Assembly (NCBI RefSeq): GCF_029891575.1
Contig: NZ_JARZHF010000003.1
Coordinates: forward strand, 1 to 64,000
Origin: Salipaludibacillus daqingensis
GTDB lineage: Bacteria > Bacillota > Bacilli > Bacillales > Salisediminibacteriaceae
Direction of reading: 5' to 3'
DNA: 64,000 nt
Within the stretch, counting starts at the first letter, position 1; each line of letters starts with the position of its first letter. The notes under the pieces were generated by a model that was given only the letters and a program-made list of their open reading frames with translations, was not told the origin of the DNA and did not search any database. Position numbers and translations under genes: made by a program. Shown piece after piece: positions 1 to 64,000 of this stretch.

Positions 1-39
1 CAGCGTTCGTCCTGAGCCAGGATCAAACTCTCCGATAAA
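1..39 (-). rRNA. rrs: 16S ribosomal RNA, 5' end only
   Basis: Read on the minus strand, the first 39 bases give the canonical Firmicutes 16S start, with the conserved GAGTTTGATCCTGGCTCAG segment followed by GACGAACGCTG. Only the 5' end lies in the window; the gene continues past position 1. The mature 5' end is placed at the TTTATCGG start typical of Bacillus. The rRNA operon therefore points out of the window, away from every other gene described here. Confidence 0.97.
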
Positions 40-230
40 GTATGATGACTTTTCATCAAGTTTGATGTCCATGACATCAAAACCAAACTTTCGTCTGGCG
101 TTTGTCGAATGTTTCCATTCAACGATTTGTTTCTATTGACGGGATATTTTAAAATATCCCACTTCGCTTGGCTTCTTGTTTAGTTTTCAAAGGTCAATTT
201 GTTGCTAATGTCGTTTTTGGCGACTTAATT
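40..230 (-). promoter_or_regulatory. pre-16S leader with hairpins and boxA-like sequence
   Basis: This is the transcribed leader between the promoter nearest the gene and mature 16S. It holds a perfect hairpin at 61-81 (TTTGATGTC, loop cat, GACATCAAA) and a perfect 20-base palindrome at 141-160. Around 180-200 it holds a segment read on the minus strand as CTTTGAAAACTAAACAAG, the Bacillus rrn leader motif that resembles boxA. These parts fit processing and antitermination of the rRNA transcript; the exact functions are inferred from known rrn leaders. Confidence 0.7.
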
Positions 231-260
231 AATATAACATAATGTCACTGATTAAGTCAA
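231..260 (-). promoter_or_regulatory. rrn promoter closest to 16S
   Basis: On the minus strand, TTGACT (255-260) is followed after 18 bases by TATATT (231-236). It is the third of three sigma-A-like promoters in series upstream of the 16S gene. Confidence 0.65.
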
Positions 261-329
261 CAACATTTTGTTTTTCTTTCTCGCTAATTAAGAGTAAATG
301 AAATCTTCGTCTCGTTAGCGACAAAATTT

Positions 330-358
330 ATTATATCAAGATAATGATGTCAATGCAA
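330..358 (-). promoter_or_regulatory. rrn promoter, middle
   Basis: On the minus strand, TTGCAT (353-358) is followed after exactly 17 bases by a perfect TATAAT (330-335). A better-looking TTGACA overlaps but would leave only 12 bases of spacing, so TTGCAT is taken as the -35. Confidence 0.7.
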
Positions 359-436
359 TACTTTTTATTAAATTTTTATAAATAAATCGTTTTGCATGTA
401 CAAATATCTTGTTCGCTATTTACTGCGACTTGACTA

Positions 437-465
437 AGTATATAGAGACAATCCCTTATCGTCAA
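437..465 (-). promoter_or_regulatory. rrn promoter, most distal
   Basis: On the minus strand, TTGACG (460-465) is followed after 17 bases by TATACT (437-442). With the two promoters downstream it forms a triple tandem arrangement about 100 bases apart, typical of strong rRNA control regions. Confidence 0.7.
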
Positions 466-603
466 TACTTTTTTTAAAAGTTCTAAAAAAAGTATTTCTA
501 ATTAGTAGCCTAAGTTTTGATTTAACTGTTTATCGAGAAAAGAGGTGATCATATTTAATACAACGAATGAAATTATTTACGTTTCATTTCTAAACTTATA
601 ACA

Positions 604-635
604 AAAAATGTCGCGAATAAATTCGCGACATTTCA
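604..635. terminator. rho-independent terminator, bidirectional
   Basis: A 13-base perfect inverted repeat (606-618 and 621-633, core TGTCGCGAAT) is flanked by A-rich and T-rich runs. It separates the rRNA promoter region from the minus-strand gene ending at 775. Confidence 0.75.
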
Positions 636-774
636 TTAAATGATCATTATTACTGTAGTCCTTAAAAAACTCACTTTTCAATCTCCTCCGTTAATTTTGA
701 AGAAGCATCCTTTAGCTTTAACAAATAAAAATCTCATGCATAGAAAATCCAAAACCTATATGTCATCGTTTAAT

Positions 775-1653
775 TTATATATTAATGGAAGGAAGAGGAT
801 CTACATCAAAATAATCGGCAAAATCCCAATCATAAAAACGTACATTCGTTCGGTTTGTCTCATCTTTCAATAATAAAGGAGATAATTTATCAAGAATAGG
901 TAATAAAACTTCTTGCTTAGGTATTAGCGTGTGTCTCGTATCATCTGATAATACTGCAAATGATTTCTCAAATGGTCTTTGTTCATATGAGATAGGAATA
1001 AAAGTAAATTCACCAATATTCTCATCCAACGCTGGAATTAAACTAATAGCACGAGCAGTTTGTATCGCAAGCTCATTTCGATCATCCGCATTTAAAGCCA
1101 ACCATTGATAACTTTGCTGAGACGATTGCATTTCTTCATATAATATTTTTATATTATTCTCAGAGAGGCCAGTCTCTTCGGAAACCGCAATTAGAGAGTA
1201 TTCTCTAACCATCTGTTTAAAAGCATCAAACGTTTTGTCTTTCTCAGATATATAGGAAGGAGTTAATTCTTTTACGTTTAAAACATAATGAAAATAACCT
1301 AGAGCTAAAAAACCTTCTGTACTTTTATTTATTCGAAATTCGTTAATGCCTTTAATCCCTATATCTTCTCTACCACTATAAATTAAATGAACGTTCTTTT
1401 TTGCTTCTTTCCATTTTCTAATCCTATGTTTTAATGTAGTTATATGTTCTTCTTCATTTACCCATATAAAAACATCTTCAGCTTGATTAATAGGAAGAAT
1501 ATTGGAATGGGTAGGATAAATCATTTGAATCACTTCTTCTATATAATTGGAAGTCGTTGACATATCAGTTTTTTGTTTATTTTCTATATCAAATGTTAAT
1601 GAATGGTTTAGCATTTTTTCAACTAAGTCATTGTTTGTCTTAACACTAATCAT
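775..1653 (-). CDS. stand-alone molybdopterin-oxidoreductase-like protein, no Fe-S or Moco motifs
   Basis: This 292-residue protein is not one I can name. Residues about 58-177 follow the central part of the molybdopterin oxidoreductase fold (NuoG, formate dehydrogenase type). An NQAEDVFIWVN strand stands where those enzymes have the ADVILVIGSNP segment. It is followed by HRIRKWKEAKKNVHLIYSGR, which matches the usual HPVLALRIRKA..GAKLIVIDPR, and by an LSENNIKILYEEM helix matching GVPAEDIRELARLY. The N-terminal Cys-rich Fe-S domain is absent and the protein has no cysteine at all, so it cannot bind a 4Fe-4S cluster in the family way. The second ATG is chosen as start because AAAGGAG lies 7 bases upstream of it. 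It stands alone between a terminator and bioY. It may be a degenerate remnant or a non-catalytic paralogue. The resemblance is by eye. Confidence 0.6.
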   Translation of the reverse strand: MISVKTNNDLVEKMLNHSLTFDIENKQKTDMSTTSNYIEEVIQMIYPTHSNILPINQAEDVFIWVNEEEHITTLKHRIRKWKEAKKNVHLIYSGREDIGIKGINEFRINKSTEGFLALGYFHYVLNVKELTPSYISEKDKTFDAFKQMVREYSLIAVSEETGLSENNIKILYEEMQSSQQSYQWLALNADDRNELAIQTARAISLIPALDENIGEFTFIPISYEQRPFEKSFAVLSDDTRHTLIPKQEVLLPILDKLSPLLLKDETNRTNVRFYDWDFADYFDVDPLPSINI

Positions 1654-1844
1654 CATTATTCTCCTTTCAGCCTCGCATTGTTCATAGATTCACATAAATA
1701 ACGATTAATGAATGTCTATTCATAATTTCTTATTCATATATTAACACGTGTAAGCTTGTTGTAACCCCATGAAAAATGAACGGTGTGTGAATTTAAAATA
1801 ATTATTACTAATTAATTTCCGCCCAATGAATTTCACATTCTAAC

Positions 1845-1871
1845 GTTAACCTATTTAAAAATCATGTTGAC
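1845..1871. promoter_or_regulatory. possible second BirA operator over the -35 of bioY
   Basis: GTTAAC (1845-1850), 15 bases, then GTTGAC (1866-1871). The spacing and half-sites fit the Bacillus BirA site (GTTAAC, 14-15 bases, GTTAAC) with one mismatch in the right half. The right half overlaps the TTGACA -35 box of bioY. This is inference from pattern only. Confidence 0.4.
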
Positions 1872-1895
1872 AATATAAACGTTCACTTTTATGAT
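1867..1895 (+). promoter_or_regulatory. bioY promoter, sigma-A type
   Basis: TTGACA (1867-1872), 17-base spacer, TATGAT (1890-1895). The BirA operator begins at the last base of the -10 box, so bound repressor would cover the transcription start. Confidence 0.75.
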
Positions 1896-1928
1896 AATGT
1901 TAACTTAATAAATTTAAAGTTAACATTA
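1895..1928. promoter_or_regulatory. BirA (biotin repressor) operator
   Basis: A perfect 12-base inverted repeat, TAATGTTAACTT (1895-1906) and AAGTTAACATTA (1917-1928), contains GTTAAC half-sites 14 bases apart. This is the known BirA operator design of Bacillus biotin genes. It lies between the -10 box and the ribosome binding site of bioY, so biotinyl-AMP-BirA should block transcription. Confidence 0.85.
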
Positions 1929-1945
1929 CAAAGGGGAATTGTTTT

Positions 1946-2530
1946 ATGACTAATTCAAATCAGTTTCAAATTATCGATTTAACGAAAGGAGCTTTGTTTA
2001 TAGCTTTAATGGCTATAGGAGCAAATTTAGCTGCTTTTATATCGATAGGCACCGTACCACTTACCTTCCAAACAGTTATTGCTATTTTAGCTGGTATTCT
2101 TCTTGGTAAAAAACTTGCTGCGTTTGCAATGTTAGGTTATCTTTTAATTGGTCTCATCGGTGTTCCTGTGCTTGCAGGGTTTACAGGGGGCTTTCATATC
2201 ATTGCATCTCCAACACTTGGATTTTTAATTTCTTTTATAGTTTTAGCTTATGTTGTTGGTGCTATAGTGGAGAAAAATCCTCACCATCTTTTTACGATAT
2301 ATAAAGCTTGTTATATTGGTCTTCTGATTAATTATCTAATTGGTGTTCCATATTTATATTTCCACAGTTCAATCATCCTTGGACTTGATAATGTATCATT
2401 TTCTGCTATTGCCATAGGTATGACCGCTTTTTTTATAAAAGATATAATCTTAGCTACCTTTACTGCAATCTTAGCACCTTTAATATTGAGAGCTGTTAAT
2501 AGAACACCTCAACTTAAACAAGTATCTTAA
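1946..2530 (+). CDS. bioY: biotin ECF transporter S component BioY
   Basis: BioY is the membrane substrate-binding (S) subunit of the energy-coupling-factor biotin importer. It works with the shared EcfA/EcfA'/EcfT module, which is not in this window. At 194 residues it has the usual family length and about six hydrophobic segments. It carries the family landmarks VPLTFQTVIAILAG, the GYLLIGLIGVPVLAG loop and GGFHIIASPTLGFL. The start follows AAAGGGG. A BirA operator sits in the promoter, so the gene should be repressed when biotin is plentiful. The gene corresponds to B. subtilis yuiG and keeps the same neighbour, yuiF, which converges on it here. Confidence 0.93.
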   Translation: MTNSNQFQIIDLTKGALFIALMAIGANLAAFISIGTVPLTFQTVIAILAGILLGKKLAAFAMLGYLLIGLIGVPVLAGFTGGFHIIASPTLGFLISFIVLAYVVGAIVEKNPHHLFTIYKACYIGLLINYLIGVPYLYFHSSIILGLDNVSFSAIAIGMTAFFIKDIILATFTAILAPLILRAVNRTPQLKQVS

Positions 2531-2573
2531 ATTAATTGAAAATCCACACAGTAAACTTCCTAATTAGTAATGC

Positions 2574-2606
2574 AAAAAAGCAGACCTTCAAAAGGTCTGC
2601 TTTTTT
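2574..2606. terminator. bidirectional terminator between bioY and yuiF
   Basis: A 15-base perfect stem, AAAAAAGCAGACCTT and its complement (2592-2606), closes a 3-base loop. A-run and T-run on the two sides let it serve both convergent genes. Confidence 0.9.
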
Positions 2607-2631
2607 CATGTACCGCTAAATCATTTACCAA

Positions 2632-3975
2632 TTATAAAATGATCGCAGCGATCCAACCGAAAATTAATAATGGAATGTTAAAGTGTAAAAACGTCGGCAC
2701 ACACGTGTCCCAAATATGGTTATGTTGTCCATCCGCATTTAATCCAGCGGTTGGTCCAAGTGTACTATCTGATGCAGGAGAACCTGCGTCACCTAAAGCA
2801 CCTGCGGTTCCAATGAGAGCAATCGTTGCCATAGGAGAGAAACCAATCGCCGCAGCTAAAGGAACAAAAATAGCCGCAATAATTGGAATCGTCGCAAACG
2901 ACGAACCGATTCCCATTGTGATAAACAAACCAATAATAAGCATAACAATTGCAGCTAATGCTTGATTATTCCCCATCCAACCTGATGTTGAATCAACTAA
3001 AAGTTCCACATGCCCAGTTTCTCTTATAACTTCCGCAAAACCACCTGCTGTAATCATCACAAAACCAATAAATGCAAGCATCTTCATTCCACTGGTCATC
3101 AATTCTTCTGATTGATTAAGAGTGAATTCCTTCTTTATATGAAGATATCCGAAATACACATACAAAATAATTAAACCAGTTAATGCACCAAACACCATTG
3201 AGTCCGTCTGAAGTTGAGCAACTAAAACGGTTATGATTGCGATAATTCCAACGATCACTCCAGGAAATGAATAATTGTATGATGGCGTTTCTTGATTTGT
3301 CGTTAATTCTTTTTGTTTATAGGAGCGATTTTTCCGATAACTAAAAAATACAGCAAAGAACAGACCGATAAGCATCCCTAATACTGGTAGGATCAACGCT
3401 TGTGGTACCATATCCATTGTTATTCCCATGCCATTCTCCTCCATATTTGTTACAACGATCTCGTGGAAGATAAGGCCAAAACCTGCAGGTACTAAAATAT
3501 ATGGTGCCTTTAACCCAAATGTCAGTGCCGTAGCAACTGCTCTTCTATCAAGAGCTAATTCATTAAAAACTTTTAGTAGAGGCGGAATTAAAATTGGGAT
3601 AAACGCAATGTGAACAGGAACAACGTTTTGGGAAAACGATGCTACTATAGCAATTACAAATAATAAAAGCACTTTAGTCATCGTTTTTTTGCGTCCTTCT
3701 CCTTCTTTACCTACAATTTTAATTGCTATTTTAACCATTAGATTTGGTAATCCTGTATAACTAATAGCGACGGCAAATGCACCTAACATTGCATAGCTCA
3801 ATGCAACACTAGCATTCGCTTCTAATCCGCCTGTAAAAATATCAATCGTTTCTGTAATAGATAATCCAGCGGTCAATCCTCCAACCATCGCCCCACCAAT
3901 TAAAGCAATTACAACGTGAATCCGCATTAAACTTAGAATAATCATAATTAGAACAGCTACAATAACAGCATTCAT
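2632..3975 (-). CDS. yuiF: YuiF-like Na+/H+ antiporter-family membrane carrier
   Basis: This 447-residue integral membrane protein has about 12 hydrophobic segments and belongs to the Na+/H+ antiporter-like family that includes B. subtilis YuiF. Typical stretches are the N-terminal GGAMVGGLTAGLSI, the SFSQNVVPVHIAFIPILIPPLL segment and the C-terminal GDAGSPASDSTLGPTAGLN re-entrant-like region. The true substrate is not evident; relatives are annotated either as antiporters or as amino acid carriers. The start ATG follows GGAG at a good distance. The gene lies next to bioY, as in B. subtilis, but is separated from it by a two-way terminator, so the two are not co-transcribed. Confidence 0.82.
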   Translation of the reverse strand: MNAVIVAVLIMIILSLMRIHVVIALIGGAMVGGLTAGLSITETIDIFTGGLEANASVALSYAMLGAFAVAISYTGLPNLMVKIAIKIVGKEGEGRKKTMTKVLLLFVIAIVASFSQNVVPVHIAFIPILIPPLLKVFNELALDRRAVATALTFGLKAPYILVPAGFGLIFHEIVVTNMEENGMGITMDMVPQALILPVLGMLIGLFFAVFFSYRKNRSYKQKELTTNQETPSYNYSFPGVIVGIIAIITVLVAQLQTDSMVFGALTGLIILYVYFGYLHIKKEFTLNQSEELMTSGMKMLAFIGFVMITAGGFAEVIRETGHVELLVDSTSGWMGNNQALAAIVMLIIGLFITMGIGSSFATIPIIAAIFVPLAAAIGFSPMATIALIGTAGALGDAGSPASDSTLGPTAGLNADGQHNHIWDTCVPTFLHFNIPLLIFGWIAAIIL

Positions 3976-4155
3976 ATTTTTAACTCCTTCACTACTTTAT
4001 TATGGTACATCGATAACGTATGAAAACCTTATTTAATTTATCATTATCTTAAAGTAGTGTCAATATCGTTTTTTAAAAGTTTCAAACGAATGACTAGGGA
4101 CTTCTAATTATCGTTCGATAATGGTGAGTCTTATCAGCCCGCCTATAAATAATCA

Positions 4156-4188
4156 GAAAAACCTAGCTTGAGATAAGCTAGGTTTTTC
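4156..4188. terminator. terminator downstream of the histidine kinase gene
   Basis: A 14-base perfect stem, GAAAAACCTAGCTT with its complement (4175-4188) around a 5-base loop, has A and T runs on both ends. It ends the minus-strand kinase transcript. Confidence 0.85.
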
Positions 4189-4212
4189 GTTCGAAAACTT
4201 GTTCAACTAAGT

Positions 4213-6366
4213 TTATTTATTATTAATTGGTAAGATGATATCAACCGTTGTTCCTTGATTCTTCTTACTTGAGAATTTTATCTTTCCATTGTGCTGTTCT
4301 ATTATTCGATAGCTAACCATTAGACCTAAACCTGTCCCTTTTTCTTTCGTTGAATAGAAAGGTTCCCCTAAACGCTCTATCCGCTTTTGCTCAATTCCAA
4401 TCCCTTCGTCAATAAAACGAATAAGAATCGTTTCTTCATCATTTTTCTTTATTTGAACAACGATTTGACCACCGTCAATCATAGATTCCATTGCATTCTT
4501 TAAAACATTTACAAACACCTGTTTTAACTGATTCGTTTCGCACCATATGTCGGGAATATTCGAATCAAATTCAGTGAGGATTTCAATGTTGTTTAAATTT
4601 GCTTGTGATTCTAATAAGTCAATAATCATTTGACAAATCTCTCTGACGTCTTTCATTTCAGGATTTTTTGCTTGTGGTTTTGATAGAACAAGCATTTCGT
4701 TAATAATTAATTTAATGCGTTCTATCTCCGATAACATAATGTCAAAGTAGCGTTCATCTTTGTAGTTAGGTTTTAGAAATTGTAAAAATCCTTGAATGCT
4801 CGTTAAGGGATTTCTAATTTCATGAGCAACTCCAGCAGCTAATTCTCCAACTACAGTAAGTTTATCCGATTTTCTAATAGTTTCTTCTACTAATTTCCGT
4901 TCCGTTATATCGTTGGACACACATAAAATATGAACGTCGTTAGATTCAACTAATTGAAGTGGAATTTTTGTTGTCTGTACCCATTTTATTTTCCCGTTCT
5001 GGTCTACTAATACTTCCTCATCAACGTGTTTTTCCTGAAGTGTTTCCATCACTAATTGATCTTCTTGAAGGTGTCTTTCGACTTGAACTAAGTCTGAGTT
5101 AAAATCTTTTTCAGATTTATTTAACATCTCATCGACGCTTGTACCATAAAAAGTAGCAATGGATTTGTTCACTAACGTATACTGCCCTTTGCTATCTTTT
5201 ACATATATAAAATTAGGACTAGTATCAAGAACTTTACGAAGAAATTCCTTCTGTTCCATTAAGAGTTTTTCTTTTATTTCAATATTTTCTTTTGCACCTT
5301 CTATATATTCAGCCATTTCATTAAATCTTTGGGATAGCTTACCAATTTCACTGTTATTTATCTGTTTACCAGTTATACGTTCATTGAAATTCCCTTTAGC
5401 TACCTGACCTACAGCTAATTCTAATTCTTTAATTGGCTTAATGATTTGTTTTGTATACAGTGCTGTTAAAACAGATAATATGAAGAATAACAATAAGGAT
5501 AGAAAAAATAAAGTCTCTTGAAAAGTCTTAAAAAATACTTTTGTCGTTGAAACAGGAACTTGTGCAACAACGCCCCATTCAAGCGTTGGAATGTATTTAT
5601 AGGATGCAAACATTGAACCGTCTCTCCTGTCGATCACTTCTTCAAATCCTGATTTTTCATCTAATACCTTTTGAACGACTGGGTTCGAACTTCTATTCTC
5701 TCCAATTCTTTCTGGTGAGAGATGTGAGATAAGTGTCCCCTCGCTGTCAACAATATAAGCGTGTGCATCACCAATTTGAAGGTTTTTAATGACTGAATTA
5801 AAAATTGGGTTCTCTCCAATTCGGATGATTAAATTTACAACACGAAGAACTTCATCCTCATCGTTTAAAATTGGAATAGCAACAACGACAACAAATCGGT
5901 TAGTAACAGCTGAAATGATATTACTAATATAAATTTCTTTTGTCGCTATCGCATTCTGTACATAGCTCCTATCTGCAAAATTTTGGTTTTTTAACACTTC
6001 TTCTAAATCGCTTGGATAATAGCCTGTAATTTCTCCATCCGTCTCTACAATTGTTGAACTATCTACAAATGAAGAATAGTTTACAACCTTTTCTATTTGA
6101 TCACTTAATTCATCGATCTCTCCATCTAAACTCTCGTTCTGAATTTGTGTCCCTAGTTCTTGTAATTCAAGCGTTATATTATGTATTTGATCGTGCAACC
6201 TTATGACTGTTTCATCTGTAATATCTTTATATGTCTCTTTTGCTAGTTTTGGTAATGCTGTTTGCGACATAAAAAATACCAAACCTAATATTGCAAAGAT
6301 GATGAATAAGTTGATTAAAAAAATTTTCCAAAATAAGAATGATCTCAGTGTGTTCAAGTAAAGCAT
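4213..6366 (-). CDS. membrane sensor histidine kinase (dCache-HAMP-PAS-HisKA-HATPase)
   Basis: The order of parts over 717 residues is: TM1 (about 12-33), an extracytoplasmic double-Cache ligand domain (about 35-285), TM2 (about 286-308), HAMP (about 309-362), PAS (about 380-495), HisKA with phospho-acceptor His515 in HEIRNPLTSIQGF, and HATPase_c. The ATPase domain has N-box Asn624, DEGIGI at about 653 and GTGLGL at about 677. All catalytic motifs are intact. The last part resembles the sporulation/KinE-type kinases. No response regulator gene lies beside it. It follows the dctQMP operon on the same strand but is separated by a strong terminator. A dicarboxylate or similar organic acid is a plausible ligand by analogy with other Cache kinases near TRAP genes; this is inference. 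A TTG three codons downstream has better spacing from the GGAG and may be the real start. Confidence 0.88.
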   Translation of the reverse strand: MLYLNTLRSFLFWKIFLINLFIIFAILGLVFFMSQTALPKLAKETYKDITDETVIRLHDQIHNITLELQELGTQIQNESLDGEIDELSDQIEKVVNYSSFVDSSTIVETDGEITGYYPSDLEEVLKNQNFADRSYVQNAIATKEIYISNIISAVTNRFVVVVAIPILNDEDEVLRVVNLIIRIGENPIFNSVIKNLQIGDAHAYIVDSEGTLISHLSPERIGENRSSNPVVQKVLDEKSGFEEVIDRRDGSMFASYKYIPTLEWGVVAQVPVSTTKVFFKTFQETLFFLSLLLFFILSVLTALYTKQIIKPIKELELAVGQVAKGNFNERITGKQINNSEIGKLSQRFNEMAEYIEGAKENIEIKEKLLMEQKEFLRKVLDTSPNFIYVKDSKGQYTLVNKSIATFYGTSVDEMLNKSEKDFNSDLVQVERHLQEDQLVMETLQEKHVDEEVLVDQNGKIKWVQTTKIPLQLVESNDVHILCVSNDITERKLVEETIRKSDKLTVVGELAAGVAHEIRNPLTSIQGFLQFLKPNYKDERYFDIMLSEIERIKLIINEMLVLSKPQAKNPEMKDVREICQMIIDLLESQANLNNIEILTEFDSNIPDIWCETNQLKQVFVNVLKNAMESMIDGGQIVVQIKKNDEETILIRFIDEGIGIEQKRIERLGEPFYSTKEKGTGLGLMVSYRIIEQHNGKIKFSSKKNQGTTVDIILPINNK

Positions 6367-6476
6367 CTCCTATAACTATTTATAATTCTTAATCATTCTA
6401 TCACAAAGTTAAACGATTTTTACTACATTGTTACCATGCTTTTTTGAATGATATTAAATAATTTCACCTCGCTAAA

Positions 6477-6507
6477 TCAAAAAAGCTGGGAGATAATCTC
6501 CCAGCTT
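6477..6507 (-). terminator. terminator of the dctQMP operon
   Basis: AAGCTGGGAGAT (6483-6494) pairs with ATCTCCCAGCTT (6496-6507). On the minus strand a run of six T follows. It lies 20 bases past the dctP stop codon. Confidence 0.9.
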
Positions 6508-6526
6508 CCTCAACCATTAACACCTA

Positions 6527-7582
6527 TTACTGTGCTGCATCAATTTCGTCTAATAACATATCTAGAATTCGTCCTGCATCTTCTCCATTATTTTCACGGA
6601 AGAAGTCACGAACTGGTAGTGCTAAATCACGGAATTCTTGACGCTCATCTTCAGAAAGCTCATAAACCTCTGTTGGATTTTCTTCGTCTTCTTCAATGAC
6701 TGTTAAGAACTCTTCATTCATATCATCTTGTAGTTGATAGCCTACTTCACGCATTTCTTCAACTGTCTCATCAATCATTTCTTGAACATCTTCAGGAAGT
6801 CCATTATAAAATTCTGTGTTAACAACTGTCATCGCTACATAGTTGTTATGATTTGAAATCGTCATATGATCTTGTACTTCATGGAAACCAGCATTTTCAA
6901 TAAAGAAAATTGGGTTTTCTTGACCGTCAACAACACCTTGATCTAGACCAGTGTAAAGCTCGCCCCAGTCCATTGGAGTTGGTTCTGCACCATAAGCCTC
7001 ATAGGAAGTATTAATTAGAGGTGAATTTTGAACACGAATTTGGAAATTTTCAAAATCAGCAGGTGTTCGTAACTCAGAGTTACCTGTCCACTGCATCGCA
7101 CCTTCTGTCCAATACGCTAGTGGCGTCATATCATGTTCTTCGTATTTCTCACGAAGCTCTACATTTAACGCTTCACTTTCATTTAAAATTTGTTGTGTTA
7201 ATTCAATATCATCTGGGAACAAAAAGTGTAGAGCAAAGATTTGAGCTTCTTCAACCATTGTTCCAGTGAAACCAGGAGATACAATACCAAACTCTGTTGA
7301 ACCCATCATAAGTTGTTCTGCTTGGTCCACACCGTCACCAAGACCACCGTACTCGTAGACAGTCATCTCAATATTACCTTCTGACTTTTCTTCTAAACGC
7401 TCAGCAAATTCTGCTGCATACTCATACTGAACTTCTCCTTGCATTTCTTCAGTAACAAAATCCCACTGATATTCAGGATCTCCTCCATCAGCACTGTTAC
7501 CGTTGTTGTCTCCTCCACACGCTGCTAAAACCAAACTTAAACTTACAGCTCCACTAACTAATAATCCTTTTTTCTTTAACAT
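6527..7582 (-). CDS. dctP: TRAP transporter substrate-binding lipoprotein DctP
   Basis: This is the solute receptor of a tripartite ATP-independent periplasmic-type carrier, anchored outside the membrane. The signal peptide ends in a lipobox, VLAACGG, with the lipidated Cys at residue 22. The body (351 residues in all) has the DctP family pattern, including QIRVQNSPLINTSYEAYGAEPTPMDW, where the conserved Arg contacts a carboxylate, and the GELYTGLDQGVVDGQENP helix. I chose the ATG at 7582 because GGGGG lies 11 bases upstream; the longer frame would need a TTG lacking a Shine-Dalgarno. The protein is very acidic. It is third in dctQ-dctM-dctP, whereas dctP is commonly first. The substrate is probably a carboxylate, but cannot be named. 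Confidence 0.92.
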   Translation of the reverse strand: MLKKKGLLVSGAVSLSLVLAACGGDNNGNSADGGDPEYQWDFVTEEMQGEVQYEYAAEFAERLEEKSEGNIEMTVYEYGGLGDGVDQAEQLMMGSTEFGIVSPGFTGTMVEEAQIFALHFLFPDDIELTQQILNESEALNVELREKYEEHDMTPLAYWTEGAMQWTGNSELRTPADFENFQIRVQNSPLINTSYEAYGAEPTPMDWGELYTGLDQGVVDGQENPIFFIENAGFHEVQDHMTISNHNNYVAMTVVNTEFYNGLPEDVQEMIDETVEEMREVGYQLQDDMNEEFLTVIEEDEENPTEVYELSEDERQEFRDLALPVRDFFRENNGEDAGRILDMLLDEIDAAQ

Positions 7583-7639
7583 ATCTAATATTACCCCCAA
7601 AATTTTTTTATATTTAAAGGAAATCTCTAACTATTCGAA

Positions 7640-8908
7640 TTATCTTATTAAGAATAGCGAAATATCCTCAAACAATATGACTAAAATGGCGACGACGACT
7701 AACATTACAATATACGGCGGTGTTCCTTTAATAACATCTAAATACGATTTATTAAACACCGCACTTGCGGTAAATATATCGACCCCAAATGGTGGTGTTG
7801 CTGATCCAAGAGCTGCTTGGAATACAACAACAACGCCTAAATGCACTGGATCAACTCCCGCTGCGGTTGCTACTGGTGCAAATATTGGCGTTAAAATTAA
7901 TATAACGACAATAGGATCAACAAACATACATCCAATAAAGAAAAATAAAGCAACAATAAACAATACAGTTAATGCTGTTGGATCTGGACCTAACACTGCA
8001 TCTGTTAATGTATGCGGAATTCTCGCACGATTAATAGCTACAGAAAATGCTTGACCTGCTGCTACTAAAATAAATACAGCTGATGTAACAAGGCCTGTTG
8101 ACAATGCTATTTTTGGTAAGTTCTGGATTTTTATAGATCGAAATACGAACACTTCTAAAATGATTGCATAAAGGACTGAAATCCCCGCAGCTTCAGTAGG
8201 AGTGAAGTATCCCATATAAATACCACCAACGATAATTAATGGAAAACCAAGTGGTAATAATGCCTTTCTAGTAAGAAAAATCCTTTCAGACCAAGTTGAT
8301 CTTTCCACTCTAGGAATGTTATAGATTTTTGCATGAATAACAGCGTATGCTGCAAAAAATAGAAATATTAAAATTCCTGGTCCAATTCCCGCAATAAATA
8401 AATCTCCTACAGAAGCATCTGCTACTAATGCGTATATAATCATTCCAATACTAGGTGGGATTAATAACGCAATATCACTTGAGTTAATAATAAGAGCAAT
8501 TGCACTAGAATCTTTATAACCTAGTTTAAGTAGTTTCTTACGCATCGGCGTTCCAACAGCTACTACCGTTGCTTGTGTGGAACCTGATATAGAACCAAAC
8601 AATGTACAAGCTGCAGCCGTTGTAATAGCATATCCACCGCGCATATGACCTACGAAGGAACCTACAAAATCTACCAAGCGGTTTGAGGTTTTTCCTGTAG
8701 ACATAATATCAGCCGCAAAAATAAATAACGGTACAGCTAATAATGAATAAGCAACTATCCCTGTTCTCATTTGTTGAATTAGGATATAAGGATCGATATT
8801 ACCAAGGTAAAAAAAGACTAAAACCATTGCCCCTGCTGTTAAAGGGACCATCATAGGAAAACCCATGACCAATAACACTACCATGACTATTAATATTGTC
8901 CATTCCAT
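7640..8908 (-). CDS. dctM: TRAP transporter large permease subunit DctM
   Basis: A 422-residue polytopic membrane protein with about 12 hydrophobic segments, the normal size for a stand-alone DctM. Family marks include FPMMVPLTAGAMVLVF near the N terminus, the GSISGSTQATVVAVGTPM segment, INSSDIALLIPPSIGMIIYA and the C-terminal GVVVVFQAALGSATPPFGVDIF. It forms the Na+-driven transport pathway and works with the small subunit DctQ and receptor DctP. It starts 26 bases after dctQ and ends 57 bases before the dctP start, so all three are one operon. Confidence 0.93.
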   Translation of the reverse strand: MEWTILIVMVVLLVMGFPMMVPLTAGAMVLVFFYLGNIDPYILIQQMRTGIVAYSLLAVPLFIFAADIMSTGKTSNRLVDFVGSFVGHMRGGYAITTAAACTLFGSISGSTQATVVAVGTPMRKKLLKLGYKDSSAIALIINSSDIALLIPPSIGMIIYALVADASVGDLFIAGIGPGILIFLFFAAYAVIHAKIYNIPRVERSTWSERIFLTRKALLPLGFPLIIVGGIYMGYFTPTEAAGISVLYAIILEVFVFRSIKIQNLPKIALSTGLVTSAVFILVAAGQAFSVAINRARIPHTLTDAVLGPDPTALTVLFIVALFFFIGCMFVDPIVVILILTPIFAPVATAAGVDPVHLGVVVVFQAALGSATPPFGVDIFTASAVFNKSYLDVIKGTPPYIVMLVVVAILVILFEDISLFLIR

Positions 8909-8934
8909 TGATTATATCCTTTCATCCTTTATTT

Positions 8935-9459
8935 TTATTGTTCATCATAATCCTTTTTATCTTGCGCTAAGTAAACTTCTTCATTAACTATGTTCACCCA
9001 CATGTTTCTAAGAAACTGAATTCCACCAAGAAAAAATCCAATCGGCATAAACATAACCATGATCCAATACGGTATTTCTAGTGAAGATGTTACTCTCGTT
9101 TGTCCAACAGTGTATTCGTATGCGTAATAACTTAAGACGAATAACATAATCGCAGTAACCAAGGGGTTAATAATAGATAACGCTTTTTTTATTTTTTTAG
9201 GTGCCATGTCGAAGAAAGCTGACATGCTAATATGTCGTCCTTTTCTTGCTGCGTAGCTAATACCCATAAACGTAGCCATAATAATTGCAATCTCACTAAT
9301 CTCTGCAGCAAATCCCCAACTACGACCAGTTATTTGACGAACAACAACATTTCCAAATGTCATTACAGATATAATAATGATTGCCCAGCTAAGAATGAAC
9401 GTTTCAAACTTAATTAGTAAGGTATCTAAAAAACCAATAATTTTTTTAAGTACGCTCAA
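8935..9459 (-). CDS. dctQ: TRAP transporter small permease subunit DctQ
   Basis: A 174-residue protein with four hydrophobic helices, the standard DctQ design. It has the family segments FGNVVVRQITGRSWGFAAEISEIAII and the GRHISMSAFFDMAPKK loop. It partners DctM in the membrane. The start is TTG at 9459, preceded by GGAGGAG at 8 bases; the nearby ATG (9465) is out of frame and runs into a stop. It is the first gene of the operon, and no clear promoter was found in the 550 bases upstream. Confidence 0.88.
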   Translation of the reverse strand: MSVLKKIIGFLDTLLIKFETFILSWAIIIISVMTFGNVVVRQITGRSWGFAAEISEIAIIMATFMGISYAARKGRHISMSAFFDMAPKKIKKALSIINPLVTAIMLFVLSYYAYEYTVGQTRVTSSLEIPYWIMVMFMPIGFFLGGIQFLRNMWVNIVNEEVYLAQDKKDYDEQ

Positions 9460-10008
9460 CGTACATACTCCTCCTCGTTCGGATTACGAACTCTTCACTA
9501 TGAGTTTCCCGTTTTTATAGTAGGCATTTTATTAAGATGAAAGATGTAAAAATATTCGTTATTAACTTTCTCGATCATTTAAATGAAAAGGTTCTAGTTA
9601 TTTTTTACCTTGCTTTCTCGAGTTATTGGCGTTATCCCCCCCCTACATCAAATATTTTTAATATTGTGAGATAGGTATTCATCCATTGTTAAACGATAAA
9701 ATAACGAAAGAAAACAAAATAATACTTTTTTTAAAGAATAAATCCTGTGTGTTGACGATTTTTCTCGATTAGGGTGCTATTAAATATCATAATGCAATCC
9801 TACTTTAAGCTCAAAACTGATAGAGTAACAAATACACTAATATAGACTTGTTTACAACTGTGATGTGCTATAAGCTTTAGACAATGGCTTTATCCTCTTT
9901 ACAACTGTAAAATAGACTTAAATTCACAGACCCCACCATGATTTACTTTTCCCATAAGGACTAATCGTTAAACACATTTTTGTAGATTTGATCGGCTATT
10001 TCACACAA
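9460..10008. other. gene-free AT-rich gap upstream of dctQ
   Basis: This 549-base gap contains a C8 tract near 9645. I see no ORF with a ribosome binding site, no riboswitch fold and no convincing promoter or operator. The promoter of dctQMP must lie here but does not match sigma-A consensus well. Confidence 0.5.
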
Positions 10009-11433
10009 TCAACCCACTGTTTCGCTCGACAACTCTAGCAGTAATGATACTAGAAAGTCAGTTTCTTCCTTAATTGAATAATGATCGTTTACCTGCCCCT
10101 TTTGCAAAAAAGTGTCTAGTGTTTCTACATGAAACCACGGTGTAGGTAAGGCCCACTTACCTAATTTAAACAATTCTTCTATTTCTCCTCTAGGCTCACG
10201 TTCCCCTGATAGATCAAATGGAAGTAACCATGAGCGCTTAGAAGCATCACCATCTCTTCTTTGGAATTTCAGCTGGATCTTTTCATCATTTGACATAACC
10301 AGTGAATACCTATCTCCTAATAAAGAAGTTATTTGAGGTGTGAAAGAAGCTAATGTAACAATTTCCGAAGCTTTTTCTTGCTTTGCAAAGGTAATCGTAT
10401 CACTTAGTATTGCAAGAAGTTCTTTCCTAGGTGAGTCTTTAAATAGTACTTCTCCGTTCATCAACCTAATATGTTCCTTTTCTAAAAAGTCACTACTACT
10501 TGTAATTGGACATAATATAGTAATAGGAATTCGAAGATCCCTCATACAAATCTGTTCAAAAACAAATAAAGCAAGAAGTGCTCCTAATCGATCAGGGTAA
10601 ATAAGTTGAATATCTTGTTTATTATTTCTTATACGTTTAACTTTTTGATTTATTCCTCCAACCCCTATTAGAAAAAGATTTGTCCCTTTATCCTTCACTT
10701 GACTTGGGTTATAAGTTAGTTTTACTAACCTTGGTTTTTCTTCTATTTCAACAGAAGAAGAAATTCCTCCCATTCCTAATGATTGAAGGTCATGTTCGTT
10801 AAAAAAATCCATTTCTACGTTCTCAAGTTTTGGAAGTCGTTTAAACATAGACATCATTTCTTCTACACTCATTAGTACATTGGGAGATTCGAGAATTCTT
10901 TGATATGCACTGTTTTTTTCGGATAGATATTTCTCGACAGACAGAATTCTATTATATAAATTTGAATTGTCTTCTTCATCGTCGAAAATAAACGACGGTT
11001 CAATTTTTGTTCCATCTAGTTGCTCAACTGAATAATAACCAGAAATTATTTTTTTAAATTCTTCTAATTTTTCTTGTCTTCCGTCATTAAAAGACATCCA
11101 AAAAAAAGTCAACTTCTCTAAACGGTCTTTTGATGTCCGTTCTGCCAAAACCTTTCCTATATATGTAAACAGATCTGACTTCTTATGCCTTCTACCTAAA
11201 CCGACAACGTATATACACTCAACTCCACTCTTCTCTTTATATACTGGCAAAGTATGTATGGAACCGCCATTTCCCCAATTCTGGTGAGATTGAAGCCATT
11301 GTGCAATCGGCACATCTAACTTTTCTTCTATCCAAGTATATAATTCGTTATCCATTTTTTCGCCTAAAAAACGCCCAATAACAATTCCTTGTCTATTATT
11401 ACTATTTAAAACGTGATCGTATGATTTCATCAT
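10009..11433 (-). CDS. M17 leucyl-aminopeptidase homologue lacking all catalytic residues
   Basis: Length (474) and overall pattern match cytosol aminopeptidases (peptidase M17), and the position between yuiF and yuiD matches B. subtilis yuiE. The active-site motifs are lost. Where M17 has GKGLTFDSGG there is IGVGGINQKV (about 256-265). The metal-binding NTDAEGRL is KDSPRKELL (about 332-340), and ATLTGA is ASFTPQ (about 362). The structural partners remain: DRLGALLAL, PITILCPI, SLLG, SWLLPF and PWFHVE. So the fold is probably kept without zinc or peptidase activity. The start follows AAAGGGGAG. The frame is open throughout, which argues for a selected pseudoenzyme rather than a decaying gene. 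Some M17 proteins act as DNA-binding or structural proteins, but no such role can be read here. Confidence 0.75.
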   Translation of the reverse strand: MMKSYDHVLNSNNRQGIVIGRFLGEKMDNELYTWIEEKLDVPIAQWLQSHQNWGNGGSIHTLPVYKEKSGVECIYVVGLGRRHKKSDLFTYIGKVLAERTSKDRLEKLTFFWMSFNDGRQEKLEEFKKIISGYYSVEQLDGTKIEPSFIFDDEEDNSNLYNRILSVEKYLSEKNSAYQRILESPNVLMSVEEMMSMFKRLPKLENVEMDFFNEHDLQSLGMGGISSSVEIEEKPRLVKLTYNPSQVKDKGTNLFLIGVGGINQKVKRIRNNKQDIQLIYPDRLGALLALFVFEQICMRDLRIPITILCPITSSSDFLEKEHIRLMNGEVLFKDSPRKELLAILSDTITFAKQEKASEIVTLASFTPQITSLLGDRYSLVMSNDEKIQLKFQRRDGDASKRSWLLPFDLSGEREPRGEIEELFKLGKWALPTPWFHVETLDTFLQKGQVNDHYSIKEETDFLVSLLLELSSETVG

Positions 11434-11543
11434 TATTTATGCTCCCCTTTCACAGAATAAGTGTTATTCTTTATGCTTATATTTGTAGAGGCGTTATTTT
11501 TTCTGTTTCTAAATTAATCTCTTCCAATTCGATGTTATGTAAA

Positions 11544-11572
11544 TGATTAGCTGGGGAATGGTATGTTATAAT
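11544..11572 (+). promoter_or_regulatory. yuiD promoter with extended -10
   Basis: TGTTATAAT (11564-11572) is a full extended -10 element. The -35 region (TGATTA at 11544-11549, 17-base spacer) is weak, as is usual for extended -10 promoters. It lies 65 bases before the yuiD start. Confidence 0.5.
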
Positions 11573-11636
11573 GAAGGATACTACAAAATATAATATATGA
11601 ATACAAAGCAAATTGAAGAAAGGATACAAATTACGC

Positions 11637-12113
11637 ATGGAATTATTCACTAATTTCCCTTTATGGGCCGCACTTTTTGCCATTGGGTTTGCCCAATTTA
11701 TTAAAGTACCATTGCAGTTCGTTGCTTCTAGGAAGTTCGACTGGACTCTGCTTACAAGTACAGGTGGCATGCCTAGTTCTCATTCAGGTGCTGTGACAGC
11801 TCTTTCCACGGCTATCGCATTAGAGCATGGAGTAGACTCTCCTTTATTTGCCATTTCCGCTATTTTTGGAATTATTGTGATGTTTGACGCAACTGGTGTG
11901 AGACGTCACGCAGGAGAACAAGCAACTGTAATAAATCGCCTTGTTACGGATTTCAACAAAGCTGTAGCTGAAATGAAACATTGGCCAGAAAAAAAGGAAC
12001 AAGAAAAACGTAAAGAATTAAAAGAATTACTCGGCCATCAACCGATCGAAGTTTTTTTCGGTGGATTATTAGGAATCATTCTGGCGTTCACTTTACACGC
12101 GTTGATCTTTTAA
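11637..12113 (+). CDS. yuiD: YuiD-family membrane protein (divergent PAP2 / DUF212)
   Basis: This 158-residue protein belongs to the family related to acid phosphatase/vanadium haloperoxidase (divergent PAP2). It has the family signature GGMPSSHSGAVTALSTAIAL near residue 40 and FDATGVRRHAGEQA near residue 92, whose His and Arg residues resemble PAP2 catalytic motifs. There are about four membrane helices, with a charged stretch rich in Lys and Glu between the last two. The enzymatic role of this family is not known to me. ATG 11637 is used as start, following a GAAAGGA. The gene runs opposite to its yui neighbours and ends at a shared terminator with yuiC. Confidence 0.88.
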   Translation: MELFTNFPLWAALFAIGFAQFIKVPLQFVASRKFDWTLLTSTGGMPSSHSGAVTALSTAIALEHGVDSPLFAISAIFGIIVMFDATGVRRHAGEQATVINRLVTDFNKAVAEMKHWPEKKEQEKRKELKELLGHQPIEVFFGGLLGIILAFTLHALIF

Positions 12114-12145
12114 TGAATAGCTAATTTTTAACTTTCTAAATTCAC

Positions 12146-12186
12146 AAAAAGTTGCTGATGGATTTCTCCAATCAGCAACTTTTTTT
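12146..12186. terminator. bidirectional terminator between yuiD and yuiC
   Basis: AAAAAGTTGCTGAT pairs with ATCAGCAACTTTTT around an 11-base loop. It overlaps the stop codon of yuiC. Confidence 0.88.
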
Positions 12187-12889
12187 ATGATGCACGAGCC
12201 GATGTAAATTGATTACGATAGCTTTGAACTTCTTCTGCTTCATTTAATTTCATTAAATCTTCATCTGTTATTTGTCCATTTCCTTCTTCAACGACAAATA
12301 CTTCAACCGTTTTTTTCCCCCATAAATTAAAAACATCTTCAACAGTCTCATAATATAAATCAATTTTATTACCTTTAATTGCCGAGCCAGTATCAGTAAC
12401 CACCCCATATCCATATCCTGGTATAAACAGAATCGTTCCAATTGGAAATATATTAGTATCTGCTGCAATGGTAGAATACAGGTCTCGTTTCACTTTCACT
12501 CCAGAATAAGTAATTCCGTACAATGGGTCTCCTACTTCTTTTCCAGTGGATTCTTTACCGGCAGTGTAGCCAGTAGCTATCACTTCTTTAGTAGGATACT
12601 TTGACCAATCAACCGTTTCTTCCACTTGTTTAGGTTCTTCCGCTTTATTTTGTTGGTTTAGAGAAATTAACGCTTCTTTTTTAAACTTTCCTTTTTCATT
12701 CAAATTATTTTCATCTAATGAAGTGTTCAATTGAGCTGAGGTCTCATTTGTAAATAACTCATATTCCATCCACCAGTCCTTTATCTGTTCTCCTGATAAG
12801 TTTGTTATATTCAAGAAAGTGACAACTATCGCACCAACGAATAATGCAAAAATAACGAATTGTTGAATTAGTTTTTTTAGAAAAATCAT
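12185..12889 (-). CDS. yuiC: YuiC-like membrane-anchored 3D-domain protein
   Basis: A 234-residue protein with one N-terminal membrane helix, a low-complexity linker and a C-terminal 3D domain (named for three Asp). Domain marks are [47 protein letters not shown] and ALNLWGKK-like [13 protein letters not shown]. The conserved Asp residues in AAD, TDTG and IDLY are present. This double-psi-barrel domain is that of MltA and Sps-type lytic transglycosylases, so peptidoglycan hydrolysis outside the membrane is likely. B. subtilis YuiC of this kind acts on cell wall glycan strands. ATG 12889 follows GAGGGG at 8 bases. Confidence 0.85.
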
Positions 12890-12953
12890 TTTCAACACCC
12901 CTCATCAACAAAGGATGCCCGTTAGGAGAAGTTTTTATTCTTTATCAATAAAC

Positions 12954-12989
12954 AGCGATCCTAAAAAATAGGATCGCTTCTTTTTTTTT
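12954..12989 (+). terminator. plus-strand terminator upstream of yuiC
   Basis: AGCGATCCTA pairs with TAGGATCGCT around 5 bases and is followed on the plus strand by TTC and nine T. No plus-strand gene ends here; it would stop transcripts running antisense to yuiC. Confidence 0.7.
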
Positions 12990-13064
12990 CTGATTTTCTT
13001 TATATTATGTTGATGAAGTTTTCATTTCACGCATATCCCATCCGTCTCATTAATAAAACCTAAA

Positions 13065-13098
13065 CAAAAAACTCTCCAACATTTAAAATGGAGAGTTT
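13065..13098 (-). terminator. terminator of yuiB
   Basis: AAACTCTCCA (13069-13078) pairs with TGGAGAGTTT (13089-13098). On the minus strand TTTTTTG follows the stem. The stem overlaps the yuiB stop codon. Confidence 0.85.
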
Positions 13099-13417
13099 AA
13101 AACATCTGATATCCTCTTGCTCGTAACATCCTATTCGCTATACCTGATAAAATGGCTCCAATCATGCCAGCAATAAGAATAATCACATCTGCTGCCGTTA
13201 GAGAAGAAAGACTGTTCCACAGCTGCGAAAATGAATTCGTTGTATCTGTAAAATAACTGAAAAATCCCTTTTGATCGACCATGAAGAATACAACAATTGG
13301 ATATATCACTGCCATCGTCCAAGTTGAACGAAGAAGCATATTTAATATAAACCCGATCCCAAAAAATAATACAAAATAAAGTAGTATCGCAATAATTAAT
13401 TGCGGTAAGTTTAACAT
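13097..13417 (-). CDS. yuiB: YuiB-like small membrane protein
   Basis: A 106-residue hydrophobic protein of unknown function, with three likely membrane helices: PQLIIAILLYFVLFFGIGFI, MAVIYPIVVFFMV and ADVIILIAGMIGAILSGI. Position between yuiA and yuiC and the size match B. subtilis YuiB. I start it at ATG 13417, after GGAG and GAAGG. The open frame extends 20 codons further to a TTG that has no ribosome binding site. It has its own terminator and follows yuiA, which also has one, so the three genes may be separate transcripts. Confidence 0.72.
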   Translation of the reverse strand: MLNLPQLIIAILLYFVLFFGIGFILNMLLRSTWTMAVIYPIVVFFMVDQKGFFSYFTDTTNSFSQLWNSLSSLTAADVIILIAGMIGAILSGIANRMLRARGYQMF

Positions 13418-13489
13418 CGCCTTCTTCACTCCTATCAGATCAAACTTTAGTTTACTTAATTTTAAAGAGGACGTCAATAAGAATGCTTG

Positions 13490-13525
13490 TAAAAAAAAAT
13501 AAAAGCCTCTAGTAACTAACTAGAG
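13490..13525 (-). terminator. terminator of yuiA
   Basis: CTCTAGT (13507-13513) pairs with ACTAGAG (13519-13525). On the minus strand it is followed by GCTTTTATTTTTTTTT. Confidence 0.75.
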
Positions 13526-13547
13526 ACCACGTTATCAACTATTTCAT

Positions 13548-13685
13548 TTAAGTACCCATATTTTTTCTGCCTGATCCTTGACAATGATAGCATGTTTCAG
13601 AGCCACCTAACAGCAGTTGATAATACCCTTTTCCTGTACAATACGGACAGTCACTTAACTTCAACTTCTTTTTTTGAAACGCCAA
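13548..13685 (-). CDS. yuiA: YuiA-like small zinc-ribbon protein (45 aa)
   Basis: This short gene has a TTG start at 13685 with a strong AAAGGAGGGG 6-8 bases upstream. The product is 45 residues with two DnaJ-type knuckles, CPYCTGKG (residues 13-20) and CYHCQGSG (32-39), joined by YYQLLLGGSET. The four cysteines should bind one zinc ion. B. subtilis has the same small gene, yuiA, in the same place beside yuiB and yumB. The function is not known. A terminator lies 23 bases past the stop. Confidence 0.82.
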   Translation of the reverse strand: MAFQKKKLKLSDCPYCTGKGYYQLLLGGSETCYHCQGSGRKNMGT

Positions 13686-13882
13686 GATGACCCCTCCTTT
13701 AATTAAATTAATTTTTCTGAAGTTTCTGATAATATATCAAACAATTGTTATTATGCAAAGGATGAAATATGTTCACAATCCTTAATGTAAGCGCGAACAT
13801 CAAATCATTACTCGGTAATACTTAAATTTTGTTAGATTTTCTAACTTTCTTAATTCATCACTTTTAATGACTAAAGTAAATA

Positions 13883-13934
13883 AAAAAGCTAGCTGTGAAG
13901 TGAGGGAAATCTCCACGAAGCTAGCTTGATTTTA
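13883..13934 (-). terminator. terminator of the NADH dehydrogenase gene
   Basis: AAGCTAGCT arms (13887-13895 region and 13918-13927) flank a 20-odd base loop that itself folds. On the minus strand the hairpin is followed by TTTTTTATTT. Confidence 0.75.
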
Positions 13935-13942
13935 ATTGTTTT

Positions 13943-15151
13943 TTAAAACAAGTTCAGTTTTCCTTTTTTCAATACTAATGGCATACCACCTAAGAGGAAC
14001 AGGTAGCGATTATCAATTAATTTTTTTACAGCAGATGCTGAGTTACCGTATAATTTTCTCTCTCCAACGAGCCCAATTGCTTCTTTTCCGCCAAGAGATG
14101 CAACAGTACCTTTAATATCAGGTTTAAATTCTTCCAATTCTGTTTTACCAGCAATCAAAGCTTTCAAATTGTTTGACAAAGTATACGCTTGCTGAATAGC
14201 AATTTGCGCTGTTGGTGGGTAAGGACGATTAATTTCTTCGTTAATGATTAAAGCACAATCACCAATAATAAACGTGTCGTCAAAACCTGGTGCACGAAGA
14301 TCTTTTTCAACCTTTACACGACCACGCATCGTTTCAAAACCGGATTTCTCCAAAATCGAACTTCCACGAATACCAGTCGTCCAAACGATTGTTTGTGATT
14401 TAATTTCTTCTCCATCAGCTAAAAGTACACGGCCTTCTTGTACCTCTTTAATCGGAGTATTAATTTTAAACTCAACTCCACGACTTTCGAGAAGGTTCAT
14501 TGCATACTCAACTAATTCTTCATCAAAACCTGGAAGGGCCGATGGGGCAGCTTCCACTGAATAAATTTTCACTTTTTCACGAGCGATATCGTATTCTTCA
14601 CAAAGCTCTGGAATTCGTTCAGATAACTCTCCAACAAATTCAATACCTGTAAAGCCTGCTCCTGCAATAACAAAAGTAAGAACATCTTCATGCTTCTCAT
14701 CTTGCTTGTTGTAACTAGCGAACATATATTCAATATGCTCCCGAATGAGACGGACTGAGTTTACACTGCGAATGGAAAACGCATGTTCAGTCACCCCTGG
14801 AATACCAAATGTTTCCGGTTCAGAACCGAGCCCAATGACAAGATAGTCGTAGTCAAGTTCTCCATCTTCTAGAATAATTTTCTTTTCTTCTTTTTTAATT
14901 TCAACGACAGAATCTTTAATAAAGTGGATTTTTTTCGTGTCAATTACACTATCAATTTTCATTCTAGTTTTGTCGTGATGCATAGTGCCTGCCGCTGGTT
15001 CATGTAACCACGTTGTTTGATAATGGTAGTTGTGCTTGTTGACTAAAGTAATGTCTGCATCTTGGTGAGCGTTTGATTTTTGCAAACGAGAAGCTGTCAT
15101 CATTCCGCCGTAACCAGCACCTAAAATAACTATTTTGGGCTTATTATTCAT
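13943..15151 (-). CDS. yumB: type II NADH dehydrogenase (NDH-2, YumB-like)
   Basis: A 402-residue flavoprotein that oxidises NADH and passes electrons to menaquinone at the membrane without pumping protons. Near the N terminus is the FAD-binding [10 protein letters not shown]; a second Rossmann motif, [15 protein letters not shown], binds NADH. Then come [17 protein letters not shown] and the quinone-side AQIAIQQA. The C terminus has hydrophobic residues suited to membrane docking. The start is ATG 15151 after TTGGAGTG; the frame extends 11 codons further without a better site. A likely Rex operator lies 90 bases upstream, so expression should rise when NADH is high. It is divergent from the ferredoxin-NADP reductase gene, as in B. 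subtilis. Confidence 0.92.
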
Positions 15152-15240
15152 TCTTCTCACTCCAATTTTATTATTATTCTCCATTTTTCCCGCAAAACCG
15201 AAAAAACAAGCTTGTTATTCTTATCCATTTAAAAATAAGA

Positions 15241-15258
15241 TTGTGATAATTTTCACGT
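15241..15258. promoter_or_regulatory. likely Rex (redox repressor) operator
   Basis: TTGTGA, six bases, TCACGT (15241-15258). This matches 10 of the 12 fixed positions of the Rex consensus TTGTGA-N6-TCACAA. It lies upstream of an NADH dehydrogenase gene, a usual Rex target. The assignment rests on sequence and context only. Confidence 0.6.
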
Positions 15259-15556
15259 AGCGAGTCGCAAAAAAATAATTAATTTCAAAAAAATGTAATG
15301 ATTCCAATATAACCACGGAGAATATGTTTTATTGCCTTTATCATCATATGATTTTTGTGACGTTTTTTCAACTCTTTTTTGACGATTTTTCGAACTTTTT
15401 GACTAAATGCCCTAGGAATATTACCTTCTATAACTGATTTACCCTTATTAACACTATTCAAACCTTATAAACATTGTTTAACCATAAGTTTTTAAGAATT
15501 TTTTGATTTATTTGGTTAATTCATTGAGAGGGCTTTTCTTCATACAATTAAGTGAT

Positions 15557-15582
15557 TATAATATAGGGTGAGACAGCTGTCT
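15557..15582 (+). promoter_or_regulatory. yumC -10 box and a 12-base palindrome at the start site
   Basis: A perfect TATAAT stands at 15557-15562 with a poor -35 (T-rich, near 15534). The perfect palindrome AGACAGCTGTCT occupies 15571-15582, about where transcription would begin. It may be an operator for an unknown regulator of yumC. Confidence 0.45.
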
Positions 15583-15606
15583 AATATAAGTGTGGAGGTG
15601 TGAGGT

Positions 15607-16602
15607 TTGTCAGAAGAAAGAGAGATCTATGACGTGACCATCATTGGGGGAGGACCTGTCGGTATGTTTACTGCCTTTTATGGTGGACTGAGACAGGCGA
15701 AAGTGAAGTTAATTGAAGCAATGCCTCAGTTAGGTGGGCAATTATCAGCGCTATATCCTGAAAAGTACATATATGATATCGCTGGGTTCCCAAAAATACG
15801 CGCACAAGAGTTAGTTGACAATTTAGAGGAACAAGCAAAACAATTTGATCCAACGATTGTATTGGAACAAGCTGTGGAAAATGTTGAAAAGGGAGATGAC
15901 AACATTTTCACATTAACAACCGACAAGGGAAAGCACTATACGAAAACAGTTATTATCACTGCTGGAGTAGGGGCTTTTAAACCTCGTCGTCTTGAAATTG
16001 ATGGCGCCACACAATTCGAAGGTAAAAATCTTCACTATTTCGTTAGCGATCTAAATAAGTTTGCTGGTGATCGCGTTGTTTTAGCAGGTGGAGGAGACTC
16101 AGCTGTTGACTGGACTTTGATGCTAGAAGATATCGCTGAAGAAATTACGATCGTCCATCGGCGGAATAAATTTCGTGCTCATGAGCATAGTGTAGAGCAA
16201 CTAATGGGATCAGATAAAATAACTGTTAGAACTCCTTATGTTGTCGAAGAAATCCACCATGACGGAGAGAAAATCACTTCCGTGACGCTTAAACAAAAAG
16301 ACGGTGAAGAGACACACAAAGTTGACATCGATACGTTGATCGTCAACTATGGATTCATCTCAAACCTTGGCCCAATTAAAGAGTGGGGACTGGAAATTGA
16401 GAAAAATTCTATCGTTGTGAATACAAGTATGGAAACAAATATTCCAGGTATTTATGCATGTGGAGACATTGCCACCTATGAAGGCAAAGCAAAATTGATT
16501 GCATCAGGTTTTGGTGAAGCTCCAACTGCAATTAACAAAGCAAAAGTATATATTGATCCAACTGCAAGTGCAACTGCTGGCCATAGTTCAAGCCTTTTCT
16601 AA
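15607..16602 (+). CDS. yumC: ferredoxin/flavodoxin-NADP+ reductase, thioredoxin-reductase type
   Basis: A 331-residue FAD enzyme that moves electrons between NADPH and ferredoxin or flavodoxin in the cytoplasm. The FAD motif [18 protein letters not shown] is at residues 11-28 and the NADPH motif [16 protein letters not shown] at about 155-170. The C-terminal [27 protein letters not shown] is typical of this group. The redox CxxC pair of true thioredoxin reductase is absent, which identifies the YumC-type reductase. The start is TTG with GGAGGTG 8 bases upstream. It is divergent from yumB. Confidence 0.93.
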
Positions 16603-16730
16603 AAACTTGAAACACGATTATTCTATTACGATTCATGGAAGATAATAGTTAAAAATGAATTGTGCCTTTAAATAAACAAACGGACAGTTGTTTCTAAAGG
16701 CTTTATCATTAACAAGATTAGTTCGCACTA

Positions 16731-16770
16731 AAAAGACGACCCTTTTTGTAACTAGAAGGTCGTCTTTTTT
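16731..16770 (+). terminator. terminator of yumC
   Basis: AAAAGACGACC pairs with GGTCGTCTTTT, followed by further T. It lies 130 bases beyond the stop. Confidence 0.85.
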
Positions 16771-17400
16771 GACGTTTTTTATCTCCTCTTAACAAAAACT
16801 GATTTTCACCCAATTTGCTAACATTTGCTGTGATCCTCCTGCCATATAGGACACTAGGGATGATAGGTAGAACGGACTGTCCCGATTATCTCTCTTGCCA
16901 GACACTCAACGCCGAAAAACCTACCCATACGTCATCGTTTCAAGACCAAAAAGGTTGGTAACTGGAGCATCTAAAAGATACTTGTACTTGCTATTAGTTT
17001 GCGTAAATCATTTTTTTGAAAAAAAGAACAAAACTTATTAGAATTATCAAAAGTCGCTATCTTTCTCGCTTACTGCCTTTCATCGTCGACGCTCTCTCCC
17101 TTCGGTCACTATACGCTTCCTTTCCTTCCAAGAGTCATTTTTCCATAAGTTTGGAAAGTAGAATACGGATGAATAGGCAAAACCTGAGATCCCTTGAACG
17201 ACAAATCATTGCCTTCAACCGTTTCATGAATATCGTTCCGATTATCCTTAGTAAAACAATTATCGTGCATCTCCCAAAAGTCAGCAAAATGATCCCTTAA
17301 GGTTTTCATAATCAAACCGCCATGCTTAACCACACACCCACACCTACTATCATCATTACCAATACTTATCCACAACTCAAACATCTGTAGTTTCCTAAAC
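16771..17400. other. gap with a decayed repeat copy (copy 1, minus strand)
   Basis: No healthy gene is present. On the minus strand, directly after the yutM terminator, 17109-17400 reads as FELWISIG...GGLIMKTLRDHF.DFWEMHD...DIHETVE. This parallels the copy near 37 kb (FELWKSFKDS...GGLIKK..HI.SFCELYDRRFP...LYETV) and is clearly related to it. Beyond that (17040-17110), the minus strand carries GAGAGCGTCGACGATGAAAG and GGCAGTAAGCGAG, a module found again at 59186-59250. The product family is not one I recognise. The remaining bases, 16771-17020, show nothing clear. Confidence 0.5.
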
Positions 17401-17433
17401 AAAAAAACAGTTCCTCTTCGAAAAGAGAAACTG
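17401..17433 (-). terminator. terminator of yutM
   Basis: CAGTTcCTCTT (17408-17418) pairs with AAGAGaAACTG (17423-17433), one mismatch. On the minus strand seven T follow. Confidence 0.8.
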
Positions 17434-17446
17434 ATTCATCCATTTA

Positions 17447-17797
17447 TTAGCAGTCTTCTGGTGTACCTGCATTCGTAGCCGTTCTGAATGATGATCCACA
17501 TCCGCATGAAGCAATGGCATTCGGATTATCTAGTGTAAATCCACCACCCATCATGTTTTGCTTGTAGTCAACTTTCACTCCTTCAAGCATAGAAATACTT
17601 TCTTTATCAACGAGAACGGAAAGTCCTTCTATTTCCAATGTCTTATCATCTTCTCCAGCTTCTGTTTCAAAACCCATTCCGTAAGACAAACCGCTACAAC
17701 CTCCTCCTTGAACTCCAATTCGAAGGTATTTCGCATCTTCTTCGCCAGCCATCATTTCTTTTACTTGATTTGCTGCCACTTCTGTAATTGTTAGCAA
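17447..17797 (-). CDS. yutM: HesB/IscA-type Fe-S carrier protein
   Basis: A 116-residue A-type carrier that holds or hands on Fe-S clusters to apoproteins. The three family cysteines are present in GGGCSGLSYGM (Cys at about 40) and in the C-terminal CGCGSSF. The usual start is TTG 17797, since AGGAGG lies 7 bases upstream; the ATG two codons earlier would be too close to it, and the longer open frame has no support. The gene matches B. subtilis yutM (annotated ErpA/IscA-like). It stands as a single transcript with its own terminator, near other Fe-S genes of this window (yutI, lipA, mqnE, suf). Confidence 0.92.
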   Translation of the reverse strand: MLTITEVAANQVKEMMAGEEDAKYLRIGVQGGGCSGLSYGMGFETEAGEDDKTLEIEGLSVLVDKESISMLEGVKVDYKQNMMGGGFTLDNPNAIASCGCGSSFRTATNAGTPEDC

Positions 17798-17941
17798 GAT
17801 CATCCCTCCTATCACTCTTAGATATAATTTTATTATAACGATTAAACCACCGACCTTCAAGAAACGTAAACCAACCAAAAAAATTCGCATTTTAAAAATC
17901 CAGTTTATTGACATAAATACAACAATAAACAAACATTCTGT

Positions 17942-17971
17942 TTGGCACACATGTCCAAATAATGATAAGAT
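17942..17971 (+). promoter_or_regulatory. possible mqnE promoter
   Basis: TTGGCA (17942-17947), 18 bases, TAAGAT (17966-17971). It lies 95 bases before the mqnE start. Confidence 0.45.
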
Positions 17972-18065
17972 ATAGAGAGTTTCGAGCATCGAAATGCAAG
18001 ATTAATAGAGGTTTATCAGCGAAGCTGAACTTATGATAAAGTCATTTAAAAGGTAGGGGATTCGA

Positions 18066-19160
18066 ATGAGTATGATTTTGCTTGACCAAGATCTGGAAGC
18101 AATTAAACAAAAAGTAAACAGTGGGGAACGGTTAACCATTGAAGATGGCTTGAAGCTATATGAGACAACTGACCTTTTAACGGTAGCTCAACTTGCAAAC
18201 CAAGTAAACGAGCGTAAAAACGGAAAAAATGTTTATTTCATTCAAAATATGTACATCAATCCTACTAACGTTTGTGAAGCAAGCTGCACATTTTGCGGAT
18301 TTAAACGTAAGCCTGGTGAAGAAGGCGCTTATACAATGAACGAAGAAGATTTACTTAAATACGTAGAAGAGCGTTGGAACGATAACATTCGTGAATTCCA
18401 TATTGTTGGTGGACATAATACGGAAGTTCCTTTCGACTATTATTTAGATACTATTCGCATTCTAAAGAAACATTATCCTCAATGCACAGTTAAAGCCTAT
18501 ACAGGTGCTGAGATTGAATTTTTTGCAAGACTTTCTGGATTAACCATGAAAGAAGTCCTTCAACAACTTATTGATGCTGGACTAGATACGTTACCTGGTG
18601 GTGGTGCCGAAATACTAACGGAACGTTACCGTGCAAAAATGAGTCCTGAAAAAGCATCTACAGATGAGTGGCTCGAAGCACATGAACTTGCTCATGAACT
18701 TGGGTTGAAAACACATGCGACAATGTTGTACGGGTCCATCGAATCAAAAGAAGAACGTCTAATTCATATGGATAGATTAAGACAACTTCAAGATAAAACA
18801 AATGGATTTATGGTTTTTATTCCATTAGCCATGCAACCGAAAAGTGTCACAGCTGGTCTAAAACGACGAACATCTGCTTATGACGACTTACGGACCATTG
18901 CCATTAGTCGACTCATGCTCGATAACTTTGACCACATCAAAGCATATTGGATTAATATTGGTCCTCAACTGACACAAATGGCCCTATCATTTGGAAGTTC
19001 AGATATTCACGGTACACTCATTGAAGAAAGAATTTCTCACTCAGCTGGTGCCTTAACTTCTCAAGGACTAACACGAGAAGAATTGATTTATCTTATCAAA
19101 GGGGCAGATAAAAACCCAGTGGAACGAGATACATTCTACAATGTCATTAAAGAATATTAA
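18066..19160 (+). CDS. mqnE: aminofutalosine synthase MqnE (radical SAM)
   Basis: A 364-residue radical SAM enzyme of the futalosine route to menaquinone; it joins the chorismate-derived enolpyruvyl benzoate to SAM to give aminofutalosine. The 4Fe-4S motif CEASCTFC lies at residues 70-77 (CX3CX2C). It is preceded by the family segment NVYFIQNMYINPTN and followed by FHIVGGHNTEVPF and the GGGAEILTERYRAKMSPEKAS loop typical of MqnE/MqnC enzymes. The start ATG follows GGTAGGGGA. No other mqn gene lies near; it is a single gene between yutM and a small gene, with its own terminator. B. subtilis makes menaquinone by the men pathway and lacks this gene. Confidence 0.9.
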   Translation: MSMILLDQDLEAIKQKVNSGERLTIEDGLKLYETTDLLTVAQLANQVNERKNGKNVYFIQNMYINPTNVCEASCTFCGFKRKPGEEGAYTMNEEDLLKYVEERWNDNIREFHIVGGHNTEVPFDYYLDTIRILKKHYPQCTVKAYTGAEIEFFARLSGLTMKEVLQQLIDAGLDTLPGGGAEILTERYRAKMSPEKASTDEWLEAHELAHELGLKTHATMLYGSIESKEERLIHMDRLRQLQDKTNGFMVFIPLAMQPKSVTAGLKRRTSAYDDLRTIAISRLMLDNFDHIKAYWINIGPQLTQMALSFGSSDIHGTLIEERISHSAGALTSQGLTREELIYLIKGADKNPVERDTFYNVIKEY

Positions 19161-19162
19161 TC

Positions 19163-19199
19163 AAAAACGAAGCCCCCTTTCTAGGGGACTTCGTTTTTT
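19163..19199 (+). terminator. terminator of mqnE
   Basis: AAAACGAAG with CCCC pairs with GGGG and CTTCGTTTT, ending in six T. It can also serve the convergent minus-strand gene at 19221. Confidence 0.88.
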
Positions 19200-19220
19200 C
19201 ATTACTATCGAATGAATACG

Positions 19221-19457
19221 TTAGCGCAGTTTTTCATTTGTCCAAAAATAGTCTTCGTCCGCTTCAAGAATGATCATCGTTTTTCGACAGCAAGGCATGT
19301 TCGCTCTTGCCTTAAATCCTTCCTTAGCATTTTCTAGCGCCCTATCGGAAAGATGCACTAGTATGTTTTCTTGGGAACAATAGGGACATGATGTCAAATA
19401 AATGTCTCCCATCTGTCTTTCATATGGCCACGTGTGATCAAAAGGAATAGGTTTCAT
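19221..19457 (-). CDS. small cysteine-containing protein of unknown function
   Basis: A 78-residue protein starting at ATG 19457 with a clear GGAGG 7 bases upstream. Two cysteine pairs, SCPYCSQENIL (Cys about 23 and 26) and MPCCRKT (about 57-58), suggest a zinc or metal site. The segment SDRALENAKEGFKARA is a likely amphipathic helix. I do not recognise the family. It lies between mqnE and yuzB with terminators on both sides, so it is an independent small transcript. Confidence 0.75.
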   Translation of the reverse strand: MKPIPFDHTWPYERQMGDIYLTSCPYCSQENILVHLSDRALENAKEGFKARANMPCCRKTMIILEADEDYFWTNEKLR

Positions 19458-19589
19458 TGATGTGCCTCCGTTAATTACAATTGCGTGTTTATTACATATG
19501 GTAATCGAGTTCATAGCTTTAGACAAGTAAAACCTTTGCTTGTGATTTTCGTTGCAACTTCTAATTAAACCCCAATTTTCAAGAAAATA

Positions 19590-19630
19590 AAAAAGCCGAA
19601 CAAGGCTTTAACTATCATGCTCGGCTTTTT
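19590..19630 (-). terminator. terminator of yuzB
   Basis: AAAAAGCCGA (19590-19599) pairs with TCGGCTTTTT (19621-19630). On the minus strand a T run follows. It touches the yuzB stop codon. Confidence 0.8.
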
Positions 19631-19865
19631 AGAACATTGGGTTTTCGTCTAGAAATTTATAAATATTATTTAACAAATCATCATTTGTATCTCCTGTGAC
19701 TACTTCCCCATTAACTAGAGCAAAGCGACTTCTAGCACATTGACCGCAGAAGCTTAAACATCCATACTCAATAACATCAAGATCAGGATCTTTTTCCAAC
19801 TCTTCTTTCACTTTCTGAGTCCCACTTGCTAAATTACTTACACAAAACTCTATAATTGGTTTCAT
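19629..19865 (-). CDS. yuzB: YuzB, DUF1450 family protein
   Basis: A 78-residue protein with the family cysteines in [10 protein letters not shown] (Cys 8) and [18 protein letters not shown] (near residues 35-42). The CxxxCxxC pattern resembles thioredoxin-like ferredoxins or metal-binding ribbons. The function is unknown. The start ATG follows GAGGTG. Its place just upstream of, and divergent from, yutJ is the B. subtilis arrangement. Confidence 0.88.
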
Positions 19866-20120
19866 TTGTATTTCACCTCAGTGTTTTTAACGAACTTACT
19901 TCGTTTATGCTACCTGCCTGTTTTTAACCTGTCAACTGTTTCCTCCTGCTCAAATTGTATTATTATATATAAACGCTTCCATTCTTCATTGTAGAATCTT
20001 AGAAAAGCTGATATATTAAAAATGTCACCAATTTGTCATAAATCATCGTAGTAAAAAGAGGTAAGCGTTTATTGATAGGATCGTTTACTCTCCTTTGAAC
20101 GATTAAAGGGGGTTTTTCCC

Positions 20121-21191
20121 GTGCAAAACCTTATTATTTTAGGTGGAGGTTACGGAGGGCTTCGTGCCATTCAGAAACTTTTAAATGAAAAAGATGTCAA
20201 AGAAGTATCGATCACATTAATTGAAAAAGAAGCGTATCATAGCCTAAAAACAGAATTTTACGCTTTGGCAGCTGGAACAGTTGCAGATCGTCATTTAAGA
20301 ATGTCTTTTCCAAACGATGTACGTTTAGAACTGAAATTTGAATCCGTTCAACACATTCACTTGGATGAAAATAGGATAGAGCTAGCTAATGGAGAAGATA
20401 TGTTTTACGACGACTTAATTATCGGTCTAGGTTGTGAGGATAAATACCATGGCGTTCCTGGAGCGAAAGAAAATACGCTCAGTATTCAAAGCATGCGAAG
20501 AGCTAGAAAAACGTACCAAGTGTTGCAAAGTGTCAAACCAAATGGAAAAGTTGCTATCGTAGGTGGTGGCTTAAGTGGTGTAGAACTAGCAAGTGAATTA
20601 AGAGAAAGCCGTCCAGACTTGGAAATTCTATTGTATGACCGTGGGGAAAACATTTTATCCATGTTTCCTGCAAGGCTTTATAACTACGTAACGGAGTGGT
20701 TTCTAGAAAATGATATCACAATTGTTAACCGCGCGAACATCACAAAAGTAGAATGGAATGTATTGTACAATCATGATGAACCAATAGAAACGGATGCCAT
20801 TATTTGGACTGCTGGAATTCAAGCAAATAAAATTGTTCGCGAGCTTGATGTTGAACAAGACCATATTGGAAGACTTTATACGACAAAACATCACCATCTT
20901 CCTGATTATGACAACGTTTTTGTAGTAGGCGATTGTGCAGCATCTACCCACGCGCCTAGTGCACAATTAGCTGAGGCGCAGTCTGAAAGAGTTGCTATGT
21001 TGCTTAATAAAAAGTGGAGTGGGGAACCTTATCCTAAGGAGATGCCTAAAATGAAATTGAAAGGTGTTCTCGGGTCTTTAGGAAAAAAACACGGTTTCGG
21101 TTTGATGGGCGAAAAGTCCTTAACAGGAAGAGTTCCTCGAGTGTTGAAATCAGGCGTACTATGGATGTACAAGCACCATTCGGGAAATTAA
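20121..21191 (+). CDS. yutJ: NADH dehydrogenase-like flavoprotein YutJ
   Basis: A 356-residue pyridine-nucleotide disulfide-reductase-fold protein related to NDH-2. FAD motif LGGGYGGLRAIQKLL is at the N terminus; the NAD(P)H motif is VAIVGGGLSGVELASEL near residue 142. IWTAGIQANKIV and FVVGDCAAS complete the pattern. It is about 45 residues shorter than the NDH-2 at 13943-15151 and lacks a long C-terminal membrane helix. The electron acceptor cannot be predicted. The start is a GTG at 20121 preceded by AAAGGGGG. It lies among small redox and Fe-S genes (yuzB, yuzD, yutI) as in B. subtilis. Confidence 0.86.
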   Translation: MQNLIILGGGYGGLRAIQKLLNEKDVKEVSITLIEKEAYHSLKTEFYALAAGTVADRHLRMSFPNDVRLELKFESVQHIHLDENRIELANGEDMFYDDLIIGLGCEDKYHGVPGAKENTLSIQSMRRARKTYQVLQSVKPNGKVAIVGGGLSGVELASELRESRPDLEILLYDRGENILSMFPARLYNYVTEWFLENDITIVNRANITKVEWNVLYNHDEPIETDAIIWTAGIQANKIVRELDVEQDHIGRLYTTKHHHLPDYDNVFVVGDCAASTHAPSAQLAEAQSERVAMLLNKKWSGEPYPKEMPKMKLKGVLGSLGKKHGFGLMGEKSLTGRVPRVLKSGVLWMYKHHSGN

Positions 21192-21216
21192 TAAGTGAAA
21201 GGTTGTTCAAGAAAAA

Positions 21217-21244
21217 AGAAAAGTAGCATGATGGCTACTTTTCT
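21217..21244. terminator. bidirectional terminator between yutJ and yuzD
   Basis: AGAAAAGTAGC (21217-21227) pairs with GCTACTTTTCT (21234-21244). It serves the convergent ends of yutJ and yuzD. Confidence 0.75.
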
Positions 21245-21549
21245 GCTTCATTCGTGATTTTTTCAAAAATAACTGGAAGTCTTGGATTTCCTTCTGCCAC
21301 TACGTCACCATTAATGACTACTAGAGGGTAAAAATAAATATCTTCAAGAATTTTCTTGGAAAAAAGTTGCTGTTCGTCCGTCTTTGGAGTATCGATATCA
21401 CAATAATTTATATTGATACGATCGTAATCAGGAAATTTTCTATGAATAGCTGCTTCTAGCCACTCTTTTGTTTCCAATGCGCTTGGTAAATGAATGCAAC
21501 TAGCACATTTTACTTCTGCTCCATAAACCGTGATATGAACGTTATTCAA
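21235..21549 (-). CDS. yuzD: YuzD, DUF1462 family thioredoxin-fold-like protein
   Basis: A 104-residue protein beginning ITVYGAEVKCASC, which places CxxC (about residues 12-15) after a first beta strand as in thioredoxin-fold proteins. YFYPLVVINGDVVAEGNPRL matches the cis-Pro half of such folds. I choose the TTG at 21549 because GGGAGG lies 8 bases upstream; the track-length frame begins 11 codons earlier with no site. It is divergent from the NifU-like gene yutI. A role in disulfide or Fe-S chemistry is plausible but unproven. Confidence 0.85.
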   Translation of the reverse strand: MNNVHITVYGAEVKCASCIHLPSALETKEWLEAAIHRKFPDYDRININYCDIDTPKTDEQQLFSKKILEDIYFYPLVVINGDVVAEGNPRLPVIFEKITNEAEK

Positions 21550-21713
21550 GGTGGTCACCTCCCGACATGTTAATTTTATCATGATTTATTGAGAAAGAAA
21601 CGTTTTAACTATTCACACATTGTTCAACTTATTTGTATAAAAAATAACGCCTTATCATGGATTTTTTCTGTGAAGGATATTATAATGAGTATAAAGAAAG
21701 GAGAGTGTATGAT

Positions 21714-21950
21714 ATGACAACAGAAACAATGGAATCACAAGTTCAAGAAGTGCTCGATAAATTACGTCCATTCTTACTCCGCGATGGAGGGGATGTTGAA
21801 CTAGTTGACATCGAGGACGGTGTAGTAAAAGTTCGTCTTATGGGAGCTTGTGGCTCTTGCCCAAGTTCAACAATTACACTAAAAGCTGGTATTGAGCGTG
21901 CTCTTTTAGAAGAAGTACCAGGAGTAACAGAATTAGAGCAAGTATTCTAA
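21714..21950 (+). CDS. yutI: NifU C-terminal-domain Fe-S scaffold protein
   Basis: A 78-residue NFU-type protein. It has the diagnostic [20 protein letters not shown] and the cluster-binding [18 protein letters not shown], where CxxC from two subunits can hold a 4Fe-4S cluster. It delivers clusters to target proteins in the cytoplasm. The start is ATG 21714 behind AAAGGAG; the ORF extends upstream without support. It belongs functionally with the suf genes and yutM in this window. Confidence 0.93.
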
Positions 21951-21967
21951 TTCAACCAACATGATTT

Positions 21968-22002
21968 AAAGGGAGTTGCAGATGATCTGCAACTCCCTTT
22001 TT
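21968..22002. terminator. terminator after yutI
   Basis: A perfect 15-base stem, AAAGGGAGTTGCAGA with its complement (21986-22000), closes a 3-base loop and is followed by TT. Confidence 0.9.
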
Positions 22003-22059
22003 ATGTTAAGATTCCTATTAATGCAACGTTATTACATCATGTTTACAACAGACACTTAT

Positions 22060-23040
22060 TTAGCCTAAAACTTCTTCATTCACAATGGCTTCAGGTTTGT
22101 CCCCTTTTAATACGTTAGCAATATTCCGACTAACAAGAGCCGCCATTTCATGACGAGTCTCTACACTTGAACTTCCGATATGAGGAAGGGCGACAACATT
22201 AGAAAACGTAAGTAAAGGATGATCTTTAGAGATAGGCTCTTGTCGGAAGACGTCTAGCCCTGCTCCAGCAATTGACTTTTCCTCCAATGCTTTAATTAAG
22301 TCTTCCTCGACCACAACCCCACCTCTGGATGCATTAATAAAGATAGCCGAAGACTTCATTTGCTTGAAAGTCTCATACGTAAATAAATCTTTCGTGTCTT
22401 CCGTAAATGGCGCTAAACAAACTATGTAGTCAGAACGTTCAATCAAGTCATCGAATGAAACATATTCTGCGCCTAGTTCTGTTTCTGCCTTCGTGTTACG
22501 GGAACGATTATGATACAGAATTTCCATTTCAAATCCTGTTGCTCTCTTTGCTACCGCTGAACCAATTCTTCCCATCCCTACGATTCCTATCGTCTTATGG
22601 TGGATGTCCGTTCCTGCAAGAAGAAGTGGTGCCCAATTTTGCCACTTTCCTTCTTTAACATACTCAGCAGCTTCGACAATTCTTCGTCCTGTTGCCATTA
22701 ACAAAGCAAATGTTAAATCAGCAGTTGTATCTGATAACACGTCTGGCGTATTACAAACGGCGACCCCTTTTTCTGATGCTGTCTTTACATCAATGTTATC
22801 GAATCCAACGGCCAAGTTAGCAACTACTTTTAAATTAGGTGCATTGTTTAGTAACTCATCGTCAATTTTGTCAGACAGCATCGTATAAAGCCCTGCAGCC
22901 TTTGCTGCTTTTTCTAATAATAGTTCTCTAGGTACTGGCGTTTCTTTTTCTGGCCAAACTTCCACATCAGCCACCACTTTTAATGCGACTAAACTTTCTT
23001 CTGGCACTTGTCTTGTTATGAATACAAATGGTTTTGTCAT
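22060..23040 (-). CDS. D-2-hydroxyacid dehydrogenase (glyoxylate/hydroxypyruvate reductase type)
   Basis: A 326-residue NAD(P)H-dependent enzyme reducing a 2-keto acid to its D-hydroxy acid. NAD-binding GIVGMGRIGSAVAKRA lies near residue 155. The catalytic Arg is in INASRGGVVVEEDL, the Glu in DVFRQEPI and the His in LPHIGSSSVETR. NLAVGFDNIDVKTASEKG and NTPDVLSDTTADLTFALLMA are typical of the GhrB / glyoxylate reductase group. ATG 23040 is chosen because AAAGGGG precedes it by 11 bases. Exact substrate specificity cannot be read from the sequence. Confidence 0.9.
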   Translation of the reverse strand: MTKPFVFITRQVPEESLVALKVVADVEVWPEKETPVPRELLLEKAAKAAGLYTMLSDKIDDELLNNAPNLKVVANLAVGFDNIDVKTASEKGVAVCNTPDVLSDTTADLTFALLMATGRRIVEAAEYVKEGKWQNWAPLLLAGTDIHHKTIGIVGMGRIGSAVAKRATGFEMEILYHNRSRNTKAETELGAEYVSFDDLIERSDYIVCLAPFTEDTKDLFTYETFKQMKSSAIFINASRGGVVVEEDLIKALEEKSIAGAGLDVFRQEPISKDHPLLTFSNVVALPHIGSSSVETRHEMAALVSRNIANVLKGDKPEAIVNEEVLG

Positions 23041-23158
23041 AAGTACGTTGACCCCTTTCACTGATACATGCAAGATAACTCTAGTATACATCAGACGTGA
23101 ACATCCATCATCCTCCTTTTATATTTAACAACCACAAATGAAACAATCTAGTGCTAAT

Positions 23159-24208
23159 CTATTTTCTTGAGAGCCATTTTGGTAAATACATCTTACTCGA
23201 CGGAAATAATTGAAACAGATGGGCTAGTAAGTATTCATACTCCTCTGTTTGCATAAATAAAGACGTTAAATCCTTTTCCAATAAAGTACTTTTTTGCCTA
23301 TCTATCGTTCGGTAGTAAGCTTCCATTTGTTCAAAATATTGTACTGGGAACGTTGCTCTCATTAAAAATAAATAGATATCTAAATTTCTTAATGGGCGAA
23401 TTGTTTGATAACGGTGTAAAAAAGTTTCAACTCGCTTGATTTTTTTTTGGAACGAAATGTCTGCTATACAAATATGGCGAACATACTCCGCTAAATCTCT
23501 AGAAAAATGGTCATAAACAAAGTCTGTCGGTACTTTCAAACTTGCGACTTTTTTTTCATCTAAGGTTAACCAACATCCTTCGTGAAATCTATAATGACAA
23601 ACCGTATTACCTCTTCCCTCTCGGATTGAAAAAGGATCATTCAGTGGAAGATCACTTAACATTTGTATTGCATTTTCTGTTATACCTAAAAAGTAAGGGA
23701 AACTTAATAAAAATAATTCATCCATCTCATTTTTTGCAGGATCTTGTTGCTTTCTTACATACCAATTCTCCAACTGGTCTAACCGTTTCATCCATCTATT
23801 TTTCCATGTCATCCATGTACCATTCCATATGGATGTCGTTGGTTCATACCCTTCACCTAGAACATGAAATTTTGCCAAGCGTTTCCCTATAGATTTTTCG
23901 ACTGGTATATCATTTCTTAGCTTATAATTGTGATATTGATTCAATTGATATACAATCGCTTCTTGGCCATCAATCATTGTACTTTCCTGACCATAGATAT
24001 TTTTCAGAGGATACGCAATATCCTTCTCCCCTTGAGCAGATAAAAAGGTTGCCATATTCGTTTGTTCGATTGTTTTTTTCGGATCTATAGAGGAGAAGAG
24101 TCGTATTAAATACGTATTTTCTTTCTCTTCAATAACTAGATCGTCTCCTATATTCATCATACGTTCTAAATCAATACGATAGTGTTCATATAATGGTCGC
24201 TCTAACAA
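23159..24208 (-). CDS. yutH: YutH, spore coat-associated CotS-like protein
   Basis: A 349-residue protein of the CotS/YutH group, which has a degenerate aminoglycoside-phosphotransferase-like kinase fold. Visible parts are the N-terminal ENTYLIRLFSS strand region, KSIGKRLAKFHVLGEGYEP helix and VCHYRFHEGCWLTLDEKKV, which stands where kinases carry HGDLHPGN. The catalytic Asp and Asn are not evident. The start is a TTG following GGGGGCGT. Gene order yutH-yutG-yutF matches B. subtilis, where yutH is a spore coat gene. Confidence 0.83.
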   Translation of the reverse strand: MLERPLYEHYRIDLERMMNIGDDLVIEEKENTYLIRLFSSIDPKKTIEQTNMATFLSAQGEKDIAYPLKNIYGQESTMIDGQEAIVYQLNQYHNYKLRNDIPVEKSIGKRLAKFHVLGEGYEPTTSIWNGTWMTWKNRWMKRLDQLENWYVRKQQDPAKNEMDELFLLSFPYFLGITENAIQMLSDLPLNDPFSIREGRGNTVCHYRFHEGCWLTLDEKKVASLKVPTDFVYDHFSRDLAEYVRHICIADISFQKKIKRVETFLHRYQTIRPLRNLDIYLFLMRATFPVQYFEQMEAYYRTIDRQKSTLLEKDLTSLFMQTEEYEYLLAHLFQLFPSSKMYLPKWLSRK

Positions 24209-24344
24209 TGATCATACGCCCCCTTTTATAATCCGCTTTTCAAATAGTCTATGAGCAAATAGCCTAATTTGTTCATGGACAAGAATATCTTTATATCCCT
24301 TGAATACACTAATCAATAAATACAGAGAACTGTAGGTGAATAGT

Positions 24345-24833
24345 ATGAAAGGAAATAAAGGAATTGTTGAAAAAACGGCAAAAGAATGGTTACAAAAACG
24401 GGGCGTGGAGATCAAAGATATCGCTCACTTAGTATTAGAACTACAGCTAGAGTATTACCCACAATTAACGTTGAATGAATGTATAGAGAATGTGAATCAA
24501 GTGTTAACCAAAAGAGAAGTTCACAATGCGATTTTGACAGGTATTCAAATCGATCGATTAGCGGAAGAAAGGAAATTAGATTATCCCCTTCAAGATATGA
24601 TTGACCGTGACGAGGGACTTTACGGGATTGACGAAATTATTGCCTTGTCTATTGTAAATGTATATGGATCAATCGGGTTTACAAATTATGGATATATAGA
24701 CAAGATCAAACCAGGAATATTAAAGAAACTAAATAACAAAGATTATGGGTGCCACACTTTTTTAGATGATATTGTCGGGGCTATTGCTGCAGCTGCTTCT
24801 AGCCGATTGGCACACACTCAAGATGATTATTAA
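24345..24833 (+). CDS. yutG: YutG, phosphatidylglycerophosphatase A family protein
   Basis: A 162-residue protein of the PgpA family, whose members dephosphorylate phosphatidylglycerophosphate. Signature parts are DRDEGLYGIDEIIALSIVNVYGSIGF and the C-terminal CHTFLDDIVGAIAAAASSRLAH. Unlike enterobacterial PgpA it lacks clear membrane helices, as is usual for the Bacillus YutG form. ATG 24345 follows AGGTG. It is divergent from yutH and convergent with yutF, with a shared terminator. Confidence 0.87.
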   Translation: MKGNKGIVEKTAKEWLQKRGVEIKDIAHLVLELQLEYYPQLTLNECIENVNQVLTKREVHNAILTGIQIDRLAEERKLDYPLQDMIDRDEGLYGIDEIIALSIVNVYGSIGFTNYGYIDKIKPGILKKLNNKDYGCHTFLDDIVGAIAAAASSRLAHTQDDY

Positions 24834-24941
24834 TGATGATTGACACATAGCAGAAAGACATCCAACTAGATGAGGAAGGAAAAGGTAGTTATAGTAAAGT
24901 ATCTATATGGTTTTTCCCTTTCACGATGACCCACATAACGA

Positions 24942-24969
24942 AAAAAAGACCTTCCAAAAGGTCTTTTTT
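24942..24969. terminator. bidirectional terminator between yutG and yutF
   Basis: AAAAAAGACCTT pairs with AAGGTCTTTTTT around a 4-base loop. Confidence 0.9.
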
Positions 24970-24981
24970 CTAATAAACATG

Positions 24982-25746
24982 CTATATTTTCCACTCGTCT
25001 AATGACTGAATCGACCACGTTGGTTGAATTTCTTCATTCTTTAATTGTTCTTCAGATGTGACTCCAGTATGGACAATAATCGTATCCATGTTAGCACGAA
25101 TTCCTGCTAAAATATCAGTTTGGTAATTGTCTCCTACCATGACGGTTTCCTCAAGTTTTGTCCCCAAAACTTCAAGAGCTTGGTCAACAATGACAGATTC
25201 TGGTTTACCGATAAATGTTGGCTCGACTCCTGTAGAAACGTGAACGACGGATGTTAACGATCCATTCCCAGGAAGAAGTCCTCTCTCTGTAGGAATAGCT
25301 ACATCTCCGTTCGTCGATAAAAATGCCGCTCCGTTTCTTACTGCAAGACAAGCCCTAGAAAGCTTTTCATAATTAATACTTCGGTCTATCCCCATGACAA
25401 CGACATCGATTTCTTTTTCATTAAGTTGCAATCCTTGGTTTTTCAGTGCTTCTTCTAATCCTTGCTCACCAATCATATAAACATTCGCTTTTCCGTAAGA
25501 CTGATCAATATACTGTGCTGTTGCCATGCTTGTTGTGAAAACGTGTTTTTCTGTTGCTGGGATATCCATTGATACCAATTTATCTGCAACTTCTTTCGGT
25601 GTACGAGATGAATTATTTGTAACAAATAAGTATGGTAACTTCTGTTGCTCTAATCGTTTGACAAACCTAGATGCCGCATCAATTTTTTCTTCGCCTCGAT
25701 ACATCGTTCCGTCTAAATCAATTAAATAGCCTTGATAAGATTTCAT
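24982..25746 (-). CDS. yutF: YutF, NagD-type HAD phosphatase
   Basis: A 254-residue HAD-IIA family phosphatase. Motif I is DLDGTMYRG (Asp12 and Asp14 region), motif II is LFVTNNSSRTP, motif III Lys lies in IGKPE and motif IV is MVGDNYQTDI. The C2-type cap sits between motifs II and III. B. subtilis YutF acts on small phosphates such as sugar phosphates or nucleotides. The start ATG has GAGGATGAAGTGA upstream. The family name is sure, the substrate is not. Confidence 0.9.
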   Translation of the reverse strand: MKSYQGYLIDLDGTMYRGEEKIDAASRFVKRLEQQKLPYLFVTNNSSRTPKEVADKLVSMDIPATEKHVFTTSMATAQYIDQSYGKANVYMIGEQGLEEALKNQGLQLNEKEIDVVVMGIDRSINYEKLSRACLAVRNGAAFLSTNGDVAIPTERGLLPGNGSLTSVVHVSTGVEPTFIGKPESVIVDQALEVLGTKLEETVMVGDNYQTDILAGIRANMDTIIVHTGVTSEEQLKNEEIQPTWSIQSLDEWKI

Positions 25747-25857
25747 TTCACTTCATCCTCTATCTAAAAAAATATTCAACATTTATCGTCCATTGGTTTC
25801 AATACCTATTAAGTAAGATTTTGTTCGTAAACGTTGTTATAGAAAACAGCCATAAGC

Positions 25858-25887
25858 AAAAAGAAGCGTCACCCCTTTGGAGTGACG
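25858..25887 (-). terminator. terminator of the SufR-like regulator gene
   Basis: CGTCACCCC (25867-25875) pairs with GGAGTGACG (25879-25887), allowing one G-T. On the minus strand CTTCTTTTTG follows. Confidence 0.78.
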
Positions 25888-25892
25888 AAGAA

Positions 25893-26531
25893 TTACTCAG
25901 CCGATTTTTCAATCTTATAATAGCAATGAGGTTCTTGTCCAGTCGCCATACACATTTGACACTTGATTTCATTTGTTTCAAGTAAATCTTTAAACAAATT
26001 GATTTCTGACTCACAAACGACAGGAAACTCCTTCGCTACAGCTGCGATGGGACAATTATACTCCTTGAAAATAAAGTTGCCTTCATCATCTCTCGTTACC
26101 TCTGCCATATAACCTAATTCATTTTGGATTTTTTCCAATTCATATACTCGACTTTCGAAGTCCTTTAAAAACATTCTTTTCTCATAACGTAACCTTAGCT
26201 TTTCTTTTCTTTTAGTAAACAACGTTTGTATCCTTACTAATCCTTCATCTTCTTGAATCGTTCTTAATAAATCGATCGTTAATTCTTGGTAATTTCTCGG
26301 AAACAATTCTTGCCCGCCTGCTGACAATTGATAAACGTTTGTTGGTCGCCCCATTGCCTGTCGATAAAGAGTTGTTTCAACAACATGATCTCTTTCTAAA
26401 GTGTTTAAATGTCGTCTGACTGCCATCTCTGTGATGGATAGTTCTCGAGCAATACTTGAAACTGTCATTTGCTTCTGCATTTTTAATAAGCTTAAAATTT
26501 GATCTCTTGTTGAGGTGGTCTTCGTAGCCAT
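25893..26531 (-). CDS. SufR-like Fe-S winged-helix transcriptional regulator
   Basis: Residues 8-70 form a DeoR/ArsR-type winged helix (MTVSSIARELSITEMAVRRHLNTLERDHVVE, then wing GRPTNVYQL). Residues 95-145 make a coiled-coil-like dimer helix. The C-terminal part has Cys160, Cys173, Cys191, Cys194 and Cys203 in the arrangement CPIAAVAKEFPVVC...CQMC...HC, which matches cluster-binding SufR proteins. SufR with a 4Fe-4S cluster represses suf genes. It is not beside the suf genes, which lie 20 kb away. That it controls them is inference. The start follows AAGGTGAGG. Confidence 0.8.
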   Translation of the reverse strand: MATKTTSTRDQILSLLKMQKQMTVSSIARELSITEMAVRRHLNTLERDHVVETTLYRQAMGRPTNVYQLSAGGQELFPRNYQELTIDLLRTIQEDEGLVRIQTLFTKRKEKLRLRYEKRMFLKDFESRVYELEKIQNELGYMAEVTRDDEGNFIFKEYNCPIAAVAKEFPVVCESEINLFKDLLETNEIKCQMCMATGQEPHCYYKIEKSAE

Positions 26532-26662
26532 ATCCTCACCTTCCTTCTCTCTCTATTCTAACGGAGGATTGCACAACAGTAAATTTTATATATAGAATGT
26601 TTAAAAAATTGACTTAATCCGTTCATATTTTGTTCAATATTTCACATAATTTTCTTTTTCTC

Positions 26663-27109
26663 CTATTCTTTCTGAGGAAGAAATGCAGAAACTGGTCCTA
26701 ATTCATTTTCTAAGTACATTCTTATTTTACCTGAAAATTGTAGTAATGTTGTCGATTCGTTTCGAAATGCCTGATATAGACGAGAAACATCCATTTCCAT
26801 ATAGTTTTGCAATAATTCCTTTCTCCAAGGGATTAACGCTTCAATCGCTTTCCCTTCTTCTTTTGTCAAAACTTTTTCGTCGACTAAAATATGAACAATA
26901 TCTTCATAGCTACCAGGATCTCTCATGATAAACCCATCAATCATTTGGTTTCCAATATCCATCATTACTTCGATCATCATATGACACGTTCTCTCAATTG
27001 CTTTTTCTGTCTCAAATGTCTTCGATTCTTTCACCTTTGAAAATTCAGATACTAAATACTCGAAATAAGATAATCGTCTTTCCATTAATTTACTGTCTAC
27101 GAAATACAT
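26663..27109 (-). CDS. yutE: YutE, DUF86 (HepT-like) protein
   Basis: A 148-residue all-helical protein of the DUF86/HepT-like family. HepT toxins carry an R-X4-6-H-X-Y RNase motif. The matching position here reads PWRKELLQNYMEMD, keeping Arg and Tyr but with Gln in place of His, so toxin-type RNase action is doubtful. No MNT-type antitoxin gene is adjacent. Place and size match B. subtilis yutE. The start ATG follows AAGGAGAG. Confidence 0.8.
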   Translation of the reverse strand: MYFVDSKLMERRLSYFEYLVSEFSKVKESKTFETEKAIERTCHMMIEVMMDIGNQMIDGFIMRDPGSYEDIVHILVDEKVLTKEEGKAIEALIPWRKELLQNYMEMDVSRLYQAFRNESTTLLQFSGKIRMYLENELGPVSAFLPQKE

Positions 27110-27290
27110 ATAGTCATCTCTCCTTAAAAAGTTTAATTAGTATGACACATTGAAAAGGTTTTCAAATAATTATGTGTACTATTTTGCAAATTATGATTTC
27201 TTTCGTGTGTATTTTTTGTTATTATGATGAAGGATTTATTATGCTTTATTTATATTATAACCGATACAAAAAAATATTGGAGGAATTATC

Positions 27291-28268
27291 ATGGATCGAG
27301 AATTAGCGATGGAAATAGTTAGAGTGACAGAAGCGGCAGCACTAGCATCATCCCAATGGATGGGGAGAGGGTTAAAAAATGAGGCAGACGATGCTGCAAC
27401 TACTGCCATGAGAAACATGTTTGATTCTGTACATATGAATGGCACTGTGGTCATTGGTGAAGGGGAACTAGACGAAGCACCTATGCTCTATATTGGAGAA
27501 AAGCTTGGTACTGGTAATGGTCCTGATGTGGATATTGCCGTTGATCCACTTGAGGGAACAAACATCGTTGCAAAAGGACATTCAAATGCGATGGCAGTGA
27601 TCGCCATTGCTGATAAAGGAACATTGCTACACGCTCCTGATATGTATATGGAAAAAATAGTCGTAGGCCCTGAATCTGCAGGTTTGATTAGATTAGAGGA
27701 CCCTATTGAAAAAACAATTGATATCGTAGCAAAGATGAATAATAAGCGAATCAGAGATGTAACCGTCATTATTCAAGAGCGGAAAAGACACGATGATCTC
27801 GTTGAACGTATCCAAAAGAAGGGTGCACGTGTTAAACTATTTGGAGAAAATGATGTGGGAGCTTCCATTGCGGCTGCTATCCCACGTTCAGGTATTGATT
27901 TATTTGTCGGAACTGGTGGTGCACCAGAAGGCGTCATTGCTGCAGCAGCGATCAAATCTCTAGGCGGAGATATGCAAGGTCGTCTCCTTCCATCAAACGA
28001 TGAAGAGCACGAACGATGTGTTAGTATGGGATTAGATGATCCTTCTATGCTACTTACTTTAAACGACCTAGTCAAAAGCGATGATGCGATTTTTGCGGCA
28101 ACTGGTGTCACATCTGGAGAACTATTAGAAGGTGTTCGCTTTTTAGGTGGTGATTTAGTGGAAACGGACACGATTGTTATGCGTGCAAAAACAGGAACCG
28201 TTCGGTATATTAAAGCCCATCACCGATTGAACCAGAAGCCACATTTAATCATGCCTGAAAATTCTTAA
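27291..28268 (+). CDS. glpX: fructose-1,6-bisphosphatase class II
   Basis: A 325-residue GlpX-type enzyme that hydrolyses fructose-1,6-bisphosphate in gluconeogenesis. The metal-site motifs GEGELDEAPMLYIGE (about 56-70) and VDPLEGTNIVAKG (about 84-96) are intact, as is FVGTGGAPEGVIAAAAIKSLGG. The start follows TTGGAGG. It leads a two-gene unit with the small gene 22 bases downstream. In B. subtilis the matching gene (ywjI) is elsewhere, so its place between yutE and yutD is lineage-specific. Confidence 0.95.
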   Translation: MDRELAMEIVRVTEAAALASSQWMGRGLKNEADDAATTAMRNMFDSVHMNGTVVIGEGELDEAPMLYIGEKLGTGNGPDVDIAVDPLEGTNIVAKGHSNAMAVIAIADKGTLLHAPDMYMEKIVVGPESAGLIRLEDPIEKTIDIVAKMNNKRIRDVTVIIQERKRHDDLVERIQKKGARVKLFGENDVGASIAAAIPRSGIDLFVGTGGAPEGVIAAAAIKSLGGDMQGRLLPSNDEEHERCVSMGLDDPSMLLTLNDLVKSDDAIFAATGVTSGELLEGVRFLGGDLVETDTIVMRAKTGTVRYIKAHHRLNQKPHLIMPENS

Positions 28269-28290
28269 CTAACAAAAGGAGCGATTCAGG

Positions 28291-28557
28291 ATGAGCGAAC
28301 GTTTTTTTCTTTACGACGAAGCAGAAGATACAAAATCACGATATGTTAGTTTTATGGGTGAGAATCAACGGTTTGATTTAGTCATTATTACAACAAACCG
28401 TTATTTCGGAAAAAAACTTGTGTTAAATATGCAGTCAAGTCGCTATGCCGTTATTGGAACAGATGACCTTGAAGAAGAAGGTTATCTTGAATCTGTCTTT
28501 CAACTAGATGAAGAAGATAGTCAGGAACTTCGTGAATTCTTATACGAAGTCATTTAA
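28291..28557 (+). CDS. small DUF3055 / SAV0927-type protein
   Basis: An 88-residue acidic protein with YVSFMGENQRFDLVIITTNRYFGKKLVLNMQSSRYAVIGTDDLEEEGY, the pattern of the SAV0927/DUF3055 family of Firmicutes. The function is unknown. It starts 22 bases after glpX with AAAGGAG, so the two are likely co-transcribed and end at a shared strong terminator. Confidence 0.78.
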   Translation: MSERFFLYDEAEDTKSRYVSFMGENQRFDLVIITTNRYFGKKLVLNMQSSRYAVIGTDDLEEEGYLESVFQLDEEDSQELREFLYEVI

Positions 28558-28572
28558 GATTTTTCTCGAAAC

Positions 28573-28626
28573 AAAACAGCACTTCTTCCCCAACATCGTT
28601 CTCGTGTGGGGAAGAAGTGCTGTTTT
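28573..28626. terminator. bidirectional terminator between the DUF3055 gene and yutD
   Basis: A perfect 19-base stem, 28573-28591 with 28608-28626 (core GCACTTCTTCCCC), has A and T runs on the two sides. Confidence 0.92.
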
Positions 28627-28645
28627 TACTTATTCTTTATAAAAG

Positions 28646-28939
28646 TCATGACGATTTAACAGCTTCTTCCTTTACTTTTTTAATTACAAAATAAGCACAG
28701 CCAAAATTACAATATTCATATAAGTATTCAGATAAATAATTAATCTTTGCATCAGCTGCTGATTTTCGATTTGTCTCTTCAAAAAAACCTTTTAGTCGGA
28801 GCTGCTCGTAGCCCCAATCCCCAACAATATAATCATATTTATTCAGCACATCACTGTATCTTTCTTTGAATGCCTCTTCAGACCATCCTTCTCTAACTTC
28901 TTCCACAAGTTCATACGTATGACCTTGAACTTCAATCAT
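28646..28939 (-). CDS. yutD: YutD, DUF1027 family protein
   Basis: A 97-residue protein with the DUF1027 core RYSDVLNKYDYIVGDWGYEQLRLKGFF and the C-terminal YLYEYCNFGCAYFVIKKV. The function is unknown; the family is common in Bacillales and Lactobacillales. I use ATG 28939, after AGGTAGGTG. It stands alone, divergent from the yutC-type lipoprotein gene and close to lipA, as in B. subtilis. Confidence 0.87.
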   Translation of the reverse strand: MIEVQGHTYELVEEVREGWSEEAFKERYSDVLNKYDYIVGDWGYEQLRLKGFFEETNRKSAADAKINYLSEYLYEYCNFGCAYFVIKKVKEEAVKSS

Positions 28940-29083
28940 TCCAAACACCTACCTTTGCTACTTTCTATGTTGCCTTAATTTACAAAAAATTTCAATGCTA
29001 ACTTCTATTTATTTTGTCCACCATTTACCACTTCATTGAATCGATACAATTGTACACCCTAGGAAAGAGGAGGTGTATAAAAA

Positions 29084-29719
29084 ATGAAAAACAAATCAAA
29101 AATATCGGTTCTTCTAACGTTGCTAGTTCTATCCCTAACAATTCCAGCTTGCGGAGAAGTAGACAATACAGGGGGACAAGGTCAAGGGTTTGACTTTATG
29201 CGTGGCTATGGTCGAGATGATCAAAGTCATGCAATAAACAAAAAAGAAGTAGCTGATCCGAGACCTTTCACACAGTATGGCTTTCAACGACACACAAAAA
29301 GATCTGTTGCTCAAGGTGGAGGAATTCCCGGATACTCCGTCTATGACCGTTCTCTGTTAGCTGAAAGTATAAGTGAAATGGCAGCAGTATTGCAAGATGT
29401 GAATGATGTTGGGGTACTCGTTACAGATCAGCATGTGCTGATTGCCTATGATAGCCCTTCTCCAGATCGAGAAGCAGTAGCCGATCAAGTGAAACAGACG
29501 GCTATGTCTGTTATCCCAGCTTATTACGATGTGTATGTTGCAGATGACATTACACTCATGGATGAAATTGAACGTTTCAAAGGGCGATCATCAAAAGAAC
29601 AATCACAAATCGGTGCATTACACCAGACTATTGAACAAATGAAAGAGTATCCTCAAGGTGCGTCTGAAGATGAAAAAGGGAATCCAAACAAACCGTCTAC
29701 TAACATGAACAACAACTAG
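29084..29719 (+). CDS. yutC: YhcN/YlaJ-family sporulation lipoprotein
   Basis: A 211-residue lipoprotein; the signal peptide ends in LTIPACG with Cys23 as the lipidation site. The middle part has SLLAESISEMAAVLQDVNDVGVLVTDQHVLIAYD and IPAYYDVYVADD, the pattern of the spore membrane YhcN/YlaJ domain. The C-terminal tail is rich in Asn and charged residues. It was probably made in the forespore, by analogy with YhcN. RBS AGGAGGTG is strong. It matches B. subtilis yutC in position next to lipA (yutB). Confidence 0.85.
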   Translation: MKNKSKISVLLTLLVLSLTIPACGEVDNTGGQGQGFDFMRGYGRDDQSHAINKKEVADPRPFTQYGFQRHTKRSVAQGGGIPGYSVYDRSLLAESISEMAAVLQDVNDVGVLVTDQHVLIAYDSPSPDREAVADQVKQTAMSVIPAYYDVYVADDITLMDEIERFKGRSSKEQSQIGALHQTIEQMKEYPQGASEDEKGNPNKPSTNMNNN

Positions 29720-29755
29720 TCATTTCTAATTCACAATAAAACTTCATTGATTAGA

Positions 29756-29792
29756 AAAAAATCGTCACTTATTGAGATAAGTGACGACTTTT
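29756..29792. terminator. bidirectional terminator between yutC and lipA
   Basis: AAAATCGTCACTTAT pairs with ATAAGTGACGACTTTT around TGAG. Confidence 0.88.
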
Positions 29793-29818
29793 CATTGATC
29801 TCTTAAACATATATTTTT

Positions 29819-30712
29819 TTAGCTAGAAACTTCGTTCATCTCTACTGCATTTACTTGTTCATCAGCATGATAGGAAGATCGGACCAACGGACCTGATTCA
29901 CAGTGTTTAAATCCTTTTTCCATAGCTATCTCTTTCAATTCCGCAAATTCTTCTGGTGTCCAATATTTAACTATTTTCAAATGAGACTTCGTCGGCTGTA
30001 AATATTGCCCAATTGTCAATATATTCACATCTACTGACCTAAGATCATCCATCGTTTCGATGATTTCCTCTTTCGTTTCACCAAGTCCCACCATAATGCT
30101 TGATTTAGTTGGAATTTTTGCATTCATTTCTTTCGCTCTCCGCAGTACTTCTAATGTTCGGTCATACGTAGCTCTAGCTCGAACCGTAGGTGTTAATCTG
30201 CGCACTGTCTCTACGTTATAGTTAAAAATATGCGGATTTGCTCCAATTAACGTTTGCAAATTCTCTTCTTTCCCTCCCATATCTGAGGGGAGAACTTCTA
30301 CAGATGTGAACGGACTAGCTCTATGGATCGCGCGAACCGTTTCTGCAAAAACGTGGGCTCCACCATCTTTTAAATCATCTCTTGCTACTGCTGTAATAAC
30401 AACATGTTTTAACCCCATTAACTTTACAGACTCGGCAACTCTTTCTGGCTCTTGCTCATCCAATTCTGTTGGAAGTCCTGTTTTCACCGCACAAAAACGA
30501 CAAGCGCGAGTACAAATATCTCCTAAAATCATAAACGTTGCCGTTTTTCTTTCAGCCCAACATTCATGAATATTAGGACATTTCGCTTCTTCACAAACAG
30601 TATGTAAATTTTTTTCTCTCATTAATTTCTTTAACCCTGTATAAGATTCATTTGTATTTAATTTAATTTTTAACCAATCAGGTTTACGAACATGTTCTTC
30701 TTTTTTAGCCAT
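29819..30712 (-). CDS. lipA: lipoyl synthase
   Basis: A 297-residue radical SAM enzyme inserting two sulfurs into octanoyl chains on E2 and GcvH proteins. It has both clusters: auxiliary [12 protein letters not shown] (Cys40, 45, 51) and radical [11 protein letters not shown] (Cys67, 71, 74). The RSSY motif near the C terminus (VRSSYHADE) ligates the auxiliary cluster. It consumes an Fe-S cluster per cycle, so it depends on the suf/NFU proteins found here. Its protein target GcvH is encoded at 59339-59722. The start ATG follows AAAGAGGGAG. It matches B. subtilis yutB/lipA. Confidence 0.96.
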
Positions 30713-30900
30713 AAAACTTCACGCTCCCTCTTTCTTTTAGCTAACATGTTGGGTCTGTTCACATTTCCAATACCATGTTAGTACTAACTTTAACACGATA
30801 TAGTAAAGATCACAAAGAACTTATTATCGAAAAATCTGCGTATGAAATCGCTCCAACTTCCAAAAGATAAATCAAAAGCAGACGAAAGGGGATTCTAACC

Positions 30901-31908
30901 TTGCTAAGAAAAGTAATTACTTGTTTCATTATTTTACTCATCTTCCTTATTTCATTTTCCATCCCTTCCATGGCTGAAAACATCGAAGATTTAACTCCTG
31001 AAGAATTGGATGACAAAAGAATGGGATTATATTTAAAAACGGAATCAACAACATCTATACCATGGTATTATTTTGCCGCTGTAGATAGTTATGAAAGAGG
31101 ATTGAGACGAGCTAGAAAAGACTTGCCCGAAGAAAAGGGGTTAATTGCTATCCATATTACTCAAGAGGAATGGCAAGGACCGGCAAATCCCTTACAAGAA
31201 GACCAAAACCCACGCTCCATTTCTTTTTTTGAAGGGATTGGTAAAGATGGAAACGGAGACGGTATAGCAGATCTCAACGATGATGAGGATGTACTCTATT
31301 CTTTTGCTTCTTTTCTTTCCTCTTATGGTGTTCATGATAAAGATATTCAAATAGGCTTATGGGATTATTATCAACGAGACAAAGCTGTAGAACTTGTTAC
31401 AGGCCATGCGAGAACGTATAAAACGATAAATTCCCTTGATTTAAGAGAACGAGCTTTTCCTGTCCCTTTATCCGCTAATTACAGTTATCGAAGCACATGG
31501 GGCAATGCAAGAGGCTGGGGCGGTAAACGAATTCATGAAGGCACCGATATTTTTGCTGGCCATGGTCTTCAAGTAAAATCAACAACATTTGGTATTGTCG
31601 AATTAAAGGGGTGGAATAAATTTGGAGGATGGAGAATAGGTGTTCGTGATACAAATAATGTTTACCATTATTATGCCCATTTAAGTAGCTTTGAAAAAGG
31701 TATTGAGCGAGGGACAGTTGTAAAACCAGGTGATGTCATCGGTTACGTTGGTAGTTCAGGATATGGTAAGGAAGGAACACAAGGTAAATTCCCTCCGCAC
31801 TTGCACTATGGAATGTATCGCGATAATGGTTTTATCGAATGGTCCTTCGATCCTCATCCTTCATTAAGAATTTGGGAAAAAGCCGAACGGAAACGCAAAA
31901 GTTCTTAA
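30901..31908 (+). CDS. lytH: LytH-type M23 L-Ala-D-Glu endopeptidase (sporulation)
   Basis: A 335-residue secreted protein: signal peptide (about 1-27, ending SMA-EN), a middle domain and a C-terminal M23 peptidase domain. Zinc ligands appear in RIHEGTDIFAG (His and Asp) and in PPHLHYGMY (HxH type). B. subtilis LytH (YunA) trims stem peptides to make the single L-Ala side chains of spore cortex. The length is close to the B. subtilis protein. The start is TTG behind AAAGGGGATTC. It is divergent from lipA. Confidence 0.9.
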   Translation: MLRKVITCFIILLIFLISFSIPSMAENIEDLTPEELDDKRMGLYLKTESTTSIPWYYFAAVDSYERGLRRARKDLPEEKGLIAIHITQEEWQGPANPLQEDQNPRSISFFEGIGKDGNGDGIADLNDDEDVLYSFASFLSSYGVHDKDIQIGLWDYYQRDKAVELVTGHARTYKTINSLDLRERAFPVPLSANYSYRSTWGNARGWGGKRIHEGTDIFAGHGLQVKSTTFGIVELKGWNKFGGWRIGVRDTNNVYHYYAHLSSFEKGIERGTVVKPGDVIGYVGSSGYGKEGTQGKFPPHLHYGMYRDNGFIEWSFDPHPSLRIWEKAERKRKSS

Positions 31909-31930
31909 TTTATATAAATAGTTATAAATT

Positions 31931-31963
31931 AAAGCTCAGTGCCGTTATGGCCACTGAGCTTTT
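31931..31963. terminator. bidirectional terminator between lytH and the NSS gene
   Basis: AAAGCTCAGTG pairs with CACTGAGCTTT around a GC-rich loop, followed by one more T. Confidence 0.82.
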
Positions 31964-31978
31964 GAACTGTGATCATTT

Positions 31979-33316
31979 TTAGAAAATATTCAAGAACAAG
32001 ATCCATAAAATACCCGCTGGTGCAATGATTCGGATAAACCATAACCAAATCATTCCAATGATTGAATCTGTTAAACCTGTTTCTTTTAATGCATCAACTT
32101 GGTTCCAACCCCATCCAACAAATAAGGCAATGAACAATCCACCGAGTGGAAGTGTATATTTATCTGTTATCGTATCAACAAGATCAAGGAATGGAAGGTC
32201 GAATAGCGTAAATGTTAAAGGACCACCTTGACTTAACGCTGATGGAATACCAAACAACGTAACGACAACACCTGCGATAATTGTTGCTTGCTGGCGTTTC
32301 CAGTTCATTTTGCGCATCAAATAAGATACACTAACTTCTAATAATGAAATTGCTGATGATAAAGCAGCAATGGCTACAAGGAAGAAGAAAAGAATGGCGA
32401 AAACTGTTCCGCCTGTGCCCATTTGAGCAAATACTTCAGGTAATGTGATAAATATTAATCCCGGTCCACTTGCGGGGTCAAGCCCAAACGTAAATACTGC
32501 TGGAAAAATCATAATACCTGCAACGATAGCAAATAACGTATCAAGTACAACAACTCCACCTGCTGCGTTAGGAAGTTTTGTTTCTTTAGGTAAATAACTA
32601 GCGTACGTAATCATTGCACCCATCCCTAACGAAAGAGTGAAAAATGCCTGACCAACAGCGGCCGAATAAACACTCGGATCTCCAAAAGCACTCCAGTCCG
32701 GTGTAAATAAGAATCTCAAACCTTCGCCTGCACCGTCAAGTGTTAAACTATATCCAGCTAACACAATAAGTATTAATGCTAATAATGGCATGAAAATACG
32801 ATTTGAAAGTTCGATCCCTTTTTTGACACCAAAAAATACAATGGCTATTACAACTGCCATAAAGAAGAACTGCCAGAAAACTGGTCCTGTTGCGCCTCCT
32901 ATGAAGTTCACGAAGAAATCAGCATATCCACCTTGTTCTACCGCTCCAGCGGCTCCAGTTAAGTAGCTATACAGGAAGTAAACGACCCAACCTGCTATAA
33001 CCCCATAAAAGGATAAAATCAAGAAAGATGTTAAAACACCTAGTACACCACCGATAACCCAAGGTTTCCCAGGAGCGATATTGTTAAATGAGCCAACTAC
33101 GTCCGATTGACCTCTTCGACCAATAGAAAATTCAGCAAGTAAGACAGGAAGCCCTACAAGAAAAATACATAATACATAAATTAATAAAAAGGCCGCTCCA
33201 CCACTATCTCCCGTTACATAAGAAAAACGCCAAATATTACCTAAACCTACTGCTGAACCTACGGCGGCTAATATAAAGCCCATTTTCGTGGCCCATTGTT
33301 CGCGTCCATTATTCAT
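31979..33316 (-). CDS. sodium-dependent amino acid symporter, SNF/NSS family
   Basis: A 445-residue membrane protein with the LeuT-type core. It begins with QWATKMGFILAAVGSAVGLGNIWRFSYV, the first helix with the Na+ site and unwound substrate-binding part. SDSGGAAFL, TLSLGMGAMITYASYL and the later helices follow. Eleven to twelve membrane helices and the absence of a long C-terminal tail fit bacterial NSS proteins such as MhsT and LeuT. It imports an amino acid driven by Na+; which one is not evident. I use the second ATG (33316), 8 bases after GGGAG. A near-perfect promoter lies at 33449-33477. Confidence 0.9.
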   Translation of the reverse strand: MNNGREQWATKMGFILAAVGSAVGLGNIWRFSYVTGDSGGAAFLLIYVLCIFLVGLPVLLAEFSIGRRGQSDVVGSFNNIAPGKPWVIGGVLGVLTSFLILSFYGVIAGWVVYFLYSYLTGAAGAVEQGGYADFFVNFIGGATGPVFWQFFFMAVVIAIVFFGVKKGIELSNRIFMPLLALILIVLAGYSLTLDGAGEGLRFLFTPDWSAFGDPSVYSAAVGQAFFTLSLGMGAMITYASYLPKETKLPNAAGGVVVLDTLFAIVAGIMIFPAVFTFGLDPASGPGLIFITLPEVFAQMGTGGTVFAILFFFLVAIAALSSAISLLEVSVSYLMRKMNWKRQQATIIAGVVVTLFGIPSALSQGGPLTFTLFDLPFLDLVDTITDKYTLPLGGLFIALFVGWGWNQVDALKETGLTDSIIGMIWLWFIRIIAPAGILWILFLNIF

Positions 33317-33448
33317 AGTCATAACTCCCTTCAGTCTGTTATCCTAGTTAATCTTTCTTAGTTCTTTTTTAAAATAAGGATGTTCGTCTTAATTTACAAC
33401 CCCCTCAAGATCTGCCTTCATTCATAGATAATGAATCTTTACTATCTT

Positions 33449-33477
33449 ATTATAATTATCTGACAATTGTTTGTCAA
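33449..33477 (-). promoter_or_regulatory. consensus sigma-A promoter of the NSS gene
   Basis: On the minus strand TTGACA (33472-33477), exactly 17 bases, TATAAT (33449-33454): a perfect consensus. The -35 lies inside an inverted repeat TGACAA-4-TTGTCA, a possible operator. The 5' leader is about 125 bases with no recognised riboswitch. Confidence 0.85.
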
Positions 33478-34113
33478 AGTATTTTCGGAATATTCTATAA
33501 AAATCTGAAAATAATGATGATATCATTTTTCTTTTCATTCTTTCACAGATTACCGGCGCTTTTTACTTCACATAATAAATTAACTTTAAATAAATGACGT
33601 GCTCTTTTAGTTTATAAACAATGTTTTGTAATCTTAATCATTGATGCTTAAGTCTATTAGTATGTCGATATTTATCATAATTGAACTGTTGTTGTCCTAT
33701 CGCGCATTTTTGATATTCTAAAATGCAATCCATTGAATTTATCTTACAATGACGCGATATAATCAATCACTATCGACAATTTATAAAAAGCTGTCGACTA
33801 ATTTGAAGTTCAGAAGCGAAGTTGTATCACAAATAATATTTTTTAATCATAATTTATACATTTATAGCATAAAGAAAGTTTATCAAACGCTCGTCTTCCA
33901 GCGACGTCCAATGCGTAGTTATACTTATGTAGTAAGAAAGTAGCTATACTTATTGTATAAATAGCGATGCGGTTCTTCGTTAAGAAGAACCGCATCGCTA
34001 TAAGCACACATATCTAAGTAACCATCCGTTAAAACTGCAATGACAAAAATGAAATGTTTAAACCACATATCAACAACCTAATGAGTCCTTTCCATTATCG
34101 TTTATAAGACAAT
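33478..34113. other. gene-free AT-rich gap with an orphan hairpin
   Basis: This gap separates the NSS and P-type ATPase genes. An ORF of 64 codons at 33749-33943 has no ribosome binding site and reads as random AT-rich sequence, so I do not call it. The only clear structure is the 17-base hairpin at 33961-34001. Confidence 0.5.
33961..34001. repeat. 17-bp perfect inverted repeat, no T run
   Basis: The arm ATAGCGATGCGGTTCTT (33961-33977) and its exact complement (33985-34001) close a 7-base loop. It is GC-richer than its surroundings and has no adjacent poly-T on either side. It may be a terminator without T tract, a structured RNA or a protein site. Confidence 0.6.
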
Positions 34114-34142
34114 GAAGCGCTGTTAGTGTTTAACAGCGCTTC
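34114..34142. terminator. hairpin at the end of the P-type ATPase gene
   Basis: GAAGCGCTGTTA (34114-34125) pairs with TAACAGCGCTTC (34131-34142). The T run is weak on the minus strand, so it is an imperfect terminator. Confidence 0.55.
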
Positions 34143-34148
34143 GGATGT

Positions 34149-36815
34149 TTAGTTATTTCGTTTTAAAATCACTTTACGAGTAATCATTTTTTCAATTTCG
34201 ATTAACGTGAACACAAGTGCACCAAATATCATTGGTATAATCCAATATTCAATACCTAATGGCTCAGTTCCAAACGCAATATTCATGAAAGGTACGTAAA
34301 GAATAAATGCTTGTAATGCTAGGAGGACACCTGACACAATAAAGGCCACCTTGTTTTTTAAAAAGTTTTTGTTAAAGGCAAAGCCTATTTCGTTTCGGGT
34401 ATTAAACAGGTGGAACATTTGCATAATGACAACTGTTTGAAGAACAACACTGTTCAAATATGACTCCTCCACACCATTGGTCATCAAATTTTGACTAAAG
34501 AGGAGTGTACCGCCTCCGATCAATAATGACACGAATACAATTCTAAAAATATAATATGGAGTTAATAATGGTGTTTTAACCGGTCGAGGTGGTCGATTCA
34601 TCGCCCCTTCTTCTAACGGTTCAAACGCTAACGCTAACGAGACAGTAACCGCAATAACCATGTTCACCCATAATATTTGAATAGGAGATAATGGCATCGT
34701 CGTACCAAGTAGGATACTACTCATTATTAGAAAAGCTTGTGCACCATTCGTTGGAAGAATAAATAAAATTGTTTTCTTTAGATTAGCATATACCCGTCTA
34801 CCTTCCTCGACTGCTCCGACAATCGTTTCAAAGTTATCATCGACAAGGACCATTTGCGAGGATTCTTTAGCGACCTCGGTTCCTTTAATTCCCATTGCGA
34901 CTCCAATATCCGCACGTTTTAATGCCGGCGCGTCATTCACACCATCACCTGTCATCGCAGAAACTTGATCATTTTCTTGTAACGCTTTTACTAAGCGCAA
35001 TTTATTTTCTGGACTCGTTCTTGCAAAGACATCATAAGTCATAATTGCTTCTGAAAGTTCTTCATCACTCATTCGATCTATTTCACGACCTTCAAGTCCA
35101 TTTTCACCATCACCAATACCCATTTGATGACCAATTGCCATCGCTGTGTCTTTATGGTCACCGGTTATCATTTTGACTTGGATACCTGCTTTCTTACATT
35201 CTTCTACAGCAAGTATTGCTTCTTCACGTGGTGGATCTATAATTCCCGTTAATCCTAGGAATGTAACGCCTGATTCTAGATCTTCGTGATTGATTTCTGT
35301 TTGATTCCCATCAACTTTTTTAATTCCTGCGCTTAGAACACGTTCTCCTTTTGTTGTTCGCTTCTTCATCTTCTCTTCCCAGTAAGATCGATCGAAAGAA
35401 CCCTCACCTTTTTCAGCCATTTCGAATAGCCGATCCGGTGCACCTTTCACATAAATATAGTTTTCAGAATTCTCTTCAATAAGAACTGCCATATATTTAT
35501 AATCTGAATCAAAAGGAATTTTGGAAATAACGTTATGACGAGGAATGTCTTCATCTGCCTTTTCCGCCAGTGTTATAAGGCACCCTTCCGTTGGCTCTCC
35601 GTTAATTTTCCATGTCCCATTTTCCTCTTGTAGCTCTGAATCATTACAAGTTTTCATAACCTTAAGTAACGTTTCTAATTGATCATTTTCACTAAGCTTC
35701 ACAGGCTCATCATCTGTTTGTATTTCGCCTTCAGGAGAATAACCAGTACCTGTAACATCGTAGTCTTTATCTTTTGTCATCACAGACGTAACGGTCATTT
35801 CATTCTTCGTCAGTGTCCCTGTTTTGTCCGAACTAATTACGGACACGGCACCTAACGTCTCCACAGACGGAAGGTTTCTTACGATCGCCTTTCGCTTTGA
35901 CATATTTTGAACGCCAAGTGCTAAAATGATTGAAATAATAGCAGGAAGTCCCTCTGGAATAGCCGCTACCGCTAAACCGATGATCGATAGGAGGAGTTCA
36001 CCTGCACCATAATCTCTGACAAAAAAGCCAAAGACATATAAAACAGCTGCCGCAGCAACGATAAAGACTGCAACCTGCTTACCAAATCGATCTGTTTGTT
36101 TCATAAGCGGAGTCTTCAGTTCTTCAACCTCGGAAATCGACTCATTAATCTTTCCGATTTCTGTATCAGCACCTGTTGCGACTACAATTCCAAGGCCTGT
36201 GCCTGAGGTTACCGATGTCCCTGAAAAGGCAATATTCTCTCTGTCACCTATTACTGTGTCTTCATCTAAGGGCGCTGTTGATTTCTCCGTAGAGGTTGAT
36301 TCTCCTGTTAACGCGGCTTCTTCGGCTTTTAGATTATCCGCTTGAATCAACCTTAAATCAGCTGGTATCTTATCTCCCGCTGCCAAAAATACTAAATCTC
36401 CTGGGACAACTTCAGCAGCATTGATTTCACCTTTTTTGCCATTTCGCAAGACATTTGCTTCAAGCGAAAGCATATTCTTTATTCCTTCTAATGCCTTTTC
36501 TGCTTTATTCTCTTGGAAATAACCTATCGCTGCATTTATGACTGCGACTAATAAAATAACTATCGTATCAATATAGTGTCCTAATAAAGCTGTTGTTACA
36601 GCTGCGGCAATCAAAATATAAATTAAGATATCATGAAAGTGTTTAAGAAATTTTATCCATTCTGATTCCGATTCCTTTTCTGGTAACTCATTCTTACCAT
36701 AGTTTTCTAACGCTTCCTTTACTTGATCATCTGACAACCCTTCCTCACGGGTCACATCAAAAGAATCAAGGGTTTCTTCTGTTGATAAGCTATACCATTT
36801 CTTCTGCTCTGTCAT
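34149..36815 (-). CDS. cation-translocating P-type ATPase, Ca2+ (SERCA-like) group
   Basis: An 888-residue P2A-type ion pump. Actuator domain TGES is at residues 170-173, the membrane motif PEGLP at 287-291, phosphorylation site DKTGTLT with Asp330, nucleotide-binding KGAPDRLFEMA, and the hinge MTGDGVNDAPALKRADIGVAMG. Ten membrane helices are apparent. PEGLP and the overall pattern place it with Ca2+ pumps; Mn2+ or Na+ cannot be excluded. Cytosolic ions are exported at the cost of ATP. It is a single transcript. The start ATG follows GGAAGGAT. Confidence 0.92.
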   Translation of the reverse strand: MTEQKKWYSLSTEETLDSFDVTREEGLSDDQVKEALENYGKNELPEKESESEWIKFLKHFHDILIYILIAAAVTTALLGHYIDTIVILLVAVINAAIGYFQENKAEKALEGIKNMLSLEANVLRNGKKGEINAAEVVPGDLVFLAAGDKIPADLRLIQADNLKAEEAALTGESTSTEKSTAPLDEDTVIGDRENIAFSGTSVTSGTGLGIVVATGADTEIGKINESISEVEELKTPLMKQTDRFGKQVAVFIVAAAAVLYVFGFFVRDYGAGELLLSIIGLAVAAIPEGLPAIISIILALGVQNMSKRKAIVRNLPSVETLGAVSVISSDKTGTLTKNEMTVTSVMTKDKDYDVTGTGYSPEGEIQTDDEPVKLSENDQLETLLKVMKTCNDSELQEENGTWKINGEPTEGCLITLAEKADEDIPRHNVISKIPFDSDYKYMAVLIEENSENYIYVKGAPDRLFEMAEKGEGSFDRSYWEEKMKKRTTKGERVLSAGIKKVDGNQTEINHEDLESGVTFLGLTGIIDPPREEAILAVEECKKAGIQVKMITGDHKDTAMAIGHQMGIGDGENGLEGREIDRMSDEELSEAIMTYDVFARTSPENKLRLVKALQENDQVSAMTGDGVNDAPALKRADIGVAMGIKGTEVAKESSQMVLVDDNFETIVGAVEEGRRVYANLKKTILFILPTNGAQAFLIMSSILLGTTMPLSPIQILWVNMVIAVTVSLALAFEPLEEGAMNRPPRPVKTPLLTPYYIFRIVFVSLLIGGGTLLFSQNLMTNGVEESYLNSVVLQTVVIMQMFHLFNTRNEIGFAFNKNFLKNKVAFIVSGVLLALQAFILYVPFMNIAFGTEPLGIEYWIIPMIFGALVFTLIEIEKMITRKVILKRNN

Positions 36816-36904
36816 CTAAAAATCAATCCTTCCGAATTCGACAATCATTCATACCTTTGTATTACCGCATATGTGAAAGATTAAACGTACTTCACTAACC
36901 TTTC

Positions 36905-37354
36905 ACTTTGAATAGGATAGTGGAATTAAGCAAAGCTAAGCACCACTCCCCAAAAAATGTGGTTATAGAGTCATATCATGTTTTACTAAACGCGCTTCAT
37001 TTCTCTTCTTCTAAGTGTTATCCAAGCACATCACTACTATTTACTTTTCTTTTTGTAAAAATCCCTCAATTAGACGATTCATTACTCCTTCCTCTGATGA
37101 ATCGCTCCAATCTCCCCATTTAGGCCGATTCATTTCTTCCTCCTCCGCTCCAACTTGATTGCTATATACAGTCTCATAAAGATCATCTAGATACTTTTCC
37201 GGGAAACGACGATCATATAATTCGCAAAAACTACTGATATGACCTAATAAGATTTTTTAATTAAACCACCTCGGTACTCATTTGACTCCCTTGATGACCA
37301 CGAGTCCTTAAAGCTTTTCCACAACTCAAAAATCTATCATTTCATGGTGAACAA
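36905..37354 (-). pseudogene. decayed repeat copy 2, unknown small protein family
   Basis: It is read on the minus strand directly after the terminator at 37355-37391. In successive frames it gives FELWKSFKDSWSSRESNEYRGGLIKK, then (after a frameshift and stop) GHISSFCELYDRRFPEKYLD, DLYETVYSNQVGAEEE and MNRPKWGDWSDSSEEGVMN. It is the longest of three related copies in this window (others at 16771-17400 and 53380-53510). The broken frames show it is no longer a single working gene. I do not recognise the family. Confidence 0.55.
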
Positions 37355-37391
37355 CAAAAAAAGACCACACCTTCTTTTTCAGGTGTGGTCT
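37355..37391 (-). terminator. terminator of the NhaC-family carrier gene
   Basis: AGACCACACCT (37362-37372) pairs with AGGTGTGGTCT (37381-37391). On the minus strand it is followed by TTTTTTTG. Confidence 0.9.
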
Positions 37392-37397
37392 AAATGA

Positions 37398-38963
37398 TTA
37401 TACTTCTTTATAAATCCATTTTGTTATCACTAGTTTTAATATGACAACTGCTATACCAAACGTCGCAAAACCAACGAGTAAACCGATCCAAACACTGCCG
37501 GTAAAACCTAATGCTAAGAATGATAACGTTGAGATGACACCAACAATAAGCGCATACGGTAGTTGTGTCAGCACATGGTCAATATGATGACTCCCCGCTC
37601 CTGTTGACGATAAAATCGTTGTATCAGAGATAGGTGAACAATGATCACCAAATATCGCTCCAGCTAAAACAGCCGCTAAAACAGGTAACATCAAAGTGAT
37701 ATCGGTAACAGCTGCAATTTCTCCCGCAATTGGAAGCATAATTGCAAATGTTCCCCATGATGTTCCTGTACTAAATGCCATAAATCCTGCAACAAGGAAT
37801 AATAGAGCAGGCAAGAACCCTAATTGAATATGCTCATCAACCATGGAAGCCAAGTACTCCCCTGTTCCTAACTCTCCAATAATTTCAATGATCGTCCAAG
37901 CAAAAACTAAAATATAAATTGCTGGTAACATTGACTTCACACCAGCCCATAAACCAACACCTAAATGTTTCACTGGTAAGCGACGTAAAAAGGCAATCGC
38001 AATAGTAATAACTAAACTGATTAATCCACCATAAAGAAGTGCTGCTGCAACATCCGTATTCTCAAACGTTGCTAACAGGGAGCGCTGACCTTCTGTCGCT
38101 TGCATTCCTGTAATAACCATAAAGAGGACCGTTGCAACAATCAACGTCGCAATAGGCCAGATTAGATCAGATACGACTCCTTCTGCAACAGGTTTAGCAT
38201 CTTCACTTTCTCCAGGAACCGGCCCTTTATTGACATCAACAAGCTCTCCTGTTTCTTGTGCTCGTTCTTCATGCGTTCGCATAAGACCAAAATCCAACTT
38301 AAAATACGCAACAGCAAAAACAAGGAGTATTGCAAATACTGCATAAAAGTTCATCGGTGCGATTAATAAAAACGCTTGAAGTGCTTCATATTGTGTAACG
38401 CCGTGAGTGACTAAAATACCACCAATGATCGTAATAATATATGCTCCCCAACTAGAAACAGGAGAAACAACACAAATAGGTGCTGCTGTCGAATCAACCA
38501 CATAAGCAAGCTTTGCTCTTGAAATTCTATGTCGATCAGTGAAAGGACGACTAACATTACCAACTGTCAAACTGTTGAAGTAATCATCTATGAAAATAAT
38601 AATCCCTAAAAATCCAGCTACAAACTGAGCTCCTATGCGCGATTTCACTTTCGTTAATGCCCATTCTCCAAAGGCTCTACTTCCTCCAGTAATCGTGATT
38701 AAAGAAGCAATCATTCCAAGAATAAGTAAAAACAAAATAATATATAATTCCCATGTGTTTATTCCTCCATCTACTATAAAAATACCAGATACGATAGAGA
38801 AAATTTGAGCTATTGCCTCATTAACAAATAATTCTTCTGATTGGTTCACCATCAGTGCACCAACTATAATTCCTACACCTAGAGATAACAACACTCGCTT
38901 CGTTAACATGACCATAATCAGTGCTAACACGGGAGGTAGTAATGATAAAATGCCGTGTTCCAT
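37398..38963 (-). CDS. lysW: NhaC-family carrier, probable lysine transporter (LysW type)
   Basis: A 521-residue membrane protein of the NhaC Na+/H+ antiporter superfamily with 11-13 helices. Family marks are FIDDYFNSLTVGNVSRPFTDRHRISRAKLAYVVDSTAAP near residue 130 and AGAIFGDHCSPISDTTILSSTGAG near residue 445. A hydrophilic acidic loop lies near 235-265. A lysine riboswitch with a terminator precedes the gene, and NhaC-family genes controlled by such elements are known as candidate lysine transporters (LysW). The function in lysine uptake is therefore inferred from control, not from the protein alone. The start follows GAAGGAG. Confidence 0.85.
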   Translation of the reverse strand: MEHGILSLLPPVLALIMVMLTKRVLLSLGVGIIVGALMVNQSEELFVNEAIAQIFSIVSGIFIVDGGINTWELYIILFLLILGMIASLITITGGSRAFGEWALTKVKSRIGAQFVAGFLGIIIFIDDYFNSLTVGNVSRPFTDRHRISRAKLAYVVDSTAAPICVVSPVSSWGAYIITIIGGILVTHGVTQYEALQAFLLIAPMNFYAVFAILLVFAVAYFKLDFGLMRTHEERAQETGELVDVNKGPVPGESEDAKPVAEGVVSDLIWPIATLIVATVLFMVITGMQATEGQRSLLATFENTDVAAALLYGGLISLVITIAIAFLRRLPVKHLGVGLWAGVKSMLPAIYILVFAWTIIEIIGELGTGEYLASMVDEHIQLGFLPALLFLVAGFMAFSTGTSWGTFAIMLPIAGEIAAVTDITLMLPVLAAVLAGAIFGDHCSPISDTTILSSTGAGSHHIDHVLTQLPYALIVGVISTLSFLALGFTGSVWIGLLVGFATFGIAVVILKLVITKWIYKEV

Positions 38964-39169
38964 ATAAATTCTCCTTCTATTAATTTGACTTGTTACCTAA
39001 TCATAAGATCTTTCACATAGAAAATATTTTCTTGATCGATTGGTTCGGGACACTTAATGCTTGTATTCCTCTCTACTGTCTCGATTTCTTTCGCTTTCAG
39101 TAAAGACAGAACACCTTTTCAGAGAATGACAAATGAAGCTTACCCAGAATCTGAGATAGGATTTAAAAA

Positions 39170-39433
39170 GAAAAAAACGACAAAGGAAAATCTCCCTTGT
39201 CGCTTCCATATGAAGTCAAGATATCGATTCCCCATCAGGGTTAGTAGTCCTCCACCAAGGTTTCCCTACAGTGACAGTGTTACACTTGTTCAATGCAACC
39301 CCAGCTACTGAATCCTGGACAGGATTCAACGCTTCGGCAAACCGCCCTTTCAGAAACATTCTTCGTTGTCCTTACTCCTGTTTCTTACTCATTCGATTTG
39401 CGCCTCTACCTCACCAAAGATGAGGTATTCAAT
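39170..39433 (-). promoter_or_regulatory. lysine riboswitch (L-box) with intrinsic terminator
   Basis: Read on the minus strand, the conserved L-box parts appear in order: GAGGTAGAGGCGC near 39410-39425, an AGTA, GAAAGGGC..TTTGCCGAAG near 39330-39350, GCTGGGGTTGCA near 39300, CACTGTCA near 39270, and GGAGGACTACT near 39240-39252 closing P1. At 39170-39202 follows a terminator (CGACAAGGGA pairing with TCCTTTGTCG, then seven T). Lysine binding should therefore end transcription before the carrier gene. About 200 unassigned bases lie between the terminator and the start codon. Confidence 0.92.
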
Positions 39434-39506
39434 CTCTATTTAATTTTCAAAGCCGAGATTTATCATAACAAATGCCAGTTCTCTTTTCAACTATTTTTAC
39501 GTGAAA

Positions 39507-40358
39507 TTAATTGTTAATATTTGTTTCAATATCTGTATTTACCTCAGTGTCTGGTTGACTATCAAATTCATCTTCAAACTCTTCAGGTCTTTGAATGACG
39601 GATGGATTCATTTGTCCGCCCCCACCAGGTCCACTATAAAAATCAGGAACTTCTCCTGGAATATATACCATGGCCACCGGAATGGATGTTTTAACAACTT
39701 CTGTATCCGTTGCAAATGGAATGACCACTTTTACGTCGACTTCAATTTCAATCGATATACTCATGTACGTATTATTAATTCCAACATGAACAATATTTTC
39801 TTTTAATTGAGGCTGAACATCCCCAATAGCAGATAATCGAACAGGTACTTTTGGGCCAAGATGTGCCAGTAAAGCATTATTCGTTGCTTGACCTAACGGG
39901 ATCATATGGATAATTCCATCTTCTGAGAAAGTTGCCCCCTCCCGATCTACATCCACCTCGTTTGGAATTCGAATATCTTTTACTCTTCCGTGTTCAATAT
40001 CGTTCAAGTAATTTTGGACTCTTTTTGTCGTTTCTTGTAGTACTCGATTATAAATCACTTGATTGTACTGAACGGATATGACGTTACCTTGTTCATCCTT
40101 GTCAATTTCAACGATTTTCTCCATCTCTGTGTCTTCAAGAATATGACGAGAAATGGCATCATTAATCGCCAATGTACCAATTCTTTGCGTCTCTGTAGTT
40201 GCTATCCCCATAAGAGTTGGTCTAATTCCTTTTTCAACAATAATCAAACCTTGGACCGTTAAAATAACAAAAATGATAAAGGATATCATTAATACATAAC
40301 GGAAAGGAAGAGGTCCTTTTTTCTTACGGCGAGGCCGATAGGTGCGAAAAGTCTTCAT
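39507..40358 (-). CDS. yunB: sporulation protein YunB
   Basis: A 283-residue protein with a basic N terminus (RPRRKKKGPLPFR), one membrane helix (about 24-45) and a large external domain. The family core includes INDAISRHI, NRVLQETTKRVQNYLNDIE, IPLGQATNNALLAHLGPKVPVRLSAIGDV and a C-terminal SYIS-like TYMSISIEIEVDVKVVIPF. YunB is required for sporulation in B. subtilis (mother-cell, sigma-E regulon); its biochemistry is unknown. ATG 40358 is preceded by AGGGGG at 7 bases. The tail ends with an acidic, Asn-rich stretch. Confidence 0.9.
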   Translation of the reverse strand: MKTFRTYRPRRKKKGPLPFRYVLMISFIIFVILTVQGLIIVEKGIRPTLMGIATTETQRIGTLAINDAISRHILEDTEMEKIVEIDKDEQGNVISVQYNQVIYNRVLQETTKRVQNYLNDIEHGRVKDIRIPNEVDVDREGATFSEDGIIHMIPLGQATNNALLAHLGPKVPVRLSAIGDVQPQLKENIVHVGINNTYMSISIEIEVDVKVVIPFATDTEVVKTSIPVAMVYIPGEVPDFYSGPGGGGQMNPSVIQRPEEFEDEFDSQPDTEVNTDIETNINN

Positions 40359-40409
40359 TGCGATTCCCCCTTCCACACAATCATATGCAAGGGAACGCTA
40401 AGATTGTAC

Positions 40410-40443
40410 AAAAAAATTCTTCAAGACTATCTCTTGAAGAATT
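40410..40443 (-). terminator. second terminator after dfrA
   Basis: AATTCTTCAAGA (40415-40426) pairs with TCTTGAAGAATT (40432-40443), followed on the minus strand by a T run. Confidence 0.85.
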
Positions 40444-40465
40444 CAATGCATAATGTAAAGGAAAT

Positions 40466-40495
40466 CCCCTTTTGCAAATCGATGATTTGAAGGGG
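40466..40495 (-). terminator. first terminator after dfrA
   Basis: CCCCTT and AAATC (40466-40479) pair with GATTT and AAGGGG (40484-40495). The T-rich tail on the minus strand is short. It lies 10 bases beyond the dfrA stop. Confidence 0.65.
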
Positions 40496-40504
40496 CTTAT
40501 TGTC

Positions 40505-40987
40505 TTATTTCCGTTCATAAACAAGGAACGTGTGAGGGTACTTGTTTTTTTCATCAACTACTCCTGTTTGTTCAGAAACCACTTGCCAATTTTTTTCGTC
40601 GATGATCGGAAAGAATGTATCTCCTGAAAAGGTATGTTCAATCTTGGTAATATACAGTCTCTCTGCTTTTGGTAGAAGAAGTTCATAAAGAGTTGCTCCA
40701 CCAATAACAAAAAACTCTTCTTTTTCGTTCATTAAAGGCGTTACTTCCGAAACATCATGAATCACTTCAACACCTGAAGCTTGAAAATTTTCATCTCTTG
40801 TAAGAACAATATTTCTTCGCTTAGGTAATGGTCTCCCGATCGATTCAAATGTTTTTCGTCCCATCAAAATTGGATGACCACTCGTTACTTTTTTGAAGTG
40901 TTGAAGATCTGCAGGTAAATGCCAAGGCATGTCCCCGTCTTTACCAATGACTCTCCCTTCAGAAAAGGCTGCAATCATGGAAATCAT
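40505..40987 (-). CDS. dfrA: dihydrofolate reductase
   Basis: A 160-residue enzyme reducing dihydrofolate with NADPH. The N-terminal [32 protein letters not shown] has the catalytic Asp27-equivalent. [23 protein letters not shown] and [14 protein letters not shown] give the NADPH-binding parts. Length is standard. Its ATG overlaps the thyA stop by 4 bases, so the two are translationally coupled. This links thymidylate synthesis with regeneration of the folate that ThyA oxidises. Confidence 0.96.
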
Positions 40988-41778
40988 ACAGACACCTTGC
41001 CTTTAATATGAGGGTGAGGATCATAACCAATTAATTCAAAATCGTCTATCGTAAAGTCCTCAATTTTTTTACAATCAGGATTTAACTTCATTGTTGGTAA
41101 TTCGCGAGTGTCCCTGGATAATTGAAGATTTACTTGATCAACATGATTAAGATAAATGTGAGCATCTCCAAATGTATGAACAAAATCGCCAACTTCCAAG
41201 CCACATTCTTGTGCAATCATCATTGTTAGTAATGAGTAGGAGGCGATATTAAACGGCACACCTAAAAATACATCGGCGCTTCGTTGATACAGTTGACATG
41301 ACAACTTCCCATCTGCTACGTAAAACTGAAATAAACAGTGGCACGGGGCTAACGCCATCTTGTCTAAATCTGCAACATTCCAAGCATTCACAACTAATCT
41401 TCTTGAGTTTGGGTTCGTTTTGATCTGTTCGATAATCGTACCTAACTGATCGATTGTCTCTCCATCTGCAGTGGGCCACGAGCGCCATTGTTTTCCATAA
41501 ATAGGTCCTAAATCGCCGTTTTCATCTGCCCATTCGTTCCAAATCTTCACATTATGTTCTTTCAAATACTCAATATTTGTCTCACCTTTAATAAACCATA
41601 ATAACTCATGAATAATTGCTCGAAGCGCTAATTTTTTCGTCGTCAACACAGGGAATCCCTTTGCTAAATCAAACCTCATTTGATAACCAAATGTGCTAAT
41701 TGTACCTGTCCCTGTTCGATCATCTTTCTTCGTTCCATTATTTAAAATATGTTCGCAAAGCTCCAAGTAAGCTTTCAT
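40984..41778 (-). CDS. thyA: thymidylate synthase (ThyA type)
   Basis: A 264-residue methylene-folate-dependent enzyme converting dUMP to dTMP, exactly the Escherichia coli ThyA length. The catalytic Cys is in [21 protein letters not shown] binds phosphate; [20 protein letters not shown] and [12 protein letters not shown] are conserved. ATG 41778 follows AGGTGG. It heads the thyA-dfrA unit. B. subtilis has a similar pair elsewhere in its genome, so the place between yunB and yunD is lineage-specific. Confidence 0.96.
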
Positions 41779-41809
41779 TACTTCCACCTCATTTTGTCCA
41801 ATGATCCTG

Positions 41810-42916
41810 TTATTGAACTTTTTTATACTGATCTATTGCCGTTTCACATGCAATTATTGTAACATTTAATTCTACCGATAAATCTATATCTTTTTCACAT
41901 CTATTTTTATCTTTATCTTTTAACACACGAATCACCGGTCTAGAAGGTAATTGAGCATTAATTTTTGCAACAACACCTTCTTCGCCATTACTTAATCTCA
42001 CTTCTAAACCAACGGGATAAATCGCTACTGTTTTAGCAAAACTATCGACTAATTTTTCATCAAATAGACTTCCTGCCCCGCTATACAATAGCTCTAACCC
42101 TTCATGTGGTAACATCGCTTGACGATACACCCGGTTTGATGTGACGGCGTCAAATACATCGGCTATCCCAATGATCTTTGCAAAATAGTGAATATCATTG
42201 CCAGCTAGTTGCCTAGGGTAACCTGTTCCATCCAATCGTTCATGATGTTGATATGCACAATGGGCCGTTATTAAAGAAAGAGTATATGATTTTCTAAGCA
42301 TATCAAATCCAATGGACGCATGACTTTTAATTAAGTCAAATTCTTCCACTGTTAATTCTTCTGATTTGTTTAGTATTTCCAGAGGAATACCCATCTTTCC
42401 TAAGTCATGGAGCATGGCACCTAAACCTAGATCATGTAATTCTGATTGGTTTAGACCTACTTTTTGACCTAGTGCAACGGCATATACTGTCACATTTAAC
42501 GAATGATGAAACACATAGGAATCATACGAAACAACTTCTGAAAGCATTGATATCACTTCTTTTTTTGATTGTATTTCCAATAATATCTCTTTCACTAAAT
42601 TGGAAAACGACGGGGACAGCTTGTCTATGTCCACAGATTTACCTAAAGCCATTTGGTTTGAAATAGTGTTAAAGTTTCCTTGAATTGTTTTTAATGCTTT
42701 CATTCGCGTTTTACCGTGAATCGTGTCCTCTACGTAAATATCTTCTGTAGAGGCATCCTCAATATACACATAGGAAACACCTTTATTTTTTAAACGATCA
42801 ATCATTTTATCCGTTAATATGACACCACTATTTAAAAGGGTCTGCCCTAAATCATTGTAGATAGGTTTCGCTAAGCGATCTTGATTATACACTGAATGGA
42901 TCGACTTTAACTTCAT
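41810..42916 (-). CDS. HD-GYP domain protein, likely cyclic-di-GMP phosphodiesterase
   Basis: A 368-residue cytoplasmic protein. Residues 1-125 form an N-terminal region without a known receiver or membrane part. The HD-GYP domain (about 130-300) has [14 protein letters not shown], the HD pair His170-Asp171 in [20 protein letters not shown], and the [11 protein letters not shown] signature (224-234) with GYP intact. That predicts hydrolysis of cyclic di-GMP. The C-terminal 60 residues resemble a PilZ-like or beta-rich tail ([30 protein letters not shown]). It lies 30 bases upstream of thyA, so read-through into thyA-dfrA is possible. Confidence 0.9.
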
Positions 42917-42954
42917 ATAACCCCGTTCCTTCCATCACTTCAACTGTTTATTTT

Positions 42955-44352
42955 TCATTCTCTCATTTGGTTTAGCTTCCACGCGATTAAGTCTCTCAAA
43001 AATTCAGGCATGTAATACGTTATTTCTCGAATGGAGCTTATTGTCGGATATAAATGTCCAAGCGTGAACATATCCAACGTAGCTAATTTATACTTTTGAT
43101 CCCTTATTAATGGGAATCCGTTGATTAACACATTTGTTTCGTTAATATAACGCGGTTCTCCTATGACTTCTAAATTATCAAAAATCATCTGTCCTATTAC
43201 TTTACCACGAAAACCAAAACCTTTTAATGCCAAGTGGATCATTTCTTTCTGTTGTGATTGGCGGATAGTTTCTAATAGACGTTCGCCTGAAATCATTACT
43301 GTTGCAGGATTAATCGGATGCGGACATATCGTATGTAAATCACTTAGCGTCACTGGGCCTTGTTCTAAATTGTCTAAAATTACCCCCGAATTGACCATTG
43401 ATATATCTGCGTTGCACCACTCACGAACACCTTCTGAAAGGAGTACGGGAAATGGACTGGTTTTGTACCAATCAACCGTAAGTGGAGAGTCTAGCACCGT
43501 TACTTCCCGTTCAAGTAATCTATTTCCCTCTTGGATTAAGTTTGCCAGAGTTTTTTCCGTTTGTTTGTCTCTAACTGCTTCATCCACTTTCATTGAATGT
43601 ACTTTTTCTATTTCCACAACATGGCGTCCGTTCTCTTTCTTTTCAAAACGAACGGTCACATCACCAATATAAGCGCCAGATCTACCAGACTGATTGATCC
43701 ATGTATCGTTAACTTTTTTTCCTTCATTTAAAACATGATGTGTATGAGAACCTAATATCAAATCAAAGCTTGGAAACACTTTTGCCATTTTTTCATCTTC
43801 ATGTAAACCTAAGTGAGACAAACAAACAAGGAAATCAACTTGAGATCGAAGTTCATCCACTGTTTTTTCGAGCTCAATAAATGGATCTGTGACGTTCCAT
43901 CCTAATGTTTCATAAAAAAGCCTAAATGGAATCGTAACACCTGTAACGCCCACCTTCAAACCAGATTTTAAATGATATATTTTATGAGGAATCGTCCATG
44001 ATGGTCTGCTTCCATCATTATATTTTAAATTACTTAAAATAACTGGAAACGCAGCATCGCTATATAAGTCATCAAGGTTCTCCTGTGAAAAAGTGATGCC
44101 TTCGTTATTTCCAATTGTGACGGCATCATATTCCATCTCATTCAGCAGTTGAACATTCCCTTTCCCTAATAACGCCTCCGTCATCGGATGAACACGATCA
44201 CAATGATCTCCTATGTCGAAAAGCAACACTTCTTGCTGAAGTTGACGCGCTTCGTTACGCTGTTTTTTCAATAAGGCTGTTACTGCAGGCCATTGTTCTA
44301 AATTACTATGTAAATCATTTGTATGTAATATGCGTAGTTTTTCATTAGACAA
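42955..44352 (-). CDS. yunD: YunD, 5'-nucleotidase / UDP-sugar hydrolase family metallophosphatase
   Basis: A 465-residue two-domain protein. The N-terminal metallophosphatase domain has ILHTNDLHSNLEQWPAV, DIGDHCDR, TIGNNEGI, SHLGLHED and GSHTHHVL, so all two-metal ligands are present. The C-terminal domain (about 300-450) is the 5'-nucleotidase substrate domain. No signal peptide is seen, unlike exported nucleotidases, so it should act in the cytoplasm. The start is a TTG at 44352 with GAAGGGTG upstream. It lies in a run yunF-yunE-yunD on the same strand, as in B. subtilis. Confidence 0.88.
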   Translation of the reverse strand: MSNEKLRILHTNDLHSNLEQWPAVTALLKKQRNEARQLQQEVLLFDIGDHCDRVHPMTEALLGKGNVQLLNEMEYDAVTIGNNEGITFSQENLDDLYSDAAFPVILSNLKYNDGSRPSWTIPHKIYHLKSGLKVGVTGVTIPFRLFYETLGWNVTDPFIELEKTVDELRSQVDFLVCLSHLGLHEDEKMAKVFPSFDLILGSHTHHVLNEGKKVNDTWINQSGRSGAYIGDVTVRFEKKENGRHVVEIEKVHSMKVDEAVRDKQTEKTLANLIQEGNRLLEREVTVLDSPLTVDWYKTSPFPVLLSEGVREWCNADISMVNSGVILDNLEQGPVTLSDLHTICPHPINPATVMISGERLLETIRQSQQKEMIHLALKGFGFRGKVIGQMIFDNLEVIGEPRYINETNVLINGFPLIRDQKYKLATLDMFTLGHLYPTISSIREITYYMPEFLRDLIAWKLNQMRE

Positions 44353-44380
44353 TGATCAAAACACCCTTCCGTCTCGTTTA

Positions 44381-45205
44381 TTAAAGACCAGTTACACCTT
44401 GGTAAATTAATCTAATCCCAATAATCACTAAGAACACTCGTAACATTAAAACAACGTTATTACTCGATAATCGCTTGTTAATCGCTGCTCCTAACTGACC
44501 ACCAATCCAAGCACCCGGAATAAGCGCCATCGCATATAGCCAGTCAACATTTCCCAAACTTATATGGGAAATCGAGCTGACAGTAGCAGATAATAAAACG
44601 AGAAACATCGATGTAGCTACTGCTAAGTGGGCTGGGAATGCAAAAAGTAATATCATGGCTGGCACCATTAACGACCCGCCACCAATTCCAAATAATCCGG
44701 AAAACATTCCTACAAAAAACGCAATACTCACTCCAATGATCGGTTGATATCCATACTGGATCGTCTTTCCTGTTTCTGTTACGTATGTTCTTTCAATTCC
44801 TTTAGGGCGTCGTTTCATAGGTGGAATACGATTTCGAATCATCAAAATAAAGGAAACGACCACAATAAATATCCCAAATGCAATCAAGAAAACATCAACA
44901 TCAATATCTCTATTTAACCAGACACCAAATAGAGCACCTGGTCCACTTCCTATGAAAAAAATAAGTCCACTTTGTATGTCTACTTTTTTTTGCTTCACGT
45001 AAGCTAGAGTAGAAGATAACCCAGTAAATATCATAATTAAAAGAGACGTACCTACAGCAATCTGAGGTGTGATACCACTTAAAATTGGTGAATAATCACT
45101 CAGAATCATCAACGCAGGGACTATGATAATCCCTCCACCTAATCCCATAATACTACCTAATATTGCTGCAACCAAACCTAAAAAAGCTAATACAATCCAC
45201 TCCAT
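44381..45205 (-). CDS. yunE: YunE, TauE/SafE-family sulfite/anion exporter
   Basis: A 274-residue membrane protein with eight helices in two halves. Each half carries the family glycine-rich motif: GLVAAILGSIMGLGGGIIIVPALM at the N terminus and SGLFGIGGGSLMVPAMILLFAFP past the middle. A basic loop (MKRRPKGIERTYVTETGK) joins the halves. Family members export sulfite, sulfoacetate or other organic anions. The substrate here is unknown. It is 28 bases upstream of yunD, so co-transcribed. The ribosome binding site is weak. Confidence 0.87.
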   Translation of the reverse strand: MEWIVLAFLGLVAAILGSIMGLGGGIIIVPALMILSDYSPILSGITPQIAVGTSLLIMIFTGLSSTLAYVKQKKVDIQSGLIFFIGSGPGALFGVWLNRDIDVDVFLIAFGIFIVVVSFILMIRNRIPPMKRRPKGIERTYVTETGKTIQYGYQPIIGVSIAFFVGMFSGLFGIGGGSLMVPAMILLFAFPAHLAVATSMFLVLLSATVSSISHISLGNVDWLYAMALIPGAWIGGQLGAAINKRLSSNNVVLMLRVFLVIIGIRLIYQGVTGL

Positions 45206-45366
45206 CTACTATGCCTGCTTTCCAACTCAATATTATCTATCGATCATTGACCTACGTCTATATTGAATCTTACGGAATTCATCGAGACTTTTCAATGAAT
45301 TTCGAAATAAACCTTCATGGAATATTAATTCCATTCTTATCGGTTATACTTTAGACCTTCATTATA

Positions 45367-46224
45367 TTATTCCTCAAATAGATTCAGTTGTCGAGGTGCT
45401 AATCCGTTATAAGATACATTCAATTTTTCTATAAATGTCTTTGCGTTACTTGCGGCGTGTCCGCCAGAGTTATTATTAAACACAACATAAGTATGATCCA
45501 CTGCATTAGAAATCTGTTCAACCTTTTCTGATAGTTCGGTTAGTTCTTCTTTTGAGTAATCATATAAATAACGAACGTCTCTCCATTCTTGCCCTTTTAC
45601 AGGCTTAGTCCAAGCCGCTACATTTCTTCCATGAAAACGTACAAACGCTTTATTATTCGTCACGACAGGTACAAACGGAACCGATCGCTGACCAGCTTGC
45701 GGTTCATCACATATACTATGAATCCAATTATTTTCTTTCATGAATGCTAACGTATTTTCTTTATATTTTTCGTTGTACCATGATTGATGACGAAACTCTA
45801 GAGCTACTTCATAATCTTGTAATTGATCTCGTACAACATTCAAGTAATTAACATGTTTTTTCTGACAGTCAAACCATGGAGGAAATTGACAGAGAACCAT
45901 AGCAAGTTTCCCTGCGTTCTTCATAGGTTCAAATGTTGTTTTAAATGCATCAAACATTTCTTCTTTCGTTTCAAAAGGAATATCGCCACGTTGATGCCCA
46001 GTGATTCCTTGGTAAGCTTTAGCAATAAACTGAAAAGAATCTGGCGTCTCGTATATCCACTTATCAATGTTTCGTTTCGGCGGAATCGCGTAAAATGAAG
46101 TATCTAATTCAACAATTGGAAAATGACTAGCATAAGCAAGCAGTTTCTCATTTGCTGAATGAATGTGTTCATAAAGGGTCGGATGATCCCCCCAACCAGT
46201 TAATCCAATGTTAATATGACTCAT
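45367..46224 (-). CDS. yunF: YunF, DUF72 family protein
   Basis: A 285-residue TIM-barrel-like protein of the DUF72 family. Characteristic parts are NIGLTGWGDHPTLY, HFPIVELDTSFYAIPP, FIAKAYQGITGHQ, VALEFRHQSWYNEKY, AFVRFHGRNVAAW and the C-terminal YVVFNNNSGGHAASNAKTF. The function is unknown for the family. ATG 46224 follows GGGAGGTG at 6 bases. It opens the yunFED run. Confidence 0.88.
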   Translation of the reverse strand: MSHINIGLTGWGDHPTLYEHIHSANEKLLAYASHFPIVELDTSFYAIPPKRNIDKWIYETPDSFQFIAKAYQGITGHQRGDIPFETKEEMFDAFKTTFEPMKNAGKLAMVLCQFPPWFDCQKKHVNYLNVVRDQLQDYEVALEFRHQSWYNEKYKENTLAFMKENNWIHSICDEPQAGQRSVPFVPVVTNNKAFVRFHGRNVAAWTKPVKGQEWRDVRYLYDYSKEELTELSEKVEQISNAVDHTYVVFNNNSGGHAASNAKTFIEKLNVSYNGLAPRQLNLFEE

Positions 46225-46271
46225 ACTCGTCACCTCCCTAGTGTCTCATTCTTTTATACCTTACATCATAA

Positions 46272-46303
46272 GAAAAAGCGAACCCGACGTGGTCGGATTC
46301 GCT
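46272..46303 (-). terminator. terminator of sufB
   Basis: AGCGAACCCGAC (46277-46288) pairs with GTCGGATTCGCT (46292-46303), one G-T pair. On the minus strand TTTTTCTT follows. Confidence 0.85.
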
Positions 46304-46315
46304 GTATCATATCTT

Positions 46316-47713
46316 TTAACCGATAGAACCTTCCATTTCGAACTTGATGAGACGGTTCATTTCTACCGCATACTCCATCGGAAGTTCTTTTGTGAATGGT
46401 TCAATGAAGCCCATAACGATCATTTCCGTTGCTTCTTGTTCAGAAATTCCACGACTCATCAAGTAGAATAGCTGCTCTTCAGAAACTTTAGAAACAGTCG
46501 CTTCATGTTCCAACGTAATGTCATTATTTAAAATCTCATTGTAAGGAATCGTATCTGATGTCGATTGATTATCCATAATGAGTGTATCGCACTCAATATT
46601 TGCTTTTGAACCTTGTGATTTCCGCCCAAAATGACAAATACCACGATACGTCACTTTACCACCTTGTTTAGAAATGGATTTAGAAACAATAGAGGATGAA
46701 CAGTCAGGTGCCAAGTGATGCATTTTCGCACCAGCATCTTGGTGTTGGCCTTTTCCTGCAATCGCAATGGAAAGTACGTTTCCTCTTGCTCCTCTTCCAG
46801 TCATCACAACAGCTGGATATTTCATCGTAAGTTTAGATCCGATGTTTCCATCGACCCATTCCATTACTGCATTTTCTTGTGCAACAGCACGTTTCGTAAC
46901 CAAGTTAAATACGTTTGGTGCCCAGTTTTGAATCGTAGTGTAACGGCAATACGCATTTTTCTTAACAATGATTTCTACAACCGCACTGTGTAATGAATTT
47001 GTTGTATAAACAGGTGCTGTACAACCTTCTACATAGTGTACGGAACTGTCTTCATCAGCAATAATTAACGTACGCTCAAACTGCCCCATGTTTTCAGAGT
47101 TAATTCTGAAGTAGGCTTGTAATGGCTGCTCTGTCTTAACACCTTTAGGAACGTAGATGAAAGAACCACCAGACCATACAGCTGAGTTCAATGCTGAGAA
47201 TTTGTTATCAGACGGAGGAATAACTGTTGCAAAATGCTTTTTGAAAAGATCTTCATTTTCTCTAAGAGCTGTATCAGTATCTTTGAAAATGACACCTAGG
47301 TCTGTAAGATCTTGCTGCATATTATGGTAAACCACTTCAGATTCGTATTGCGCTGAAACACCAGCAAGATACTTTTGCTCGGCTTCAGGAATACCTAATT
47401 TATCAAACGTATTCTTAATTTCTTCTGGAACTTCATCCCATGAACGCTCTGTATTTTCAGATGGTTTCACGTAGTAAGTGATATCATCAAAAATCAGTTC
47501 AGACATATCGCCGCCCCACTGAGGCATTGGCATTTTGTAGAACTGCTCCAATGACTTCAATCGGAAATCAAGCATCCATTGAGGTTCACTTTTCATACGA
47601 GAAATTTCCTCAACAATCTCACGTGTTAGACCTTTTTTCGAACGGAAGATCGATACGTCTTTATCATGAAAGCCATATTGATATTCATTGATTTCTGGCA
47701 TTTTTTTCGCCAT
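46316..47713 (-). CDS. sufB: Fe-S cluster assembly scaffold SufB
   Basis: A 465-residue subunit of the SufBCD scaffold where new Fe-S clusters are built. The beta-helix core with [39 protein letters not shown] and the conserved Cys in APDCSS and IECDTLIMD are present. [27 protein letters not shown] is the conserved C-terminal helix. RBS AAAGGAGGG is strong. Unlike in B. subtilis, where sufU and sufB are tightly spaced, 225 bases separate them here and a promoter-like sequence lies between. Confidence 0.96.
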
Positions 47714-47762
47714 GTGAAACCCTCCTTTTAATTCTAAAATAGCATCTAGCTATTCATCTTGC

Positions 47763-47791
47763 TATAAAAAGCGATTGCGAACGATTGACAA
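47763..47791 (-). promoter_or_regulatory. possible separate sufB promoter
   Basis: On the minus strand TTGTCA (47786-47791), 17 bases, TTTATA (47763-47768). It lies 50 bases before the sufB start in an unusually long gap. Confidence 0.4.
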
Positions 47792-47938
47792 CGCCAAGTG
47801 AAAAAAAATATTATAAAACGCATTCCTAAGTTCTATCATCTATAAGTGATAACTGAAATGATTTACTCGTAAATGCTTAGAGAATACATCTCTAGTTTAC
47901 AACACATCGGTAGTAAAAACCAAGGGTAATGGTCATTC

Positions 47939-50917
<2,979 letters not shown>

Positions 50918-50943
50918 CTTCATTCCTCCTCTTTCAACCGAAT

Positions 50944-51726
50944 CTATTCTTGACCTACTGTTTCGTCTTCAATACCAAGTTCCTCTTTAATCCAATCATA
51001 ACCTTGCTCTTCCAGTTTCTGAGCTAGTTCAGGTCCACCGGACTTTACAATACGACCTTGCATCATAACGTGAACAAAGTCTGGTTTTACATAATTCAAT
51101 AAACGCTGATAGTGAGTAATAATCATACAACCAAACTCTTCACTACGAAGTTCGTTGATTCCTTTAGCAACTACTTTCAATGCGTCAATATCTAAACCAG
51201 AGTCAATTTCATCAAGGATGGCGATTCTAGGTTTAAGCATAAGAAGTTGTAAAATTTCATTACGCTTCTTTTCTCCACCTGAGAAACCTTCATTTAAATA
51301 ACGATGTTGGAAAGACTCATCAATTTCTAATGTATTCATCTTTTCATCAATTTGGCGAATAAATTTCATAAGAGAAACTTCTTCCCCTTCTTCTTTACCT
51401 GCATTCATAGCAGAACGAATAAAATCAGAGTTTGTCACACCAGATACTTCACTTGGATATTGCATCGCAAGGAACAGACCGGCAAGGGCTCGCTCGTCCA
51501 CTTCCATCTCAAAGAGGTCTTCTCCATCGATAGATGCTGCACCTTTCGTTACTTCATATTTAGGGTGTCCCATTAACGCTGATGCTAATGTGGATTTCCC
51601 GGTACCGTTTGGTCCCATAATAGCGTGAATTTCTCCACCATTGACTTCAATCCCAAAGCCTTTCAGGATTTCTTTTTCTTCAATAGATACATGAAGATCT
51701 TTGACTGTTAAATTTGGTTTCGTCAT
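50944..51726 (-). CDS. sufC: Fe-S cluster assembly ATPase SufC
   Basis: A 260-residue ABC-type ATPase that powers the SufBCD scaffold. Walker A is GPNGTGKST (about 37-45), the signature is FSGGEKKRNEI, Walker B is PRIAILDEIDSGLD, and the switch His is in MIITHYQRLL. It has no membrane partner. It is first in the operon sufC-D-S-U, behind a recognisable promoter, with GGAGG before the ATG. Confidence 0.96.
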   Translation of the reverse strand: MTKPNLTVKDLHVSIEEKEILKGFGIEVNGGEIHAIMGPNGTGKSTLASALMGHPKYEVTKGAASIDGEDLFEMEVDERALAGLFLAMQYPSEVSGVTNSDFIRSAMNAGKEEGEEVSLMKFIRQIDEKMNTLEIDESFQHRYLNEGFSGGEKKRNEILQLLMLKPRIAILDEIDSGLDIDALKVVAKGINELRSEEFGCMIITHYQRLLNYVKPDFVHVMMQGRIVKSGGPELAQKLEEQGYDWIKEELGIEDETVGQE

Positions 51727-51820
51727 GATTCATACCTCCATTTATTTTGAAAGATTAATTTAAGCATGGTAATATAATGAATAGCACGATTCATCACATT
51801 CTCAATTTATTCTCATTACA

Positions 51821-51849
51821 ATCTTATATCAAATCCAAATGTAGTTCAA
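51821..51849 (-). promoter_or_regulatory. suf operon promoter
   Basis: On the minus strand TTGAAC (51844-51849), 17 bases, TAAGAT (51821-51826). The start codon of sufC is about 95 bases downstream. No clear Fur or SufR site could be named. Confidence 0.6.
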
Positions 51850-52044
51850 GGAATATACACAATTTCTTTTAATTCGTTTCTCAGTAGTCTACAAATCGTT
51901 GATACTACTCATTTATTCAGTAAATACATAAGATAAAACATAATGAAATGACGTTTGAAAAAACAATGGTTAGCATTATTAGACTTCATATTTGTCCGTT
52001 ATATTTGTTACCTTGCCCGTCAGAAGGTAATCTGGAGGGGAAAT

Positions 52045-52084
52045 ATTCTCAATAGATCTTCTAATCGGCACCCTAATTGAGAAT
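52045..52084. repeat. 9-bp inverted repeat in the gap upstream of suf
   Basis: ATTCTCAAT (52045-52053) and ATTGAGAAT (52076-52084) are perfect complements 22 bases apart. It may be an operator or chance in AT-rich DNA. Nothing else is recognised in 51850-52170. Confidence 0.35.
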
Positions 52085-52173
52085 TAATATTAACTACATT
52101 ATTTAATAAGTTGCCTTAAACTCGTTCATTGGAAATATAATTTAAATATCTGCTCACATATATATATTAAATA

Positions 52174-52214
52174 AACACGAGCATGTATGGATATCATACA
52201 CGCTCGTGTTTTTT
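52174..52214 (-). terminator. terminator after the small gene at 52252
   Basis: AAACACGAGC and TGTATG pair with CATACA and GCTCGTGTTT around a short loop, with T runs on both strands. It follows the small minus-strand reading frame by about 40 bases. Confidence 0.75.
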
Positions 52215-52251
52215 CACGATATGGATAGGGATTATTCCCGTAATTTTTTCA

Positions 52252-52407
52252 TCACGTGTGAATTTGTTGTCGTTGGTATTCACCCACCATAGATAAACTC
52301 TGTTGGTAATTTCTTTCTCTTTCTTCCTCCACTTTTAAGCGATTGTCTAACTTACGATTGTACTCCTCATAACCAATACCATAAGATTGGTACATCGCTT
52401 TTTCCAT
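52252..52407 (-). CDS. small acidic/helical protein, start uncertain
   Basis: Not a named family. From ATG 52407 it encodes 51 residues: MEKAMYQSYGIGYEEYNRKL, then DNRLKVEEERERNYQQSLSM and VGEYQRQQIHT, mostly charged helix with several Tyr. The frame stays open upstream for 12 more codons (IIHPIQTKHTTE) up to an ATT at 52443 which lies 9 bases after AAAGGA; immediately before that is a stop. So either translation begins at a rare ATT, or at the internal ATG, which lacks a ribosome binding site, or a base was lost near the start. A terminator follows. The codon pattern looks like real coding sequence. Confidence 0.55.
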   Translation of the reverse strand: MEKAMYQSYGIGYEEYNRKLDNRLKVEEERERNYQQSLSMVGEYQRQQIHT

Positions 52408-52443
52408 CTCAGTCGTGTGTTTCGTCTGAATCGGATGGATAAT

Positions 52444-52794
52444 AAATCACATTCCTTTCTCCATTTGTTTTTGATCGCATTTATATTGATGTACTGACCA
52501 TCGTTGTATCTTACGATCATTTCTTAACAAAAGTAATTGTAGCATTCAGAATGTTTTGAACCAATCTCCATATGTCGTGATATTATCTGACATTGATTTC
52601 TAAGGTGTTGTTAAGAAAACTCACCGTCAGATTTTCTACAATCTCCGCTATTTACGCTTAATACCTCATGATCTGAAAGAGTCATTTCTATGGCTTTATA
52701 ATGTAAGCGTTTCCTTTTGTTGGTGTTGCTATGTTCCTCCTACTAAGTTTATTTTAGGTGCTTAGAATGTACTGTTTTATTTTTTAAAATGAAA
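52444..52794. other. gene-free gap between the small gene and yurZ
   Basis: AT-rich sequence without ORFs that have a ribosome binding site. The stretch TGTAAGCGTTTCCT near 52703 resembles a catabolite (cre) site but misses two conserved positions, so it is not called. Confidence 0.4.
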
Positions 52795-53178
52795 TTATGA
52801 CTGATATTCACCTGATAATTCCATCATACTTTCCTCAATTAACGTAACTGCTTGACTCAAAACATGTCCCCCGCCAAAAGCGCCTGTCACAGCTACAGCT
52901 TCTAATATTTCTTCTCTTGAAGCGCCTTGATCTAAACATCCTTTCACATGATAGATCATACAATACTCATCCTGTGCGTTCAGACTTAGCGCTAAAGCTA
53001 TTAATTGTTTTTCCTTTTTCGATAATTTCCCTTCCTCAAAACAAGCTTCTGTAAAAGAATGATACTTATGCGCAATGTCAGGCATTTGTTCTGTAAACCG
53101 CCCTACTCCCTCTTTATAATGAAGTAAAGCTTCTTGAATAGAAGAATTATTTTCATACGCATGTTCTTGTTGGTCCAC
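52795..53178 (-). CDS. yurZ: YurZ, carboxymuconolactone decarboxylase / AhpD-like protein
   Basis: A 127-residue alpha-helical protein of the CMD/AhpD family. The core is KLSKKEKQLIALALSLNAQDEYCMIYHVKGCLDQGASREEILEAVAVTGAFGG-type sequence. It has two cysteines (Cys about 73 and 81) and the His between them, an arrangement used for peroxide or disulfide chemistry in AhpD (CxxC there, CX7C here). The start is GTG at 53178, 9 bases after AAAGGAG. Its place next to the suf genes is as in B. subtilis yurY-yurZ. Confidence 0.85.
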   Translation of the reverse strand: MDQQEHAYENNSSIQEALLHYKEGVGRFTEQMPDIAHKYHSFTEACFEEGKLSKKEKQLIALALSLNAQDEYCMIYHVKGCLDQGASREEILEAVAVTGAFGGGHVLSQAVTLIEESMMELSGEYQS

Positions 53179-53379
53179 CGATAACCACTCCTTTCATTTA
53201 CTTAAACCTATTTTGGCTTTTTATTCTATTTCTATGTATGGGTTTAAAAATTCACCTTGTTCTAGTCGTACTCATTTTTGTGGTATTCGTGAATCGAACT
53301 TGTTGCGCTCTAACCGTTTTATATCCAAAAAAAAACAAAAAAATAACTTGAAATAAACATTACGTAAATAAATCCCACG

Positions 53380-53510
53380 TTTAGACCGATTCAATTCCCT
53401 TTCCTTCTATGAATCGCTCCAATCTGATTGCTATATACAGATCCCTTGATGACCAAGATACCCTCAAGCTTTTCCCCAACTCAAAAATCTATCATTTCCT
53501 CGCTAAAAAC
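53380..53510 (-). pseudogene. decayed repeat copy 3
   Basis: A shortened relative of the copy at 36905-37354. The segments ATGAATCGCTCCAATCT, GATTGCTATATACAG, TCCCTTGATGACCA and CAACTCAAAAATCTATCATTT all appear in the same order, but two internal blocks (about 43 and 115 bases) are missing. It lies just after the metQ terminator, in the same orientation relative to it as the other copies are to theirs. No reading frame remains. Confidence 0.55.
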
Positions 53511-53545
53511 AAAAAAAGCAACACCATCTAAGGCGCTGCTTCAAT
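53510..53545 (-). terminator. terminator of metQ
   Basis: On the minus strand AAGCAGCGCC pairs with GGTGTTGCTT (two G-T pairs), followed by seven T. Confidence 0.7.
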
Positions 53546-53552
53546 CAAATCA

Positions 53553-54449
53553 TTATTCAGAAACTGGAACAACTGCGTTGTCATACTCTTCAAGAATATA
53601 GTTTTGAACTTCTTCTGATCGTAAAATTTCTATTAATGTTAAGATACGCTGATCTTCTTGATCTCCACTGTTAACTGCAATCACATTTACATATGGGTTA
53701 TCAGTATCTGCTGATTCCGTTGCAATAGCATCTTCCAATGGATTTAAGTCTGCATCCAACGCATAGTTTGAGTTAATCAATACGGCATCACCTTCACCGT
53801 TTTCAAAAGCTGTTGGAAGCAAAGCTGCCTCTACATTGTCTTGAAACTGAAGATCATTAGGATTTTCTTCAATGTCGCTGATTGTTGCGTTAATTCCAAC
53901 ACCTTCAGCTAAAGTAATTAACCCTTCTTCTTCTAACATCATTAGAATACGACCGTGGTCGGCTACGGAACTACTCATGATGATTTCTGCACCTTCTGGT
54001 AACTCATTTAATGAATCGTAATCTTGAGAATAAACACCAATCGGCTCAATATGAATGCCGCCTGCGTTAACGAAATCATAACCATGCTCTTCAATTTGTG
54101 ACTCTAAGTAAGGGACATGCTGGAAGTAGTTAGCATCCAGTTCACCTTCCGCTAGTGCTTCATTCGGTAATACGTAGTCGTTAAAAGAAACTATATCCAA
54201 TTCAATACCTTCTTCTTCAAGAAGAGGTTGGGCAAATTCAAGGATTTCTGCGTGTGGAATATTGGAAGCTCCAACGACTAATTCTTGAAGTTCACCACTT
54301 TCAGCATTGTTGTTATTATCTCCATTTTCAGCTGCTTCTTCGTTGTTATTACCACCTGATTGATTTTCTTCATTTTCTCCTTCGCCACAAGCTGCGAGTA
54401 CTCCTAATGATAATGTAACGATTCCTAAACTTTGTAAGAATTTCTTCAT
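53553..54449 (-). CDS. metQ: methionine-binding lipoprotein MetQ
   Basis: A 298-residue NlpA-family receptor of the methionine ABC importer. The signal peptide ends in VLAACGEG with lipidated Cys21. A very acidic Asn/Glu-rich linker (about 24-52) precedes the binding domain. That domain has VGASNIPHAEILEFAQPLL, GELDANYFQHVPYLESQI and EAALLPTAFENGEGDAVLINSNYALDA, the MetQ pattern. It is third in metN-metP-metQ and under the SAM riboswitch at 56369-56543. The acidic linker is in keeping with a salt-adapted host. Confidence 0.94.
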   Translation of the reverse strand: MKKFLQSLGIVTLSLGVLAACGEGENEENQSGGNNNEEAAENGDNNNNAESGELQELVVGASNIPHAEILEFAQPLLEEEGIELDIVSFNDYVLPNEALAEGELDANYFQHVPYLESQIEEHGYDFVNAGGIHIEPIGVYSQDYDSLNELPEGAEIIMSSSVADHGRILMMLEEEGLITLAEGVGINATISDIEENPNDLQFQDNVEAALLPTAFENGEGDAVLINSNYALDADLNPLEDAIATESADTDNPYVNVIAVNSGDQEDQRILTLIEILRSEEVQNYILEEYDNAVVPVSE

Positions 54450-54487
54450 GATGATGTTACCCCCTTGATTTTTTTAAAAAATTTGTT

Positions 54488-55171
54488 TTATCGCTTATCT
54501 AATCTATTTGTTAAATAATCGCCAATAAACTGTAAAATAAAGACAATTATTAAAACAACAATCGTTGCAACTAACGTAATATCAGGATTATTTCTTTGGA
54601 AACCGTCTCGGTAGGCTAAATCACCTAATCCTCCAGCTCCAATGACTCCGGCCATTGCTGTGTAACTAACTAACGCTATAGCAGTGACGGTAATGCCTGA
54701 TACAAGTGCCGGCATGGATTCAGGTAATAATACCTTGAATATAATTTGTGGGTTATTTGCTCCCATTGATTTTGCCGCTTCAATCACACCTTTATCAATT
54801 TCCCTTAAGGCAATTTCAACCATCCTTGCATAAAACGGAGCGGCACCTATAATTAACGCCGGTAATGCTGATGATGGGCCGAGCATCGTACCAAGTAACG
54901 TTCTTGTAAAAGGAATAAGAAGGACAATTAAAATGATAAATGGGATCGAACGAAAGACGTTTACATACGTTGCAGTGATCGCATGGATGATTTTGTTTTG
55001 CCAAAGTTGTCCTCGGTCTGTCAAGAAAAGAAGAAGTCCAAGGAATATCCCCATAATAAATGTAAAGGCGAGCGCAATAAGCGACATGTAAATCGTTTCT
55101 TCCGTTGCCTGCCACATATTTTCCCAATCAACATTTGGAAATAATAACGTATTCACAATAAATTTATCCAC
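54488..55171 (-). CDS. metP: methionine ABC transporter permease MetP
   Basis: A 227-residue membrane subunit with five helices (metI/metP family). The EAA loop, which docks onto the ATPase, is IEAAKSMGANNPQIIFKVLLPESMPALVSG. The start is GTG 55171, with GGAGGTG 7 bases upstream; it overlaps the metN stop by 8 bases. The longer open frame runs back into metN and is not used. Confidence 0.94.
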   Translation of the reverse strand: MDKFIVNTLLFPNVDWENMWQATEETIYMSLIALAFTFIMGIFLGLLLFLTDRGQLWQNKIIHAITATYVNVFRSIPFIILIVLLIPFTRTLLGTMLGPSSALPALIIGAAPFYARMVEIALREIDKGVIEAAKSMGANNPQIIFKVLLPESMPALVSGITVTAIALVSYTAMAGVIGAGGLGDLAYRDGFQRNNPDITLVATIVVLIIVFILQFIGDYLTNRLDKR

Positions 55172-56189
55172 CGTGAACCACCTCCACTTCCACTTGTTGC
55201 TCACGGATAAAGCTAATCACATCTCCAATTACATGATTTTCACCTGTAACGCTAATAAACAATGATCCATAAGGTCCGTTTCTTGTCTGCGAAATTTTCC
55301 CTTGCAGAATACTAATTGACACATCAAATTTTCTAATGACATCTGTTATTAAAGGTTTCTTCGCTTCTCCACCTACAAATGTTAATTGTAAGACTTGACC
55401 AATCCCATCATTCTCAAATAAATGTTTTATCGCTTCTTCTGTTTCTTCTGGTTCTGTCACTTGTTTAACAAATTCCTTTGTCATCTTTTCCTTTGGTGAT
55501 TTGAATACATGAAGGACAGGCCCTTGCTCAACAATCGTTCCATTTTCCATCACAGCCACTTGATGACAAATTTTCCTTATCACATGCATTTCGTGCGTTA
55601 TCAAAACAATCGTCAAATTCAATTTTTTATTGATGTCCACTAGCAAATCCAAAATCGAATCTGTTGTTTTTGGATCTAGTGCTGAAGTTGCTTCATCACA
55701 AAGAAGTACTTTTGGGTCATTCGCAAGTGCCCTAGCTATTCCAACACGTTGCTTTTGCCCTCCACTTAGCTGAGATGGATAAGAACCTGCCCTACCTTCA
55801 AGGCCTACAAGTTTGACTAGCTCGTCCACTCTTTTCTTTTGTTCAGCTTTTGGTACCCCTTTTACTTCTAGTGGAAATGCAATATTTTCAGCAACTGTCC
55901 TTGACCAAAGAAGATTAAAATGTTGAAAAATCATCCCTATTTCTTGCCGGGCAAATCTTAATTCTTTTTTTGACAGCTTGTTCATATTTTTACCGGCTAC
56001 GGTCACTTGACCTGAAGTCGGGGTTTCTAACATATTTAACAAACGGATAAGTGTACTTTTCCCTGCTCCGCTGTATCCGATAATTCCATAGATTTCACCT
56101 TTATTAATCGTTAAATCTACAGCATCTACTGCCGTAACATCCCCATCTCGCGTTTTGAATGTTTTCGCTAGTTTTGATAATGTGATCAT
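55164..56189 (-). CDS. metN: methionine ABC transporter ATP-binding protein MetN
   Basis: A 341-residue ATPase: Walker A GYSGAGKST (about 38-46), Q-loop GMIFQHFNLL, signature LSGGQKQRVGIARAL, Walker B VLLCDEATSALD, switch VLITHEMHV. The C-terminal NIL domain (about 265-341) is an ACT-like methionine sensor that inhibits transport when internal methionine is high. It is first in the operon and lies 180 bases after the S-box. Confidence 0.95.
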   Translation of the reverse strand: MITLSKLAKTFKTRDGDVTAVDAVDLTINKGEIYGIIGYSGAGKSTLIRLLNMLETPTSGQVTVAGKNMNKLSKKELRFARQEIGMIFQHFNLLWSRTVAENIAFPLEVKGVPKAEQKKRVDELVKLVGLEGRAGSYPSQLSGGQKQRVGIARALANDPKVLLCDEATSALDPKTTDSILDLLVDINKKLNLTIVLITHEMHVIRKICHQVAVMENGTIVEQGPVLHVFKSPKEKMTKEFVKQVTEPEETEEAIKHLFENDGIGQVLQLTFVGGEAKKPLITDVIRKFDVSISILQGKISQTRNGPYGSLFISVTGENHVIGDVISFIREQQVEVEVVHGG

Positions 56190-56368
56190 TGCGACCCCTC
56201 CTTTTTCTTTGCCGTTAAAACAATACTCAATGTTTCCATTAAGAAGTTTATTTTCTTTTCTCTAATAATTCAAGTAAACCGATCTAATTAGTCTATTTAA
56301 CGCACGAAAGTAATTTTCTAAAAAAAGAGAATTGGAAAACTTTCGTGAGGTTCACTTGTATAAATGTC

Positions 56369-56543
56369 AAAAAACCTCTCTGCCCACAAAAGATAAGCAG
56401 AAAGGTTTTCATTACTGAATAGCCTTTCTCTCATCTTTCAAGGCAAATAAATACCTTGTTGGATTTGGCACCTTCCAATTAAGAAATTGGTGGTTGCCGG
56501 GTTTCATAGGGCCAGTCCCTCCGCCACTCTTGATAAGAGAATA
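56369..56543 (-). promoter_or_regulatory. SAM-I riboswitch (S-box) with terminator
   Basis: On the minus strand the aptamer (about 56425-56543) contains CTTATCAAGAGTGGCGGAGG, GACTGGCCCTATGAAACCCG, GCAACC, GGTGCCAAATCC and GATGAGAG in the known order. The terminator at 56369-56409 is formed by AAAACCTTTCTGC pairing with GCAGAGAGGTTTT, followed by T. High S-adenosylmethionine should stop transcription of metNPQ. Confidence 0.96.
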
Positions 56544-56583
56544 GTTCATTTAATTTTTTTAAAGTCTGATATGGATATTATCA

Positions 56584-56955
56584 CTAACTATTATGCTTGT
56601 CAATAAAATCAATCGCCGCTATATTTCGTTTAATATCCGTTAGATAAAACAATGATTCAAGCCAGAGTAAATATTTTAAAGAACCAGTACAATGAATTTC
56701 TTCACGACGATTCATCGCCAGTAAAAAATCTGTACCTAAGAATAGTTCCTTTAAGGCATCATTATCTCCTTCTATAACAACATCGCTCGAGTCTTCCACA
56801 TCTGAGATAAATCGCGGATTGCTGCCGTCAAATAATATATGCCAAGTCCTATCTTCCGAAACAATAGACAGTTGAAGTTTATGTTTCGTTAACAAAGGTT
56901 TTATTTGTTCTGATTTTTTCATACCTTCAATGACCGAAATAATTAATGTTCTCAT
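56584..56955 (-). CDS. SCP2 sterol-binding-like domain protein
   Basis: A 123-residue single-domain protein. LQLSIVSEDRTWHILFDG, SSDVVIEGDNDALKELFLG and the following helix match the SCP2-like lipid-binding fold (strands followed by the DALKEL helix). The function is unknown; such domains bind acyl-CoA or lipids. ATG 56955 is preceded by AGGAGAG; the longer frame has no site. It lies 91 bases after the MFS gene and ahead of the S-box. Confidence 0.7.
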   Translation of the reverse strand: MRTLIISVIEGMKKSEQIKPLLTKHKLQLSIVSEDRTWHILFDGSNPRFISDVEDSSDVVIEGDNDALKELFLGTDFLLAMNRREEIHCTGSLKYLLWLESLFYLTDIKRNIAAIDFIDKHNS

Positions 56956-57046
56956 TACTATTTCTCTCCTAATTGTTTCGATATCTAATTTACCCTCGTA
57001 TAAAGGCATCTATATACTTGATTCTCCACAATTAGGTCTTTTTCCT

Positions 57047-58327
57047 CTATCCGATTTGGGATTTTTGACTATTTTTTTGATTTGTCTTCAATGGTTTTCT
57101 GAACACTAAGAAGAAATATATCGTTCCGACCACATATAAACCTGCGGTAATGGAAAAAACAATCGCATAACCTGAATATGCCCCATGAACCATAACGATC
57201 GTTGTAGATACAGGTCCCATGACTGCCCAACCTAGCTGAAAAACAGCTTGACCAACGGAGTTAGCTAATCCTTTAATGGAATCGTCTACACTTCGCATCA
57301 TGAGTGACATTTGTATCGGGTTCCCAGCATTCATCAATGCTTGCCTAAATAAAAATCCAAACACAGCAAGCCATAGAGTTTCGGTAAATGCCGTAATGAG
57401 TAAAAACGGAATGGATAGTAATTGTAATATTACAACAGCCCTTACTTCCCCAACTTTTCTTACAACTGCTGGGCCAATCATTAATGCGACGGCAGTCATC
57501 GCCTGTCCGGAAGATAGTATAAGTCCAACGAGCGTATGAGACACTTCAAATCTATCAACAAAATATAAATTTAAATATGGTATGACAAGTCCAGAACCAA
57601 ATCCGATGATGATTTGAGCAACCGCAAATAAAAGGATGATCTTAATACCTGTTCGGTGCGTCTTAAATAGTTTTTTGAATGAGCGATCTTGCATCGTTTT
57701 ACTCTCTAACTTCCTTTCTTCACGAATCTTAAGCATTGGGATTAATGCAGAGAAAAAGAAGAGTGCTCCGATGATCAGTGTTACTCGAATGCTCCAAAGG
57801 CCAGATAAACCTATGAAAACTTGAAAAAAGTCACTTAAAGAACCACCTAATGTATTTCCGATGACATTTGCTACCATAATCATAGCAAAATTAAAACTAA
57901 ATAAATGAACTCGTTGTTTCTCCGTTGAGTTTTCTGCTAATAATGGAATAGATGATACTTGAATAAAAGCCATAAACATTCCAGTCATAAATGCCCCTGA
58001 AAGCAAAAGCACATCAAACGACAATGTTGCTCTAAGTAACAAACTTATTGCCGTGAAAACGGCTCCCCACAGTATCACTTTTTTTCGACCGATTCTATCA
58101 CTCAGGATACCTGCTGGTAGAAGGAGGAGTGCAGTTGCTGCCGATTGCATGGCAATGACAGATCCATTCATTTGATCATCATACCCTAACTCACGGATAT
58201 AATAATTATAAATGATCATGAAAATTCCCATCCCAATATGCAGTAATATCGAGCTTATTAAAAATAAACGAACATTTTTATTGTAATGGCGAAATTGTTC
58301 TTTCCAATCACCTAAAATATTTCCCAT
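57047..58327 (-). CDS. major facilitator superfamily transporter
   Basis: A 426-residue protein with twelve hydrophobic helices. The MFS signature between TM2 and TM3 reads GILSDRIGRKKVILWGA. A shorter second-half form is GPAVVRKVGEVRAVVIL. The central cytoplasmic loop is ILMLKIREERKLESKTMQDRSF-like and basic. No drug-efflux or sugar-specific signature stands out; the substrate is unknown. It may share a transcript with the SCP2-like gene. The start ATG follows GGAGAGGG. Confidence 0.88.
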   Translation of the reverse strand: MGNILGDWKEQFRHYNKNVRLFLISSILLHIGMGIFMIIYNYYIRELGYDDQMNGSVIAMQSAATALLLLPAGILSDRIGRKKVILWGAVFTAISLLLRATLSFDVLLLSGAFMTGMFMAFIQVSSIPLLAENSTEKQRVHLFSFNFAMIMVANVIGNTLGGSLSDFFQVFIGLSGLWSIRVTLIIGALFFFSALIPMLKIREERKLESKTMQDRSFKKLFKTHRTGIKIILLFAVAQIIIGFGSGLVIPYLNLYFVDRFEVSHTLVGLILSSGQAMTAVALMIGPAVVRKVGEVRAVVILQLLSIPFLLITAFTETLWLAVFGFLFRQALMNAGNPIQMSLMMRSVDDSIKGLANSVGQAVFQLGWAVMGPVSTTIVMVHGAYSGYAIVFSITAGLYVVGTIYFFLVFRKPLKTNQKNSQKSQIG

Positions 58328-58547
58328 TTCCCTCTCCTTCCCGTATCAGGTAACTTTCTATGAAATATGTATGTCGTTGTAGATATCTTCATTTTTTGTT
58401 CTTTACAGTAACTTCATCGAAACATGAGATCCTTTATATTGTATTGCTCCACTTATTTCGACTCTCTAAATAATAAGCTATCCGAGCGAATTTGAAAAGA
58501 GGAGATTTTTAGAAAGCTCGAATGGTCTTATGGTAATTAATCCAAAA

Positions 58548-58587
58548 TAAAAGTCTGCTTACGTATTTGATCGTAAGCAGACTTTTA
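58548..58587 (-). terminator. terminator of the gene at 58598
   Basis: AAAGTCTGCTTACG pairs with CGTAAGCAGACTTT around 7 bases. On the minus strand TTTATTTT follows. Confidence 0.88.
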
Positions 58588-58597
58588 TAAAGAAATG

Positions 58598-58912
58598 CTA
58601 GCTCCAACCCATATCCGTTTCTTCAACATAGGATTTAGGGTACTTTCGAGGCTCTTGGTAATTATCTTTATAAAACGTTTCATTTTCAAATTCGAACCCT
58701 TCTGACATTTCATATAAATAACCAGGACCTTTTTTCAATATTTGTCCTATCTTCTCAGATTGGTAATAGATAGATGTTTCGTCTTTACTCTCTATCTTCT
58801 TCTCAATTTGATCAGAAATATCGGTACGAGTTTTCGTTTGTTGCCTATCTTTTTTGGAAAAATCGGGGTCGAATTCTTCTCCGACTTCGTTAAAATAATC
58901 TACTCTGTCCAC
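58598..58912 (-). CDS. small charged protein of unknown function
   Basis: A 104-residue hydrophilic protein beginning MDRVDYFNEVGEEFDPDFSK. It is rich in Lys, Asp, Glu and Tyr with no cysteine, membrane helix or signal peptide. The GTG start at 58912 lies 10 bases after AAGGAGG. Its own terminator follows. I do not recognise the family. It lies between the 21-bp repeat array and the MFS gene. Confidence 0.7.
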   Translation of the reverse strand: MDRVDYFNEVGEEFDPDFSKKDRQQTKTRTDISDQIEKKIESKDETSIYYQSEKIGQILKKGPGYLYEMSEGFEFENETFYKDNYQEPRKYPKSYVEETDMGWS

Positions 58913-58977
58913 GGCGAAGATACCTCCTTGTTTATAACTTAGTATGAACAAGGAGGCTTACATTATTCCAGATACCC

Positions 58978-59161
58978 ACCTGCGCTTTCACGATTTCGGT
59001 GGGCTCTCACATGCCCCACATGCGCTTTCAACTCAGGTTGGCGCGCTTTCAAACTACTTTCGCGCGCTCTCATGATACCCACATGCGCTTTCAACTCAGG
59101 TTGGCGCGCTTTCAAACTACTCTCGTGCGCTCTCATGATACCCACCTGCGCTTTCACGATC
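58978..59161. repeat. 21-bp repeat array, GCGCTYTC core in a 63-bp higher-order unit
   Basis: The octamer GCGCTTTC or GCGCTCTC (GGGCTCTC once) starts at 59001, 59022, 59043, 59064, 59085, 59106, 59127 and 59148, exactly 21 bases apart, and once more at 58982. Three successive 21-mers form a 63-base unit; 59022-59084 and 59085-59147 differ at only three positions. In one minus-strand frame it gives a heptapeptide pattern such as ESSLKAR, QPELKAH, VGIMRAR, but there is no ribosome binding site and I do not treat it as a gene. It lies between two terminated genes. Confidence 0.85.
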
Positions 59162-59185
59162 TATCATCAGGTAGCTGCTGAAAGG

Positions 59186-59260
59186 AACTATCTAACTCGC
59201 TTACTGCCTTTCAGCGTCAATGCGCTCTCATCGGGCTCTATACGTATCCTTTACTTATAT
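59186..59260. repeat. module shared with 17040-17115
   Basis: CTCGCTTACTGCCTTTCA followed by GCGTCAATGCGCTCTC, then CTATACG and TCCTTT, occurs here. The same order (CTCGCTTACTGCCTTTCA, CGTCGACGCTCTC, CTATACG, TTCCTTT) occurs near 17058-17120. Here it adjoins the 21-bp array; there it adjoins decayed repeat copy 1. Confidence 0.65.
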
Positions 59261-59285
59261 ACTCCATTCATTCTCAAAACAAAAG

Positions 59286-59324
59286 TAAAAAACTCCCTGG
59301 GTGCCATTAGCACTCAGGGAGTTT
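59286..59324 (-). terminator. terminator of gcvH
   Basis: AAACTCCCTGGGTGC (59290-59304) pairs with GCACTCAGGGAGTTT (59310-59324), one G-T. On the minus strand TTTTTTAC follows. Confidence 0.9.
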
Positions 59325-59338
59325 ATCGTTTCTAAAAA

Positions 59339-59722
59339 TTAGTCTTCTTTCGTCATAGCCTCATAAGCTTCAGCATCCATCAACTTATCGATTTCAGACT
59401 TATCCGATGGCTCTACTACTACCATCCAAGCTTTTTCATACGGAGATTCATTGACGAATTCAGGTGAATCTTCAAGCTCTTCGTTTACTTCCACAACTTT
59501 TCCAGTTATTGGAGCATACAATTCAGAAACTGTCTTAACAGATTCTACGCTACCAAACGGCTCGTCAGCTTCTAGCTCGTCACCAACTTCAGGAAGTTCT
59601 ACGAAGACGATGTCTCCAAGTTCCGCTTGAGCAAAATTTGTAATGCCAATTCGAACTTTTTCACCTTCTACTTTTACCCATTCGTGTTCTTCTGAATACT
59701 TTAAATCTTTTGGTAAGTCCAT
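59339..59722 (-). CDS. gcvH: glycine cleavage system H protein
   Basis: A 127-residue lipoyl carrier that shuttles the aminomethyl group between glycine cleavage proteins P, T and L. The lipoyl Lys63 is in [17 protein letters not shown]. In Bacillus GcvH is also the entry point for lipoate assembly: octanoyl is placed on GcvH, made into lipoyl by LipA (encoded at 29819-30712), then moved to E2 subunits. No gcvP or gcvT lies near. The start follows GGAGGGAC. Place next to yusI as in B. subtilis. Confidence 0.96.
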
Positions 59723-59901
59723 TTTAGTCCCTCCATATTCTTTCGAATAATATTGAGAAGTGTCTTTATTAAACTAGACCTTCCCTCGTTACAAAAAGAA
59801 CTGCTTTTTCTAAGCACACTATGTACGTTGCAGTTCAAAGTCTTCCCTCTTAACTATAATACATATGAAGAAAGCGGGGCAACAAAGATGGAAAGAAATA
59901 T

Positions 59902-60261
59902 TTACTTATTCCAAACTTCTTCAAACATATCTTCTTTAAATCCAACAGTAACATTTTCTCCATCTGTTGTCAGTGGACGTTTAATAAGCATACCATCTGA
60001 AGCCAGAATATCTAACAATTCATCTTCAGAAGCAGTATTTACTTTGTCTTTTAAACCTAGTTCACGATATTTTTTCCCACTTGTATTAAAAAATTTCTTA
60101 AGTTCTAGTCCACTCGTTTTATACATGTTACGAAGTTCTTCTTTACTTGGTGGATTGTCCACGATATGCACGGCTTCAACATTCACATCATGATCTTCAA
60201 GCCATTTTTTTCCTTTACGGCATGTCCCACATTTAGGGTAATGATAAAACGTTAGCGACAT
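59902..60261 (-). CDS. yusI: YusI, ArsC/Spx-family thioredoxin-fold protein
   Basis: A 119-residue protein starting with YHYPKCGTCRKGKKWLEDHDV, giving CxxC at residues 11 and 14 on an ArsC-like fold. LELKKFFNTSGKKYRELGLKDK and LIKRPLTTDGENVTVGF are the ArsC-family parts. Spx-type regulators have CxxC in the same place; the residues by which Spx binds RNA polymerase cannot be judged here. It may be a reductase or a regulator. The start ATG follows AAAGGAGG. It lies upstream of gcvH. Confidence 0.88.
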   Translation of the reverse strand: MSLTFYHYPKCGTCRKGKKWLEDHDVNVEAVHIVDNPPSKEELRNMYKTSGLELKKFFNTSGKKYRELGLKDKVNTASEDELLDILASDGMLIKRPLTTDGENVTVGFKEDMFEEVWNK

Positions 60262-60444
60262 ATTATTTCCTCCTTTATTTCACACAGATTGTAATAACCA
60301 TCTCTATCGTATACTAATTTCGATGTTTTTATCACATTTCCTGCTCACAACTAACATTTCACTTGTTTATTTGCTTATATTCCACTAAAATTTAAATCGT
60401 AACTATTACGTTTTAATTCTTTAATCCTTCAAGGAGGTTTATAT

Positions 60445-61614
60445 ATGCAAACATGGGTCATCGTTGGTGGAGGTATTCAAGGAGTCACCGTTGCTATTCA
60501 CTTATTGGAAAAAAATATTGCAACGTTAGAGGAGATCACGATTATTGATCCACATGATCAACCATTATCAAAGTGGAAACAAATGACAAGTCGGATCGAT
60601 ATGCCTTTTTTAAGGTCATCTTTTGTTCACCATGTCTCTTCCTCGCCTTTTTCCCTTGACCAATTTGGAAAAAAGTATGGCGAACAACAGAAATTATTTC
60701 TTGGTCGCTATCACCGCCCTAAATTAACTCTTTTCAACGATCATTGTGATGAACTGATTCATACACATAAGCTTGAAAATTCATGGTATAAAGGGACAGT
60801 TAATGGTCTTTCAAAGTATTTTAACTCTTGGCAAGTAACTCTCGAATCTGGAGAAACCATTCGTACAAAACATATCGTACTTGCTTTAGGACTTAGCCAG
60901 CAACCTTCTATCCCTGACCAATTGATATCTAGTAAAAACAAAGGCGGTTCCATTCATCATATTTTTGAAGAAGAGTTGAATTTAGATAGACTGCATCCTC
61001 CTATGACAATTGTTGGTGGAGGAATTACAGCGGCACATACTGCCATTTCACTAAGCAACAAGTATCCAGGACATGTCACACTATTAAAACGTCATCCTTT
61101 TAGAGTTCACTCTTTTGACAGTGATCCTGGTTGGTTGGGCCCAAAAAACATGCACCGATTCTTGAAATTAACTGATTATCAACAACGAAGGAAATCTATT
61201 TTTGATGCAAGACATCGAGGGTCTATTACACGTGAATTGTATTTAAAGTTACGAAAACGAGAAAAAACTGGGGAACTGACTATCCAAACAGCGGATATTT
61301 CAGCTGTTTCTATAGATGAAGATAAGACTATTACGATGATGGATGAAGAACGAGATTTGATTCATAAAACGAGGAACGTTATTTGTTGCACAGGTTTTCA
61401 TTCTTCCATGCCCGGTGGCACTTGGTTACAACATGTGATCCAGCAATACTCGTTGCCGTGTGCACAATGTGGATACCCTATTGTTAGTAAATCACTCATG
61501 TGGGACGACTGTTTGTATGTAGCAGGACCATTAGCAGAACTAGAAGTTGGTCCAGTGGCAAGAAATATATCTGGGGCTCAAAAAGCAGCAGCTAAAATCA
61601 CAGCTAATCACTGA
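60445..61614 (+). CDS. FAD/NAD(P)-binding flavoprotein, monooxygenase-like
   Basis: A 389-residue protein with two Rossmann motifs: WVIVGGGIQGVTVAIHLL at the N terminus for FAD and MTIVGGGITAAHTAISLS (about 188-205) for NAD(P)H. MTSRIDMPFLRSSFVHHV after the first domain resembles the lysine/ornithine N-hydroxylase group, where a similar region binds substrate. LCCTGFHSSMPGG-type sequence and YVAGPLAELEVGPVARNISGAQKAA form the end. The substrate is unknown. RBS AAGGAGG is strong. The gene is divergent from yusI. Confidence 0.8.
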   Translation: MQTWVIVGGGIQGVTVAIHLLEKNIATLEEITIIDPHDQPLSKWKQMTSRIDMPFLRSSFVHHVSSSPFSLDQFGKKYGEQQKLFLGRYHRPKLTLFNDHCDELIHTHKLENSWYKGTVNGLSKYFNSWQVTLESGETIRTKHIVLALGLSQQPSIPDQLISSKNKGGSIHHIFEEELNLDRLHPPMTIVGGGITAAHTAISLSNKYPGHVTLLKRHPFRVHSFDSDPGWLGPKNMHRFLKLTDYQQRRKSIFDARHRGSITRELYLKLRKREKTGELTIQTADISAVSIDEDKTITMMDEERDLIHKTRNVICCTGFHSSMPGGTWLQHVIQQYSLPCAQCGYPIVSKSLMWDDCLYVAGPLAELEVGPVARNISGAQKAAAKITANH

Positions 61615-61630
61615 AAACGAAATAGTAAAG

Positions 61631-61732
61631 AGGCCTTATGATTCCATAAGGCCCCCTTACAAGAGAGGAGAATGCCTTCTTTTAGAAAGAAGGTGTTCAA
61701 TATTTTATTGGGGCAGGGGAGTGCCCCAAAGT
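61631..61732. repeat. three hairpins in tandem between the flavoprotein gene and fadE
   Basis: GGCCTTATG with CATAAGGCC (61633-61652), CCTTCTTT with AAAGAAGG (61675-61690) and TTGGGGCA with TGCCCCAA (61708-61730) are three separate perfect stems. The third has a loop of about six bases. None has a long T run. They may end the convergent transcripts together or be a structured RNA. Confidence 0.55.
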
Positions 61733-61790
61733 TGCTAACAAAAGTCATAGTTACGATCGGTAAATAAAGATTTTTTGCCGTTCTAATAAA

Positions 61791-63572
61791 TTACAATACG
61801 TACTTTTCTTGCTCGATTACTTTTACTGCTAACTCACGTTTTTTCGAAATCAAGTTGATTGGCGTGTGCCGAGTTAATTTCTTTAAGATAGAAAGCATCG
61901 TGCGCAAGCTATCACCGTCTTCTAATGCTACGAGTGACTCTTTTGCAATCGCTTCAATATTGTTGAAAGCTTCTTGTGAATACACTTCTGTCATTAGAAG
62001 TTTTTGATTTGCCTTTTCTAAACCATCTCTGTTAATCGCTTTTTCTGTACGCAACACACAAGATTCGATATTGAAAATCTCGTTAACAAGGTCTGCAATA
62101 TTTGCAAGCATTTCTTGCTCTTTTTGTAGCTTTTCTCCATATTTCTGCGCTGCAGTTCCAGCAATCATTAAGAAAATTTTCTTTGCATTTGCTAGAAGGT
62201 ACTTTTCCTGTTCTAACGGCTCATCGCCCACTTCTTCAGGCATCATCATCATTAGTTCTTCTTGCAATCCAGTTGCTTTTTCAAGAAGAGCCAATTCACC
62301 TTTCATTGCTTTTCTCATGATCGTAGCTGGTACGAGCATGCGGTTGATTTCATTTGTTCCTTCAAAAATACGGTTGATTCGTGAATTTCGGTACATGGAT
62401 TCCACTTCATACTCTGCCATGAATCCGTATCCACCATGAATTTGAACCGCTTCGTCAACAACAAAATCTAGAACTTCCGAACCGAAGAATTTGTTTAATG
62501 AACACTCAATCGCATATTCACCAATGGCTTTACCTACTTTAGCGCCATCTTTTTGTTCTTCTGCTGTTAAGCTGTCAAATGCTTTATCAATGAGACCACC
62601 TGAGCGATAAATCGTGCTCTCTACTGCATATGTTTTCGCTGCCATTTCAGCAAGTTTTTTCTGGATCAACGTAAATTTAGAAATTGGTAGCTTAAATTGT
62701 TTTCTTTCATTCGCATATTTAGCAGATAGTTCAATTGCACGCTTCGCTCCACCTACACAACCTACACCAAGCTTGTAACGTCCAATATTTAGAATGTTAA
62801 ACGCAATGACGTGACCTTTTCCTTCTTCGCCAAGTAAATTCTCTTTTGGTACGAGAGCATCTTCAAGTATTAATGTACGTGTAGATGATCCTTTTATGCC
62901 CATTTTCTTTTCTTCCGGTCCAGTAGAAACACCTTCAAAGTCTTTTTCAACAATGAACGTTGAGAAATGTTCTCCGTCTATTTTTGCATAAACAACAAAC
63001 ACATCTGCAAACCCAGCGTTTGTAATCCACTGTTTTTCTCCATTGATCACATAGTGCGTTCCTGCATCATTTAATTTGGCTGTTGCTTTTGCACTCAATG
63101 CATCTGATCCTGAACTAGGTTCTGTCAAAGCATAAGCTGCAATTTTTTCACCAGTGGCAAGGGAAGGAAGATACTTTTTCTTCTGTTCTTCTGTACCGAA
63201 AAAGACAATCGGTAACGATCCAATTCCAACGTGAGCTCCGTGTGATAATGAGAATGATCCTGCTAATGCAAATTTCTCTGTGATTAAAGAAGAACTAATT
63301 TTATCTAATCCAATTCCACCATACTCTTCAGGTACATCAGCACCTAAGAGACCTAATTCACCAGCTTCTTTTAAAAGCCTTACCGAACGGTCAAATTCAT
63401 GATTTTCAATGAACTCGATTTCTGGTATTACTTTTTCTTTCACGAAATCTTCCGTTGTTTTTGCTATCATCACATGCTCATCAGTTAAATCTTCTGGTGT
63501 AAAAACATGTTCTGGGGAAATATCATCTAATAAAAAGCTACCGCCTTTGATCGTTTTATCCGCTGTCGCCAT
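61791..63572 (-). CDS. fadE: acyl-CoA dehydrogenase FadE
   Basis: A 593-residue flavoenzyme for the first step of fatty acid beta-oxidation. The catalytic core (about 30-400) has AYALTEPSSGSDALS, INGEKQWITNAGFADVFVVYA, ARG-type FNILNIGRYKLGVGCVGGAKRAIEL, QIHGGYGFMAEYEVESMYRNSRINRIFEGTNEINR. The catalytic Glu is in FEGTNE. An extra 150-residue helical tail makes it the long (YusJ) type. ATG 63572 follows AGGAGG at 9 bases. It is downstream of fadA, as in the B. subtilis fadN-fadA-fadE operon, which FadR controls. Confidence 0.95.
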   Translation of the reverse strand: MATADKTIKGGSFLLDDISPEHVFTPEDLTDEHVMIAKTTEDFVKEKVIPEIEFIENHEFDRSVRLLKEAGELGLLGADVPEEYGGIGLDKISSSLITEKFALAGSFSLSHGAHVGIGSLPIVFFGTEEQKKKYLPSLATGEKIAAYALTEPSSGSDALSAKATAKLNDAGTHYVINGEKQWITNAGFADVFVVYAKIDGEHFSTFIVEKDFEGVSTGPEEKKMGIKGSSTRTLILEDALVPKENLLGEEGKGHVIAFNILNIGRYKLGVGCVGGAKRAIELSAKYANERKQFKLPISKFTLIQKKLAEMAAKTYAVESTIYRSGGLIDKAFDSLTAEEQKDGAKVGKAIGEYAIECSLNKFFGSEVLDFVVDEAVQIHGGYGFMAEYEVESMYRNSRINRIFEGTNEINRMLVPATIMRKAMKGELALLEKATGLQEELMMMMPEEVGDEPLEQEKYLLANAKKIFLMIAGTAAQKYGEKLQKEQEMLANIADLVNEIFNIESCVLRTEKAINRDGLEKANQKLLMTEVYSQEAFNNIEAIAKESLVALEDGDSLRTMLSILKKLTRHTPINLISKKRELAVKVIEQEKYVL

Positions 63573-63774
63573 TTTTACGTTCCTCCTCATAATATCGTAA
63601 TCATTTTTTACTTTTTACCATGAGTCAAAGGGTCTTTTGACGAAAAAACACTTCACTACCCTTTTTTCACAAGGTTTATTTCAAAGGTGAAACGAGGAGG
63701 TCCCTCAGCTCGCCTCACCTTTAGATCATTCATTTATATTCCATAGATGGATCGTTCATGAAGCACATAGTCTA

Positions 63775-64000
63775 TTACAACAGTTCGAATACTCCTGCCG
63801 CACCCATGCCGCCACCGATACACATCGTCACAACACCGAACTGCTCATTGCGGCGTTTCATTTCATGAATAAGCCCTAATGTTAATTTTGTTCCAGTACA
63901 TCCTAGTGGATGCCCAAGAGCAATCGCTCCACCATTGACATTTACTTTGTCATGGTCTAATCCTAGCTGACGAACAACTTGCAATGACTGAGAAGCAAAG
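63775..64000 (-). CDS. fadA: acetyl-CoA acyltransferase FadA, C-terminal part
   Basis: Only the last 74 or so codons lie in the window. [32 protein letters not shown] has the thiolase His of GHPLG, and [21 protein letters not shown] has the C-terminal catalytic Cys of CIGGGMG. It makes the last step of beta-oxidation, releasing acetyl-CoA. The gene starts outside the window. A 200-base gap with no strong terminator lies before fadE. Confidence 0.95.

Follow-up and report, generated by a model that had tools for sequence, protein, structure and literature searches.

Tandem repeats of constant length and variable sequence form a class in Bacillus for which no function is known. In the excerpts of Subirana and Messeguer (2021; PMC8161180) used here, 4029 tandem repeats were reported from 176 Bacillus genomes, 781 of them with units of 20-21 nt and 1886 with units of 51-53 nt. 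The repeats were described as non-coding, constant in size and variable in sequence, with a short conserved signal in each species. The length of the 20-21 nt units was equated with two helical turns, and a DNA-polymerising protein or small RNAs were proposed. No comparison of core and spacer rates between loci was found in these excerpts. The 52 nt satellites of B. coagulans were reported to be transcribed (excerpts of PMC8625621). According to the portion of PMC6749651 consulted, dispersed non-coding long-repeat families were found only in Leptospira interrogans and Methanocella conradii.

The array described here lies in a 64-kb stretch of DNA (the window) and is a member of the published 20-21 nt non-coding Bacillus class. 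For units of 20-21 nt, the excerpts of PMC8161180 call for at least four repeats with at least 60% of one length within 1 nt; seven of the eight steps between the octamers of our array measure 21 bp. Like the published repeats, the array is non-coding, although one of the six frames gives a weak hint of coding in its comparison with the copy on C2 (P 0.05). It is also species-specific, one of several families in its genome, with relatives on C2, C5 and C17 and a stub on C8, and of 34 genomes searched only its own gave a match. Its short signal, the octamer GCGCTYTC, is shared by two types of array, A and B; another array, at C3:192021, has a different core. Unlike the 20-21 nt repeats in those excerpts, the window array has 21-mers that diverge outside the octamer, a plainer unit of 63 bp in 2.3 copies, and one step of 19 bp. 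The 52 nt satellites of PMC8161180, as excerpted, have a longer unit and often inverted repeats, whereas the window array belongs to the short class; a 52/103-104 nt family is present in its genome as well, with one unit right beside the array. To the published description we add the anatomy of an array, its loci within one genome, the finding that congeners lack it, and the lower rate at which its octamer changes.

STAR elements of Staphylococcus, as described in the section of PMC3532100 consulted, resemble the array in being intergenic direct repeats with a short conserved core, variable spacers and locations that differ between species. However, their core is the 14-bp GC-rich T(G/A/T)TGTTG(G/T)GGCCC(C/A) and their spacers measure 40 bp or more; the array has neither this consensus nor this spacing, its GCGCTYTC cores being 11-13 bp apart. 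The array DNA gave no match in plasmids or phages. Plasmid iterons are direct repeats about two turns apart that are bound by protein on one face of the DNA. The window array shares direct repeats at about two turns, but no replication initiator gene lies beside it and its relatives are dispersed at several chromosomal loci. CRISPR arrays consist of longer repeats separated by unique spacers; here an 8-bp repeat is combined with 13-bp spacers that recur within and between loci, and a reading of the locus made earlier from the letters alone (the sequence-only reading) was right to set CRISPR aside.

Anatomy and setting of the array

The array occupies positions 58982-59155. Its octamers start on the + strand at 58982, 59001, 59022, 59043, 59064, 59085, 59106, 59127 and 59148; the first step is thus 19 bp and the following seven are 21 bp each. 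The sequence-only reading had described an exact helical register with nine GCGCTYTC-type octamers, eight of them at exact 21-base spacing. Nine were indeed found; one of them is GGGCTCTC, which deviates from GCGCTYTC. The last eight form the exact 21-bp series, and the register is therefore not exact throughout. The array is real and far above chance: a spaced pair of octamers, with one mismatch allowed, matched 7 times in the window and never in 100 dinucleotide shuffles. With both strands of the window counted, exact GCGCTYTC occurs nine times in all, every time within 58982-59229. Eight of these are in the array, and the ninth, at 59222 (GCGCTCTC), lies in the adjoining satellite unit, 74 bp past the last array octamer.

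Tandem Repeats Finder reports 63-bp units at 59015-59156 (2.3 copies, 96% matches), so the near-identity of these units was correctly seen. Together with a listing of the units, it divides the array into a left end at 58982..59021, where the octamers at 58982 (GCGCTTTC) and 59001 (GGGCTCTC) and their spacers lie; a first 63-bp unit at 59022..59084 (octamers at 59022, 59043 and 59064); a second at 59085..59147 (octamers at 59085, 59106 and 59127); and a right end at 59148..59169, all on the + strand. The right end consists of the last octamer and ACGATCTATCATCA and is found again in the C2 copy (L009), there with an inverted repeat after it. The listing also bears out that the three 21-mers of a 63-bp unit have the octamer in common and little else. 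Identity to the 21-bp consensus was 0.94 in the conserved block and 0.61 in the rest, by a measure of our own that differs from the similarity score of PMC8161180. The 19-bp step occurs once per element and, at about 1.8 turns, is off register by about one-fifth of a turn. In the window and in L009 this short step comes first; in the related arrays L010 and L011 it closes each block.

The array is intergenic and lies between two genes on the - strand. One encodes a DUF2553 protein (58598..58912, -; Pfam PF10830, 7.2e-13), for which we chose from the sequence a GTG start after AAGGAGG, the ORF list having TTG at 58951. The other is gcvH, for the glycine cleavage H protein (59339..59722, -; Pfam PF01597, 1.2e-50). 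Inspection of the letters at 59292..59322 (-) shows an inverted repeat with a T run after it, likely the intrinsic terminator of gcvH. Between this and the array, adjoining the latter, a search of the genome placed a single unit of the 52/103-104 nt satellite family (59170..59256, +). The genes of the neighbourhood encode an MFS transporter and an ArsC-family protein besides GcvH and the DUF2553 protein. The locus was also searched in seven congeners: a similar ORF that carries the DMGW motif comes after gcvH in each of them, and the array is missing. Between the stop codon of gcvH and the first M of the next ORF lie 92 to 300 bp in these congeners, and 426 bp in the window (to the GTG at 58912). 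The array DNA gave no match at E 0.01 in 33 related genomes.

Related arrays and change in the octamer

Homologous arrays at separate loci make this genome a natural experiment in which octamer and spacers can be compared. The array at C2:391013 (L009) is of type A, like that of the window, and has one block instead of two; these two copies have unit order and ends in common. Type B is represented by C5:271600-271806, with two 103-bp blocks, and by C17:3960, with one. The two-core stub at C8:53546-53578 is of type A and resembles the left end of the window array (94% over 33 bp). Unit order is identical among the loci of each type, three consecutive units are recognisable in both A and B, and the octamer is present in both.

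Other repeats were also seen in this genome. The different array at C3:192021 (L243, 5985-6241) has a GCGCG(C/T)TTTTC-like core and two alternating spacers, and is flanked by genes for an alcohol dehydrogenase-like protein and an RDD-like membrane protein, both named by eye from translations. The 52/103-104 nt satellite family is dispersed, with 30 matches at E<=1 (the query, 59170-59256 of the window, included). It occurs as single units in the window at 59170-59256 and 17057-17127, and in tandem at C2:335514-335860, C4:398369-398758 and C3:231213-231381. An intergenic array of 53-bp units on C8 (L244, 2795-3306) carries the inverted repeat TTGTGACC..GGTCACAAG. Two more intergenic arrays, one on C1 (L246, 8471-8661) and one in a congener (G001; L248, 10850-11192), are built of 51-bp units that contain inverted repeats and are unrelated in sequence.

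Homologous units of separate loci were compared by a scripted count of differences at octamer and spacer sites. Between the window and L009, the octamer differed at 1 of 48 sites and the spacers at 13 of 77 (p 0.009); this comparison is biased by the choice of octamer columns, which were picked for likeness among the window units. The least biased pair, L010 and L011, gave 2/40 and 14/63 (p 0.024). With both pairs pooled, the counts were 3/88 in the octamer and 27/140 in the spacers (Fisher p 4.4e-4), and use of the second copies of the window or L010 instead gave p 0.0008 to 0.002. In the deepest comparison, that of type A with type B over three units, no octamer site differed (0/24), whereas 15 of 37 spacer sites did (p 1.6e-4). 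These counts cover few bases, and the units of one locus are not fully independent. The earlier proposal that the core rather than the full unit is constrained is supported by the sequence comparison: the octamer is under tighter constraint than the spacers, and this holds from one locus to another as well. Since the octamer changes several times more slowly than the spacers, we argue that its letters, and not only the repeat length, are under selection; this is our main evidence on the matter. Conservation was also uneven along the unit in 43 arrays, with many small p values. We do not count this unevenness as evidence of selection, because the units share ancestry.

Constraint of a different kind would be expected if the array encoded a secreted or structural peptide of xxxLKA(R/H) heptads. 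Such heptapeptides are read on the - strand, in an open frame at 58963..59157 that we judge not to be a gene; as had been noted earlier, no ribosome binding site is seen, by eye, before its GTG. The window and L011 both have an open LKA frame, and in L009 this frame runs open between stops; L010 has stops in all three purine-strand frames within the stretch translated. Differences fall at third positions of this frame in 9 of 14 cases between the window and L009, 5 of 16 between L010 and L011, and 2 of 15 between types A and B (16/45 in total). When substitutions outside the octamer were simulated, the window/L009 value had P 0.05 (units 1-5) and the L010/L011 value P 0.94. One opposite-strand frame of the window/L009 pair does better (P 0.015), as six frames would give, and we read the third-position lean of this pair as chance. 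Moreover, the 19-bp steps shift the frame, and related genomes have 20-bp arrays, which are unable to keep one. No frame is consistently preserved, and a coding repeat is extremely unlikely, close to refuted by frames, stops, step lengths and substitution phases together.

Arrays in related genomes

Arrays were found both elsewhere in the same genome and in its relatives, but the octamer did not prove to be their common motif. A pattern of three CGCTYTC cores occurred in 44 of 299 genomes of the order, and the same pattern read backwards, as a control, in 33 of 299; many 20-21 bp arrays found without use of the octamer have other cores. The octamer was therefore rejected as a class-wide motif. 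Of the matches to the pattern outside genes, many have cores that recur every 20 or 21 bp and spacers particular to the genome. Among the 30 pattern loci returned, eight were judged to be intergenic 20-21 bp arrays (L185, L186, L187, L194, L195, L201, L202 and L213), and others were coding repeats with steps such as 18, 24, 33, 36 and 39. The flanks of pattern loci contain further arrays with other cores and periods of 20-21, 41-42 and 51-53.

Array length was then considered independently of the octamer in 80 stretches of 20 kb, taken at preset round-number positions from 28 genomes. Arrays overlapping tRNA genes or runs of N were left out, and neither the coding nor the non-coding group includes two rows flagged 'COD?' (periods 20 and 40). 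Of 27 non-coding arrays, 21 had periods of 20, 21, 41, 51 or 52, and these came from 8 of the 28 genomes; the remaining six had periods of 15, 62, 70, 74, 82 and 101. Phase concentration at 10.4 bp was 0.81 for the non-coding arrays and 0.14 for 18 coding arrays. No p value is attached to this length rule, since arrays of one genome are not independent. Among Tandem Repeats Finder rows with periods of 17-30, 18 of 25 non-coding rows were at 20-21, compared with 6 of 22 coding rows, and block-shuffled stretches contained no array. Gene calls in this survey were long open frames chosen greedily rather than by a gene finder. Some rows near the ends of stretches were put in the wrong group, such as an array of period 15 at L279 that looks coding and was counted as non-coding. 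Densities in the survey are not to be read as estimates, as some genomes were chosen after several had been seen to be array-rich. At least 80 contigs from other phyla were listed, chosen by a 21-bp pattern and hence no test of the length rule. Taken together, these results support two-turn spacing as a trait that non-coding arrays of related genomes have as a class.

Arrays of the 20-21 class were over-represented between convergent genes (15/40 vs 119/743 array-free gaps, p 0.0017); for the 52 class the count was 4/18 (p 0.51). The purine-rich strand of the arrays coincided with the gene strand in 13 of 17 cases, and the corresponding figure for array-free gaps is 71%, so there is no signal above background. 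The 52 nt arrays of one genome (G010, L299) carry two signals that are listed for B. cellulosilyticus in the excerpts of PMC8161180.

Possible functions and origins

We tentatively favour, as the mechanism that we infer, repeated binding of a putative protein on one face of the DNA. The suggestion that two-turn spacing suits such binding stands as far as the spacing goes, this being typical of the class; binding itself is our proposed explanation. The octamer would be the recognition site of a putative chromosomal DNA-binding protein that would occupy one helix face at two-turn intervals, with cooperative binding from end to end of the array, as Rep proteins bind plasmid iterons. The array would then offer a local place between genes for docking or condensing. 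Unequal exchange or slippage in blocks of 63 bp (window) or 103 bp (C5) would change the copy number, and elements would be copied to new loci. Consistent with protein binding are the slower change of the octamer, the unit order common to separate loci, the share of non-coding arrays that fall in the period class, with their phase concentration, and the lack of a consistently conserved frame. Against it stand the fact that no such protein was found, the absence of the octamer as a class motif, the one 19-bp step per element and a turnover as fast as that of neutral repeats.

The main rival to protein binding is a neutral or selfish minisatellite of constrained length, a possible but on the whole unlikely account. 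In such a case the replication or repair machinery would set the duplication length at about two, four or five turns, and slippage and unequal exchange would spread the array where it is harmless. The empty gcvH locus of the seven congeners and the absence of DNA matches in 33 other genomes are what this account expects, the near-identical 63-bp and 103-bp blocks resemble recent duplications, and the excess of the 20-21 class between convergent genes agrees with it as well. It does not, however, lead one to expect that the octamer should change more slowly from one locus to another. An array that acts as RNA, its transcript binding protein or mRNA through repeated motifs, seems improbable. The excerpts of PMC8161180 and PMC8625621 propose such a role for the 52 nt class, and the latter report transcription of those satellites in B. 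coagulans. The sequence-only reading had allowed for an RNA of this kind, and it finds little support here: folding is somewhat stronger than in shuffles for two related arrays (z -2.1 and -2.5), but the window array does not stand out on either strand (z -1.1) and orientation to neighbouring genes is at background. A known RNA family was sought in 58300-59400 and rejected, with no Rfam match at gathering score there and no sub-threshold row over the array.

Still less probable, and in our view very unlikely, is a non-autonomous mobile element with an incidentally repetitive body. The window and C2 copies have the same unit order and ends and there are several loci in one genome, as would be expected of such an element; yet no target-site duplication was seen, the array is bounded by octamer units and not by terminal inverted repeats, and the searches of plasmids and phages, by which a plasmid origin was likewise rejected, returned nothing. 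If protein binding is the correct reading, the octamer at 21-bp steps could be used as bait for finding the putative protein. A broader version, which we regard as doubtful, is that many Bacillales carry a putative protein that assembles along DNA at a fixed step of two turns and recognises a short word particular to each species. Its chromosomal iterons would then be the arrays, protein and word would change together, and the 52 nt arrays would be docking sites of a five-turn counterpart.

Further arrays were observed in other genomes. In two species of Geomicrobium (L082 and L124), a 21-bp array occupies what seems to be one and the same position between genes; its unit variants differ between the two, a pattern that suggests homogenisation inside the array. 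In another genome (G057), an intergenic array at L288 8692-9057 has units of 74 bp, near seven helical turns.
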